Source: Arbacia lixula
Taxonomy: Eukaryota > Echinodermata > Echinoidea > Arbacioida > Arbaciidae
DNA length: 64,000 bases
Direction of reading: 5' to 3'
Assembly: GCA_963669155.1 (NCBI GenBank)
Contig: OZ022589.1
Span: forward strand, 18,905,787-18,969,786
Shown here: in pieces, positions 1 to 64,000 of the stretch
How the letters are laid out: the number at the start of each line of letters is the position of its first letter
Position numbering within the stretch: the stretch's first letter is position 1
Translations under genes and position numbers: made by a program
Notes under the pieces: model-generated
Database searches by the model: none
What the model was told of the DNA's origin: nothing
Seen by the model: only the letters and a program-made list of their open reading frames with translations

Positions 1-140
1 TAAGAGAGACAGAGAGAGAGATGAAGAGAGTGACAGACAGAGAAACGGCGGAGGGGGAGAAAGAAAGATGGAGAGAGGTCTGTGAGACAAATAGTGAGAG
101 AGAGGGATCCAGAGAGAGAGAGAGAGAGAGAGAGAAGGAG
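1..140. repeat. GA-rich simple sequence
   Basis: Purine-rich (GA)n tract, purest near 110-134. No gene signal. Confidence 0.85.
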
Positions 141-1665
141 AGAGCGTGAGCAAAAAAAGGTGTGCAGGGTGGATCTACATGTAAGTCGCCTGAACGGCAG
201 GGGATATCTGAAACACTTAACTTAAAAAGTGCGATGTTCGTATAAAGAAGGAGAGACGTAGCGAGTGATGACGTCCGTCAGGAAGTGAGAATGAAACAGG
301 AAGGCCTTACATCACACTACCAGACTAGACAAGAGGAAGAAATACTCGAGGAAAAGCGGGGATGAAATATTAGAGAGTAATCTAGGACAGGGATGAGAGA
401 GAGAATAAATGCAATGAGAGTTCCACAGCCTGATAAGTGCAACCTGATTTTGAGTTAAGGCAATCAGAGCTTCCGGATAGGGACACTTTGTTGAGATTGT
501 TTCGGCGACGAATCAAATCCTCTTTGTTGAAAGTGCTTTAATTCAGTTTTGTTTATGTCTGCCATTAGATCACGTACTCATCATCCACGTAGTATTGACT
601 TATTCTAAGCTACAACCGTGATAAGTTTACTGACACTCTGATGAGATTGTTTCAGGATCGATTCAAATCCTCTTTGTTTAAATCGTTTCAATTCGTCCTT
701 TATCTCAGGCCTACTATCTACATTTTCTGAGCTATAATGACCGTAATATATTTGTCGGTTGCTGGACATGTCTGTGCTCATACTCCTGAAGGTTTGGTTG
801 ACATGTCAGACGAGAAAAGTAGAAACGAACATTATATTACAAACAAACATATAAAAAAAAAAACGTTTACCCTGTACATGCTGTATGTTCAACAATGGTA
901 TGTTAGAGACCAGTTTACTGATATATTCAAATTTTATGCATACCAGTTTAATAAAGGTTGCCCCTGACAACCGGAAAGCTTGCCCGAGGTTTGCCCGACA
1001 TAGCATCAACTAATGTATGCAATTGGATTGCAAGTACTGAAATACCATTGTTAGGTACAGGTTAATGGAATAACTTGTTACTGTACTAGGGAAGAAACAT
1101 TCATAAATTTGATTACATTAGTAAACCGGTCTATTGCGAAACCACAAGTGAAGTGTGAGTTATGGAAATTCGAATATCAAAGTGTATTTAAAAGCGAACA
1201 CTATCGGTGTGTGTAAAATATGATTGTGGGTGAAGATGTGGAGTGCATATAAAGTGTGCATGTATGAGTGTATGTGTCTATGTTTTTGTGTGTGTATTTA
1301 TATAAACAAATACTTTTTAGTTCGATTGCCAGCGAGTCAAGGCTTCGATTTCCTCGATGTGTGGCTAGTTTGACAATCTGTCTAGGCCTCTCAGTCTCCT
1401 CTCTCATTAGGAATCGATATTGTCCAACACGCGCTGCACAGATGCGTTTCGACTGATGCCAATGGCCATTTTCCCATACCCTCCAAAAGATCTATACGAG
1501 TGACAAGAAAGTCATGTTTGTTGCAAATGGTATCAGTTGATTTATTTTAACTGAAGGCATAAGCCCCTTCATACTTAACTCTGTAAACGTGAAAGATGTT
1601 AGTCCATTAAGGATAATGTTTGTTGGCATGAGTCAAAACGTTTAAGTTTGTTTTACACAATAATC
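141..1665. other. Intergenic, no gene seen
   Basis: Short open frames only, without splice-site or composition support. A short TG-rich patch lies near 1205-1300. Nothing else recognisable. Confidence 0.6.
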
Positions 1666-1976
1666 ACCTGGGGGAGGGGGAGGTTCACCAAGCTGTTCGT
1701 AAGCTACGAACGTTTTATGCACGACTGGTACCCATCCCTGTGCTAAATGAGATACCACATTTTGCACCTGTATTAACATACAGAGGGAGTTCTTTTCCAA
1801 TCAAATTTGACAAATCATTCACTTTGTATTCAGACATTTGTTAACAACAAAAACTTTAATTAATTAGCATCAGATTTCAACTTAAACTGATGGGAATCAA
1901 AATCATTGAGAATCTGGTTCAACACAAGAAAAGGCGTTCGTAGCTTAAGAAAAGCTTGCTGAAACACCTTTCGGGC
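1666..1976. mobile_element. MITE family C, copy 1
   Basis: About 310 bp with imperfect terminal inverted repeats: the left end reads TTCACCAAGCTGTTCGTAAG and the right end is its complement (CTTAAGAAAAGCTTGCTGAAAC). The interior shares its order of motifs with the copies at 23.3 and 57.5 kb, including the 'catccctgtgctaaatgag' / 'aacacaagaaaaggcg' pair near the two ends. No coding capacity, so non-autonomous. Confidence 0.8.
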
Positions 1977-2015
1977 TAACTATCGCTTATGGGTTAAGAT
2001 ATTGACTCAACAGTA

Positions 2016-2041
2016 AGATTTGATTTGATTTGATTTGATTT
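2016..2041. repeat. (TTGAT)n pentamer tail
   Basis: Five tandem GATTT units. Such tails often end CR1/L2-type retrotransposons, but nothing upstream is recognisable, so it may be only a microsatellite. Confidence 0.6.
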
Positions 2042-2130
2042 CGCATAGTAGGTCTGATCACCAAAGGTTGGTAGCGTTCTTTGTGGCAATGTCCCTTTAA
2101 ATTTTTGGGGAACCTACTGAATTAGGAACC

Positions 2131-2520
2131 TCTCTCTCTCTCTCTCTCCCTCTCTCAAGTGCCATATCTTGAGACGTTGGCGACCATGAAATGCCAGGCT
2201 TTCGTTTCAATTGCCAGTCTAAGAAGCTCAGGCTTCTTCAATCTGGTCCACGTTGCAATGCTCTGCAAAAACGTTACTCTTTGGCGTCCTCGATCCCTCT
2301 TTCCTGCTATCTTGCCAGTGAGAAACAACACTCCAAATCTCCTGTTTTCATACAGTGTCCTTAAAATTCCAGCTGCTGTTTACATTGTCTGCCTGCCCTC
2401 TCTTAAACGACTGTGTTTGATGTGTGGCTTGTCCATGGGATCATGGGATCAACATACGTCTGAGGAACCACATTTCTGCTGCTTGTAAGCGATCTTCCAT
2501 TTCCTTGGATATTGTCCAAT
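2131..2520 (-). mobile_element. Non-LTR retrotransposon 3' end, 5'-truncated (copy 1)
   Basis: On the minus strand this encodes the last ~110 residues of a retrotransposon ORF2: an ATEMWFLRRML-like stretch, then GKRDRGRQRVTFLQS, TWTRLKK, KAWHFM and a C-terminal SRYGT just before the stop. These are features of the C-terminus of endonuclease/reverse-transcriptase proteins of non-LTR elements. The frame is broken by stops and small shifts. Immediately after the stop comes a (GA)n tract (CT on the plus strand, 2131-2157), giving the element almost no 3' UTR. A second copy lies at 54.7 kb on the plus strand; each copy keeps part of what the other lost. Confidence 0.75.
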
Positions 2521-2529
2521 TATTATTGT

Positions 2530-4730
2530 CCAATTAATTATTGTCCAATTAGGAACTATAAACCTGTATTCTTGGATGCAATCCATTCCACTTTTCCTCA
2601 AACTCTTGACTATCGTAGAGAGCTGCGTTTGACATCATGATAGTGGGTGTTTTGTACAACTTGTATGACTTCGCTTTTGTTGGTTGGTTTGATGCTAGAT
2701 ATTGTGCCGTTTTGAGTTATGTAAGAATACACATAAATGAATCTACAATGCATAATGGTTACTCAGTTGATCTCATTCGTCATTGCGCAAATGATCTTAT
2801 CTTTAGAAGTGAATTGTCATCTAATATGTTCTTAATGCTAAATATGTTACTCATTGCGGATAAATGGCTACTGATAATCGTTTGTCTCGAAATGTATGGT
2901 AAACGAAATCGAAAATATGTTCTTGTTGAAATTATGAAGAATTTATACATTTTATTTACCCTCAATACTCTTTTATTTCATTTCAGGCATGTTTTGTTTT
3001 TCATTGTGATGTTGAACATCGCATAAGGTCTGATGTATGTTTACCATTTAACCACGTTGAGCACTGTTTAAGCTCGAATGTACATTTGAAACGTAGATAC
3101 ACGTAGACATGGCAGATATTGATGGACAAACATGTTCAGATGTATTCTCCTTCGACCCTGACAATATTCACTCACTCTAAAGCATGTTTTCTACAGAGCG
3201 GCAATGGCGACTTCCATCTGCTTCTTGCACTCCGGCAATAACCATCTTTCCCACTTTTCCCCAAATGTAAAGATTGCCTTCCTCACACTTTCTTTTCCGT
3301 GTTGCTTCCTCCTCCTCCTTTTGCTGCAGCAGCAGCTAGGCCCAGCGGCGAGGCGTCCCATCTGGCCGGGACCTGGTCGGGCTGAGGAATGACAACGTCT
3401 GCCCTTTACCACCGGAAATTAAATTTAGACTGTTAGCCCCTCTGCGGTTTGTTCACGCAAGCTCGGAATAACAGGTCGACGCCAGAGGTTAAACAAAAGC
3501 ACTTCTCGAATTAGGTAAGTCAATTTTTGGCGTTTGTTTGGAAGTGTGCTTGTCTATTTATAGTAGAGAGGGAGACGAGGAGGTGTACAGCCATTTCATA
3601 AATCGATTGTTGTAAGGCAAGAAATCAGATCTGCCGTTCAATTGGTGCACGCCATGCTACACGCTGGGGTCACGGGTTCAGTAGGATGCGTATGTCGTGC
3701 TTTATGTCATTTCTCCTTTTTATGAAATGTACAAACAAGCTTACTGCTCGTTTCATCAGCTTCCTAACGAACATGTCTCGTCGTCCGCCCTCTTTCTGAA
3801 CGACCATGTTCAAGCACTTATTTTGGAGTTGCTCCGTTTAACTAGTTGGGAACAGAACATAGTTTACCCGGTTTATTTCATTGCGAGTCGTATATACGAC
3901 AGTTTTGTGGGCCTGTCTCAACTTTCCCTTTGTATCATAAAAGCGTAGACGGATAGATGATATATGACCAGCATATAACACGTCATATTTTGCATGATAT
4001 CAATATAGTTGTTTTAATCACATTTGCAACGCGATGTATTTTAGCTACATGTGTATTGATTATGAATAACACACTACGAATAATATTGCATTCAATGGAA
4101 AGTCGTGTTTGAAAAATATGAGGGGGAGGGGGCGCTAAATCAAGTAGATTCAGTGCAGTGATCAGCACTGAGCATAAACACATCATATAAACTTTGATGT
4201 ACAAAGGAGACAAGAATTGAAGAAACGAATATGCCATCATTGCTTGGAAAGAGGTTTTGACAAGATAGATTGGGCGTGACGTCAGAGCAACGAGCATAGT
4301 GTATGTGCCTGGAGGCCACGATGTCGCCGTTGTCGCACCATGATCACTCGTCCACATACACGATGTGACGGCCACACCCAGTACCGCCATCGGACGCACT
4401 GTGATCAGCGCTCTCTCGCTGATGATTTTTCGCATCGCATTTTTCAACAAATTTGGTCTTGATCGTGACTGCCTAATTCTATTGCGGCATCATGGGAACT
4501 CATGCCTGGAAGGGAAATCTGGTTACTGACGAGCCGCGAGCACCGGCCCCTCGGCGGTTATTATCCTGCTTCTTGACGAGGAACTGGGGTAATAGTCGGC
4601 TGTGTTACGCCAGGCGGTATAGCCTTGTCAACATTAAGTTCATTACAATGCGGGCATCGCAGTTGATGTCTGGCTTACAACGCGTTTCCTTCTAAGGAAA
4701 ACGGAGAACATATCAGTAGATGAGGGAGAG
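2530..4730. other. Intergenic, no supported gene
   Basis: Holds AT-rich open frames, the longest 2637-3026, which are hydrophobic and low in complexity and resemble no family I know. A perfect TGACGTCA palindrome is at 4277-4284. Nothing else is recognisable. Confidence 0.5.
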
Positions 4731-5215
4731 CACCCCCCCCAAAAAAAAAAAAAAAGAAAAAAAAAAGAGGAAGAACAACATGAAATTAGAACAAACAACA
4801 CCGGAAGAACAGCAGAATAGCAAGAAGAACACGATGCCGAGTAAAAACATAAACAGTAGCGGAAGAAGAATAAAAACAACATCAAACAGGAGACGGGTAA
4901 GAAGAATAAGAAAAAAAGAAGGAGGAGGAGGAGAAGAGGAGGAGGAGGAGAAGAGGAGGAGGAAGAGAAGGAGAAGAAGGAGGAGTAGGAGAAGAAGAAG
5001 AAGAAGAAGAAGAAGAAGAAGAAGAAGAAGAAGAAGAAGAAGAAGAAGAAGAAGAAGAAGAAGAAGAAGAAGAAGAAGAAGAAGAAGAAGAAAAAAAAAG
5101 AAGAAAGAGGAGGAGGAGGAGGAGGAGGAGGAGGAGGAGGAGGAGGAGGAGGAGGGGGAGGAGGAGGATTAGGAAGAGGAGGAGGAGGAGGAGACAGTGA
5201 AAAATATAATAAGAC
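4731..5215. repeat. C8-A15 run plus (AAG)n/(AGG)n array
   Basis: A C run and A run, then about 300 bp of AAG and AGG triplets (purest AAG 4993-5091, AGG 5107-5170). All frames through it stay open, giving spurious poly-Arg, poly-Glu, poly-Ser and poly-Phe proteins. Purine-only strand, so capable of triplex formation in principle. Confidence 0.95.
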
Positions 5216-6010
5216 CAAAAAAAAAGTTGAAGGAAATTGTACTCTTTGGAGTTGCGAATTCGGAAGGGTATCTGTAGCACTTTGAAACAATCTACTCCCG
5301 AGATTATTGCAAATGTGATACGGTTTAAATGTTTAACTTCCAAAGAATCTGATTTTATGAATGTTCTGATCGTTGGAAAGTGCTCCCAATTTACAATGCC
5401 TCACTGAGAGAGTCCTTCATCGGTATGCCGCTTCGTATGAAAGTCGACACGCCATTACATTCCAGTCGGAACAGAACACCGGCGTTCTAATTACGAGTAA
5501 GTGAGAACCTCGGGATAACTGAATTATTAATTAGATCTGAGAAGTGCGACATGAAGCCTCACGTTGTTTGCTGTCATATTGTCTGCATGGATCTGGGCCG
5601 CTATGAAAGTCTTGTTCTGCTAAACTTGAGCCGCCTGGACCGTCTTGAGTTACGACTTAGAGGAGGGTGTCCGTCTGGTTCTCGTCACGCAACCACTTGA
5701 TTCACAAACGCTCCCCTCGTCATAAATCTCTTTCCCGAAATGGGGGTGGGGCCTTAGTCACGAGGGGATGTCGCACGCCGTACACAAACCGTTATGTTTT
5801 GCATGTCTGTCCTACCTGATATTTTCACCGCCCCCCCCCCCCTTTCCCACACTCTCCTCGGTCTCTCCACCTTTGCCTCATCTTCATCTGTGAAACGTTT
5901 TCTCCGTATCATTACCATGCAATCGAAGTACAAGTAGCTGTACTTCTAGTACAGTACTATCAGCAGCATTAGTGGCACTACTGCTACTACTATTTCTAGT
6001 ACTACGTGTA
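5216..6010. other. Intergenic unique sequence
   Basis: Complex sequence with no recognised exon. Contains a C11 run near 5830. Confidence 0.5.
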
Positions 6011-6014
6011 AACT

Positions 6015-6153
6015 AGTTGTAGTAGTAAGAGTAGTAATATGACTTGTAATAGCAGTAGTAGTAGTAAAGTAAAGTAGTAAAGTAATAACTATTAGAAATA
6101 GTTATATTAGTAATAGTAGTAATAGTAGTAATAGTAGTAGTAGTAGTAGTAGC

Positions 6154-6184
<31 letters not shown>

Positions 6185-6185
6185 A

Positions 6186-6226
<41 letters not shown>

Positions 6227-6227
6227 C

Positions 6228-6283
<56 letters not shown>

Positions 6284-6286
6284 AAA
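6015..6286. repeat. (TAG)n triplet array
   Basis: About 270 bp of TAG with AAT and AGC interruptions. An array of the same triplet class in the opposite orientation begins at 7284. Confidence 0.95.
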
Positions 6287-6289
6287 TAG

Positions 6290-7283
6290 TAATGATATTG
6301 TTGTAACATCTTTTTTCCATGGCAAGTACCCTGGAGTTTCTTTGAATATGTTCCGTTAAGTGAAGACAAATCAACAAATAGTCTGCTCGGTAGATGACAT
6401 GGTGTTTTTCGTTTCATTCACTGATTTGGTATTGTTTGTCAATCTCGCTATTCAGCCAGCAAATGGAGTTTATCGCTTTAGGGAGAAATTTGAGGAGTTT
6501 TCTCATCATTACAAGCTGAACCGTTACAGTTAACAATGTATTTCATTTCAAGTAGCCAATTTGTATCATTACTGAATTGTTACTGAACCATGCAATACCA
6601 ATAAATACAGGGATATTGCGTTAATTTCCATTAAATTTCAAGCCTAATTGAACTGCTTTACAATTACAAACAGAGTACAAGCAGCAGCACACAACATGAT
6701 AAAAACAAGTTATGTTTTTACCAAAAAACAGAGCATTGTTACTGCAAAGAAAAAGAAACCAGTAGAGAGAGGGTCTACCCCTCGGTCACCCCTTGACCTT
6801 ATATCAAACCCATGAGTAATCCTAATACCGAACTCTTGTCGATGGATCCTATACTAGCTTGCTCACCACAACCCTTGCATATCACTGTCCAGACCCGCAT
6901 ATTTATGAAAATCTTACTTATTTTAATTTCTGTCTAATAAGATACATTATTGATCGGAAGTCCAACATTAGGCCGCAGTACTAGACCCGAAATCAACTAG
7001 GCTTTGCTTCCCTTATGGTAATTAGGATAATAAGGAATGCGGATGTGGGCCGGACAATATATCCTCCATATCGAACAATGATTGGACACTAATGGCAATT
7101 TTAATCATCATTGATTCGGTAAGAGGGGTCTTTATTGTTCTTGATGTATGATTCCATTTCTGGTCATTTACTCCAATTACAACTCGGTTTTTTTAGCGAT
7201 ATCCACGTGATATCTACTCAAATTTAGCCGAGGCTTCTACTAGGCAGACTACTACCCTTAATATTCATACTCAGAGTATCACT
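6290..7283. other. Unique spacer between inverted TAG and CTA arrays
   Basis: No gene seen. 6960-7140 is complex sequence with several TAAT cores and an ACAATGATTG motif, compatible with a homeodomain/SOX-bound enhancer. That is speculation from motifs alone. Confidence 0.4.
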
Positions 7284-7326
7284 ACTACCGCTCTATTACT
7301 ACTTCTACTATTACTACTACTACTAT

Positions 7327-7392
<66 letters not shown>

Positions 7393-7422
7393 TACTACTT
7401 CTACTACTACTACTACTCCTTT

Positions 7423-7479
<57 letters not shown>

Positions 7480-7570
7480 AACTACTACTACTACTAGTAC
7501 TGCTACCACCACTACTTCTACACTACTATTAGTGCTACTACTGCTACTACTGCTGCTGCTACTACTTCTA

Positions 7571-7621
<51 letters not shown>

Positions 7622-7770
7622 CTACTACTTCTACTTCTACTACTACTACTACTATTTCTACTACTTTTACCGATTCTACTACTTCTACAATCACTACTAC
7701 TTCTACTGCTCCTACTATTTCTAGTACTATTACTTCTACTTCTATTACTTCTACTTCTTATGCTTCTCCT
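7284..7770. repeat. (ACT/CTA)n triplet array
   Basis: About 490 bp of ACT triplets with TTCTAC and TGCTAC variants. It is the reverse complement class of the 6.0-6.3 kb array. Open frames across it (poly-Leu, poly-Val, poly-Ser) are artefacts. Confidence 0.95.
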
Positions 7771-10200
7771 TACTTCTCCCACTACGACTACGAACGTTGT
7801 TCGTTCTATCTATATATCAAACTCTCTATGTATCTGTCGTACCCGTTTATACTCATGATTTTTCCACTTATCGAAACAAATGATCTAACCAAGTTTGTGA
7901 TCAAAGTACTCGCGTGAGAATTTAGGTAACGCCCATGACCAGATAACATACGACACTGTATAAATGTGAGTACAGTGCAACCCACCTTCCATAAAGGTCA
8001 CTGACCTGTGGTAATATTGTTGCTCAAAATAATGCCCACACCAGCTGAGGGCACATTCACTTGGCGGCCTCGAGTGAAGACTACGCGCTCAATCATAATA
8101 AGATTGACGTAATTCAATCAAAGCTGTGATCAATTTATGTGATCATGTTACGTTTGAACGCGCTCCATATAGTGCAGTATAATACGGTTATGGGATAAAC
8201 ATAAATCCGTGAAACATTGGAGGCCTGCGGACATATCTACAAGCATATAATATAGATTGTGGGGATTTCATGCTGAACCCGACAAAGAAGCTATAAGGTC
8301 TCAGAAGTGTAGTTGGGATTTAGAAGTTAGATATTTAGGCTACTTATATGTGTTTTTCAAGTGTTATCATTCCGGTATCTTTTGTTTCTGAGCGCTATCC
8401 CTCAAATGCAATATATTTCTATATTGCTATAAAGTGTATTTAGCACGTTTAGAAAGGAAGGGGTTGTGCTTAAGTGCATAATGCGTATGTGTGTGTGTGT
8501 GTGTGTGTGTGTGCGATATTGCTTTAATCCTTCCTGTGTCAAATGAAATACTGCTTCGTGTGATTTGTGTGTGAATGCACACATGGTATGATAAGAATTC
8601 TATAGATGGTCCAACAAGTGATGGTATATTCTACTCATTATACATCAAGTAACGTAATATATAATTATGTGCCGGGAAGGAATTAAAAGCTTGTCTTATT
8701 GTGACCATTATGGTCATAGTGATGAGCAGAGATCAGAGAGAACGTGATTAGAATTTGAAGACAGTGATTTATCTGTCATTTCTTTTTTGTCTTTTTGTTT
8801 GCTTTTACTTCATATCCATGAACGTTTTACCATATACTTGATTTCCCCCTTGCCCGTGCCCCAGGCAAACGTAGATATATGCACCCCAACCAATCAGTGT
8901 GCGTTTCTGTAGAAGCCGTTCAAATAGCGAGACTAATCGGGCAGAAATCTATGGAAAATAATCAAGAAGGAAACGTTGGATCAATGCAATCATCTGCTTA
9001 GAAACAAAACTCATCTCGGAGAGAGAGCGCAAGTCAAGGAACGTAATAGAATCAAATCAATACGTCCCCCGAGGGGTGTAACCGTCATTTCATTTTTATT
9101 TTGAAGTTTTGACACGATATTAGCACATTACGAGTGGTAGGACACAGATGGAATTTTGATGAGAGATAATAAAAATCATATGATGTGAATGCGGACTGTA
9201 AATGCAAGGGAGAAACTCATGCAAGATGTTATGCGTTGTATCAACTCATTGGCAGGGTTCCCCACGTAATGGGACGTACCCCTCCAATAAAAAGTGTATC
9301 ATATTTTTCCCGGAATTTGATGTTGACATTTTTGCTATTTCAAATAACTTTTTACCCCCTTCCACCCCTCCAAAAAAGTGGACCCTATTTATCACCGGAA
9401 TCTGGATTTCCTATGTATCTTATGTATTCCACTTATTTCCTTAAATTTAAATATTATGCAGTCATCCACCAAAAAGGCCATACATGTAAACATGTGCGCC
9501 CTGGTTTCGAACTTTTTACTGGGCGCAATATTTCTTAAACCTTAAGGTGCCAGAAAATGTGGCTCTATGGATTTTGTGTGTATTAATGGTGAAATATTCC
9601 ACAAGTGGCATGTTTACGGTTAAAATGCGGTTTACTAAGGATGTACTTTCCGCATACAGTGCGTCATAATCAGATAATGACATGGCGATGCGCGGGCTGC
9701 CACCATTACAACATGTATGATCAGTATGCAGAGAGCGTCGCCGCGCATCCGCTTCCGTTCCGTGACGGGGTTACGCAGTGTCAGATGTCATTATCACAGC
9801 GATGCTGCCGAACCAACAACCTTACGTGCACGTCTCACTACAGTGATAGTTCATGGCCTTCAATCTGAAACATGTTTTATCATAATAAACAGCTTACTTA
9901 TATCCTATATGCACGATACAAACAAACGCGTACACTGAGATATTCATAACTGTGCGTTTTGTAAAGGTTGTGTAAGTGATTGACGTTCGATTTTTTGTGC
10001 TACAGATAGTGGGGTTAGTGTTGATTGTACTATTTGTAGTATGCAAAGTATTATTCATTATCTTTCATCAATCAGCGTGATGAAGAATCAAAATGAGCAA
10101 ATCTGCAGGTTATGTGTATTCCCTGGGCAACCTTTAAGTATTTTAAAGAACTTGTACTCTTCAGGGTGTCCTTCAGTTGTGTTAATGCATATGGGCTAAT
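7771..10200. other. Intergenic, no gene seen
   Basis: Contains a (GT)n microsatellite at 8488-8513 and a small imperfect palindrome (GATAATGACAT at 9673, complement at 9785). Open frames of up to ~117 codons lack homology or splice support. Confidence 0.5.
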
Positions 10201-10204
10201 TTGT

Positions 10205-10776
10205 GAAAGAGAGAGAGAGAAAGGGAAGGGGACAGATATAGATGGAGAGAGAGTGAGAAAGGGGGACAGAGGGGATAATTTGTGAAAGAGAGAGAGGGAG
10301 AGAGAGGGGGAGAAAGGGGGACAGAGAGAGAGGGAGAGAGAGAGGGACAAAGAGAGAAGGGGAAGGTAAGAAAAAGAGATAGAGAAAAGGGGAGGGAAAG
10401 AGAAAGACAGAGAGGGGGAGAAAAGGGGACAGAGAGAGATGGAGAGAGAGGGAGAAAGGGGGACAGAGAGAGAGGGGAAAGGTAAGAAATAGAGAGAGGG
10501 AAAGGGGGAGGGAAAGAGAAAGAGAGAGAGGGCGAGGGAGAGAGGAGGAGAAAGGCGGACAGAGAGAGAGGGGTGTGAAAGAGGAAGAGAGAGAGAAAGG
10601 GGGAGGAAAAGAGAGAGAGTGGGGGTTAGAAATGAAATGAGAAATGAGGGGGGAGAAAAGGGGACAGAGAGAGAGGGAGATATGGGGACAGAGAGAGGGG
10701 GGAAAGTAAGAAACAGAGAGAGGGAAAGGGGGGGGGGAGAGAGAAAGAGAGAAAGAGAGAGAGAGAGAGTGAGAGA
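10205..10776. repeat. GA-rich minisatellite-like block
   Basis: About 570 bp of purines built from variants of GAGAGAGGGGGACAGAGAGA and GAAAGGGGGA, recurring every 60-70 bp. This gives a higher-order pattern rather than a pure dinucleotide. Apparent 259- and 92-codon frames are translations of the repeat. Confidence 0.9.
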
Positions 10777-11190
10777 CGTGACGTGGGCACGGTGGGTTGG
10801 GGCCCACGCGCACCAATTGGTAAACGGGATGTGCTTTATTGCACGTCTTAAAGATCACGCAAGAAATTGGTTCTTTGAAAGACGAATGTAATTGTTTTTT
10901 TATCACCGTGTATATGTCTGCGAAGGCAAATTCAGAGTTAAAACTTAGAAAGTAAATTGATTCCCTTTGAACCATGTTCAGTCGTCACATTCTGTTAAAT
11001 TGCACGTGTTATTCACCATAACATGTGGAAGTAATGTCGTCAATTGACAGAGATCGGCTGAAGCAACATTATTGCAACATAGTAGTGCCCGTGCCTCTTC
11101 ATTTGAAGGTTTTCTATCATGGGGGCCCATTTCCAATCACCCCCTTGCATTGCCTTCTGTACAGCCTTCCTATTCTTTTGCCCAGGTGTA

Positions 11191-11315
11191 TAGACTGTGT
11201 ACAACTATATCTGGTAACACAGACTACGCCCTAATTACGTCAAGGCTCCTCTGGCTTATTGCGAGGATGGAATTAGGGCATAGTCTGTGATACTAGACAT
11301 AGTTGTTAAAGACTA
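11191..11315. mobile_element. Short foldback element (~125 bp)
   Basis: Two ~45-bp arms (11191-11235 and 11271-11315) are inverted copies; the inner part is ACAGACTACGCCCTAATT against its near-perfect complement. The loop is ~35 bp. No coding capacity. Confidence 0.65.
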
Positions 11316-11530
11316 GGGTGTGTCCATGCACCTCACAGCCAAGTACCTAGGCTACTCATTCTTCTGTATCATGTTTCTACAAGGTTCCACCGCCGTTCTC
11401 GTTGTTATCCTTATTACACATGCAGTGACATTAAAGAGTTTTAGATTGCCACGACTGTGGCTGGCACTGACACCCGCACTGGCACTGCAATAAGCCAGTT
11501 CGTAATTACAATTTGCGCATGAGCAGATGA

Positions 11531-11544
11531 AGGTCATAGTGACC
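11531..11544. promoter_or_regulatory. Nuclear-receptor IR3-like motif
   Basis: AGGTCATAGTGACC fits AGGTCAnnnTGACC, the inverted half-site arrangement bound by steroid-type receptors. The same 14-mer recurs at 11886. Function not shown. Confidence 0.3.
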
Positions 11545-11885
11545 AAACCAGCTTGTTGGTTTTTAAATCACTGAGATAAGCATCATCATTAATAAGTTAT
11601 TTTAGAATATGCTTGTTATCCAATTTAAAAAAGAACACCAAGGTGTTCAATCATGGGGTATTTGACAACAGGCCAAACGACAACAATTAGTTTACAATAA
11701 ACAATGTAATAGAAGCTTTCCCAATTGTTCACAGACCGTAGCCTACTATTCTTGTCACCTGTTTTGAGATGGTTCCTTTATTAGAGGTTGAATATCGCAA
11801 ATTGCTATGTCGGGTAAGCACATTACGTAACATCTCCTTTTGAAATGATATATTAATCAACTGCTTATCCTAATGAAAAAGGGAA

Positions 11886-11899
11886 AGGTCATAGTGACC
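11886..11899. promoter_or_regulatory. Nuclear-receptor IR3-like motif, second copy
   Basis: Identical 14-mer to 11531-11544, with following bases CAAAC also shared, so the two may be ends of one decayed repeat rather than independent sites. Confidence 0.3.
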
Positions 11900-11937
11900 A
11901 AACTTGCTCCAGAGCTAACTACGAACTGGTGTATTGG

Positions 11938-11997
11938 TACTTGTGCTAGCGCTAGCGCTGATACTGGTACTGGTACTGGTACTGGCACTGGCATTGC
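11938..11997. repeat. (ACTGGT)n-type hexamer repeat
   Basis: Imperfect hexamers (GCTAGC, ACTGGT, ACTGGC) in tandem. Confidence 0.7.
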
Positions 11998-11999
11998 AA

Positions 12000-13555
12000 C
12001 TGCAACTACAACTGCCAGCTGCTATTATTGCATACGCGATTAAGTAAAGTCTACATGGATGTTGCGAGGTGATAGAATTTAGTCACATGGTCCTTGGTCA
12101 TGTTGGTGGTTTTCTTTAATATCTTATGAGGATGACATGGCGGTGGCATAGCTCTTGTGTTGTCTTCAGTATCTGGCCGTATTTCACAGGTGGCCTTTCA
12201 TCACTCTTCGTTCTCGTACCAGGACCATCATTTGTCCAATCTATCCCCAATTATAGCCTCATATAGTGAGAGTTTAGTGGTGGTATCTCGTCACAGCATC
12301 TGCGCGGGTTGTTTGCATCAAGGATTTCATTGGTGCCAGCGGTAAAAAATATTCTTTAAAAAAATGGGTGTTTTTGGGATGTTTAGGTTTTCAGCTTCTT
12401 GACAAATTCATCATGTGGTAGTCAATCTTAAAATCTCGAACGTAAGTAGGGTTGTACTCTTAAGGCATTAAACTTTTCGTAATCGACAACTCGTTGTCAA
12501 TCTAAGCAATATGTGAATTGTATCTTCTTCTTGTTTGTCCCATTGCTCACGGTTCGATTGTTGGACTTCGTGGTCCCTAGAATAGTTAGGAGATAAACAT
12601 TTGCCGTGGAACCGCAGTAACCAAATGGTTACGGCTTAATTGCACCATATAAGGAATCTAAAGTTTATTCATAGCATTTGGTCTATTGTCTCAACAGCAG
12701 ATTACGCAGGAGTCGCGTTGCTCAGTATCTGAGTGGAGAAAAGCCAGCCTGCAAATACGCGGGCTCAGTAAAGACCGGGCTAAACGTCCACATTACTTCC
12801 CCTTCGCGAGGCCCTTGTATAAATGCTGATTTTATTTCGAAGGTTTAGACAAGCATCAATGATTGCCTTTAAGACAAATGAGGCTGCCTCGTCCTCTAGA
12901 GCGGGCTTGCAATCGAGGGGAAATTGCTTCCTTTGCCTGATCCCCTTCTAGAGTTGTATTGACCCATTTCTCGGCCAGGAATCAGGGCAGGAGAACAGAT
13001 CTCCCGATCCTGCATTAGGTACCACGGTCCCGTGTGGACTCATGAAGAGTAAATGAAGTTGCGTTCACACAAGCTGTCTGAGTACGATTTACACTTTCGA
13101 CATGTTTGAAGTGAGAAGTCATGTTACTTTGCTGTCTTGATACTGATATTGATTTGATTCATGTATGTACGTCTTTATAATCCAGGTTTATTTCCTTAGT
13201 TTGTCGACAGTTTTATCAGGCAAGTTCTGTCTCACATGAAATATAATTCAATGTTAATTTGGTACAATGATAAAAAAAGAATGCATTCACACATGAAATA
13301 TACAATTTGATACAATGAAAACAACAACAAAAATCACAAATAATTGTGATGATGTGCAGGCGATGTAATCGTTAAAAAAAAACAGAAAACAAGTTTGGTA
13401 ATGAAAATGAAATCGCTTCGAAAATAAGATTACAAAATATGTTAAGTTTTGAACATTAGACAAATATCAAAGTGAACAATCGAAAAAATTAATTTGCCCC
13501 CCCCCCCCCTCCCCCTCAAAAAAAAAAAAAAGAAAGAAAAGATGATCGACATCAC
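12000..13555. other. Intergenic unique sequence
   Basis: No exon recognised. 12,700-13,060 is noticeably more complex and GC-richer than its surroundings but has no open frame of note; it could be a conserved non-coding element. A C-run/A-run lies at 13,497-13,532. Confidence 0.4.
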
Positions 13556-13559
13556 TGGG

Positions 13560-13830
13560 TGATATTGACTCTTGCAGATAGATCCTAGGTTCGAGCCCAG
13601 TCTGGTGCGTGCACCATTGGACAAGGGTGTTTTGCTCATGCTTGTCTCTCTCAAACCAAATGTAGTAAATGGGTACCTGGCAAGATTCACTCCTGATCTA
13701 ATTAGATCAACTAGCTTCTACCCGTATCTGCTTATTACGGCTGCTTTGCCAAAGCCTGTGTAATATTCAAGCGCTTTGGGTAGTACTTCATACTAGGAAA
13801 ACGCTATATAAAGGTCGATTCTCATTTACA
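13560..13830 (+). mobile_element. tRNA-like SINE fragment
   Basis: Contains a pol III B-box-like GGTTCGAGCCC (13,590), an AAATGGGTACCTGGCAAGAT block, and the 3' motif AAGCGCTTTGGGTAGTA followed by AAACGCTATATAAAGG. These resemble tRNA-derived SINEs widespread in marine invertebrates. The A box is not clear, so the 5' end is uncertain. Confidence 0.6.
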
Positions 13831-15180
13831 ACACACGACAGACGTGCGTGCTGTCTGTCTTTTATAGAAGCGCTGTTGTGTTTTAAACCAACAAAACCAA
13901 GCACCCATAAAGATTGACAGAAATTAAAGACGTAATAAACTTATGCAAAGATTTACTTACGCTCTGACAAAAAAACACTAAAGATTAAAATATGTTTATA
14001 CTCCATTTTGTTAATGAATAGATATTCAAATTACGCCAGAAAGCCTTTTACTATGATATAATTAAGTTTACCCTACTTTCACACGGCACTCCCTTAAGCC
14101 AAGCACGATTCTCTGTACCAAAGACTATAGGACTGTATGAACAAGCATTTCATGATATCGCCTCTACAAGACAGCGCGATAAAAAGAGACAGTGGTATTT
14201 CTTTCATTGGTGGTGATGTCACGTTTTACGGAAATACTGATATCCACGTTATCACGATGGCATTTTAATAACCCCTCCAAAAACGGGTTTAAACACGTTC
14301 AGAATTTCTAGTGATCGATCGATTTCAGAGAGTTCCGCTGACCATGTATACTGTATTTCAAGAAGGGGAACAAATATTCTTCAAAATAATCGAAGCTAGA
14401 TTTTTAGAGATTCCCACCGCTTTAGGCAATTAACTTACCTACTTTTTTTTCTCATTGTCGTATTTATGATTTTTTTTCTGTTTGTTTTCTGATTGTTTTT
14501 GCTGTTAATCCCTTTGCTTCTTCATTGTTCTATTTACAATCACAATGTTCTTGTCTTAGGTGATTTATTCCACCTAAACTTGGGCATCGGGTGCACTGAG
14601 ATAATATTCGAGATACACCCAATGCTTATTGAGATTACTGGGGTAAACGCATTTCACGGTCTGGTGCTGGTTGCTTCGCATGTTATATCAAACCAGGGAG
14701 GTGTTCTTTTTTCGTATTTTAGTAATTAAAGCCCGCATGGTTACGGCTTCGTGATCCCTGATCAAGCGATAATGTTTCATGGACTCTGATATATATCCGG
14801 GTGGTAATGTCAAACTCATGGACACATCCTAACCCAGTGTGCTATGACAGGACTTCCCTACTCACTCACTACACCAAATGGTGATAAACCTCACAAACAT
14901 ACCATTTGGGCTGATTAATTTGACCTACGAAATCGTTCACCACACACCAAGGTTAAAGGTCATTCAAACGTTAAGTTGTTAATATCCTTCATCCTTTTTT
15001 TGTGATACCCATCGATGTAAATTGTGATACAGGTGACGTCAATGGGTCAAAACCCGTTTAGTTATATAGAATATTTAAATCTGGAAGTACCCAAGAAGAA
15101 TTGTAATACGATTTGCGTCACATTTTTTGCGTCTTACAATGATTTTGTAATTACTTAATCAGTTGTTATTGATTTTTTTT
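13831..15180. other. Intergenic, no gene seen
   Basis: AT-rich. One TGACGTCA at 15,034-15,041. No recognisable exon or repeat. Confidence 0.45.
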
Positions 15181-15396
15181 TATGAAATAAAAGTTTAAGA
15201 TAAATTACTTTTAGTAGGGGTCCTACACCCTACAAGTTTTACTTTTTAGTCGGCCCTCCTTCCCTTTTATTTTTTTCTAATTCATTGTATCATGCAAGTT
15301 TATTTAAATGTATGTTAATCTGTGAAGTAAACTGTACTAATCATTTAAAAAAAATGAAAGAGGAGAAATAAATGAATTGAATTGAATTGAATTTCG
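15181..15396 (+). mobile_element. CR1/L2-like retrotransposon 3' tail
   Basis: An AT-rich 3' UTR-like segment ends with GGAGAAATAAATGAATTG followed by (AATTG)n at 15,371-15,395, the typical ending of CR1/L2-type non-LTR elements. No coding part remains. Confidence 0.55.
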
Positions 15397-16166
15397 CCCG
15401 CATACTCACGATATACATTTACTTTCGATTCGTAAAAAGAACGTGCATAGAAGAAAAGACCCTATCTATAGTAGATGTGGAACGTGCATACATCAAAGCT
15501 GTGTGTAGAGGTGGAACGTCCTGTATAGAAAAAAAACAAACTTATTTGTTTTAAAGAAATTGTAACACACTCTCCTCATGTATGAAAAACGTACATCGCT
15601 TGCGAATTCACTGATATCTCTCAATAATACTAAACTAAATATTTTGTTGGCAGACTAGTTCAAAAATAAAGACATGGACATCATGTACGTATATAGCTGA
15701 CCGTTCAATAGATCATCATCATCTGCAACATAACAATCCCAAAAAAAAATAGGTGCACTGTCATGATTGACAGATCACCTCTTAATTTCGTTAGAATTTT
15801 CTTTCTTTATTTATTCATTTCCTTTTATTTAGAGCCCCTATTAAATCAATTTTATTAGAATATGCGCATTCAGGAAAATCTTTCAATGTTATCATGTTGT
15901 AGGTGTGCTATGAGCTTTCGTGAGCGTTGCCTCTGATTTCTAAGGAATAGATGGTGTCACCATGGAAGGTCCTGTGGTGTCACCGGGCATTTACCAGCCC
16001 ATGTCTGTGCATGAATTTGCGAATACAGACCACCTTAATATACGTGTCCACGTGTATGTCACGCTTTGATTAATCTTTTAGTTCACAAGTTTACACGGCA
16101 TAGATGGCTAAATGAAGTAATTTTCACACGGACGAAGTCACGTAAACAACGAGGTGAAACGGAGAG
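15397..16166. other. Intergenic, no gene seen
   Basis: Nothing supported. Confidence 0.5.
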
Positions 16167-16167
16167 T

Positions 16168-16334
16168 AGAGGCCACCGCAAACGACACGATTTTGTCACG
16201 ATTCTGCAGTCGGAAGGGCCTACGACTGGAAATGTGACGTCACGTTCATGCACAAATCCAATGACCGGGTCCTGCAATTCAGCCAGTCGCACAGTCGCAC
16301 GACTGATCACATCGTGACATATGCGGTGGCCTTA
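16168..16334. mobile_element. MITE family B, copy 1
   Basis: About 167 bp with ends AGGCCACCGCA and TGCGGTGGCCTTA. Shared landmarks with the copies at 42.3, 44.1 and 55.1 kb: ACACGAT near the left end, a central TGACGTCA (16,235-16,242), a CACAAATCCAATG-like block, and CAGTCG/GTCGCA motifs. Antisense and sense open frames here (75-83 codons) are products of the palindromic sequence. Confidence 0.85.
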
Positions 16335-16442
16335 GCGAAAATAGAGCAGTTACTGGCGTCGATGACTGAACGGAAAGAGAGAGGGCAGTGTGCATTAATG
16401 AGCGCATAGTTCCTTCTGCACATTTCACTTATGGGCTCGTAT

Positions 16443-16602
16443 TCTGAACAGAGGTTCAACGCAAACAGTGCACTTAGCCTGAACTAACATTATGTGACGC
16501 CAAATAAAACAACATGAAGCATAACTATTGACTGAATATGATTACATTTGTCCTCAGAATCACTTTGGTATATTGCATCGCTCCTCAAAATAGTTAAAAC
16601 CT
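16443..16602. mobile_element. MITE family E, partial copy
   Basis: Begins CTGAACAGAGGTTCAACGCA and carries the GACGCCAAATAAAACAACAT and ACTGAATATGATTACATTTG blocks seen in the 33.0 and 62.1 kb copies. The right half is mostly lost. Confidence 0.7.
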
Positions 16603-17068
16603 TAAAGACTTACAATCATCCAATGACCGGGATATTTATAATTGTTAAGCGCTTAGAAATGATACTGCGTCAAAGTAGACACTATATATATATATAAAAA
16701 AAAAAGATGCGTATTATCATTATCATTTTTTATCAAATCGAAGCATTGATTTACATCGACGAGAAAATGCTAGCGTTGTCCTATTGGCGACGAGCGACAG
16801 CGCCAAAGGGACTTCATGTGAACGGAAGCAAAGCTTTCAGAGCGAGCCGTGTAGCCATGTCACAAGCACTTCTGAGGGCGTCGTACTCTGAAGGCGCACA
16901 AATCCACGCGGTAAGCCCCAAAGCTTTAATACTGGATGCAGATCAAAGCGATAATACCGGGTATTTGGATCACTATTTCTTGAAGATTCTTATACGATGG
17001 CTTTCCTTATAGACATTAAGTTATATCTCGTTCTTGGTTTATTGTATTCACATTCTCCAACTACCCCG
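16603..17068. other. Unique sequence
   Basis: A 101-codon open frame (16,707-17,012) has no family resemblance and no splice support; left uncalled. Confidence 0.4.
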
Positions 17069-17097
17069 CCCCCCCCCCCCACTACCCACCTCCTCCC

Positions 17098-17129
<32 letters not shown>

Positions 17130-17400
17130 ATTGTTCTAATCCTCCTCCTCTTCCTTCTCCTTATTTTTCTTCTTTTTCTTTTTCTTCTTCTTCTTCTTCT
17201 TCTTCTTTCCCTTCTTCTTCTTCTTTTTCTTCTTCTTCTTCTTCTTCTTCTTCTTCTTCTTCTTCTTCTTCTTCTTCTTCTTCTTTTTCTTCTTCTTCTT
17301 CTTCTTCTTCTTCTTCTTCTTCTTCTTCTTCTTCTTCTTCTTCTTCTTCTTCTTCTTCTTCCTCTCCTTCTTCTACTTCTTTTTCTTCTTCTCCTTCGTC
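17069..17400. repeat. C-run, (CT)n and (CTT)n array
   Basis: C-rich tract 17,070-17,108, CT repeat 17,109-17,130, then CTT triplets to ~17,400. Pyrimidine-only strand. The poly-Ser, poly-Leu and poly-Arg frames are artefacts. Confidence 0.95.
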
Positions 17401-17429
17401 TTATCATCATTGTTATTATCATTACCATT

Positions 17430-17590
17430 ATTGTCATTATTATCCAAATTTGTCCGAAGACAAAGGGACTCTCGCTAAATATTTTCAAAATTATTAGCAA
17501 TAAAAGTAATCACTGAGATGTCACAAGAACAACGTCTAAAAAATGATATTCCTTGATTCTATGGTGTGTCAATTTCAGTTAGATTTGAGT
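17430..17590. mobile_element. MITE family D, one arm only
   Basis: The run AAAGTAATCACTGAGATGTC, then AACGTCTAAAAAATGA, TTGATTCTATGGTGTG and CAATTTCAG, parallels the right arm of the 54.2-kb element at 54,640-54,722. The opposite arm is absent or decayed. Confidence 0.6.
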
Positions 17591-17599
17591 TACAACCTA

Positions 17600-17996
17600 T
17601 CTTTGATTATTTTTCAAAATTGTCAAAAGTCTTTTTCAATATCTAGTATCTTCAACATGGTTGTGTGTCAAAAATGTGTGTAAACATGTACAACATTCAA
17701 CATGTTATTTCAAATAAAGCTTGCCATTGTACTGCATATTCTCAACGCCTTACAATGAGGGATACGAATGAGACAACGTGGCTTCATCATTCTATCTCCT
17801 TGGATTGATTTTGTGTTATAAAGTAGATGCTTAAAGTCTTACGTCTGCAGCTTTGCACGGCTGGAACTAAGAGGAGAGGGATTAGAGATGATTGCGTCTT
17901 GGCTATAAATGGTAACTTAATGGTGAAATGAATACAATTAAAGTTAGCCCGTCCCTTCTGCTGGCCTAATTCTGAAAGTTCCCTGACTTTGTCATC

Positions 17997-18047
<51 letters not shown>

Positions 18048-19745
18048 GGGGGCTATGTAACCTTTCCCTGGAATCGACAATGCGTAATAATCGGTTTTGA
18101 GGAAATAATCTTCGATAATTGATCGAGCTTTCTTTTTTCGTAACATTAAAATAGTCAAATCTCAGTGAAAACTAATTAGATTTCCATTTATTCTACGGGA
18201 GTTATACAGTACCTCTGACCTTAAAATTTCAATGTTGGTATCCCAAAGAGACGTGCTAAATGTGTGCAAGCCTTCATGAAGTTTGGAAATGTTTGTAAAA
18301 AGGACGGGTCATCTTTAACTGAAAACGTCAAGATATATTGACGTCAGATGCATTTGCGCAGGATGTGTAGAGGTCATGTGCCATCCCGTTTAGAGTACAT
18401 TTGTCTGAAGTTCATTTATTCAATTGATTCACAGAGAGGGCTGTAATTCGATGTTCGCATTGTTATCACTCCCACCGCTCGCACTGAAAACCCTTGGATA
18501 AAGGAGTGTGACGGTGAACGAAGACCAGTCCACAGGTAAGGCACATTGATGGTATTAATTTGTACATATGATGGGCCACTAAGATCACAATATGAGTACT
18601 GTCGAGAATAGCGTCATCTTCACATGTGAATGTGAGAATTACTGGAAGAAAAGATGGCGATCATTAAATCTTAATGCGTCACCGAGGCGTTTTTGCACAT
18701 GAAGTACACTCAAATCCCTTAGAAAAAGAGGTTATTTATCAGACAAGGAGTCAATCGATACGGATTGGTGACACCCCCCCCCCCCCCCCCACCCCCTGAC
18801 GCTGGTGCCCTCCCCCCCCCCTCCCCCCTCCCCCACCCCTGAAACCACACCCCTTCCTACACGCATCTTCCTTCCTAATCCATGTACGGCTAGACGAGCT
18901 ATCAGGAGTATGGTCACGTGACGCGTATCAGTGTCTGATAGTGCATATCGGGTTCATTCACTGTAGTGTCATAATTCATAGGATTCCGTCAGGTCTAGCC
19001 TCATTCCCGGGAGTTTTATGGACCACGCGCAATAATTGTACTCCAAGGGGCGCACTCCTTTGTATGTATCTCACTCGCCTCGTGAGCTTTATGTGGGTGG
19101 AATCACGTGATAGCAACGGCCACGTGATCTTACTATCCTTTGTACAATCTCCAAGCTTGTTGAAATGATTGGATAAGTTCATGATATATGTTTGAAAGTT
19201 TTGAGACTTTTTTTGGATGTAGCTAGCTGTATATTTTCCCATAATGAAGGGCATTGTATGCGCGTTTGCTAATTAGGCGTTAACAAACTGAAGGAAAGCT
19301 TCAACCAAAAACATTAAGGGTACCAACTTTCCTGTATACTTTTAGTGCAAAGATACACAATGTAAAATATAAAGATTTTTTTTTCTTCAGAATACCACCA
19401 CAGGATCTTGTTTCTTTATAGATCCATGCTTTGCTTTCTGAGCACGTGACGATGTGTGGGCTGCTCCTGGCTGCAGTCACAAATCATGATTTCAGTCACT
19501 GGATCGCTCGGCCAACCGCCATCAATCACCAGTCATGCCTGTTCAGGATTCACACTCTCTCAATTCTGGGTCGATTTATTGAGAAGGTCACAAACGTGAA
19601 TGGACAACTATGAATGAGTTATTGACATGTTTACTTGTTGATTTGTTGATTTAAGAGAGGAGGAAAATAACACCTTAAGTGACAATGCAAAGAGCACAAC
19701 GATCCGGATCGAAGTAAAAAAAAAAAAAAAACGACAGCGCGGGAG
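17600..19745. other. Intergenic, no supported gene
   Basis: Contains (GA)n at 18,001-18,041, a TGACGTCA at 18,339-18,346 and C-runs at 18,773-18,840. No exon recognised. Confidence 0.5.
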
Positions 19746-19749
19746 ATAT

Positions 19750-20064
19750 GATGATGGGGGTCCTACTAAGAGCAGCTGCCGAGAGTTAGTGATCGTTACA
19801 TAACTATTGCTAGGTATCGTCGCGAAAAGGCCGCCAAGAGATTTCGCGGTTTTACGCGAAATTCTTCTAAAATACTGCTTTAATTCACTGAGCAAATATT
19901 GTAACCATGGTAACAGTCCTGCATAGATCTACTGTGTGTCTTCGGTGTCTCCTGGTATCTCCTGCTGTTCTTAGCAGCATCTTTGCTGATCTTCGCTACT
20001 CTTGGCTGGTCTTAAATATTGCTGCCCTTGGCTGCTCGTGGCGCCTCTCAGTAGGACCGGATAA
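19750..20064. mobile_element. Possible inverted-repeat element
   Basis: Ends GGTCCTACTAAGAG and CTCTCAGTAGGACC are inverted copies (one gap), and both flank 'agcagc'-like sequence. The interior is not coding. Boundaries rest on ~14 bp, so this is tentative. Confidence 0.4.
19901..19914. promoter_or_regulatory. Perfect X-box-like palindrome
   Basis: GTAACCATGGTAAC is a perfect 14-bp palindrome fitting the RFX-factor X-box pattern GTnnCCATGGnnAC. It sits inside the candidate inverted-repeat element, with no gene identified nearby. Confidence 0.4.
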
Positions 20065-21904
<1,840 letters not shown>

Positions 21905-22418
21905 TCGATCCCTCATGTCATTGCGCCATCTCCTTGGGATTCATCCGATCGCCACCGTGCCCTCTGATCGATTGCAAAATATGAAATTCGAGAGAACTAT
22001 GTTTGCTGAGCGATAAATAACGCACTTCACTGGCGGTCGGGTTTCAATGGGCTGGCGTGGCCAGAGCACGAGGGGGGCTGCACGGGTGAAGTTTGGGGAG
22101 TTTGAAGGAGTTTAGCGTAATAAAGAGGAGTGTGAAAGAAGATTAAGGGGCGAGCGGAACAACTGTGAGTATGTCGCAGCAGAGGAGTTAAACGGGATAG
22201 GAAGGTATCACTCGAGATGGTGAATCGTGAGGAGGCTTGATGTGAAAGGCAGGAGGGAAACGATTAAAAAAAAAGAAAATAGGTGAAATAACAAGTGTGT
22301 GTGTGTGGGGGGGGGGGGGGGGCTGATAAAGGACACGAAGGAGAAGAATGAATAAGAAATTTCAGTGAAAGATAACGCTAACGTTAGGTAACCATAGTAA
22401 AAACACATTGATCCAAAT
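21905..22418. other. Unique sequence
   Basis: No gene seen. A (TG)n-G18 run is at about 22,294-22,322. Confidence 0.5.
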
Positions 22419-22731
22419 CCTAAACAGAGGTTTAACGCAGTTTCCCTACCCCGAACTATCTTGATGGGACGCCAAAACAACAACAGAAAATATTCAATAC
22501 ATGTATATTTTAAATTCAATATACATGTAATTGATTTTGTCGCCGGAATCAGTATATGGTGTATTGAGTTTGATCACATAATAATCAAAGCGAATAATTC
22601 AAATTACCCACTTTCGTGATTCTGTGATAAAAAATCAATGATTTTCTGACAGCATCAGGTCATACATTCTGCGTCCCAAAAAGTTAGTCTCTGGTTAGTC
22701 CACGGTTTAATTTAAACCACCGTTGCGTGAA
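22419..22731. mobile_element. MITE family E, full-length diverged copy
   Basis: Left end TAAACAGAGGTTTAACGCAG; right end GGTTTAATTTAAACCACCG. The internal order (GGGACGCCAAAACAACA, TGGTGTATTGAGTTTGATCA, TTTCTGACAGCATCAGGTCA) matches the copies at 33.0 and 62.1 kb. Confidence 0.75.
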
Positions 22732-23293
22732 TATGGGTCACTAAATTTAAGGCTCGCGAGAAAGGCAAGAGGAAAACCTTTAGACAGGAGGCTACTGAAT
22801 TAACGCTACGTGACAAACATTTAACATAGTTGTATTAGATCCATGGGAATTATGTTCAAACGCCAGATTTATTTTCCTTCGTCTGGCTTTCTTTTTCATG
22901 TTGCATTTAAACCGAACTACGAACGCAATGCGAATCGAAAGGTTGATGCAACAAGCATCATCTTCTTATCCACCAAATCGATCGCAGCTCACTGTTGCAT
23001 AAAGGACACGCTGGCATAGCATTACCTTGATATACTCAAAAATTCGTCTGTATCTCTGCAATTCAGCTACTTCATGTTGTTTTGAGTTGTGTGTCACTTC
23101 AGTCGTTACATGAGGCGGATTTCTACGTGAGCGCACCTTTGGAAGTGCGCCACGCTGGGTCTGATGTGTCGAGGTCTTTGGCAACTCGATAGTGTATCTA
23201 GTGCGGTATAGCGCTTGGGGGATGGGAAGAGTCGAACACCTTTCGTATCTCTCCTAATTTCAAGGCAGTTAGACATTCTCAGTCCAAACTTTA

Positions 23294-23609
23294 GTTGTTT
23301 CACCAAACTGTTCTTAAGCTACGAACGACCTTACGAAAGACTGGTTATCCCTTCTTGCGGTAAATCACATTCTCAATTATTTTAATTCCTACCAGCTTAA
23401 GTTCAAATCTGATGTTTATAAATGAAAATTCTTGTTGTTAACAATACAAAGCTTATGATTTGTCAAATTTTATTAGGATTGTTGGTAATTAACTCCCAGT
23501 ATTTTAAAACAGGAAGAAAATGTGGTATCGCATTTAACACAAGAAGGGATAACCAGTCGTTTGTAGTTGTTAGTAGCTTGTCAACAGTTTGGTGAAACAC
23601 CACCGGGGG
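23294..23609. mobile_element. MITE family C, copy 2
   Basis: Left end TGTTTCACCAAACTGTTCTT; right end AACAGTTTGGTGAAACACCA. The interior (GGTTATCCCTTCTTGCGGTA near one end, ACACAAGAAGGGATAACCAG near the other) is itself palindromic. A 108-codon open frame starting at 23,567 overlaps the end and is not a gene. Confidence 0.85.
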
Positions 23610-24335
23610 TCGACGTCGATGAAAATGATCACTCTATCGATGTAAAAACAAATATTTTTTTACTAAATCTGTCATTTTCTCGGTTATTCCAATTTAGTAT
23701 GAAATTCATGATTGGATTCAAGTCGTACAAATTTTTTGTAAATATTGTAATTTTATTTGTATTATATTTGATTAATTACACGATTAAAATAACCATTTTC
23801 ATGCTCACTCTACGTTCTTATACAACTCGAATCGAAATATACAATCTCCTTGAAGCTAGGCTAACGTGTGAAGTCAGATGGAGGAAAAGATGAGGCAAGA
23901 ACGGGAGAAGGAAAGAGAGAGACAAAAGATGGACGAAGAGGAAGGGTGTATAGAAAGAAGGAGAGGAAGAATTGTGACGGGTGGGGTGGAGAGGGGGAGG
24001 GGGGATGTAGTTTGGAGCTTCTAACCTGTAGCATATACTAATCAGTCACAAAAACTGTTATGATTTTTCATTTTCCAATTTCAATTGGCATCTTTAAAAT
24101 GAGGTCATAAGTACTTGTTGATTTTGATTATATTTTTTTCGTATGTTACTGCTGTGCCCATGCTATATGTATTTGTAGAATGTATCACTATGTTTACCGT
24201 GCATGTCTGTTTGTATGACCTATGATTGGGTGTCTCAGGGGGAAAAGAGAGGAGAGAACGAGCAGGGAGACAACCTAATTATTGCTGAATAATGTCACCA
24301 CGCAAACGCTAGTCTCGATCAATGCTAATTTGAGT
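23610..24335. other. Unique sequence
   Basis: AT-rich to 23,870, then purine-rich. No supported gene. Confidence 0.5.
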
Positions 24336-24339
24336 TTTC

Positions 24340-24985
24340 GATCGGGGGGGGGGGGGGGACCCAACCTGTCGGATCGCTCGAGCCGGGCCGGAGCGAGCGT
24401 TCGCCCATTTCATCCACTTTTCCGATTCATTAGTCTCGCTCGCCAAGCCAAGGTTCCTGCATGCGCTTGTCAGAGTAATTCGGCATGAAAACGAAGCTTA
24501 TTTCCGTCTGCGAACCAGCTAGCCACAACCCCGGTGAATGCAACGGGCCCGCCTAATTCTTTTAAGAGAGTAATGGCCAGGCGCTGGTTGAAGATGGCAA
24601 AAGACACGGCATAAAGTGGCTGCTTGTTGGTTGCCTGCCCTGCGGTGAGCGCCTTCATTTTCCCAAATGTCGATTGCTATATTTGCAAAGGGGGAAACAA
24701 GCCGTGAAGTAATTGGTAGTTGTTGTTTTATTTTCGGGCGGGGATAGGGATAGAGGGCAGGGAACCAAAACGGCCCGAAGCTGCTGAATGGATGGATCGG
24801 AGACGATCTCGAGAGAGACGATCGCGAAGGGGAAATTGGCGGAGAGGACGAGCGTATAGGTGCTCAAGTGACCCCCCCCCCCCCCACCCCCACCCCTTTT
24901 CCCCGAGTAGAGTGCACGTCTCCTATGGGCTGCAACGCCCCCCCCCCCCTCCCCACCCCAAAACCACCACCACCCCTTTCCTTTC
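24340..24985. other. GC-richer segment with G- and C-runs
   Basis: G16 at about 24,344-24,359 and C-runs at 24,872-24,905 and 24,940-24,955. Between them, 24,480-24,720 is complex unique sequence with no convincing frame. It could be regulatory, but I see no proof. Confidence 0.4.
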
Positions 24986-25870
24986 GTCTACGTCCTGGTG
25001 ATCTCAACGATAGCGGAATTTAAAGGGGCCCGACTAAGAAACAAAACCGCAACCCGCAGTTTCAGCTCTTGTGTTGAAGATGTTTCCTCCAGGTTGTGAC
25101 GTCATTGCTCTCAAGGTCATTCAAAAAGGGCGCTTTCACATCTACTACGCGGCGTCCTACCTGTGCATGCATGAACATGTGCATCTTTGAGAGAAATTTA
25201 AAAGAACATGCCCACTACTGCCAGTTAGAGGACGCCGAGATGTATTAAAGATAATGCAGCCCTTAAACAAAATATCATGAAACTCGATTATTATGGATCA
25301 GCCGTATACCGTAATGATAAATTGCATGAAGTTTGACAGTCAAAGCTTCCCGAATATGTTCAGGAAAAATGAAGAAAACAATATCCTTGTTTATGTTTTA
25401 ATCGTAGAGACCATAGTAGACTGTATTGCAACGGCCAGCGGCGCGGTGTTCGCATTACACACACTGCAGGCAATTGTCCTCTGTGTGGACAGTTCGGAGC
25501 GGAGAGCCGCGTTATGTGTTGATTGCGGTGTCGGTCTCTCGGCTACTGGAACCGCGGTAGTTCTAAAGATCAGTATAACAGAATGAAATTTGCTTCTGCC
25601 CATCGCAATCGTTCTATCATCGCGCCTGGCCGAGGAATTTGCGTAGAGTTTCACTGGCTTCAAGTAACCATGATTACCCTCCAACCTATTTCGATCTCAG
25701 CAGCAACTTCGGGGTGGACAATCGACAAAAGGAGTGTACCAATAAGTTGGGTCTGGAATACCTCAGCCCAACCCCACCCCTCCAACCCCCTCTCCCTCCC
25801 TTCTGCATGTTTTGTAGTGTTTCTCGGACATGCAAACATATAACAAGTACGGATAGAAGATGAGTTAAGT
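24986..25870. other. Unique sequence, no supported gene
   Basis: Open frames on both strands at 25,293-25,686 overlap in opposite directions. Neither resembles a known family. TGACGTCA at 25,097-25,104. Confidence 0.4.
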
Positions 25871-25875
25871 GACTC

Positions 25876-26116
25876 GATGAGAGTGGGAGAGAGAGGGCGA
25901 GAGAGAAGAGAAAAGAAGAGAAGAGAGGAATAGAGGAGAGAGAAGAAGAGAGGAAAAGAGAGAGTGTGTGAGAGAGAGAAGAGAGAGAACAAAAAAAAGA
26001 GAAAAAAAAGAAAAAAAAAAAAAAGAAAAAAAGAAAAAAAAAAAAGAGAGGGGAGGGAGAAAGGAGATAAAATAGAGAGGGAGGGAAGTGGAGAGAGCGA
26101 GAGAGGAAGAGAGAGC

Positions 26117-26169
<53 letters not shown>

Positions 26170-26182
26170 AGAGGGAGAGAGA
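25876..26182. repeat. GA/A-rich purine tract
   Basis: About 300 bp of GA dinucleotides with A-runs at 25,990-26,045. Confidence 0.95.
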
Positions 26183-26189
26183 ACATGAT

Positions 26190-27590
26190 ACTGGTCTGCC
26201 TTTCAAACTCAGCGGCAACGAGAGGTAGCTCTCTGTGCTCTAATTTGGTCATATTTCATGTTGTTTACTGGTCGTAGTATGATCAGTCAATTGCTTAAAC
26301 TCGAGATGCGGCGATTGAGGTACTTATACCTACTTAGCTCTTTCGGTATGACTGTAGTACCGACCTGCTTCTATGACGTCATAAACGAATGCTCCGCGGT
26401 GCTTGGCGAGTGGCGTTGAAACAAAAAGCCCCGTTAAGGAGGCTTATACGTTTTCTAGTTTCATGTCAACATATCAATGGATAAAGTTTATGTGTGGAGA
26501 GAAGAAAAGGGAAGAAAAGTCAGCATAATGGCGTATCAGACAAATGTGTGTAGAGAGAACGAATTTAAGCAGAAATAGCGAGCAGTATGGTATCTATACT
26601 TATGCTTATATTACAACAAAATGTGTTTTGCATTGCGACACATGTTTCAGTGTCTGCTTACGAGTTGGTATTTTCTCTATTCGAAAGTATACAGAGATCT
26701 TATATGTGGCTTATATTTGACTTGGGTTGTAAAATGGCCTATAACGCTTTTGAATTAGTAGTGATAGGGACTTTTAGAGAATCTGTGAGGAATAATTAGA
26801 TACTGTAAATGAAGTAAACTGAACGCACCAACGGGATCTGGGTTATTATGTGAATATCCACGCGCGAAGGACAGAATCTGCGTCACCCACCAGGAAATAT
26901 TAAAACGGTATTCTTTCGTCTCTGAGAAGGGTACTGACCTGTGAATGTTTAATATACTGTTACCGTTAGGAAGACATATTGTCGTTACCACATGCATTAA
27001 GACTGTTGGGCCTATGAGGCGTAAACAGGACGGTGAGAACCGACCGACTTTCGCGAGTTTGCCGCGCATGATCACGACATCGCGGCTGAGCGATTCAAAT
27101 GAATATCACGACCTTTTGCCGTCGAAATTGTCTTTGGAACCATGTACAGACAGCAGCACGCAAAATTGCAAGAATGGCGCCAAAAATGGTTTCGTGAACA
27201 TGCCTAAAGAGCCAGGTCAGGGTCAAATGAAGAGGAAGAGGGTGACTTCTTCAAATTGTCAGTGTCAAACTTATTTGTATATATATGTTGGTTGATTATA
27301 TGTCCTTTTTCAATTCTAACTGAAAATTCAACGCAACCCCCCCCCCGTTCTTTCTTCTGTCCTATCTCCATCACATATATAATACATATCCTACCCCCTG
27401 TCACAAACACGATCCCTCGCGAGCTCACACAGAATTGCATTGTTACATAACACGTATATCCACAGGTGCACACACATGCACGCTTAAACATTCATATGAT
27501 ATCAAGTAATCAATACCTATCTGTTTATACTGATGCTGATTTGAATAGCGATTTGAAAGAGTGGAACTGTGACTATTTATATAATATCTT
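26190..27590. other. Unique sequence, no supported gene
   Basis: Open frames of 106-116 codons at 26,755-27,295 have ordinary composition but no recognised domain and no clear splice sites. TGACGTCA at 26,374-26,381. Confidence 0.4.
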
Positions 27591-27591
27591 T

Positions 27592-27818
27592 ATGTGTGTG
27601 TGTGTGTATGTGTGTGTTGTGTGTGCATGTGTTTGTGTGTATGTGTGTATGTATTTGTGTGTATGTGTATGTTGTGTGTATGTGTATGTTGTTTATGTAT
27701 ATGTGTGTGTACACTTTTTGTAATACGAAATGAGGAAATTGTACACTTTGTTTGTAATTATTTACCTGTACCATGCAATTGATTATGGATGAAATCCTGA
27801 ATAAAAACATGTTTGGAG

Positions 27819-27859
<41 letters not shown>

Positions 27860-27905
27860 GTGTGAATGTGTGTGTGAGTGTGTGTGTCCGTGTGTATGTG
27901 TATGT
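27592..27905. repeat. (GT)n / A39 / (GT)n cluster
   Basis: TG/TATG repeat 27,592-27,712, unique spacer, A-run of ~39 at 27,819-27,857 directly followed by a second TG repeat. AATAAA (27,800-27,805) lies about 15 bp before the A-run, so this may be a 3' end of a retroposed transcript. Confidence 0.85.
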
Positions 27906-28277
27906 GCATTTAGGTGTTTTCTATTAGACACATTTACACAATATTTAATAGTTGTATAATGTTTACATAAAATTCATAGGGGAGACAAAGAGAGAGAGAG
28001 ACAGAGAGACAAAGTAAAAAGGAAAAGAACAAACTTTATGGCTGATAACTACCTGCACTTTGAAGAAAGTCTTTCTTTCAGACTTGCCCCAATCCACTGA
28101 TCGGGTGCCATGACTGTCAATTTCGTAAAGTGCAACCCTTTCAGTGAAAATACTTGGCTTATGCCAAAAACCTAAGAAGAAGAAAACAGTAAGACCTGGG
28201 AGAAGCACGCACTGTTCACGTCACTCTTACTTAAGACACAATTTTTATCGTCAGATAAAGCCACGGTGGTAACTTAA

Positions 28278-28628
28278 ACGGGAAGAGTGGTTGTCAAATC
28301 TGAAATTATCTCTGTTACATTTGAGGAGGATTTGAAAAAGGATAACAAAGTGATGCGCAAAGACATCCCGCGTAAAATGACAGGCCTGGAAGAGTGGATC
28401 AGAGATAGAAAGCCGTGGAAAGCGTGGGAGACACAGGCAAGTCGCATCCCAGACGATAGTCAGATCGGCATGAGCCTTATCTGGGCGGGGATGTTTGGCG
28501 TTATAATGGCCATGTTTTATTCAAGAGATCGATCTGATCAGGCTGTGCAAACTCTCACGCGGGATGGAAGTAACGATTACAGCGATTGTGAGCGTTGGGC
28601 CAAAGTGTTTGCTAAACGATTTGAGTGA
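28278..28628 (+). CDS. Unrecognised candidate small ORF or exon
   Basis: I do not recognise this. The frame is open from an in-frame TAA at 28,275; the first ATG in frame is at ~28,353 (MRKDIPRK...), giving about 91 residues. The composition looks coding rather than repetitive. It has an acidic/basic N-terminal half with two Trp (WIRDRKPWKAW), a possible membrane-embedded stretch (IGMSLIWAGMFGVIMAMFY) and a charged end (YSDCERWAKVFAKRFE). No convincing splice acceptor precedes it. A pyrimidine-rich acceptor (tttttccttttttag) lies 15 bp after the stop and could belong to another exon. It may equally be a chance frame. Confidence 0.3.
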   Translation, partial: TGRVVVKSEIISVTFEEDLKKDNKVMRKDIPRKMTGLEEWIRDRKPWKAWETQASRIPDDSQIGMSLIWAGMFGVIMAMFYSRDRSDQAVQTLTRDGSNDYSDCERWAKVFAKRFE

Positions 28629-29235
28629 GGGTTTTTCCTTTTTTAGATGCTCATAAAACTGCTTATCTCGGGGCCGAGGAGAACACAGATCCTACCCAAA
28701 GTGACTGGAATTTGGAAAAACTGACGGAAATGGTTTTTCGAGGATATAATGTGCGGAGATGATGATACTTGGTTCAATCTGTACGTCTTGCATTGTGTGA
28801 TTGTTTATATCTTTATCGGTCTCACTGTGATATGGACTGGTGCTGACTCTATAGTTCAGTCGATGGTTTGATGGTTTGTTGTGTGTGTGTTTTGCTTAAA
28901 GCTCTTACAGTACATGTATGTACGTACTTTTATTGACTTATTCATTTTTTCGGGATAGGATCAATTTCTTTATACGCCATAATTGTTCGGTAAGGTTTTT
29001 TTTTTTTTTACTGGAGAGATGGTATCGACTTGTGACGTTTCCATTGAGGTACTTAGCGTTGGTGCATTCAGTACAGCACTGTCTTGCCTCTTGGTGTGTT
29101 GTGCTCGTACTCGTACTCGTATACTCATGATCAACGAACTCTACATGTTGACAGAGGCAACCCAGAATTAGGCACACTGACAGGGCAATGAAAACTGAGA
29201 CCGTTTCTACATTGAGGTCATTAAATTGTTGGAGA

Positions 29236-29265
29236 CGGTGAGACAGACACAGAGAGAGAGGGGGT

Positions 29266-29315
<50 letters not shown>

Positions 29316-29339
29316 AGGGGAGGAAGATAGAGAGAATGC

Positions 29340-29386
<47 letters not shown>

Positions 29387-29412
29387 TGAGAAAGAGAGAG
29401 AGAGGGGGGGGG
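29236..29412. repeat. (GA)n tract
   Basis: Two GA blocks separated by 'aaagaaggggaggaag'. A further G-rich purine block is at 29,580-29,640. Long antisense Ser/Leu frames here are artefacts. Confidence 0.9.
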
Positions 29413-30221
29413 TGGAGGGGGGATGTTTGAGACAGAGCAATCAATTAGAAAGTGACTGAAAGAGAGAGTGAAGAAATAAAGGACGGAGAGGGAAAAATCA
29501 TTCCAGGGGAAAGAATACGAGAAAGTCAGGGGAAACTGTTATGACAGATGAAATAGATACATATGAATAAAGAGGCTGCAGAGGAGAGAGGGAAGGGGGA
29601 GGGGAGGGGGTGGGGGAGAGGGAGAGAGGGGGGAAAGGAAACTAGAAATATGATACACTAGGATTAACACGAGCATACGATAGCTGGACGGGAATAATAA
29701 TGTCATTATTTGCTTTTGTAGTTATGCTTCCTGTTGACCTTAGCTTTACACTACATAAGATATAAGCTGTATCTTCTCTCACTTGTTCACTTTAATATTC
29801 CATATGAGACAATCCATTCATCTAAGTGTAAATTTATAAATGTACGTACATGCCTTGTGTTGAAATATTCATGAAATCATTGTTCATACTGATCGCTCGT
29901 TAATATTTTCATTACTGATTTGTATGATTATCTGGAGCTCGCACGTTTAGTAGATCCCAAGCGGCAATATTCTTTTAACATGTTTAAAGGATTGTCATTG
30001 CATGGACATTCAGATATTGATCGTTGTCTTTTTTTTATCCTTTTCTTGCTCTTCTGTTTTTCTTCTTGGGCGTGGGCCTGTTTGTGGTGCTCTTACTGTT
30101 AAGGTCTTCTTTTCTTTCTTATTTCTTCCATCAATTTTGTGTGTACTAATGTGATTATGATCACGATATTTATCAATACAATCGTATATATTATTAATCA
30201 AAATCGATATTATCCATATTC

Positions 30222-30238
30222 CTTCTCTTAACCACAGG
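30222..30238 (+). promoter_or_regulatory. Possible splice acceptor of the 30.5-kb exon
   Basis: ccttctcttaaccacag precedes a change to GC-richer sequence that runs into the 30,522 ATG. Consistent with a 5' UTR exon boundary; not proven. Confidence 0.35.
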
Positions 30239-30521
30239 CCTGACTGGCGAGGAGCTATATACTCGCTCTACGTATAGCGACCGGAAGGCGACCCCATTGC
30301 GTGAGAGCTACGAGAACGTTGTGAGAACGTAGAGTTGATTCCGCCGTTGGAGACAGAAGAAAGGAACTAGTGCGCTCTGATGTTTCATGCAAATATATTC
30401 AAAGCATAACATTGGATTAACCAAGCTATCGGACAGTGATACTATTATATTAGTGATAGTTTACACAGCTTCCAAAGTTACGTAACATTACTGGATAAGG
30501 AGACACGGAAGACCAGCAGGT

Positions 30522-30983
30522 ATGGAGCACTTCCTCATACGACTAGCGCGTCACGCCGCACGTGGACGTTCCGCCACCGCCGCTGCTGCTGCGTCAGCTG
30601 CTCGGAGCTACCCTGACACCCAGCCGATACCGACACCTTCCGTCCAATACCTGGCCGCGGCCGCTGCTGCTGACGTCGAACGAGCGGCGGTTGATGACGG
30701 CACTAACGGCGCCTCTGTTGGAGGGGGTACCGGCGACTGGGAATTGCCAGGGCTGAACTCAAACTTCACCGAGAACTTCACGTTATTCACTGACGGTCCG
30801 TCGGGCGACTCAACGCTGACGCCTGGAGGTCATGTATTAACGGCGGAAGAAGCGTGGCCCGTGTCGTCGTTCGCGGTCATCAAGGCACTCGTGCTCGTCA
30901 TCATCCTCGCCATCCTCCTGATCGTCAGCTGCAAGGTGACTATGCAATATCTCATCAGATCATCCAAACGAGAGAAGCGGTAG
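30522..30983 (+). CDS. Candidate single-span membrane protein or first coding exon, unrecognised
   Basis: A 153-codon frame that is GC-richer than its AT-rich surroundings, starting at ATG 30,522. It has an Ala-rich N-terminus, then a Ser/Thr/Gly-rich part with N-glycosylation sequons (NFT twice at about residues 81-86), one strong hydrophobic segment near residues 117-137 (FAVIKALVLVIILAILLIVS), and a basic end (RSSKREKR). This suggests an extracellular N-terminus with a single span. A consensus donor (AAG|GTGACT) follows residue 138, so the last 15 codons may be intron and this could be exon 1 of a larger receptor. The glycosylated N-terminus plus first helix would suit a GPCR, but the usual GN motif of helix 1 is absent. 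A pyrimidine-tract acceptor ends at 30,238, leaving a plausible 5' UTR. The start context (CAG|GTATGG) is also a possible donor, which weakens the call. Confidence 0.4.
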   Translation: MEHFLIRLARHAARGRSATAAAAASAARSYPDTQPIPTPSVQYLAAAAAADVERAAVDDGTNGASVGGGTGDWELPGLNSNFTENFTLFTDGPSGDSTLTPGGHVLTAEEAWPVSSFAVIKALVLVIILAILLIVSCKVTMQYLIRSSKREKR

Positions 30984-30999
30984 TGGACGGAGAAAAGCG

Positions 31000-33035
31000 G
31001 TTAAATAGGCAACTGTGACGTTGAGCGGGAACATGAACGCGTTATGTGCGAACATGTGATATGGGAGGCGTTGAATCGCGTCTACCAGTCAAACGCAGAC
31101 ATACAGCCCGTGATAACTTCAACTGCTTGTACCCTTTCAGTGAACTTATCATTCTTATATTTCGCTGTTTTAGAAGGGACTATTCATACAACAGTGGCGA
31201 TAGAAGAGGAAATATGCGGTCTTAGACGGAACAAAACAGTAAATATGGTACAACAACGTACTCAAAGGATGAAAGACAGATAAAATGTACAGCAAATTGA
31301 TATTGCAGAAAGACAAGTCGTGCAGCGAGGGATCATCCGTAGTCGGCTGAAGATAATCGTTGCTACATAATCCGAGAATTGATGGAATAGCGGTCGAGGC
31401 GAAGCGGTAAAGCTTTAAAGTAGGTTCAGAAAGAAGTGGATATTGGCGGCAGGAGGCAGACACAAGCGGTGGAATTCGGGAAGAAACAGTGATACATACG
31501 CACAGTGTATCGGACTGTGCGTGTTAACAGTGAACTCACATAATACAGCATACCGACGACTTTCCTCTAAAATTTGTGTACGCCCATGCTAATTAAAAGA
31601 CTGCTTGGAAAGGTTTTATAATAATCAATAATGTCATGGGTGTCTATATACTGTATGACATTAGGAGAAGACATTATCTATATCGGACGTGACGTCAGCA
31701 AACTATGTAAATGAAATAGGGATGATATACAGCCATTTAATATCATTATGTTCATGTGTGGTAGGCTGTACATGAGAGTAGTACGGGACTTGGCATACCC
31801 AACATGGGGCCGAGTCAGCATACTACCTCTCCCCCGCCCCTTCCCCCTTCTCCCCACCCTCCCCACTTACTTTTCAAGCACACATCCCCCAAGAAGTGAG
31901 TTGGTGTGCATGTATTTCGCGCCGGCCACGCCCCTTTCCCTTAACCATTCAATTCCCGGATGGACACGGCACTGATATTCATGATTCGTAACGGGCATGA
32001 TAGGGTTAAAGAATACACAAAGTTTCGAGGTGAATATTTTTAATTTTGCAGTTGAGCGTGCTACATCACTAGTTCAAAATAATATCAACGTTAACACGAT
32101 ATAGATGTTTGAAGCAAACCTTCAACATGTTAAAGTATGTGCAACCACAGGCAAAATATTGTCTACTTGTTTATCCTTTGTATGCCAGATAAAATGCTGC
32201 TCTATATGAGTTGTGTACATTGATCGTAAAAAGGGCACAGGTGGTCCACACCAAGTTAAGGTCACAATCATAATTAGCTCACCATCTCTAAAGCCATCCG
32301 TACAGGTGATCTATTCATTTGTCCTTGATTTAGTCAATTGTATAGATTTATCAGAATATATAAATGTTCATGTGTATATCAGCGATAAGGCATATTTCGT
32401 TTAGGACTTCGGAATAGATAGGTTAGGTGGATAATGACGCAATCATACAACTTAGTGTAACGCACTCATGTTGATTATTGTTGATTATCGTAAGATATAG
32501 CTCATATATTGTTCATCTACTGGGAAATCATATAGGCCAAAATGGCATCACACTTTCAAGAAACGTGAGAACTACAGGTACTATTTGATACAGGGTGTTG
32601 TATATTTGTTTTATCAGATAGGCTTCGTAAAATATCATATCACGTGACGAAAAGCCGACGGTGAAGTGGAAACGAATCACCATATTTCTGTTCGTGCTTT
32701 GTTTGTCAGAGCATGGTCAGAGAAATTGACAAGGAAAACAAAAAGCCATACAACTCCTGGACATGACTCAGCAGAATTGGCCAGATTAAGAAGGTCAACA
32801 AGCCATGGAGCCAATCATAACGTGATCCCTTTGAAGTCCACCGCATATTAACCACTTCGACCTCGATATCTCGATGACACTCCAATTGCGAAGGAGAATT
32901 GGGTCGATTGACGGGCCGCTCTCGTGCGTATTCCACATGCCCGAGCCAACAGCTGAAAATAAAACGTTGTAGCATTCTAGCTACTGTACACGTCTTCGCT
33001 TGTTTGGTACCCAAGATCTTATATGTCGTATATCG
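31000..33035. other. Intergenic, no supported gene
   Basis: TGACGTCA at 31,690-31,697 and a C-rich patch at 31,830-31,865. No exon recognised. If the 30.5-kb frame is spliced, its next exon is not evident here. Confidence 0.45.
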
Positions 33036-33040
33036 AATGG

Positions 33041-33311
33041 ACGCTTTAGGCAAACAGTATACACAACCTGGGTTAACTTCATGAAACAACATGAAATATT
33101 GTTATTGAGTCAATATAATTGGATTTGTCCTTAAAATCGCTAAGGCATATTGAGTTTGTCAACATAATAAGAGAGAGTCATTGAGACCATCCACTACTAT
33201 GATTGTGTGATGAAAGTCAATTACTCTGTAACCATGGTGACGACATCGGATGATATGTTTCGCGCCCCATGAAGTTATTATAGGTTAATTACATTATTTG
33301 CGTTAAACCTC
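33041..33311. mobile_element. MITE family E, copy
   Basis: Carries CATGAAACAACATGAAATAT, TGAGTCAATATAATTGGATT, GCATATTGAGTTTGTCAACA and CCCCATGAAGTTATTATAGG, in the same order as the 62.1-kb copy, and ends GCGTTAAACCTC. The left end is decayed. Confidence 0.75.
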
Positions 33312-34190
33312 AAAATTCGCGCCATAATGTTTGAAAATGATAAGGTATAAACACCCCTGGCATGCCTGACATAGGTTTGACTACGAAAATAAAAACATTT
33401 GTTTCTGAACTGGATCGGACAGTGTGAGATGGAATTAACATGTCGACTATGAATAATCGAAAGAGGATGCGTGTTGACGTTTTCGGACTTCGCAATAGAA
33501 AGTTCCGTACCTATTTGGAACCCCGGTCTTCCACATTTCTATTCTTTTTAGTTTCCTAGTTTGAATAATAAAAGACTGCAGAAAATGGTCTCTCCAATGT
33601 GTGTTATTGTGATCACCCAAAATGCTGTTAACTATTGTACGTACTGAAAATGTATTGTGCTGTATACGTCGATGATGGTAGTTCCTCTGTGTTTTGTGAT
33701 CAGCGCTTGTAAATATACATTCGACGAAAAATATCGTAAATCACCGAGTCCTATGCAGGTAAAGTAGATTCGACTCGGAATGAAGATCCGATGTGTTTGT
33801 AAATAATCACAGTGAACAAGCATGACATAGCCCGTCAGCTCTCGTCCAGATTGTAAACTTCAAACCCACCAGATTCCATGCACGTCTACCTTTTTGCCGT
33901 TCTCTACCCATGAGACATACCACAGTATTGTGGTTAACATGGTCAAAAGGGAAGTTCGTTTGCAAGGACGAATCCCTTGCAAGAACAAACTTTATCTACA
34001 AATGTGTAGATGGTGGTTTGTGGATACGTCCTTTATTTGGACGGATGCAGTGAATCATCATTGTCATCTTTATCTTTATCATTATCATAATTACATTCTA
34101 TATTTGCATTTATGAATATCATTTAACTATTGATATGAATATTTTTATGATTACTATTAGCATGTGTCGTTTATTTGCGCTGTCAGTGTT
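33312..34190. other. Intergenic, no gene seen
   Basis: AT-rich unique sequence. Nothing recognisable. Confidence 0.5.
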
Positions 34191-34193
34191 AAA

Positions 34194-34771
34194 CTAAGGG
34201 ATAGTTCATTACTTGGCTGTGAGGTTGAAAGGCTGCCACGACAACAGAATTGCGCTGCAAGACTTATTGGTCAAGACCCCCATGTGTGCGAGTATGCTTA
34301 CACATAGTAGAATATATGGCATTGGCTGGCATGGGTGGTAGTCAGAAACACTTTTTCCCATTGGTTAGAAGGTTTGGCGAAAATTCGTCTACTGACAAGA
34401 AAGCTATTATTTGTTAGAGTTTTGATTTCATAACGTCACGTGCAAGTTGCTCACCCATATGTTGTATGATTCCATACATTTACCATTTTCTGTTATTGAT
34501 GAAGGAATGAACCTTTTCCATAGAGGTGTATGTATTAGATCATGTGACCAATAACATATTTTGTGCACGGGTAAAATTGTATTTCCTTTGGAGAAAATGG
34601 AAGTTAAAAAACAACAAAGGAACAAAATTAAAAGCAGAGCGTCGTCAAAAAAATGAGAATTTGAAAATTTATAAATCTGCTATCCGTCTGACGGAATTTT
34701 GTCAAACCTTCACTATTTTTATTCATGTTTTTGCTTCAAAACCAACATAACCCTAGGGTGAACTCTCTCTT
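34194..34771. mobile_element. MITE family A, copy 1 (diverged)
   Basis: Starts CTAAGGGATAGTTCA and ends near AGGGTGAACTCTCTCTTCAA. Inside are GTTTGGCGAAAATTCGTCTA, AACGTCACGTGCAAGTTGCT and TTTTGTCAAACCTTCACTAT, aligning with the 39.1 and 52.0 kb copies. This copy has ~80 bp more than the others. Confidence 0.75.
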
Positions 34772-35285
34772 CAATCTTACGTGGTTTCAAGGTGACTAAT
34801 AATCGAGTTGTCTATGTCTGCGGCAATGTCACGTGATGTGCGGTTGGTTATGGATATTACTAATATTAGGTTAACGGCACCTGTCTGTGTGTTTGTAAGC
34901 AAATATTGTTGTCGGTTGTTTGTAAAGTATTATGTGAAGAGAAACCCATCGAAGCAAATCGATGGAACACACTTGCAATCGATTTCCGTGGATGTTTATG
35001 AGGCGTAAATTTTCCATTGATATATTTAGAAATCTTAACAAGTGATGCCATTGGAGTACTCAACAATGGCGATGTACAGTATCGTAGTTTTGTATTGGAT
35101 TACATGATTGTTCTTATGATTTCATTTACTTAAATGGTAGCTCTTACATCCTCCTTGGTGAAGAAATAATAAAATGCAATTTTCCACAAAATGTATTCAC
35201 GTTAGCTTTTTATATGTGTGTCCATTCGATCAACATGGATTAGAAACACCACTCGCATCGTAAACATAGATGGGTGCAGAACTTT

Positions 35286-35433
35286 CTATAGAAAGAGTTT
35301 GGCCAACTCGGTTTCATTAGGGACCAAGATGGAGCATAATTGTTTTGTTATCTGTTTGCCCAACAAAACAACACGCGCCATGTTGTCATGGTTGTCACCA
35401 ATTGAAACAGAGTTGGCCAAACTCTGTATATAG
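35286..35433. mobile_element. Small palindromic MITE (148 bp)
   Basis: Inverted ends share AGAGTTTGGCCAACTC plus GTTTCA (left) and TGAAAC plus GAGTTGGCCAAACTCT (right), with CTATA/TATAG outermost. A 71-codon open frame over it is not a gene. Confidence 0.75.
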
Positions 35434-35439
35434 ATGGCT

Positions 35440-36305
35440 TTGTGTGTAGATTGCTCTGGATAGGTGAAGTCACGATAAGAAAAGTATACTCTCTATTATA
35501 GATTAATTAACCCTGTGTGTGCCGGAATTATGTGGGAAGTGCGTGCATCGATAGTGAAATAACCCAGTATTGGCAAGTTAAGGATTAAGGCCTGGCTGCA
35601 TCATGACTCTGTGTTGGTTGATAATTGCACTGCGTGTCACTCCATTGCTAGTATGAGATAGAGATCGTATCACACCATGTTTATAATAAACTGTAACTGA
35701 TTGTTTTCATGAATATATCATGGCCTACAATGTATCTGTCGTTTCAGCGTCTTAGTCTCTAGAGTGCTAAAATGGGCTGCTCTATTCAAAATAGAATAAT
35801 GCGGATGTGGCTCTTTTTTTGCGGATGCATGCTGTTCTAAGCTCCAAAGCTCCAAAGCAAGAGCTCTATACTTGATTATGTGTTAGAGTTTAATCCAGCA
35901 TTGAGTTGGTGCAAACAACCCCCCCCCCCCCACCTATTCTTTATTCTAAATAATGTGTTAAAGATCAATCCAGCGTTGATTAGTATGAGAACGCCCACAC
36001 CCCGCCTTTTTCAGTGATAAGAAAATGTGGTCGGCATTCGACTGGTATTAGGTTTCTACTTCATTATGTATCGAGCCAGACCACTCTGCCTGTCGTGACA
36101 ATATCACATTGTATCTGTATAAGAATTGGTGTTCTGAAGAGGGCGGGTTAGTGGAGGGAGGGGGTAGGAAGAGAGCTAGATGAAAGCGCTTTTAATCCCG
36201 CCCTCCATATGCATGAGCTTGGAGGACGTGGATTGAATTACCCGCCACGTAGATGCTCCAGATTTTCAAATTCATCCACAAAATCAACGACTCGTTGATA
36301 TATAA
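35440..36305. other. Intergenic, no gene seen
   Basis: Two diverged copies of an 'agagttt/gatca-aatccagc(a/g)ttga' phrase at about 35,884 and 35,955. C-run at 35,920. Confidence 0.45.
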
Positions 36306-36449
36306 AATTATTGTTTATGTCTCATACTCACACATACACACTCTCACTCTCACACACGCACACGCACGCATACACACAAACACACATATACACACAAACA
36401 CACACATAAACACTCTATCTCACTGTCTCCTTTTCTCTTTCTCCCTGTC

Positions 36450-36485
<36 letters not shown>

Positions 36486-36800
36486 TCTCTCTCTATCTCC
36501 TTTCCTTCTCTCTGTCTCTCTTTCCCTCTATGTACATCTTTCCCTTTCGCTCTCCACCTATATTTCTCTCTTTGTTTTATTTATCTCTCCCTGATTCTCT
36601 CTTTTTCTTCATCACTCGATGTCTTTCGCAATGTCTCTCATTCTCTCTCGTTGTATATTTCTATCTCTCTGACTATTCCATTTGTCCACACTCTCTAAAA
36701 AAAGAAAGAAATCACTGCATGTCTGTATTTCTGTTTTTCTCTCCCTCTCTATTTCCATTTTCATTCAGTCATTCTTTCTCTTCCTCTTTTCCCTTTGTAC
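36306..36800. repeat. (CA)n then CT-rich block
   Basis: CACA-rich 36,325-36,412, then pyrimidine-rich (CT)n with interruptions to ~36,800. The 113- and 97-codon frames are low-complexity artefacts. Confidence 0.9.
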
Positions 36801-36809
36801 GTCCCTTAT

Positions 36810-37190
36810 CTCTTATTCAATAATTGTGACTGGATATTTGATATAGTCTAATGCATTTTCCTCCATTTTTCAAATTCCGCACGTTCTTCAAACTTCATGG
36901 ACTGTACCAGATAAGTGAGTTAGACAAATATTTTGATCATCATTTCTGAATGAAGAGGATCGCCTCACATCATGGCATTAGCCCCTTGCAAACCCGTTGA
37001 GACATTAGGAAAAACCAATAACTTATGGGGGAATTATCAAGGGGTTTGCCCAGGCAAATATTGCGGCGTGCTTCTCATAAATATTACATATCCATACTCG
37101 TTTCTACTCTACACCCATGCGTTCATCTAATAATACATTTAATGATACATATGCATGCAAATTGAAACATATGGATGTCTGTATGTGTAT
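36810..37190. other. Unique sequence
   Basis: No gene seen. Confidence 0.5.
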
Positions 37191-37192
37191 AG

Positions 37193-37372
37193 TATGTTTA
37201 TAGTATCTGTATAGTATCTGTATAGTATCTGTATAGTATATGTATAGTATCTGTATAGTATCTGTATAGTATTAGTATAGTATTAGTATAGTATTAGTAT
37301 AGTACCAGTATAGTATTAGTATAGTATGAGTATAGTATTAGTATAGTATAGTATTAGTATATGTATAGTATG
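37193..37372. repeat. Tandem 10-11 bp repeat
   Basis: Unit GTATAGTATCT, switching to GTATAGTATTA after ~37,270; about 16 units. Confidence 0.9.
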
Positions 37373-37559
37373 TTTGCATATGTGAGTGAATGTGTGCATA
37401 TGTTTATGTTAATAGTTTTTCTATTGATCGGTTTATATAATGATGTAGTGTATTGTACTTAAAAACGGCCAAGGATATTTTTTGTCATATTTCTCCGGGA
37501 ACATTACACATCGAGGCATGTTACTGTCACGTTTCTTTCCTCTCAATGATCATTAATAT

Positions 37560-38150
37560 TTGTTTTAATAACACAAAGAAAATTCCTCACTTATGCGAAC
37601 ATAATACTAAATAAACCAAAAAAAAAACATTATAACTAAATATTTCATATTTTTACTAACATGATCAGCGTTTTTTCAACAACTCTTTTCAAATAACAAA
37701 TATCACCAAAATAACTGTTTGCCAAACGGTAATTACATCAAATATTGTTACAGATATCATTCATAATTTCACTAACATGATCATCGTGTTTTCAAAAGCT
37801 CTCTTCAAATTACAAAAGATATGTTTCTTTTGTGAACATAATTCTATCAAAAATCGTTATAAGTATCACTTTGTGAATTCACTAACATAGTTATCGTGTT
37901 TTCAGTAACTCCTTTTAAATAACAAAAACAATGAGACAGCGCTCCTTTTGTGAGCATAATACTATCAAAGAGAAGTATTTTTCATAATTTCACTAACAGG
38001 ATCAACAATTTTTTTTCAAATAACAAACATGACAAAGAACAAAATAAAAACAAAATGCCTGTCTTACGTGAAGAAACAGTATTGGTATCAAATATCGTTA
38101 TAACTATTACTTTATAATTTCAATAACACGATCATCGTGTTTCATATGAC
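37560..38150. repeat. Diverged ~110-bp tandem repeat, five units
   Basis: The phrase TTTCACTAACATGATCATCG recurs in variants at ~37,655, 37,771, 37,881, 37,992 and 38,122 (spacing 116, 110, 111 and 130). Each is followed by 'gtgttttcaa..aactc..ttcaaataacaaa' and then '...atcaaa(t/a)atcgttata'. An old satellite-like array with no coding content. Confidence 0.8.
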
Positions 38151-38159
38151 TGTTATCTT

Positions 38160-38900
38160 CCGAAGTCGCTACATGCCTCTCTAGTCATGGCTGTTATGAA
38201 GCGTGCTTTGTACCAGACTAGGACGGGGTGAACCTAATCAACTGACTCTCTCCTGGCGTGCCTCGACCATATCTATTTGATGATTGCTACTACTAGGACG
38301 ATCAGTGATCCCCGACTTGAGCCGAAATAGGCGATATTACCGTCACAGAGCCCGCCAGGGATACGAAGGCGTCGGCGTTATTACAACCCATCCAACATGC
38401 TCAAAACCAATCACACGCCCATAATGACAAATTCAAACAGTGCAAACGAGTCTCACGATGTTTTCAAGTAGGCCCCGAGCGCTACTTAACTCCACGAGTG
38501 TTTGATGACGTCACCAATCTTGGAACCTGGGGAGTTGGGGTGCGTGTGGCAAATACAATCAATTTGGTAATTTAATATCAAAATCTTGAGGATTTAAGTC
38601 TTTTTTGGATATGCGATGAACGTCTACTGCTCTAATAGCATGTTTTCCCGTCTCTCTTTGCATCTGCAACTTAAACGTAATATTACTCTCCGCTTTCTTT
38701 CAGTTTCCTATATAGGTTAACATAGTTAAGATATCATAGCGCTCAATTGTCTTTAAGAACCGGTATTAGACTTTTTGAGTCACATCCACGGGATCATTAA
38801 AGACTGATGGATCAAATGCATCATATATATATATATATTCATCCATGATATCACATACGAACCTCAAGCTGCTGGGATTTCCAACAAAGCATTTTGTTCT
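38160..38900. other. Intergenic, no gene seen
   Basis: TGACGTCA at 38,506-38,513 and a short (TA)n at 38,823-38,838. Confidence 0.5.
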
Positions 38901-38902
<2 letters not shown>

Positions 38903-38991
<89 letters not shown>

Positions 38992-38996
38992 CCCTG
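38903..38996. repeat. (CT)n microsatellite
   Basis: Two CT blocks around a C9 run. Confidence 0.95.
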
Positions 38997-39070
38997 TGCC
39001 AGATAAACAACTGCTCTGTATAGTTTGTGTGCATTGTTGGTGACAAAATTCAAACATGGAGAATGAAGAG

Positions 39071-39558
39071 TTAAAGGGATAGTTCACCCAAAAATAAGTT
39101 GGTTTCAATAAAACCGGAAACATGAAAGAAACATGTTGGTGAAAGTTTGACGAAAATCCGTCAACGGATGAGAAAGTTATGATCATTTTAAATTTCAATT
39201 TTGTGTCGTCACGTGCGAGGTGCTCTTCTATATGTTGTGTACAAAATAATTCCATATATTGCTCTTTTCTGTTTTCGTTTTCTTCACACAGATATGTATG
39301 CAAGAACGTATTTCTAATGATGTATCAAATGCACAGTTAAAAGGATACATATCTTTTAAACAAAATGCAAATTTTCGAAAAAACAAATATACACAACATA
39401 TTGGAGAGCACCTCGCACGTGATGTAACAAAATCAAAACTTTAAAAGATCATAACTGTTTTCACCCTTTGACAGATTTTCATCAAACCTTCACTGATATG
39501 TTTCTTTCATGTGCCTCCTTATATTCAATTATAATTATAGGGTGAACTATTCTTTTAA
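39071..39558. mobile_element. MITE family A, copy 2
   Basis: 488 bp with ends TTAAAGGGATAGTTCACCC and AGGGTGAACTATTCTTTTAA. Long palindromic arms include GTCACGTGCGAGGTGCTCTT on the left and GAGCACCTCGCACGTGATGT on the right. The 60-150-codon frames around it are spurious. Confidence 0.9.
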
Positions 39559-39559
39559 G

Positions 39560-40110
39560 GGCGCGTTGTGTCTCGGTCAAACATCTCTAGATCGTAAAGA
39601 ACTCAATTATTCTGTTGAAGCTTCGAACAGAGTTGGACGAATGCACTGTAACTCATAATGACTTTATTCTGCATGATCTGAGTGATGACCATCAGACCTC
39701 CTGATGAGGTTTCTTCACCTTTCTAAATACGGCAAAATTAGCTATCCAGACGACATGCATACTAAGCAGTGCCCAAATGATACTATGCTACACCTTCGAT
39801 AACAATTGTAATCAAGGAAATAATGAAATAGATAAACACGCTGTCGCTCGACGAGGAAATATCAATCAAAGAATAGGAACAAAAACATTTTTAACTGATC
39901 TTAGAATGAATTAAAATTAAAACAATTGAAAGAACTACCGCCATTATCGTATTATCCATTCGACAAATATCTGTCCCAAACCTCCTTTGTGCAGAAGTGA
40001 TGTGTTTTTTCTATTGCGTAGCGCTCTATGAGGGCAACATTTATATAAATTCATGATTTTCACCATCCTTTTCTTAAAATTTAGAATATCCCTTTGCACA
40101 CACACACATC
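39560..40110. other. Intergenic, no gene seen
   Basis: AT-rich unique sequence. Confidence 0.5.
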
Positions 40111-40114
40111 ATCA

Positions 40115-40450
40115 TCTTCTTCTTCTTCTTCTTCTTCTTCTTCTTCTTCTTCTTCTTCTTCTTCTTCTTCTTCTTCTCCTTCTTCTTCTTCTTCTTTCAT
40201 TACTACTTCTCGTTCTTCTACTTTTTTCTTTCTCCCTTTCCCTCCCTCTTCCTCGTTCTCCCCTTCCTCCTCGTCCTCGTCGTCTTCCTCGTTGTCTTTC
40301 TTGTCTTCCACCTTTTCCTCTTCCTCGTCCTTCTCTTCTTAATTGTCCTCGTTGTCTTCCTCGTCGTCTTTCTCGTCGTCTTTCTCGTCCTCCACCTCGT
40401 TTTCTTCCACCTCCTCCTCTTCCTCTTCCTCCTCACCATCTTCCTCTCCT
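40115..40450. repeat. (CTT)n and CTC/CGT pyrimidine block
   Basis: Pure CTT at 40,116-40,176, then a degenerate TCCTCGTC-type pyrimidine block up to the left edge of the foldback element. Confidence 0.9.
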
Positions 40451-40470
40451 TTGATTTACAGATGTATAGT

Positions 40471-41279
40471 GTTAAGAAGAAGACAAAATAGGATTTAAAC
40501 ACAACCAAAAAAGTAATTCCCCCCCCCCCCCCTAAGCAAAATACCATAACTTTTTATCAAAGAAGTTTTGGGCAATTTAATTTAGCAGGATTGTTTTTTA
40601 ATTTATTGACTAACTTATGTGTGAAAATTACATTAATCCAATTAGTCATGCATGAGTGGGCAAATTTTATAGGCAAAAATGTCACTTTTCAAAAGTCACA
40701 AGGATAATTTTGGGATTCTGTCATATGAAGTTTTGATTAATTCCATTTCTGGTGTATACTTTATTTCCTTTCAATGTTTATCATCCATCTTTCGATGCAC
40801 TAACACCTATCCAGACACTCAACCCATCGTTCTGGTTGAGTGAGCACCGTTTAACAAATACTCATCCCGCTTGAGTTTGAAACTTTAAAAAAAATCTTTA
40901 TTTTGGTGAAAAAAATAAAACTCCGGATATTTTGACAAAGATGTAACATGACCTCTTATGTAAAAAAAAAAAAGAAGTCATTTTCGTGCTATGGTTGAGT
41001 GAAAATCGTACAATAAATGCCAAAATGTATTGTTAAAACGGCAGAAACAATTACCCTTGTGACTTTTGAAAAGTGAAATTTTTGCCTTTAAAATTTGCCC
41101 ACTCATACATGACTGATTGGATTAATGTGATTTTCACACAGAAGTTAGTCAATAAATTAAGGAACAATCCTGCCAAATTATTTTGCCCAAAACCTATCCA
41201 ATAAAAAGATTTGCTATTTTGCTTAGAGGGGGACTTACTTTTTTGTTGTGTTTAGTTGTCGTCTTCTTAACACGTTATA
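40471..41279. mobile_element. Foldback element, ~0.8 kb
   Basis: Two ~220-bp arms are inverted copies. Left-arm phrases: TTAAGAAGAAGACAA, AAACACAACCAAAAAAGTAA, CTAAGCAAAATACC, CACTTTTCAAAAGTCACAAG. The right arm carries their complements in mirror order (CTTGTGACTTTTGAAAAGTG ... GTCGTCTTCTTAAC). The central ~330 bp is unique and non-coding. The left C14 run is replaced by a short one on the right. Confidence 0.85.
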
Positions 41280-41284
41280 ATTTT

Positions 41285-42265
41285 GAATTATAGAAACACT
41301 GTCGATACGCCTTCTTCTCCATTTTCTCCTCCGCCTCCTTCTCCATCGCAATCTGTCTTGTAAAAACTTAAAATAACACTCCAAACTGCATCTTCCCTTC
41401 ATCTTCCCTTCTCTGCATTTGTCTCCCTTACAATGCTCCATTAAACCAATTCCTTTCCCCTCTGATGTTACCCCCCCCCCCCCCCCCCTTCTTATCGTCC
41501 CCCTCTAATACTCTGGCCCCATGGCCCACTTCTTTCGGGGAGAAATGGGGTCCAGTTTCGCCTGGATTCCAGAACTCACCTATCAGCTAATAGCTCGACC
41601 AGAGCGACGTCGTCAATGGATGTAGGCAATGCAAATAGGGAGAAATCGAGACGACGACAAACGTATTTTGGCGTGGGAGGGTAAAAGAGAAAATAAGTCT
41701 GGGAATTAGCTGTTGTTTTCCTACCCGATTTACGATACCGTGAATCGATACAGAAGGCTCCAAATGTTTGTATGTGTTTAGGCCGTATGGGAAATCGTAA
41801 TTGCAAAGTTACCCCTGGCAGTCGTAGCCTGAAATGCTGTTTGTGTCCCTTTCTCCTGACTCAAGTTCGCCTCTTGTACTTAATTTCGTTCTTCTTCCCT
41901 CTATTAATCATTCTATTTTATTGTTTTCCTTCTCTTTCGTCTTTTTTTTTTATATCATCAATATTTTACGTCTCATGCGTATCTAAATGGAAAAATATAA
42001 GAAATAATCGCGTTCCATTAGTGTAGACTCGTTGATCAACTTTCCTCTCACTTTCACACATTTACGGGACACTCGCACGGAACCAGCTTGTCTTGTGAGA
42101 GCTATGACGTCAGTGATTCCCTGCCGCGGCCAAACCAGAAGGACCCATGTGAACTGCCTGATGAGAGTGGCATGAAGGAACACCGCCGAGAGCGGCGGCG
42201 GCAGCGGCAGCGGCAGCGCCCATCCGTGTGAATGTGCCCGAATATGGTGTAGATATAGCTTGCAG
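41285..42265. other. Unique sequence, no supported gene
   Basis: C18 run at ~41,471-41,488. TGACGTCA at 42,105-42,112. A GCGGCGGCAGCGGCAG-type patch at 42,193-42,215 has no matching exon structure. Confidence 0.45.
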
Positions 42266-42268
42266 CAT

Positions 42269-42444
42269 CAAGGCCACCACACAAAATACGATTTGGCCAC
42301 CATTCGCCAGTCGTAAGGGTCTTCTACTGGACCTGTGACGTCACCTTCATGCACAAATCCAATAGCCGGGCCTTGCGATGCAGCCTGTCGCAGAGTCGTA
42401 TCGTCTAGTCGTATCGTCTGATCGTAGCGTCTGAGGTGGTCTTA
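42269..42444. mobile_element. MITE family B, copy 2
   Basis: Ends AAGGCCACCAC and GAGGTGGTCTTAA. TGACGTCA at 42,336-42,343, then CACAAATCCAATAGCCGGG, matching the 16.2-kb copy (CACAAATCCAATGACCGGG). Part of the right end is a short internal duplication of TCGTATCGTC. Confidence 0.85.
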
Positions 42445-42794
42445 AAAGGGTATGGAGGCACCCGTATTACCGGCGTTGAACCTGTTAGCTTTTCATACCT
42501 CATTTACCGAGGCTTAAATCGATGAGGGGCCTCAGATGTTTGATTTAACAGCAAAAGTGCAATGTGACGTCATATGCTCTCCATGCCCTCGTCATCACCT
42601 GCCGTCCTCTTTTGGCGAAACGTTTCGTCGTTCTCCTCTCTGATGTCTCGACCAATTTTCATCAGTATTTTCTTACATTATGCCTGCATGTCCATCTCTT
42701 GATACGACAACACGCCCTGGCTGCTTCCCCCGTTTTGAGGCCTTGATTTATTTCTTTCCCGAATCATAAGGAATAAGGGAGTGAAAAGAAACAA

Positions 42795-42862
<68 letters not shown>

Positions 42863-43295
42863 CAGAGAGACAGAGAAAAAAATAGGGGGTGGTGGAAGAG
42901 GAAGTACTACCAGACTGATAAAATAACCAAATAATCGATCAGTCCTTCCAAAGAAATTGTTTTTTGGGGTCTTTTAAGCTTATTTCATATATCATATTTG
43001 TATCGCACTGTCTTCCCGACACCAACGCGACTCTGCGCTAACATAGCTAATGAAGGTGAAGACTGATTGTTTTCTGCTAATTCAACTTGTCATTCCTCGC
43101 CCAAACATGTCTAAACATTGGGGACCAGGTGGGATAAATAAATAGCCCTGTATTGTGACAGTCCATCTGAGAGATTCAAACAAGCGCTGGCTGTAAGAAT
43201 GGGACAATATAGTTTGATTACATTTCGGATCAAATTGCCGTTTCGAGTCGGTAACGATACCGTAAATTTCATTAATCAACTGAATTATGTTAGTA
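42445..43295. other. Unique sequence with (GA)n
   Basis: TGACGTCA at 42,565-42,572; (GA)n at 42,798-42,866. No gene seen. Confidence 0.5.
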
Positions 43296-43299
43296 CCGG

Positions 43300-43670
43300 A
43301 AGAAAAAGAAGAAGGGGGAGGAGAAGTAGATGGTGAATAAGAGGAAGGGGCAGAGGAAGATGGAGAAGAAGAAGGAGAAGAAGAAGAAGAAGAAGAAGAA
43401 GAAGAAGAAGAAGAAGAAGAAGAAGAAGAAGAAGAAGAAGACGAAAACGACGATGAAGAAGAGGTGGAAGAAAGAAGGAGTAGAAGAAGACGAAGGAGAA
43501 GGAGAAGAAGAAGAGGAAAAAGAAGATGAAGAAGAAGAAGAAGACGAAAGGAAAGAAGAAGAAGAAGAAGAAGAAGAAGAAGAAGAAGAAGAAGAAGAAG
43601 AAGAAAACAAAAGAAGGAGGAGGACGAGGAGGAGAAGGAGAAATAGGATGAGGAGGGCCAGAACAGAAGA
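43300..43670. repeat. (GAA)n array
   Basis: Purine strand of GAA/GGA triplets, purest at 43,371-43,440 and 43,555-43,605. Frames over it are poly-Lys/Glu or poly-Phe/Ser artefacts. Confidence 0.95.
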
Positions 43671-44140
43671 ACAATTGTGAAAACAATTATACCGGAGAAA
43701 GGTTAGTGAAGAATATGGTGTGGAAAAAAGAAAACGATCTAATACAGTAATATGAAAAAATTAAACTAATCATGATGTTAAGAGCAAAAAGTATGAGAAA
43801 ATATGAATCTGAAACCAGATCACCACTTTGTAGAGCTAACTATTTCCGCATTCCGATTTCTGCGTTTGTTATTTCATCCCCCAATTTCCGTCATTGATCC
43901 TATGATGAACCAGAAAATCGTCGGAAAAATAATTATGGGAAGTGTAACCCTTTTGCATAGAATAGCAAATTCTGTAAAGAAGCAAAAAAAAATTAAAAAA
44001 AATTAAAAGATGGATGGACCACAAGTACATAATGTTCAGCTGATGATGAATCATCCACGTACGTACAGCATGCCTACTACATATCTCTACGCAATCACAC
44101 CTTATGACAATGTTAACAAGACATGTCCCTTATCAATGCG
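43671..44140. other. Unique sequence
   Basis: No gene seen. Confidence 0.5.
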
Positions 44141-44142
44141 AC

Positions 44143-44309
44143 TGAGGCCACCGCACATGGCACGATCCGATCAGCCGTACGACTCTGCGACTGGCTGAAT
44201 CGCAGAACCCGGTCATGGGATTTGTACAAGAAGCTGACGTCACATTTCCAGTCGGAGGCCCTCACGACTCCAGAATCGTGGCAAACTCGTGTCGTCTGTG
44301 CTGGCCTTG
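44143..44309. mobile_element. MITE family B, copy 3
   Basis: Ends GAGGCCACCGCACATGGCAC and GTGCTGGCCTTGA. Perfect TGACGTCA at 44,235-44,242. Shares CGCAGAACCCGGTCATGGGA with GCTGAACCCAGACATAGAAT of the 55.1-kb copy. Confidence 0.85.
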
Positions 44310-44543
44310 AGATGCTGATGCTCCTAATGAGTTTGGTGATGTGGCCAGTGTCTACAGGTTAAACTATTAACATAATAAACTTTATTTTTGACGACATTTC
44401 AATTGTAATATAGAGTTCAATATGAATCGATTACATTTCACTCTGCAGGTCGTATATTATGTAGTATGCGGTCCTACATGTATCGGCAGTCATGTTCCTC
44501 TACACACTGTGTTGTATGGTATCTACATTACCTTATACTGTAG

Positions 44544-44884
44544 TAGTCCAGCAGCATGAACATCCCTGTGGGATTTTTTGTATGAAAGCAAGCCACCCAT
44601 CCAGATGTCTCAAGGGTACCCCAATGAACAATAAAAAACATGTTGGCAATTTTGTAACCCTGGCAGATAATAGTTATTAAGAATGAAAAGAACACAACAA
44701 AATTGTACTTGGAATAACCTCTTTTTTTAGGGGTAGGTCAATGCTTGTATAGAGAGTGCTTCAAAAAACAATATTTTTGTGAGGTGATGTCAAACTCAGT
44801 ATATAATTATCAGCAAGCATAATATGTAAAGCAAAGCACAAACCTTATTTAGTTGAAATCGGTTCAGAAACAGCTGAGATATCC
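44544..44884 (+). repeat. Left terminal inverted repeat
   Basis: Inverted copy of 49,629-49,979, with the outer ~120 bp clearly the best conserved. Similarity fades inside GAAATCGGTTCAGAAACAGC. Confidence 0.85.
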
Positions 44885-45287
44885 ATGAATATAACATTTA
44901 CAGTAAAGGTGACGGAACAATTTTTCGTTAATAATTTGGGAAAATATCATGAAATCCTAACACATTTGTTAAACTGTCTGATACATGTTCTAAATTTTTT
45001 CTAAAGAACATTTTCACTTGGCAGACTCCTTGATCGAATGACAGAACCATTCTAGATACAAATGGGATATGTTGAAATATTTAAGCTACAATAATGTCCC
45101 CATATAATACACAAGCAATACAGATTATGCATGTCCATTACCTGGTATGAAATGGAGAAGTCTACAAGTACAGTACCAGTTAACTGGGTAAACATAACAT
45201 TATGTTTGTAGACATATCAACTAAACTTCGCATGTCTTTAGATGGATTGGTACATAAATGTCACACTTTAATCAGCTAGCACATGAT

Positions 45288-45593
45288 TTACATCAAGTTT
45301 TCAACATCGTCCTCGTCATCTCCAGAGTCGTCACCCTCTTCATCATGAAATGACATCTCAGGATTGTCACACCCCTCACCGAGATCACAGGCACATAAAT
45401 CTGTGCAGTTTAATCCTGCCTTGCGACAGGAGCACCTAGCATCGTCACATTTTGACCTTGTGTTTCCGCACTTCACCAGCTGAATGACCGCGTTTGGTGC
45501 AGGCTGTTGCTTAGTCATCATAGGAACCCAAGCACCGTCTTCAAAGCTCCAGCCATAGTCCTGTGGGTACCTCTGGGTTTGGAACAGTGTCAT
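45288..45593 (-). pseudogene. Transposon gene, C-terminal CXC part
   Basis: Frame-shifted continuation of the upstream nuclease frame (useful from about 45,570 down). It begins QDYGWSFEDGAWVP, the tryptophan-rich linker usual before the cysteine domain, then CGNTRSKCDDARCSCRKAGL and NCTDLCACDLGEGCDNP: a cysteine array of the Tesmin/TSO1 CXC type, a likely DNA-binding zinc module. The tail is acidic (DDSGDDEDD). A single-base shift at about 45,555-45,590 separates it from the preceding frame. Confidence 0.75.
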
Positions 45594-46317
45594 TGTCCAA
45601 CATGATTGCTTGGTAGTGTGCCCTCAAGATTGCTTGTCGCAGTGCCTCTTGTGTAGGTGGCAACCTCTCTGACTCGGCCTGTTTCTTTGTGAAGAGCCAC
45701 CATCTCAGCTTTTCTACCTTAGCACTTTTGCTCTCTGGGACGTAGACCTTGCAGAGGAACTCTTCGAGACCATCATATATGGTATCACTTGGCCTTGGCA
45801 TGGTTCCTAGACTTCTCAGAGCAGATATCTCGTTGCTATCATCCCCTGTGTCACGGAAGATCTTCCAGAATGCAAGTTTGCCATTGCCAGCAAAGCCCCC
45901 TGTGTTGTCAGCTTCACTAAAGGCATGCAATCCTGGCAAAGCAGCAGCCTTTTTTGGTCCCATGGCTTCGTAGATTGGTCCCAGGGGGATGACTCGTCGC
46001 TTCGCACCTACTCCAGTTACAAAGTCAGTGTTGCTGCATAACTTAAGGTACCGCCGGATTGCAAGAACGAAGATATCGGTGTCGGGCGAATGAATGTTGA
46101 TGATGGAAGCCCCACTAGCAGTTGCGTCATCAGCATGCAGGATAAGTTTTATGTCTGCCTCTTCCTGCTGACTTTCAAAATGGCTGATATTTTTGTGCGT
46201 AGCTCGACACTGTGTGCCCCATGCGACCACCATCTGTTTCTGTTCGGCATGCGCCTTCATCAGCATTTTCTCTGCAAGATAGCCAGTGAGCTCCATCTTT
46301 GTTTTCACCTGAGACAA
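45541..46317 (-). pseudogene. Transposon gene, PIN/FEN-like nuclease region
   Basis: The longest intact piece, ~258 codons. Visible motifs: KTKMELTGYLAEKML; EEADIKLILHADDA, with the acidic E-AD typical of FEN/XPG-like PIN folds; IHSPDTDIFVLAIRRY, the S-DTD-VL strand expected to supply further metal-binding Asp; GPKKAAALPGLHAFSEADNTGGFAGNGK, the H-x-x-x-x-x-D-x-T-GGF/SF block of the family; and PPTQEALRQAILRAHYQA near the end. It is in the same frame as the piece at 46,321-46,590, parted only by one TGA (46,321-46,323), so a nonsense mutation lies inside the nuclease. Confidence 0.75.
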
Positions 46318-46320
46318 GAG

Positions 46321-46590
46321 TCATTTCAGTGGAACCTTTGCTATGTTTGTAGCATCTGTTATGTGGTAGGCGATGACTGGCTGACCCCCCTGCCTTCTGT
46401 CACGTGTGATACTCCTCAGAGAGGTTGGAACATCATATCGATCAAAGACCAGATGGATTTCATCGGCATCACTGTATTTCTCAAGGATACGGTCGGTGAA
46501 CTGGTCAGCCAGCTGGTTACAATATGTGATGTTGTTTGACTTGTGTAGGGCCTGGACATCTGCCATGGCATCGACAATGGCCACTTTCAT
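46321..46590 (-). pseudogene. Transposon gene, N-terminal part of the nuclease
   Basis: IVDAMADVQALHK, then YCNQLADQFTDRILEKYSDA and EIHLVFDRYDVPTSLRS. The VVD/IVD and VFDRYD acidic motifs are where PIN/FEN-like folds hold their first metal-binding residues. It ends at an in-frame TGA before the next nuclease piece. The piece upstream (46,587-46,940) is in another frame, so a one-base shift lies at about 46,590. Confidence 0.7.
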
Positions 46591-46940
46591 TGCTGCAGGT
46601 CTGTTTCCAGGTTCTGTGCCATTGTCAGGAAGTGATCCTTCTGCATCAGTGACATTTTTGGGAGCTTCTCAAGGATGGCCATCAGACTGCTCTTCGGGTG
46701 GCAGTGTAGCATTGTTCCATCAGCGGCAAACATTAAATTTGGCACTACTGACAACTCATGTCTACTGATCGTCTCCTCCAGGTTTATGCTGGGTCTGGAC
46801 TTCGACACCAACAACATGCTGGTGAACAGTCTGCGATCTTCTTTGAGCTCCACTTCCTTGTCTCCAGTGTTGACGTTCACTCGTTTCCCCGATGTTTTCC
46901 ATGTCTGAAGCTTAAATTCCTCTTCTTCATTTTGTCCCAT
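46587..46940 (-). pseudogene. Transposon gene, middle piece
   Basis: Unrecognised fold. Carries ELKEDRRLFTSMLLVSKSRP, NLEETISRHELSVVP and ADGTMLHCHPKSSLMAILEK, the block that normally precedes the nuclease in this family. The part encoded by 46,757-46,867 is the source of the inverted duplication at 47,131-47,241. Confidence 0.65.
46757..46867. repeat. Inverted duplication, source arm
   Basis: 111 bp, inverted copy at 47,131-47,241 with four mismatches by eye (~96% identical), separated by 263 bp. This arm is read in sense within the transposon gene, so it is the original. Confidence 0.85.
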
Positions 46941-47130
46941 ACATTGACGTCTGCTGAACTAATGCGGTCGGTGACGAATTCCTCAAACAACTTCTGGCCA
47001 ATGATGCTTTCCGCGCACAGATCACTCTTGACCTTCTCTGGCATGACTGCCTTTGTCACCGGGTTGAACAGGTCACCGCTTTCGTCTTCAAATGGGTTTG
47101 TGACTCTTCCAATAGTGGATGTGAGCGATT
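46877..47130 (-). pseudogene. Transposon gene, piece containing TNPFEDESGDL
   Basis: SLTSTIGRVTNPFEDESGDL, then ESIIGQKLFEEFVTDRISSA and DVNVWDKMKKRNLSF. It overlaps the next piece in a different frame (shift near 46,930). Codons further upstream in this frame (47,131-47,212) read the antisense of the duplicated block and are not original coding. Confidence 0.6.
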
Positions 47131-47241
47131 CTGGAGACAAGGTAGGGGAGCTCAAAGAAGATCGCAGACTGTTCACCCGCATGTTGTTGGTGTCGAAGTC
47201 CAGACCCAGCATAAACCTGGAGGAGACGATCGGTAGACATG
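47131..47241. repeat. Inverted duplication, inserted arm
   Basis: Antisense copy of 46,757-46,867 lodged between coding blocks ending SAAVAAAAR-like (minus strand ~47,245) and SLTSTIGRVTNPF. It disrupts the transposon gene. Confidence 0.8.
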
Positions 47242-47900
47242 TCTTGCTGCAGCTGCAACTGCAGCTGAGAGGGTATGATGACGCGTCTGAGCAGGCGATG
47301 CGAATCCAGCAATGTCACAGGCTTCGTCGGCAAGTCTGGCCAGTTCTGGTGAGATTAAGAAGAACTTGGAACGAGCGTAGGCATTCCCCCAGCTACCTTC
47401 ATGGAGCGGTTGATGTGTTCAAGTGCGTGGCCTGCCCCTACAGCACAGAATCTGAATGCCACATTCCCATTCTTGTTCACCACCCAGTTTCCCTCCATGA
47501 ATTCCTGATAGGTATCAGGGTCTGAACGTCTTAGGAGTTCCATGTCAGCCAGATACAGTGGCATCAAGCGAGCTAGTTCTGCTTGTCCAGGGCGAAGAAG
47601 TGCTTGGTGAAGTTCTCTATTGACCGGATGTGTAGGTTCCAGTCTCCGACTCTGACAGACCTGATGAACATAAGCATCTCCATGATCATCTGCATGTACA
47701 TCACAACTAGCAGGGGCTTCTTTTCATTTGCAGCATCAAACTGAGCCATCTTCTCTGTCACACCGCATGCCTGGATTGTCTGAACTATAGCAGAGTGCGC
47801 TTTCTGTATGTCTTCACAGCTGCCATCTCTACATAACCGAGCAAGAGCTTGTGCTGCTTCTGTGAGAATTCCTTGTTGATTTGGGTGGTCATGAAGAAAC
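47242..47900 (-). pseudogene. Transposon gene, pieces upstream of the inverted duplication
   Basis: Reading minus: EAAQALARLCRDGSCEDIQK and HSAIVQTIQACG, then TEKMAQFDAANEKKPLLVVM and IENFTKHFFAL (47,573-47,761); shift; MPLYLADMELLRRSDPDTYQ and VNKNGNVAFRFCAVGAGHAL (47,355-47,567); shift; FFLISPELARLADEACDIAG and FASPAQTRHHTLSAAV (to ~47,245). At least two frameshifts. The order of motifs fits the family's middle region. No known enzymatic fold recognised in this part. Confidence 0.65.
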
Positions 47901-48227
47901 GCAGTCTAGTACAGATGGAACAGTGTCTGTAGTGGGACCACATGTGCTTCTATTACTCTTCTGACATGTTTTCCTTCAAGGATTTGCCTCACTGTGGTTG
48001 GTCCATACAAATTGGCTTCCGTCCAACAGAAATCTATCCCGCTGTTCTCGATGTAGGTGCAAATGCAGCGGAGCTGTGCCATCACGTGAAGTTCTCCTGG
48101 CCGCAGTCTTCCATGTCATTGCGGGTCATCTGCTGCTTTGCCGGTTTGTATACAGGTGCAGGTGCAGCAATCAGGGGCGGTGTGCCTACTCGTGTGGTTG
48201 GTAGTACCTCACTGGCAGTCATTAGGA

Positions 48228-48564
48228 AGCTTTCGTTATAGCCCCGCGGACGGTAAAGAGCAATCTGGTCTAGCCGTCCGTCCGCGGGAGTCACAGGCGC
48301 TTTCGTAAAATAAGACAGAGAACGCGAACGGCGGTCCGTGGGACGTCATCTGACCCCCTGACACCCCCCGACCCGGGCGCACGTGCGATTTGCAATGACA
48401 TCATATGTACGGGCGCTGATTGGCTGCTCTCCGCAACTCGTCGTGAACGAAAAACTTCAAAATTCACATCCGCGCGGATAGCGAGGCCGAGGGTGGCGCA
48501 TGCGCAGATCGATCTTCGTATCGGATTACCGTACTGGAGCCCGTCCGTCCTCAAAACGAAAGCT
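48228..48564. mobile_element. Small GC-rich palindromic insertion in the transposon
   Basis: 337 bp with perfect 10-bp inverted ends AGCTTTCGTT / AACGAAAGCT, and an inner hairpin CCGCGGACGG...CCGTCCGTCCGCGG. Much GC-richer than the host element and lacks its coding motifs. Likely a MITE nested in the transposon. Confidence 0.6.
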
Positions 48565-48825
48565 CGCTATTGAGTGGTCTGCTGACCACGTCGGGACATC
48601 ATTATTTCCTTGAGTGACAGTTTCATGTTTGTCTGGAAGTAGGACTGTCTCTTCTCTGACCGTCTGCTGATGGGACCTAACCAGGATCCGACCCATCAGC
48701 CAGGCGACATCTGGAAGGGAATCATCTAAAGGTTGTAGAGGATCCTTTTTAAGACTGAAGGAGGCATAAACATGGCCTTGTGGTTTGAGAGATGGCTTCG
48801 GGCACTCCAGCAGCTTGGGCGTTGC

Positions 48826-49170
48826 CTAGCTCATAAGATCCTTTGCGGAGTCTTCCAGATCTTGGCGAGGCGGTTCTAGTCGAGGTGTATCATCATCTTG
48901 CTGGCATCTTTGGTAAATGACCATTGCTGTCCCATGCAGGGTGCGCTTTCCATCGCGAGTGTCTTCCGCAAAGTCCACTTTGTCTACTGCGAAATATATG
49001 TGTCTTCCCTTTACAATGTCCGTGGGTATGTAGACACTATCGTTGGCCTTCATTCGTTGTAGGACAGAAGTCGCAACTTGCCCTTCCATCCGCAGGAGTC
49101 GTGTATATCCCACAGACATTCCAAACCTATTCAAAATGTTGACGCTCCAACTGCAAGCTGTTGTGGCATT
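48826..49170 (-). pseudogene. Transposon gene, N-terminal region, second frame
   Basis: NILNRFGMSVGYTRLLRMEG, QVATSVLQRMKANDSVYIPT, GRHIYFAVDKVDFAEDTRDG, KRTLHGTAMVIYQRCQ. The 'FAVDxxDFAEDTxDGKxTLHGT' block is a strong signature of this gene family. The upstream piece is in another frame, with the shift near 49,165. Confidence 0.7.
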
Positions 49171-49550
49171 TCGCGCATCTTCCAGAGGGACTGTGACTTC
49201 CTGTTGCTGACTTGGTACCTGGACAGGAACATGCTCACTGTGCCTTGGGCTAGACTGATGGAATGTTTGTTCACCTGCGATGACTTCGTATCTGTGGACA
49301 GAGTAGTGTGTGGCCCTTGAATCACCCACCGAAAACAGCAGTACAGCTTTTTGGGTACATGTTTGCTTGTCACGTCTGTGAAAGAGCCTTCAAACGTCCA
49401 TACCTCTGCTTTGCTGATGGCTTTTCTGAGAATGTTAGCTGCTCTGTACAGGGTGTTCATGTCCTCCTCAGTGTTTGTAATGGTATCCTCCACCAACTGG
49501 ACTGCAGCGTCTCTCGTTCTCTTTAGCATTACACGTTTAGCTTCAGTCAC
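49131..49550 (-). pseudogene. Transposon gene, N-terminal region, first frame
   Basis: EEDMNTLYRAANILRKAI, WTFEGSFTDVTSKHVPKKLY and FFRWVIQGP-like text, then SQVNKHSISLAQGTV and MREMPQQLAVG. The initiation codon is uncertain; the frame opens close to the inner edge of the right TIR, so little or nothing of the gene lies outside the element. Confidence 0.65.
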
Positions 49551-49628
49551 GCGTAATATTTCATAACATTTTCTTTAAAAAATCAAATAAAAGTTGGTTT
49601 GCCACAAATATCATGAAAAATATATATA

Positions 49629-49979
49629 GGATATTTCAGCCGTTTCTGAACCGATTTCGACCAATTAAAGTTTGTTCTATGGTTAACATTATTTGTTTGC
49701 TGTTAATTTAACACAGAATTGGTTATTACCTTATAAAAAATATTGTTTTTTGAAGCGCCCTATATACCAACACTAATCTACCCCTAAAAAATTAGTAAAT
49801 TTAAGCACATTTTTGTCGTTTTCATTTCACCCTCAATAACTATCATCTGCCAGGGTTACAAGATTGCCAACATGTTTTTTATTGTTCATTGGGGTGCCCT
49901 TGAGACATCTGGATAGGTGGTTTGCTTTCATACAAAAAATCCCACGGGACTTTTTTTCTGTGGACATGCTCCCGGACTA
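49629..49979 (-). repeat. Right terminal inverted repeat
   Basis: Mirror of the left repeat, ~10 bp longer through small indels. The divergence between arms suggests the insertion is not recent. Confidence 0.85.
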
Positions 49980-50201
49980 TAGGCTTGTAGCATGGATACA
50001 TCTTGTGCGTGATCATGAAAGTGCTGAAATAATGTTGATGGCGTGCGCCTTCCAGGAATAATAGTGGATTTATGGTTGGGCACGTCTCATGCGTCTGTGC
50101 CGAGAGCCCCGTCGCGCGTCACCCTCTGATCTTCCCGACACTTGACTCGGGCTCTTGAGTGTGATAGACCCGTCCTGTCCGTTTATTTAGTAAGCTCCAA
50201 G

Positions 50202-50357
50202 ACCCTGTTGCATAAAACTTACCATTAAAATGTAACTTTGCTCCTAATAACTTTCTTCTCTGGAAACCTTGAATATCATTGGCTGTCGAGCGGTGTTACC
50301 ATGGTAGCTACGATTGACGGCAGAGTTACCATTAATGGCAAGTTTTATGCAACGGGT
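50202..50357. mobile_element. MITE, 156 bp
   Basis: Near-perfect ~26-bp inverted ends: CCTGTTGCATAAAACTTACC on the left, GGCAAGTTTTATGCAACGGG on the right, with ATTAA inside each. No coding content. Confidence 0.85.
50295..50308. promoter_or_regulatory. X-box-like motif inside a MITE
   Basis: GTTACCATGGTAGC, one base off the palindromic RFX X-box pattern. It lies ~790 bp before the probable CFAP90 start codon. RFX factors drive many cilium genes, so it could matter, but no binding evidence exists here. Confidence 0.25.
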
Positions 50358-51090
50358 CGAAATGATTGTATTTCTGATTAACAGCGAACATTGATAACAC
50401 CTTACAAACAAATGATTGACTTGTTTTCATCTAAAGTAAGTATAAAGAACAAGGCCTCATGTTTTAAAGAGTTACGATTGATCTGAATCGACCGTAAGTC
50501 CAATCTTCTATCTCTAATGTGCATAGGCACGATTGATATGGTCGTAAGTCAAGTTGCGATCGATGATAAATCTATTTTAGTCAAGTCCCTGAACCTTATC
50601 ATTTTACGCCTCGCGCTATTATTATTATTATTAGATTACCGAATGTGAATTTGTTGCCTTATGACTCGTAACAACTATATCAGTGATGAATTATGAATTG
50701 GCATGCATCATAACCAGTGCCATCACTAGCGTTTTTGAATTGTTGTATTCTGAAAAGAATACAACACTTCCCCCCCCCCCCCCCCCCCCCCAGTCATGCT
50801 ATCAAGCTCATTATATTTCAGGTAGAGTTGTAAATTTTTATGTTATGACGTCACTGTGCGCGCAACATAATACGCGCATTACTTTGTTACGTCACAAACA
50901 TCATCAAATGGGCGCTGTCCAAATATGCGCGTTGCCAGGCAGTGCTTCGTAAACCCATCTACTACAATATACATACGGTATTACAGTCATAGAGTTATCA
51001 TAGAGGCGATAGGCGATATTTGAAAAGAGTAACGCTAGGTGTTGATTTATTAAGAATATTCAAAAGAAAACAATCAAAGGACGGATCAAA
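50358..51090. promoter_or_regulatory. Region upstream of CFAP90
   Basis: Expected promoter zone. Contains a C24 run (50,769-50,792), TGACGTCA at 50,846-50,853, and a GTTGCC-A-GGCAGT half-X-box-like site at 50,931. No TATA box stands out. Confidence 0.3.
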
Positions 51091-51187
51091 ATGTCTTATC
51101 CAGGAGATGGCAATCACGTGTCTAATTATGGGCTAAAAGACCAATCACCCGAACAACAGAAAACTTCTGTGGGTCGAGATAGTTGGG
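51091..51187 (+). CDS. CFAP90: Probable first coding exon of CFAP90
   Basis: ATG in context atcaaaATGt starts MSYPGDGNHVSNYGLKDQSP; 32 codons plus one base end at a strong donor (GTATGT, 51,188). Composition is exon-like and placement suits a 5' coding exon of CFAP90. The phase is a problem: this exon ends in phase 1 and the next recognised exon (52,518) must start in phase 0, so either a small exon of 3n+2 bases has been missed between them or this exon is not joined directly. N-termini of this family are poorly conserved, so homology cannot settle it. Confidence 0.45.
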
Positions 51188-51955
51188 GTATGTACCTACC
51201 AATTTTAATACTATTCTAGATCTACACATTGTTTCAATTAATGTGTGCCTTCCAATTGAGCTCTGAACAACTCAAGTTCCATTCTGTCTATTTGTTGGAT
51301 TAATTGTGCATTGTGTACTCATACATGGGCTCAAAGCAAATAAAAACCTAAAGTGATGTAACCATTCATCATCATTATTTTATCTTATATGATATGTCAG
51401 ATACGATATTCAAAATGTCTGATCGTAAGCGCTTTGCCTTAAGTGTTGTTTTTCATACAACTTCTTCAAAAAGTTATATTGAATATAATTACTGCACATA
51501 ATGTAACTTGCTCGCTGTACTGAGCTGCTGTTTACATGTCATACTACCCTGTAGCGATAAGCTTTAGTCTAAATCAAGAGAGGGGTATATACTTCAACGG
51601 ACAACAATCTATAAGCATTTTGATGGTTTATTCGGTGATCTAACAGCTTAAACTCCATAAATTAGGGTGAGGATCCGGACAGGAATGGGTCTAGGATGAC
51701 AGTATTGAAGTGTTTAATGAGATCAAGTGTGATTTTAGGATAATCTTGTGGCCCGATTATCGCAAAACACAACCTTAGTGATCGCGCACCGCAACTCTCA
51801 GCTACACAGGATTCCATGATCTTTCACTACACATTCTTAAACTGAATTGATACCTCTATGCTCTTGAAAAAGTACGCGTGTGCGATGAAGTTTATATTAC
51901 CCCTAGAATACACTACGATTAGGATGAGAATATGAAAGAAACTAGCCATGCTAGC
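51188..51955. other. CFAP90 first intron, left part
   Basis: AT-rich, no recognisable exon. Any missing phase-correcting exon should be here or just beyond. A tested candidate (20 bp at ~51,650) gives an immediate stop. Confidence 0.5.
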
Positions 51956-51956
51956 T

Positions 51957-52473
51957 AAAGGGATAGTTCATACTGAAATCAGGTTAGTTTCAATGAAGGA
52001 AGACACGTGAAAAAAAACATATTAGTGAAGGTTTGATGAAAACTCGTCAAAGAGGAAGAGAGTTATGATCTTTTAAAATTTTGATTTTGTGACGTCACGT
52101 GCGAGGTGCTCTACCATAATGTAGTATGTTGTGTGCTGTATGTTTCCACAAAATGCTTTTTCTGTATATTTCAACGGAATACATTTGTTTTATAGAGGTA
52201 TGTGTGTAAAAAAAAAAACGTGCTTATAAAGATGCATCAAATGCACAGGTGGAAGGATGCATATTTTTCTGAGAAAATTGACATTTTCCCCAAAAAATGT
52301 ACACAACATAATGGGAAAGCACCTCGCACGTGACGTCACACAATCAACATTTTAAAAAATCATAAGTTTTCTTATCGTTTGACAGATTTGATTCAAACCT
52401 TCACTAACATGCTTTTTTTCACGCGTCTAATTTTATTGAGCCAACATAATTTCAGGGTGAACTATATCCCTTT
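51957..52473. mobile_element. MITE family A, copy 3 (best preserved)
   Basis: 517 bp, ends AAAGGGATAGTTCA and TGAACTATATCCCTTT. Arms carry TGACGTCACGTGCGAGGTGC (52,090) and the complement GCACCTCGCACGTGACGTCA (ending 52,338). It lies in the CFAP90 intron, ending 44 bp before the 52,518 exon. Confidence 0.9.
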
Positions 52474-52517
52474 AACCCCAAACGTCTCCCCTTCCCCTCC
52501 CTGTCTCCCCACGCCAG

Positions 52518-52649
52518 CGGGAGCGGCGGATCAAGCAGAGTCACCTGGCGGTCAAGGGGGATCCATCGGGATCCTGGAGCGGGGACCAGCACCAACCAGC
52601 GACCAACAAGAATGAGCAGGAGAGCACGTACTTCAACAACAACAAAAAG
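52518..52649 (+). CDS. CFAP90: CFAP90 internal exon
   Basis: 44 codons, phase 0 at both ends. The acceptor is a fine pyrimidine tract (cccctccctgtctccccacgccag) and the donor AAG|GTCAAA. Encodes RERRIKQSHLAVKGDPSGSW ... NEQESTYFNNNKK. The closing STYFNNNKK leads in frame into the next exon's STYDRLF block, matching the 'SYFYR...STYDR(I/M)F' order of CFAP90/C5orf49 proteins. The other frame of this exon has a stop at its end, so this frame is chosen. Confidence 0.75.
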
Positions 52650-53324
52650 GTCAAAGATCAATCGGTTCCGCACTATTGCTTTGTCTTGCAGCTGTAATCC
52701 GTCTGATAAATGCCCTACGTCGTGCGATGCGCTTAACCTGAATGATATCGTAATATTAGGATAAAATAACGATGTGCTGAATCCGAATAAACACATGAGT
52801 ATCAATCGTATAGTTGTTAGTAGAATCTAGCCCTGCTTAGCATTGGCCATCAAAAATTGATGTAACCAACATAAAGTATATATTCAATGTAATTATATTT
52901 TATTAGTTCAAAATTAACCTAAGATATAAACCTTAACAACAAGGCCTGTAATAATGTAAGTATAATCACGGCGAAAAGGAAAGGAAGTATTTGTTTTCAA
53001 CATGAGTATGAGATATTCATGATTATGACAACAAACGAAAACTTGGACATACACATAATGTGTCTTTATGTAATGCTGAGACATCTACTGACTAAGGCCC
53101 GTTGATCCAAAAAAAAAAATGGGGTTGTAAATTGAATCGGGCTCATCGATGCGAAAATAAATGCGCACACAGAAATCACATTGAACAGCGTATTATCTGG
53201 AACAAAAGGAGCTCAGGTGAAAAGTACGGCATAGTAACTTTTTTCGAATTAATAAACTTGAATTCATTTACGGATGAACGAACTTTATATTATTTTCGTT
53301 TTACGAACTCATTTTCATAACGGA

Positions 53325-53512
53325 CCCTCGAAACAACAAACGTGCAAACCATTCGCACCCTTCGGAATAACGAGCCTTCGGAGTATTCGAACTTTCTGAA
53401 TAGTCAACCTTCTGTGTATACGATCCATTTGAATAACAAACCTTTGGATTATTCGAACCTTCGGAATAACCAGTCTTCCGAGAGTATTCGACCCTTCGGA
53501 TAAACGAGCTGT
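53325..53512. repeat. Degenerate CCTTCGGAATAACGA repeat
   Basis: About ten 15-23-bp units built on ACCTTCGGAATAACGA, several with TATTCGA variants. Opposite-strand frames over it (77-99 codons) are artefacts. Confidence 0.8.
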
Positions 53513-53550
53513 AACCGAGTGATTTGCCTGTGTCTGATTGGTGTCCATAG

Positions 53551-53661
53551 CATGAGTTGAGCTCGACGTACGACCGCCTGTTCCACGTGCACCACGGCTA
53601 CCAGAGCAAAATCCACCGCGACGACCGCGAGCACACGCGCGGTCTCAACGTACATGATGAG
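53551..53661 (+). CDS. CFAP90: CFAP90 core exon
   Basis: 37 codons, phase 0/0; acceptor ...gattggtgtccatag, donor GAG|GTCAGT. Encodes HELSSTYDRLFHVHHGYQSK and IHRDDREHTRGLNVHDE. The YDR-F...GY--K-HR-DREH--(S)RGL-V--E pattern is the family signature of CFAP90 (C5orf49), a small cilium/flagellum axonemal protein, known as a component associated with doublet microtubules. A mariner-type MITE starts 22 bp downstream. Confidence 0.85.
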
Positions 53662-53682
53662 GTCAGTGGTCAGTGTGTTATA

Positions 53683-54136
53683 CAGTGTGTCCCAGAAAAA
53701 AAAGGAAACCAGTTTTTCGAGATCGATAACGTAATCATAATATATCATATTATTATAAAAATAACACCAATAACACCAAGTATCTTCTTTCGTTTGTTAC
53801 TAAATTCACGATGAATTGTTCACGCATGACTGATTTCAAGTAATTACAAGTGCTCAATGTCAGAAACGTTTTGCGCAGAATGATGAATGATGTTTGCACT
53901 ACGTCGATGCTTCCTTACAAATCTTGACCATTAGTCCTGCGTAACTTCATTTTGACAATTATTTTTTAAACACCTGTTGCTCCTCAACGCATGACTCTTA
54001 TCTATCATGTGAGGTGTCAAATGAAAGAAGAAACACCGTGCTTTTTAATGATGTGTATAATATTCCATGTTTTTTTTCAGTCAACTAGAGAAATCACACA
54101 GAATCTTGGTTTCTTTTTTTTTTCTGGGACACACTG
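53683..54136. mobile_element. Mariner/Tc1-type MITE (454 bp)
   Basis: Inverted ends CAGTGTGTCCCAGAAAAAAA and its mirror CTGGGACACACTG. Each end is flanked by TA, the target duplication of IS630/Tc1/mariner transposons. No transposase frame inside. It sits in CFAP90's second secure intron, 22 bp past the donor exon. Confidence 0.85.
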
Positions 54137-54239
54137 TATGTTGTGGAGTAGACACAACCGAGGCTGTACTAAGTTGTACTAGGTGTGAAACAAAACTTTT
54201 GACACTGAAAAAAAAATGATGAAAAAATCAGGTTCCAGT

Positions 54240-54731
54240 CAAATCAAGCTGTAATTGAAACATCAAACAATCAATGGATGTCAATTATTTTAGAGACGGT
54301 TTTTGTGACATTTCATTGGTACTTTTATTGTAATAACCCTTGGAATATGTAATGAAATTTTCACTTTTGGACAGATTTGGACCTCAAAATTTGTGTGTAT
54401 GAGATAATTCAGAAAACAACAGTGACCATTGTGTATCACACATGTTAATCCACGAGCAACTTCCATCAAAGGCCCATTAGTAATGCATAATGATTCTGGC
54501 AGAAAAGAGGTTGCGGGTTGGCATGTGTGATGCACAATGACTGTTGCTATGTTCTGAATTAATTATCTCATACACACACATTTTTTAGGTGCAAACTTGT
54601 CCAAATGTAAAAATCTCATTAATATTCCAAGGACTATTACAAGAAAAGTAATCGATGAAATGTCACAAAACCTGTCTCTAAAAAAAATGACATCCCTTGA
54701 CTTTATGATGTGTAAATTTCAGCTTGATGTG
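54240..54731. mobile_element. MITE family D, full copy
   Basis: About 490 bp of two long inverted arms (54,240-54,410 and 54,555-54,731): ATCAAGCTG...TTTTAGAGACGGTTTTTGTG, GACATTTCATTGGTACTTTT on the left, mirrored on the right. The loop holds TGTGATGCACAATGACTGTT. Partial relatives at 17.4 and 63.7 kb. Confidence 0.8.
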
Positions 54732-54734
54732 AAT

Positions 54735-55082
54735 TTGAAACAATATTGGACAATATCCAAGGAAATGGGGGATCGCTTGCAAGCAACAGAAATGTGGTTC
54801 CTCAGACGTATGTTAACGATCCCATGGACAAGCCACACATCAAACACAGCCGTTTTAGAGAGGGCAGGCAGACAATGTGTTTTACTAAAAGCAAATAGGA
54901 AACAGCAGCTGGACTTCTTAGGCCACTGTCGAGGGCGCCAAAGGGTAACGTTTTTGCAGAGCATTGTAACTTGGACTAGGTTGAAGAAGATTGAGCTTCT
55001 TAGACTGGCAATGGAAAGGAAAGCCTGGCATTTCATGATCCCCAACGTCACAAGATATGGCACTTGAGAGAGAGAGAGAGTG
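54735..55082 (+). mobile_element. Non-LTR retrotransposon 3' end (copy 2)
   Basis: Encodes WTISKEMGDRLQATEMWFLR, RMLTIPWTSHTSNTAVLERA, KQQLDFLGH, then RGRQRVTFLQSIVTWTRLKK and PNVTRYGT-stop: the C-terminal end of a non-LTR ORF2. About 25 residues between FLGH and GRQR are deleted (copy 1 keeps them in part). A (GA)n tail follows the stop at once, as in copy 1. It lies in CFAP90's last intron, abutting the family D MITE. Confidence 0.8.
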
Positions 55083-55148
55083 AGTTGAAACTGATTTTTA
55101 AAGTGTTTTTCCAAAGTGTCAAAAAAAAAAATTAACACCTAGTATAAG

Positions 55149-55303
55149 TTAAGGCCACCGTAGACAACACGATTCGATCAGGTCGTATGACGCTGTGACC
55201 AACTGAATCGCTGAACCCAGACATAGAATCTGTAGAAGCGTGACGTCACATTTTTAGTCGTAGGTCTTCACGACTGGAGAACCGTGTCGTTGTGGGGGCC
55301 TTT
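55149..55303. mobile_element. MITE family B, copy 4
   Basis: Begins TTAAGGCCACCGTAGACAAC and ends GTTGTGGGGGCCTTT. TGACGTCA at 55,241-55,248. In CFAP90's last intron. Confidence 0.85.
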
Positions 55304-55309
55304 CCATTT

Positions 55310-55830
55310 AGTCCATTAGCTGTTTAATGAATACGCATTCATTATACTTTTCCAAGAGTAAACAAAAGTACGCTTTACATGATTCTTTTTCTTCTTTGAA
55401 TGCCATGTTTGTGAGGATTTAAGTTTCTCGAAGCCTGATAACTTTTGCTTAATGTACCCGACATAAGTTGTTTGAATATTGAGTCATTTGGCATCAATGA
55501 CGTGAGAAAAAAAATCTGAGATAGTTACTATTTATTTCCTTTCTAATGGCACGACGATAAAATAAAATATGCTTCCGTTAGGCCATGCTGTGTCTTTGTG
55601 GATTGACATGTGTATAGGTGTGTTCTGATTTAATCACCGAACACATACAATGTTGAGTTATCATCGATCAAAATGTCGACTGTTTCGCTCCTTCTCCTTG
55701 TCTCTCCTTCATGCGCTTCTCATCCTGTTTCGTCAGTTCCGTCTGTTTGCCTGTCTAATTCTTCTTCCCTTCGTTCTTCCTTCACTCTTCACTCCTTAGT
55801 CATGTCTTTCACCTCCTCCTCTTCCCCTCG
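55310..55830. other. CFAP90 last intron, unique part
   Basis: AT-rich, then increasingly pyrimidine-rich. A 176-codon Ser/Leu frame starting at 55,673 runs into the exon only because the CT repeat lacks stops. Confidence 0.6.
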
Positions 55831-55834
55831 TATT

Positions 55835-55867
55835 TTCTCTCCCTCTCTCTCTCTCTCCCTCTTTCTT

Positions 55868-55947
<80 letters not shown>

Positions 55948-56094
55948 TCGCCTGCATTCTGTCTTCTCCTTCCCCTCCCTTTCTCTCTCCCTCTCTCTTA
56001 CCCTCTCCCTCTATCTCTTACTCTCTCTCTCACCTTTTCATCGCCTGCATTCTGTCTTCTCATCCCCCCTCCCCTTCTCTCTCCCTCTATCTCT

Positions 56095-56135
<41 letters not shown>
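55835..56135. repeat. CT-rich repeat ahead of the last CFAP90 exon
   Basis: CT dinucleotides 55,837-55,942 and 56,080-56,135, with an internal duplication of the 'atcgcctgcattctgtcttctc' phrase (about 55,947 and 56,041). Confidence 0.9.
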
Positions 56136-56136
<1 letters not shown>

Positions 56137-56141
56137 CGCAG

Positions 56142-56315
56142 GAATCGAGCAAGGCCGTGCCTGCTCTCTCTTCCTCTGCGTACGGCCATCGACCACCCTA
56201 TGAGAAGAACACACGGAAGCACGTGCGCGTCGAGCGGATCATGAAAGGGTTCTATCGCACGCGCGGCACCAACCTACCCGAGTACGGCACGGACAGCGAA
56301 GACCACTTACTCTAG
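56142..56315 (+). CDS. CFAP90: CFAP90 last coding exon
   Basis: 57 codons and TAG, phase 0; acceptor ...ctctctaccgcag. Encodes [20 protein letters not shown], then [19 protein letters not shown] and an acidic tail ending EDHLL. It matches the family's 'PVLSSS.YG.R' and 'AR(V)...FYRK.G' ending, which supports both identity and end of gene. The human protein is ~147 residues; the three secure exons here give 138, about 170 with the probable start exon. The acceptor is preceded by ~300 bp of CT repeat that serves as its pyrimidine tract. GC-rich third positions contrast with the AT-rich introns. Confidence 0.85.
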
Positions 56316-56860
56316 ATGTTTACAACCAATGTCAAGCCAGAGGCCAGCTCAATCGCACCTCATATCGCTACCTTCTGGCTGTGAATTCAAATGCCTTCTG
56401 CCATAAATATGATCTATTTGAAGAAAGAGAAACTCTCATTGCAAAGAGTCTCGGGTTAATATTTCACTGCATTGGTGGAGCTTTACCTTGAGGCAAAGTA
56501 AAATTCATCCTTAAAAGGACTGGAAATCAAAGATGTGTTCATGTGCAGCTTATAGATCATTGGATATTAACCAGCTTCGAAGCAATATATTGATTACAAG
56601 AACACATTGAACACTGAGAGACTTTAAAAGCAAGGTAGGATAAACAAAAATCTAAAGCATGTGGCATAATATATCATGTCCTACCATTTTTTTAACTTGT
56701 TTCTTCCTTAATTCTCAGAATAATAAAAAATACACTAAAGTCCTAATATTTGGAGAGAAAAAAATCTGCTCGAGTATCACAGTGGTAGATGACTGTATCT
56801 TTACATAACTTTATGCTATGTGTCTAAGGTGACCATGGAATCAAATAAAGAACACACTAA
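56316..56860 (+). other. CFAP90 3' UTR region
   Basis: AT-rich, no open frame. AATAAA at 56,844-56,849 is a possible polyadenylation signal. Confidence 0.5.
56844..56849 (+). terminator. Possible poly(A) signal for CFAP90
   Basis: AATAAA about 530 bp after the stop codon. Its use is inferred. Confidence 0.4.
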
Positions 56861-57014
56861 ACGGTCGAGTTATTAGTACATATTTTTTGCATTTATTCTC
56901 ATATAAACAATTTGATAGAAGAAACATACTTATGCATAACCATTACAAATATAATTTCATTGGTAACATTATGGAAGCAATTGAGTTCTCTATGTACAAT
57001 GAATACTTTCCTCG

Positions 57015-57500
57015 TGTGGTACTCTGAAATTCTTTGTCAGTGTTCTCGTAAGTTTTCTCCCAGAGTTAGGAGGTGCCTAAGAGAGCCCAAATTGGTATTC
57101 CAGAATGTCCTTCTGGGAAGCTTCTAATGCAAATTAGGTGTTTTATTCATGAAGAGCCAATCACAATCAAGAATCTCATTAGGAGTCTCCCCTAGATCTC
57201 CTTGTAACTCTGTGTAGACGCAAATATGTGAGCACACATCAGTACAGATGCCTATGCATATGATTGCTCATCGTTTTATTTGCATGTGTTATGAATGGCT
57301 AAGACAGGGGGTGGCCCTCCTAATTATGCTCCTAAATCTTCTCATTCTGAACTACTTATCTTCCTTACTTGCTAATCTGCATACATTTTGCTCAAGTAAG
57401 GAGAAAACTTTGGAGGGGAGTTATGAGGAAAGGTAAGAGAGATTTCGGAGAAACATTTAAGGAGAAAACCTAGAGTCATTATAAAATTTCTCGTAAGTTG
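57015..57500. mobile_element. MITE family F, copy 1
   Basis: Shares, in order, GTTAGGAGGTGCCTAAGAGA, GAGCCAATCACA, TGCCTA(T/C)GCA, GTGTTATGAATG and GGGGGTGGC(C/T)CTCCTAA with copy 2 at 57.9 kb. Same orientation. Both lie between the CFAP90 and COASY 3' ends. Confidence 0.8.
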
Positions 57501-57508
57501 ATCATGTA

Positions 57509-57832
57509 CCAGGGGGGTGTTTTACCAAGCTGTTCTTAGGTGAAGAACAACTTAACGCTCGGCTGGTGAACCTTTCTTGCGCTGAAGCAGTTCCTCAATC
57601 AGTTTAATTCCTATGGGTTTAAGTTGAAATCTGATCTTAATCAATATTATTGTTGTTAAAAAAAAGTGTTTGAATACAAAGTTTATGATGTGTCAAAGTT
57701 GATCAGGATTGTTGGGCAGTAACTCCTGCTATGTAAAAACAAGAACAAATCTTATTTAGCACAAGAAAGGGTCACCAGTCATGCATAAAGTTGTTCTTAG
57801 CTTAAGAGCAGCTTGGTGAAACACCCTCCTGG
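57509..57832. mobile_element. MITE family C, copy 3 (best preserved)
   Basis: Ends CCAGGGGGGTGTTTTACCAA and TTGGTGAAACACCCTCCTGG. The inner palindrome continues through TTCTTAGGTGAAGAAC / TTGTTCTTAGCTTAAGAG. It sits between the two family F copies. Confidence 0.9.
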
Positions 57833-57898
57833 TATTCCCCTGCGAGTCTCAGCACCAAGTTAAAGTAAAGCTCCTGTAAGGCTTGCAACCTGGAACCA

Positions 57899-58434
57899 AG
57901 GGTGGTATTCCGAAATTCCTCCTAAATTTTTTCCTTCATTTTCTCCTTCATTTTCTCCTAAGTCCCAAAGTTAGGAGGTGCCTAAGAGAGCCCGGAACTG
58001 GACTCTCTTAATGCACATAATGGAGTGTTTGACCGCCTCCAGTGCGCATTTATCAGCCAATGGAGGGAAGTGTTTCATTTATGAAAAGCCAATCACAGTC
58101 ACAACATCTCATCGGGACTTTGCCCTAGGTTTCAGTCTAACTCTCTGGACATGCAACTATGTACACACAAATCAATCATGTACATGTAAGCGTGCCTACG
58201 CAAATGAATGCTGCTCATTTTGTTTGCGGGTGTTATGAATGACTAGGATAGGGGGTGGCTCTCCTAAACATTCTCCATGATCCTCTCAAAAGTGCATTCT
58301 GGAACACCAATCCTCCTAAATTTATGAATTGCATACATTTGCATCAAAATAGGAGAAAAGTTAGTAGAGATTTTGGAAAAACATAGAGTTGGAATAAAAT
58401 GTCTCTGAAGTGAGCAATTTGGAATATCACCACT
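57899..58434. mobile_element. MITE family F, copy 2
   Basis: Begins AGGGTGGTATTCCGAAATTC and ends CAATTTGGAATATCACCACT (inverted, imperfect). Interior matches copy 1. Confidence 0.8.
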
Positions 58435-59822
58435 AGGCTAAATGAATACCAACATATACCAATACCATACCACACCATAAAATCTCAAAGCATGTCATTT
58501 TGTATTAGTATGTTCATTTCACTACTGACAGTACCCTTAGAAATATGGATTAATGTAGGTATATATGGGTTAATTCTACATTTTTATGTCAGTCTATGGC
58601 AGTAAATTTGACACTTGAGCACCTACAACATGGCATAGAGATGAAATCATAACTGGGCTACAGTATGAATGTGGCTGGTATCAATACATTTGCACCCTCA
58701 TTATAACACACTTGTTGGGACGAGTAAACTTCAGGGGTTTTTTTAAGAATTAACCCATTTACTGCAAGATTTTTAGATCAGTGCAGACTGATTTGTGGTT
58801 TTTGAGGCAACTGGTAACTACCAGTACAAATATTCATTCATTCATTCATTCATTCATTCATTCACTTTGAATATGATTAAAACAAGCTGAGTTATGTACC
58901 TTGCTGAGGACCAGGTAAATCCAATTACCATTCAGGAACCATGCTTTCCTGGTTCCCATAGTATACAAGTTAGGAATCTGCGACCTAAAAAAACACGATG
59001 TTATTTCATTGTTTTCTATAATGTGAATCCGCTGTGACAACCAACACACATTTGCCATGACTTTGGTAAATCATATTGCACTTTTATCAAGCAATTAATA
59101 AAAAAATCTAACTCAGATAAATCATAAATGCTTTTTGTTCAGTACTGGAGCAATACTTCATGACGCTATATAGACCCTGCTGACATTTTACACCCATTGA
59201 CTCACATTAGCTGAACATTCTCCCACTTGATCACTTACGTCCCTTTTGCAACATTGTCATTCCCCCTGGTGTGCATACTGATGGAAATGGAATCAAGTCC
59301 CACCAAATAGAAAAGTAACAAAAAGCAGTAGGCAAACATTCTGTAATGTCTGCAGAGCCAGCAAAGGGAATCGAGCCTGCTCAATATGGAAAGAATCAAT
59401 TTGGCAGCCGTAATTGGATTCTTTGTAAAGGGACCTTCCAAGTGTAAATAATCAATGCAATATTCACAATGAGAAATCCATCAACATTTAAAAATGAGAC
59501 ACGTACAGTCAAACATGTCTAAAAAGCCCACTGTCTATGCAGACCACTTGTCTGTGCCATCAGCTAAACTTCCATCCATTCAGAGCAAGTTGCATGTAAT
59601 TGCACCGGTCTATGGCAAATAAAGCAGTCCATGAAGATGTTATCTGTTTCCATAGGAGAGGTCTGTCTAGACAGGTTTGATTGTATGTGGTCGACATAAC
59701 TCGACTAGGCATTACCCATCACCAGTGACCACCCTTGCACCTGACCCCCTCTACCACGGGGGACCCTTCGGTGGGCCCTTGAGAGCCTAGAAGGGCCCTC
59801 CTCATACCCTGAACACCAGGCC
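58435..59822. other. Between genes; includes COASY 3' UTR (minus strand)
   Basis: (ATTC)n at 58,832-58,866. The segment just below 59,823 must hold the COASY 3' UTR. I see no clear minus-strand AATAAA within ~700 bp, so its end is not placed. Confidence 0.5.
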
Positions 59823-59897
59823 TCACAGCTTGGGCTGCTGCTGTCCTGCTCCTCTCTCTCCGAGACGCTCTACCAGGCCCCTCCATGCTTTCTCAAC
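59823..59897 (-). CDS. COASY: COASY last coding exon
   Basis: 24 codons and TGA; acceptor ...cttctgtttgcag. Encodes VEKAWRGLVERLGERGAGQQ plus QPKL. The VEKAW start is the usual C-terminal helix of CoA synthase after the kinase domain. Phase 0 joins it to the 60,529 exon. Confidence 0.85.
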   Translation of the reverse strand, partial: VEKAWRGLVERLGERGAGQQQPKL

Positions 59898-60398
59898 CTG
59901 CAAACAGAAGGGTGTATCCCACAAGAATTAGACTTCCGTATCTCTCTTATTTTTCTGACCTCTTAAAGACAGGGTAGCCCATTCGCAAAAGTCATGGAAC
60001 TCGACAAGAGTCAGCAGTATACCCTAACAGGTATGAAATTTCACAATCGTAGCATCACAAACCTTTCCAGAAAAAGTGACAAGCTATCCTGGTTTACATT
60101 TGAAATGCAGCAAATGCACTATGGTGCGGACCACAGCGGACAGCGGTCTCCAGTCTCGAGGCTGCAAGAACCAAGAGGTTCTGAGAGATCCATCCCAAAC
60201 CTCCTTAAAATCAAGCAAATACTGTAATTCTGCTTACAGTCGGTTTCCAGTTGTGTTATTGCAAAGGAAGTTTTTATACAATATTTTCTTTCATTTTTCT
60301 GTGTTTTTTACCAAATGTTATTCTTTGGACCTGTAAAAGGGCTTTCCTGTCTACAACTCTATTCTGACAGGGCTTTTGAAGAGCAGGTTTTGACTGGT

Positions 60399-60444
60399 GG
60401 GGGGGGGGGGGGGGGGGGGGATGACATTTCGACCCCCCCCCCCC
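60399..60444. repeat. G22 run, 12-bp spacer, C12 run
   Basis: Homopolymer G then homopolymer C around ATGACATTTCGA. Could fold as a hairpin, and is a likely place for sequencing-length error. In the last COASY intron. Confidence 0.9.
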
Positions 60445-60528
60445 TCATATCTCGGCCGCAAACAATGAATCAACATAAAATTTCGCTCAGAAATAAAGGA
60501 ACACGTTAAGAGCATGAGGGTATTGTAC

Positions 60529-60675
60529 CTGTTTCTGAGTGATCTCAGGCTCCCATATAGTGCAGAGGACTACATTGCTCCTGGCTATCCTCTCGTCATT
60601 GGTCATCTGGGACTCGATCCTCTGTAGCGCCCTCTCCTCCACCAGATTGTCCCTGTCTATGATCCTCTGCACCGC
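60529..60675 (-). CDS. COASY: COASY exon, C-terminal part of DPCK domain
   Basis: 49 codons, phase 0/0; acceptor ctctccctttag, donor CAG|GTACAA. Encodes AVQRIIDRDNLVEERALQRI, ESQMTNDERIARSNVV and LCTIWEPEITQKQ. The R-I-x-S-Q-M block, with the arginines before it, is the dephospho-CoA kinase lid/ATP-contact region, followed by the 'A-x-x-V' strand. Confidence 0.92.
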
Positions 60676-60689
60676 CTAAAGGGAGAGGT

Positions 60690-61335
60690 GGAATAAGAAC
60701 ACCCATGTTTTGTTTACACTTCCACACCATACGATTATTTGACCAGTGAAAAAATACATGGGGGCTCGGGGCGATCTGGCCCACAGAATGCTTAAAAGAG
60801 CCCTTGGCTGGAAAATGTTAAAAGAGCCCAAAAAATTCCCATAGGCACAATGTAAAATTGTTGCCAAGTGGCCAATGTGCTCAAAAAGTAGCCCTCGAAA
60901 AATTGAAATCAATTTTTTCCATGCATTTGGTACCACCATGTCCAGTACTTAAAAGATTAACTCCTTCTTTACTGCTCCTGCATATTGACGGGCCAGCTTT
61001 TCTCCACTCAGATACTGAGCAGCGCGACTCCTGCATACTCTGCTGTGCAGACAATAGACATCAGGCTATCAATAAATTACAAATTCCTCATAGAGAACAA
61101 TTAGGCCACACCCCTTAAGGTATCTCAGTGGTTGGGGCACATGGATCTTTATCATTTTACTTGATTCTTATTTTGAACCAGTTTCAAAACATCCATTGAA
61201 ATATTAATACGGAATTAGCTATATATGATAAGCCAAACATTTTGCAGAATCTACACACTAATTCTTCCCTTCCCAAAGTGAGAATGCCCTTAGGCTATTG
61301 CATGGTCCTACTCCCAAAAAACACACCACATTTAC
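60690..61335. other. COASY intron
   Basis: No second gene seen. Opposite-strand frames here are short and unconvincing. Confidence 0.7.
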
Positions 61336-61433
61336 CTCTTTCTTTGGAATGATGCAAGTCCAGACTTCATGAGTAAATTGGTCCCATCCTGCTTCTAATA
61401 GTACTGCAGCATCTAATATACACACCGCTTTAC
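61336..61433 (-). CDS. COASY: COASY exon, central DPCK domain
   Basis: 98 bases: two bases complete a Gly codon from the previous exon, then 32 codons. Acceptor ttctgttacccag, donor GAG|GTAAAT. Encodes [20 protein letters not shown] and [13 protein letters not shown]. The V-x-x-LDA-x-LLEAGW-x---VW--I(I/V)P pattern is the substrate-side region of dephospho-CoA kinase in animal CoA synthases. Confidence 0.93.
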
Positions 61434-61469
61434 CTGGGTAACAGAACATCAAATAAACAAACATTATAC

Positions 61470-61816
61470 TTGATTAAATTTTTGATATCTCTACATCTAC
61501 CTTTTCTACATTTCCCTTTCCTCTCTTCTCCTCTCCTCTCCTCTTCTTTTCCTCCTCCGCTTCACCTTCTCCTCTTCCTTTTATTCTTCTTCTCTACACT
61601 TCTTTAAGTTTGTAGAAAAGCTGATGATATGAGTTTTTCTCCACTTTTTCCTTCTCCTCCTTCCTTCTTCTCCTTCATCCACCTTCCTATTAACGCCAAA
61701 CATCTCACTTTCTCCAAATGAACCCTCAACTTATGTCAATAAAATCTCTGATTCTCTCTCTTTTTCTTTCTTAATTGGTAATCTGGGATTCATAATACCC
61801 AAACAAATGGGACTAC
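61470..61816. other. COASY intron with CT-rich patches
   Basis: Pyrimidine-rich stretches at 61,500-61,590 and 61,640-61,690. No exon. Confidence 0.7.
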
Positions 61817-61966
61817 CTTGTTCGGTATATTCCTGAATCTGTGCTTCTGCCAGTCTTTGAATAGATGGCCAGACTATGTGATTCAACTTCTCCAGCGCGG
61901 CAGGATTGCTGAAGACTTTCTGTCCTAGGACCGCTCTGTTGATGGTCCCATCCTCGGCCAGTACTT
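61817..61966 (-). CDS. COASY: COASY exon, DPCK domain
   Basis: 150 bases, phase 1 in and phase 1 out; acceptor ttctgttgctcacag, donor AAG|GTAGTC. Encodes (E)VLAEDGTINRAVLGQKVFS, NPAALEKLNHIVWPSIQRLA and EAQIQEYTEQ. The DGxI-R--LG--VF--P--L--LN-I-WP-I motif chain is diagnostic of dephospho-CoA kinase. Confidence 0.94.
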
Positions 61967-62116
61967 CTGTGAGCAACAGAAATAAGCACCAAGAGAGCAC
62001 CAACTGAAACACTGATTTAAAGAGCTATAAACCCATTCTGAATTCACTGAAATGGCAAATATGGAAGTAAAGAAAACCTAATCTAAATGTATACTGTATA
62101 TTTTGTGGCTCATGTC

Positions 62117-62409
62117 CAGAGCAGAGGTATAACACAAACAGTGAACTAAAGCTGTACTCACTTTATGGGGCGCCAAATGAAAACAACATGAAACATTATC
62201 ACTGATTCAATATATTTGATTTTTTACTTGGAATCACCATGACATGTTGAGTCTGTCCACGTAATGAGTATAGCGAACAACTAAAATCACAAATTGTTGG
62301 GATTTTGTGATGTAAATCAATTATATTGTGACAGCATCAGATGATTTATTTTGTGCCTCATGAAGTTAGTCTACGTTTAGTGTGCAGTCTAGGTTAAACC
62401 TCTGTTCTG
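62117..62409. mobile_element. MITE family E, best-preserved copy
   Basis: Ends CAGAGCAGAGGTATAACACA and GGTTAAACCTCTGTTCTG. Interior GGGGCGCCAAATGAAAACAA and GACAGCATCAGATGATTTAT as in the other copies. In a COASY intron, immediately before the hexamer array. Confidence 0.85.
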
Positions 62410-62427
62410 AATATGCACATCCCATCG

Positions 62428-62955
62428 TCAGAGTCAGAGTCAGAATCAGAGTCAGAGTCAGAGTCAGAGTCAGACTCAGAGTCACAGTCACAGTCACAGT
62501 CACAGTCAGAATCACAGTCAGAGTCAGAGTCAGAGTCAGAGTCAGAGTCAGAGTCAGAATCAGAGTCAGAATCAGAATCAGAATCAGAATCAGAATCAGA
62601 GTCACAGTCACAGTCAGAATCAGAGTCAGAGTCAGAGTCAGAATCAGAATCAGAATCAGAATCAGAGTCAGAGTCAGAGTCAGAGTCAGTGTCAGAGTCA
62701 GAGTCACAGTCACAGTCACAGTCACAGTCAGAATCAGAGTCACAGTCACAGTCACAGTCACAGTCACAGTCACAGTCAGAATCAGAGTCAGAGTCAGAGT
62801 CAGAGTCAGAGTCAGAGTCAGAGTCAGAATCAGAGTCAGTATCAAGTCAAAGTCAAAGTCAGAGCCAGAGTCACAGTCAGAGTCAGAATCACAGTCAGAG
62901 TCAGAGTCACAGTCACAGTTACAGTCACAATCACAGACACAGTCAGTCACAGTCA
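62428..62955. repeat. (GTCAGA/GTCACA)n hexamer array
   Basis: About 88 hexamers, GTCAGA, GTCACA and ATCAGA in changing order, with clustered runs of one type that point to growth by local slippage. No stop codon can arise in any frame, so long Ser-Glu, Arg-Val and Leu-Thr frames appear on both strands; they are not proteins. It lies in the COASY intron between the 63,188 and 61,817 exons. Confidence 0.95.
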
Positions 62956-62957
62956 CA

Positions 62958-63136
62958 GGAGTAGCAATCTAAATCTCTTTACTGCCAGCTAAGAGAAAAA
63001 GAGCCTACCTTGGCCAAATTCTTGGACGACCTGCTGATGTGCCAGTGTGCCTGGATCATACGCCCTATGACCTAGTCTGTCACAGTCACAGTCACAGTCA
63101 GAGCCAGAGTCACAGTCACAGTCAGTCACAGTCACA
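62958..63136. repeat. 179-bp tandem duplication unit
   Basis: GGAGTAGCAATCTAAATCTC at 62,958 recurs at 63,137 with the following ~110 bp: intron end, donor and exon 3' part through GACCTAGTCTGTCACAGTCA. This unit ends in a short GTCACA run (63,078-63,136); the second runs on into intact exon. Confidence 0.9.
63009..63076 (-). pseudogene. Duplicated partial COASY exon
   Basis: Copy of the 3' third of the 63,188-63,374 exon: CTAGGTCATAGGGCGTATGA ... CAAGAATTTGGCCAAG and its donor GTAGGC. It has two or three base changes. Its 5' part, including the P-loop, is replaced by hexamer repeat, and the only AG before it is within the repeat. Most likely not spliced in. Confidence 0.85.
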
Positions 63137-63187
63137 GGAGTAGCAATCTAAAACTCTTTACTAGCAGCTAAGAGAGAAAGAGCCTAC

Positions 63188-63374
63188 CTTGGCCAAATTC
63201 TTGGACAACCTGCTGATGTGCAAGTGTGCCTGGATCATACGCCCTATGACCTAGTCTGTCACAGTCAATGATGGCTGCTCCGAGACCCTGCAACCTCTTG
63301 CAGACGGATGACTTACCACTGGCAATGCCCCCAGTTAGACCAATGATGTAGGGGCCAGCGGGATTGGAAGTTGT
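63188..63374 (-). CDS. COASY: COASY exon with DPCK P-loop
   Basis: 187 bases, phase 0 in, phase 1 out; acceptor catgtctctcctgtag, donor AAG|GTAGGC. Encodes [40 protein letters not shown] and [29 protein letters not shown] is the Walker A loop; [13 protein letters not shown] is the DxDxLGH-(A)Y-PG motif of animal CoA synthases that contacts dephospho-CoA. This is the start of the kinase half of bifunctional CoA synthase, which phosphorylates dephospho-CoA to CoA with ATP. The five exons in the window sum to 218 residues with matching phases throughout, a full DPCK domain. The phosphopantetheine adenylyltransferase half should lie beyond 64,000. Confidence 0.95.
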
Positions 63375-64000
63375 CTACAGGAGAGACATGTATGTGTAGG
63401 GAGTAGGATATCATACAAAACAACACCAAAAATCTGAGATTCAAAGATTTAAAAGACCTATAATCGTAAATGTACAGAATATCCCCCTGCACTGGCTTAT
63501 GAACTATTGAAGAAAAATAGAATCTATAAACAAACATAATACAATAGGCTGATTCTGTACAAGCATCCAATTGTATTTTGTAAAATACTGATGTGACTTG
63601 CTAAGATTCAGCATAAAAGGACAGCTCTCCACTTTTCAAGTATTGCAGAGAAAACAATTGCACTTTAATGAGGGAGTTCCTAACATGTTCTACAATATGG
63701 CCAGCCCAATTACCATTTTTTTCTACCAGAAGCATCATGGCACTCTGTAATGACAATTACCAGTGGATTCACAGGTGTAATGCACAATGGGCATTGAGCT
63801 GTTCTGAATTAATCAGCTGATACACACACATGTTGAGAGAGAGATAAAGAGAGAATGAGAAAAGCCCATTCCACGCACAACATAATTTTCATACCCTTTA
63901 CAAAAGTGAGCAGTGCTCAACCAAGCATGATTTTTTTTTTAAAGTTGACTGTATGAGCATATATATCAACCTTTTCCCCCAGATTCCTATATTTTCTATT
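63375..64000. other. COASY intron to window edge
   Basis: No further exon recognised. Contains a partial family D MITE and a short GA run at 63,836-63,850. Confidence 0.6.
63745..63835. mobile_element. MITE family D, partial copy
   Basis: GTGTAATGCACAATGGGCAT, GTTCTGAATTAAT and GATACACACACAT match the loop and inner right arm of the 54.2-kb element (54,520-54,580). Confidence 0.6.

Follow-up and report, generated by a model that had tools for sequence, protein, structure and literature searches.

Positions 44544 to 49979 of the 64,000-nucleotide Arbacia lixula stretch analyzed here (the window; C14:18905787-18969786 of a 607-Mb assembly) very probably represent a cut-and-paste DNA transposon, in a non-autonomous, internally deleted form mobilized in trans, whose transposase carried a DDE domain, a nuclease, and a CXC end and whose features fit Academ/AcademX. 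This explanation rests on the ends of the element, its 3-bp duplications, two unfilled sister sites, the domains of homologues, invariant acidic residues, and deletions shared among copies. The surprise is modest: the element is real and well bounded, and what had been claimed as its cargo is the transposase itself.

Ends of the element and its transposase

The element opens with TAGTCC at 44544 and closes with GGACTA ending at 49979. Its left terminal inverted repeat (TIR; 44544 to 44900, plus strand) and right TIR (49623 to 49979, minus strand), delimited by arm alignment and by recurrence in other copies, are 76.5% identical over 422 columns with a score of 442, versus a top score of 137 and a second of 50 among 192 random reverse-complement pairs from the window. 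The flank letters give a strandless 3-bp target-site duplication, TAG, on the left (44541 to 44543) and right (49980 to 49982), and a 14-base tip pair with a TA start and matching 3-bp flanks was seen once, with 0.03 expected. Twelve other full left ends, and one that is split, carry the left TIR at about 93 to 98% identity. Arm score and recurrence elsewhere in the genome thus confirm the original prediction of a TIR element with these tips and TAG flanks. Same-side arms of the window copy and other close copies are about 93 to 98% identical, whereas left and right arms within copies are about 80 to 84% identical over the alignable part (82.6% over 321 bases in the window). Since same-side arms are far more alike across copies, the arm-to-arm difference is a family trait and no measure of age.

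A composite query built from three copies recovered at least 94 homologous proteins when the 7991 candidates sharing most words with it were scored; the sources named include Actinostola, Porites, Nematostella, Exaiptasia, Branchiostoma, and insects. One homologue, P0003, is a single open frame of about 1600 aa with 66% identity, and its numbering is used here. The order in homologues, over about 1600 aa, is zinc-finger cysteines, DDE domain, FEN/XPG-family nuclease, and CXC end. In a first set of 45 of the 94, which comprises the proteins of 1380 aa or more after five had been set aside, D487, D490, H503, D679, H707, D927, and E931 are all invariant, as are the nuclease residues D1187, D1230, E1323, E1324, D1326, D1350, and D1352, and D1408 is present in 44 of 45. 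A second set, 50 of the 94 aligned, keeps the DDE triad D490/D679/E931 and the same seven invariant nuclease residues in 50 of 50 rows, with D487 and D1408 in 48 of 50. In this set, 39 to 44 of 42 to 47 rows have each of nine CXC cysteines, and 38 to 42 of 39 to 43 have each of six N-terminal cysteines. All 50 aligned homologues keep both acid sets, bar the seventh nuclease acid in two. A precomputed DUF6589 (PF20231) match exists for 27 of the 94 homologues; when five were scanned, one reached just 16.4 of 27 bits; no paper naming it was found in the literature searched.

The predicted catalytic fold of the homologue lies nearest, among solved structures, to the P element and Hermes, with a helical insertion predicted between the second Asp and the Glu. 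The fold of the homologue also backs the FEN-like reading of the nuclease put forward earlier; against the PDB, the profile found EXO1 at an E value of 0.72 only. Superfamilies with 3-bp duplications include Zator and CMC-like elements, and a DDE and nuclease transposon of such a superfamily, or of an undescribed Academ sister lineage, is an unlikely but appreciable alternative. In its favor, P element and Hermes are the nearest solved folds and Academ was compared by features; the tips, however, are not CACTA, and within the part of PMC10045372 available, a nuclease with 3- to 4-bp duplications is named only for AcademX.

As a deletion derivative of an Academ-like transposon, the window copy holds its coding content in pieces. 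The predicted minus-strand coding strand is present, and its frames are broken. From the N-terminal side, the first half of the DDE region (48572 to 49553, minus strand; P0003 residues 286 to about 628 by mapping) has Asp 487 and Asp 490, lacks residues 1 to 285, and has a frame break at 423 to 434. A nested, strandless 345-bp insert with its own short inverted tips (48224 to 48568) follows; it has an AAT/AAT duplication at 48221 to 48223 and 48569 to 48571, and its site is unfilled in L010, L013, and L014. The second half of the DDE region (47275 to 48222, minus strand; about 626 to 985) is frameshifted, with Glu 931 kept and Asp 679 absent, the catalytic Asp having been taken out by a deletion of about 109 bp whose junction is at 48181/48182 (minus strand). 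Self-comparison and P0003 mapping identify an internal inverted duplication: the minus-strand source segment (46752 to 46867) has a 95% identical inverted copy on the plus strand (47131 to 47246), found in 9 of 11 copies of class A (described below) and 0 of 4 others. The stretch between the DDE and nuclease parts (residues 1000 to 1156 by P0003 mapping) occupies 46656 to 47131 on the minus strand. The FEN/XPG-family nuclease region (45562 to 46608, minus strand; residues 1175 to 1523), assigned by P0003 mapping and homologue fold, retains every listed carboxylate and contains one in-frame stop, at 46321 to 46323.

At the C terminus of the transposase, Pfam scanning and homologue alignment place a CXC (Tesmin/TSO1-like) cysteine array at 45363 to 45473 on the minus strand. 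The window itself scored 17.1 bits against Pfam TCR, below the curated cutoff of 23.5; among five homologues scanned, one exceeded it (27.3 bits). In Pfam and NCBIfam, the window pieces matched nothing besides CXC more than weakly or by chance, and a PDB sequence search with one window piece gave only chance coiled-coil matches.

The nuclease and CXC had been read as a cargo gene, with no transposase recognized. DDE remnants are nevertheless present in the window copy, minus Asp 679 and the N terminus; the loss of about 285 N-terminal residues and of the second catalytic Asp, together with frameshifting, is why the transposase was overlooked. The element's own transposase has the DDE domain in its middle, and the nuclease and CXC make up its C-terminal half; in homologues they share one polypeptide with the DDE transposase. 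These single-frame homologues rule out a nuclease/CXC gene as cargo. It is very improbable, too, that the element is an unrelated transposon, with its transposase encoded at another place, that took up a nuclease-CXC gene of the host. Such a capture would fit the CXC piece alone giving a Pfam match worth naming in the window, if weakly, and the recognition of nuclease and CXC only in the earlier reading from sequence. Yet cnidarian, amphioxus, and other homologues encode the two together with a DDE domain in a single open frame, remnants of that domain are found upstream in all 14 elements besides L017, and L017 retains the N-terminal half with two of three acids. With the cargo identified as transposase, multicopy animal genes labeled uncharacterized or CXC domain can be named, at least within this branch, as DDE transposases to which a flap-type nuclease is fused.

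Copies, unfilled sites, and decay

A search of the genome with the left TIR gave 40 matches (40 of 48 candidates scored), which fall into 15 close loci, the window copy included, and nine weaker places. Twenty stretches were fetched for reading, among them four of the nine weaker places. Within the stretches read, both TIRs are present in 14 of the 15 close loci; the right end alone is visible in L023, and about 12 bases of the right tip are gone in L019. Ten copies without large inserts are 4.3 to 5.9 kb long, every one a deletion derivative. Both tips can be read in 13 copies. In 12 of them the two 3-bp flanks are identical, the triplets being tag, taa, aaa, tat, tgc, cta, taa, tta, cat, taa, tac, and tga, and in the thirteenth, L012, they differ (ttt/tta); the predicted 3-bp target duplication is thereby established.

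Had these TIRs occurred mostly without the gene, the predicted link between them would have been refuted. The gene is found in 15 of 15 close copies; among older TIR relatives, a fragment is present in one of four fetched. That one, L024, spans 1.24 kb, with a left TIR about 75% identical, no matching flanks, and a gene fragment only, and a gene match was sought in L025, L026, and L027 and not found. Empty sites, which had also been anticipated, were recovered for two other copies, L010 and L017, as paralogous sites with one copy of the 3-bp duplication. The L010 flanks joined with one AAA have an unfilled match near the start of L027 (90% over 73 bases). L017 is inserted in one arm of a palindromic repeat whose other arm is unfilled (82% over 165 bases), with the target triplet one base off. 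Less clean are two further matches: that of the L010 joined flank to the right flank of L010 itself, gapped next to the junction, and that of the L015 joined flank to L027, with many gaps.

Mapping of P0003 onto each of the 15 elements gave the state of every copy. Class A (11 of 15: the window copy, L009 to L013, L016, L018 to L020, and C17) lacks the N-terminal ~285 residues and D679; the frame break at 423 to 434 and the window-type inverted duplication each occur in 9 of its 11 members. Class B (L014, L015, and L023) keeps D679 and has lost residues 749 to 785 and the nuclease core, and L017 has residues 6 to 840 only. As each copy falls in a deletion class, none of the 15 is able to encode the full enzyme. 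One of the three transposase acids is gone in 11 of 15 copies, an example of how such elements escape notice.

All listed nuclease residues are retained in the window copy, L019, and L020, as might be expected if copies were kept because the host uses the FEN-CXC part. Such retention is highly implausible, however, given that wherever a copy's frames were listed they proved broken, and that D1230N, a change at a position kept in 50 of 50 homologues, occurs in 7 of the 11 members of class A. There is next to no chance that segmental duplication, or a multicopy gene beside which repeats happen to lie, explains the 15 loci: L019 and L020, 99.5% identical across 9.7 kb with common flanks and about 31 kb apart, are such a segmental pair, but the short flanks read at other loci are unlike, 12 of 13 copies have their own duplication exactly at the tips, and two unfilled sites exist. 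L009 and L018, on separate contigs with unlike flanks, are 99.4% identical over 5.2 kb (aligned pieces of at least 150 bases).

Transposition of deleted copies accounts for these sites. Since each of 12 out of 13 readable copies is bordered by a target duplication of its own, transposition took place in the deleted state, and an intact source should therefore have existed recently. That the copies are defective and yet nearly all occupy separate sites with their own duplications points to mobilization in trans. Among the best candidates scored in the same genome, no intact source copy was found. The intact parent would encode one protein of about 1600 aa, as in homologues, in which the zinc-finger cysteines and a possible winged helix would bind the long TIRs. 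The transposase of an intact copy elsewhere would act in trans on these TIRs, its putative P element/hAT-like DDE domain (D490, D679, and E931 in P0003) cutting the ends and joining these, staggered by 3 bp, to target DNA. The nuclease may trim a flap or other intermediate in excision or repair, and the CXC may add DNA contacts. What role a flap-type nuclease has inside a DDE transposase is the question raised. Exact ends, duplications, unfilled sites, and an acid map are supplied, so the nuclease's role in transposition is directly testable.

Relatives beyond the close copies

In a protein search of the genome with a piece of L017, every listed match of at least 65% identity, among the best candidates scored, fell inside the same 15 elements. 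Distant relatives (22 to 31% identity) lie in five places with long open frames and two with short ones. Three of the five with long frames were fetched: L061, L062, and L063 have open frames of 1508 to 1555 aa between stops, with 14 of 14 listed residues intact, and are 56 to 61% identical among themselves and 25 to 26% identical to P0003. TAG tips or long arms were sought 1.1 to 1.7 kb on each side of these three and not found; as positive controls, the scan found arms in L030, L028, and L010. A looser tip scan of L061 and L062 gave one L062 pair (11 of 14 bases, TTG flanks, 0.1 expected), which we do not take as TIRs. The three could be retained genes, or else elements whose ends are short or lie far off. 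We consider it rather doubtful that the FEN/XPG nuclease is an obligatory DDE partner in this lineage and that these three are retained host genes from such a transposase.

In a Bathymodiolus symbiont assembly, a nuclease-CXC part (L030) lies between TAGTAGGGTGCCC tips with TTA on both sides; the tip pair matches at 13 of 14 bases (0.3 expected), with more arms inside. This DNA is probably that of the host mussel, and L030 is a second, independent TIR-borne case. The proposal that the gene family, or at least this branch, moves as a DNA transposon accordingly holds for the branch, whose matches of at least 65% identity all lie in the 15 elements. It does not extend cleanly to the whole family, in which three of three distant intact relatives fetched from this genome lack clear TIRs and L030, probably from mussel, has them. 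In L029, the contig starts inside the gene. Among 63 pattern matches in IMG/VR there was no relative, and 48 in a bacterial genome collection included two, both on contigs resembling eukaryotic contamination.

Comparison with known systems

No paper was found in literature searches combining three of five terms (FEN1-like, XPG-like nuclease, CXC domain, transposase, and DNA transposon). The element's nuclease resembles EXO1/FEN1/XPG in fold and in seven carboxylates, which we take to correspond to FEN1 residues; it differs in being fused to a transposase, and identity in structural alignments is about 10 to 14%. The element resembles the P element and hAT (Hermes) in its predicted catalytic fold, including the helical insertion that separates the second Asp from the Glu. 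P element and hAT duplications are about 8 bp, whereas those of the element are 3 bp, and the element has extra nuclease and CXC parts. Kolobok targets TTAA, whereas the element's 3-bp duplications vary in sequence. Kolobok lineages with added nucleases (KolobokE, KolobokD, and KolobokP) share with the element a DDE transposase and an accessory nuclease, the nuclease folds, as given in PMC9587614, being different ones (lambda exonuclease-like, DEDDh, and His-Me finger).

Compared on features and published descriptions, the element probably belongs to Academ, in the nuclease-bearing AcademX branch. Academ had been suggested in the original prediction, and the suggestion stands on features: a 3-bp duplication, a DDE domain, and a nuclease in one element, for which we file it near AcademX. 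The AcademX nuclease is of the XPG type. In the available portions of the literature, AcademX has 3- to 4-bp duplications and AcademH 9- to 10-bp duplications, tied to nuclease and helicase, respectively (PMC10045372); Academ is given a 3-bp duplication (PMC5199201) and a RecQ helicase (PMC3627910), and bivalve Academ elements average 5565 bp (PMC10294476). The 3-bp duplication of the element differs from the 9 to 10 bp that these partial descriptions give for AcademH. As far as they describe AcademX, the element is like it in its 3-bp duplications, nuclease and DDE transposase, and occurrence in marine invertebrates, the window copy differing as a deletion derivative; the length of about 5 kb is that of such derivatives. 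It is probably a known kind of jumping gene, a new member near AcademX and not a new system.

Duplication and insertion within the transposase element

The transposase gene of the window copy carries an inverted duplication of 116 bp, with arms at 46752-46867 and 47131-47246 that share 95% identity. The same duplication was present in 9 of the 11 class A copies (those without the N-terminal ~285 residues and D679), and thus it probably spread together with the defective master. A nested insert of 345 bp occupies window positions 48224-48568, has the tips AGCGAGCTTTCGTT/AACGAAAGCTTCCT, and is accompanied by a 3-bp duplication, AAT; its site is unfilled in three other close copies (L010, L013, and L014). 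This insert is a second small element flanked by a 3-bp duplication.

Elsewhere in the window, very long simple-repeat tracts (4643-5400, 7262-7858, and 62366-62992) give rise to long open frames that are spurious.

Size and pairing of sister copies

The C17 element, covered by stretches L021 and L022, reaches 15.7 kb because of long foreign open frames inside it (813, 1394, and 580 aa), which are probably those of a nested retroelement. Two further copies, L019 and L020, form a near-identical 9.7-kb pair with ~31 kb between them; one has lost its right tip.

Relatives in the same genome and in bacterial assemblies

Three distant relatives in the same genome (L061, L062, and L063) are intact, with open frames of ~1500 aa; TIR scans of these loci found no clear TIRs. 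A little past the gene end in L062, a 184-nt hairpin with 90% complementarity (5955-6327) is probably a small palindromic element.

Relatives were also recovered from bacterial assemblies. One of them, a 1466-aa protein of animal type, is encoded on L029, a contig binned in a Planctomycetota MAG but probably present there as contamination. The element at L030:86-3367, from a Bathymodiolus symbiont assembly, has TAG..CTA tips and TTA/TTA flanks and probably belongs to the mussel host.
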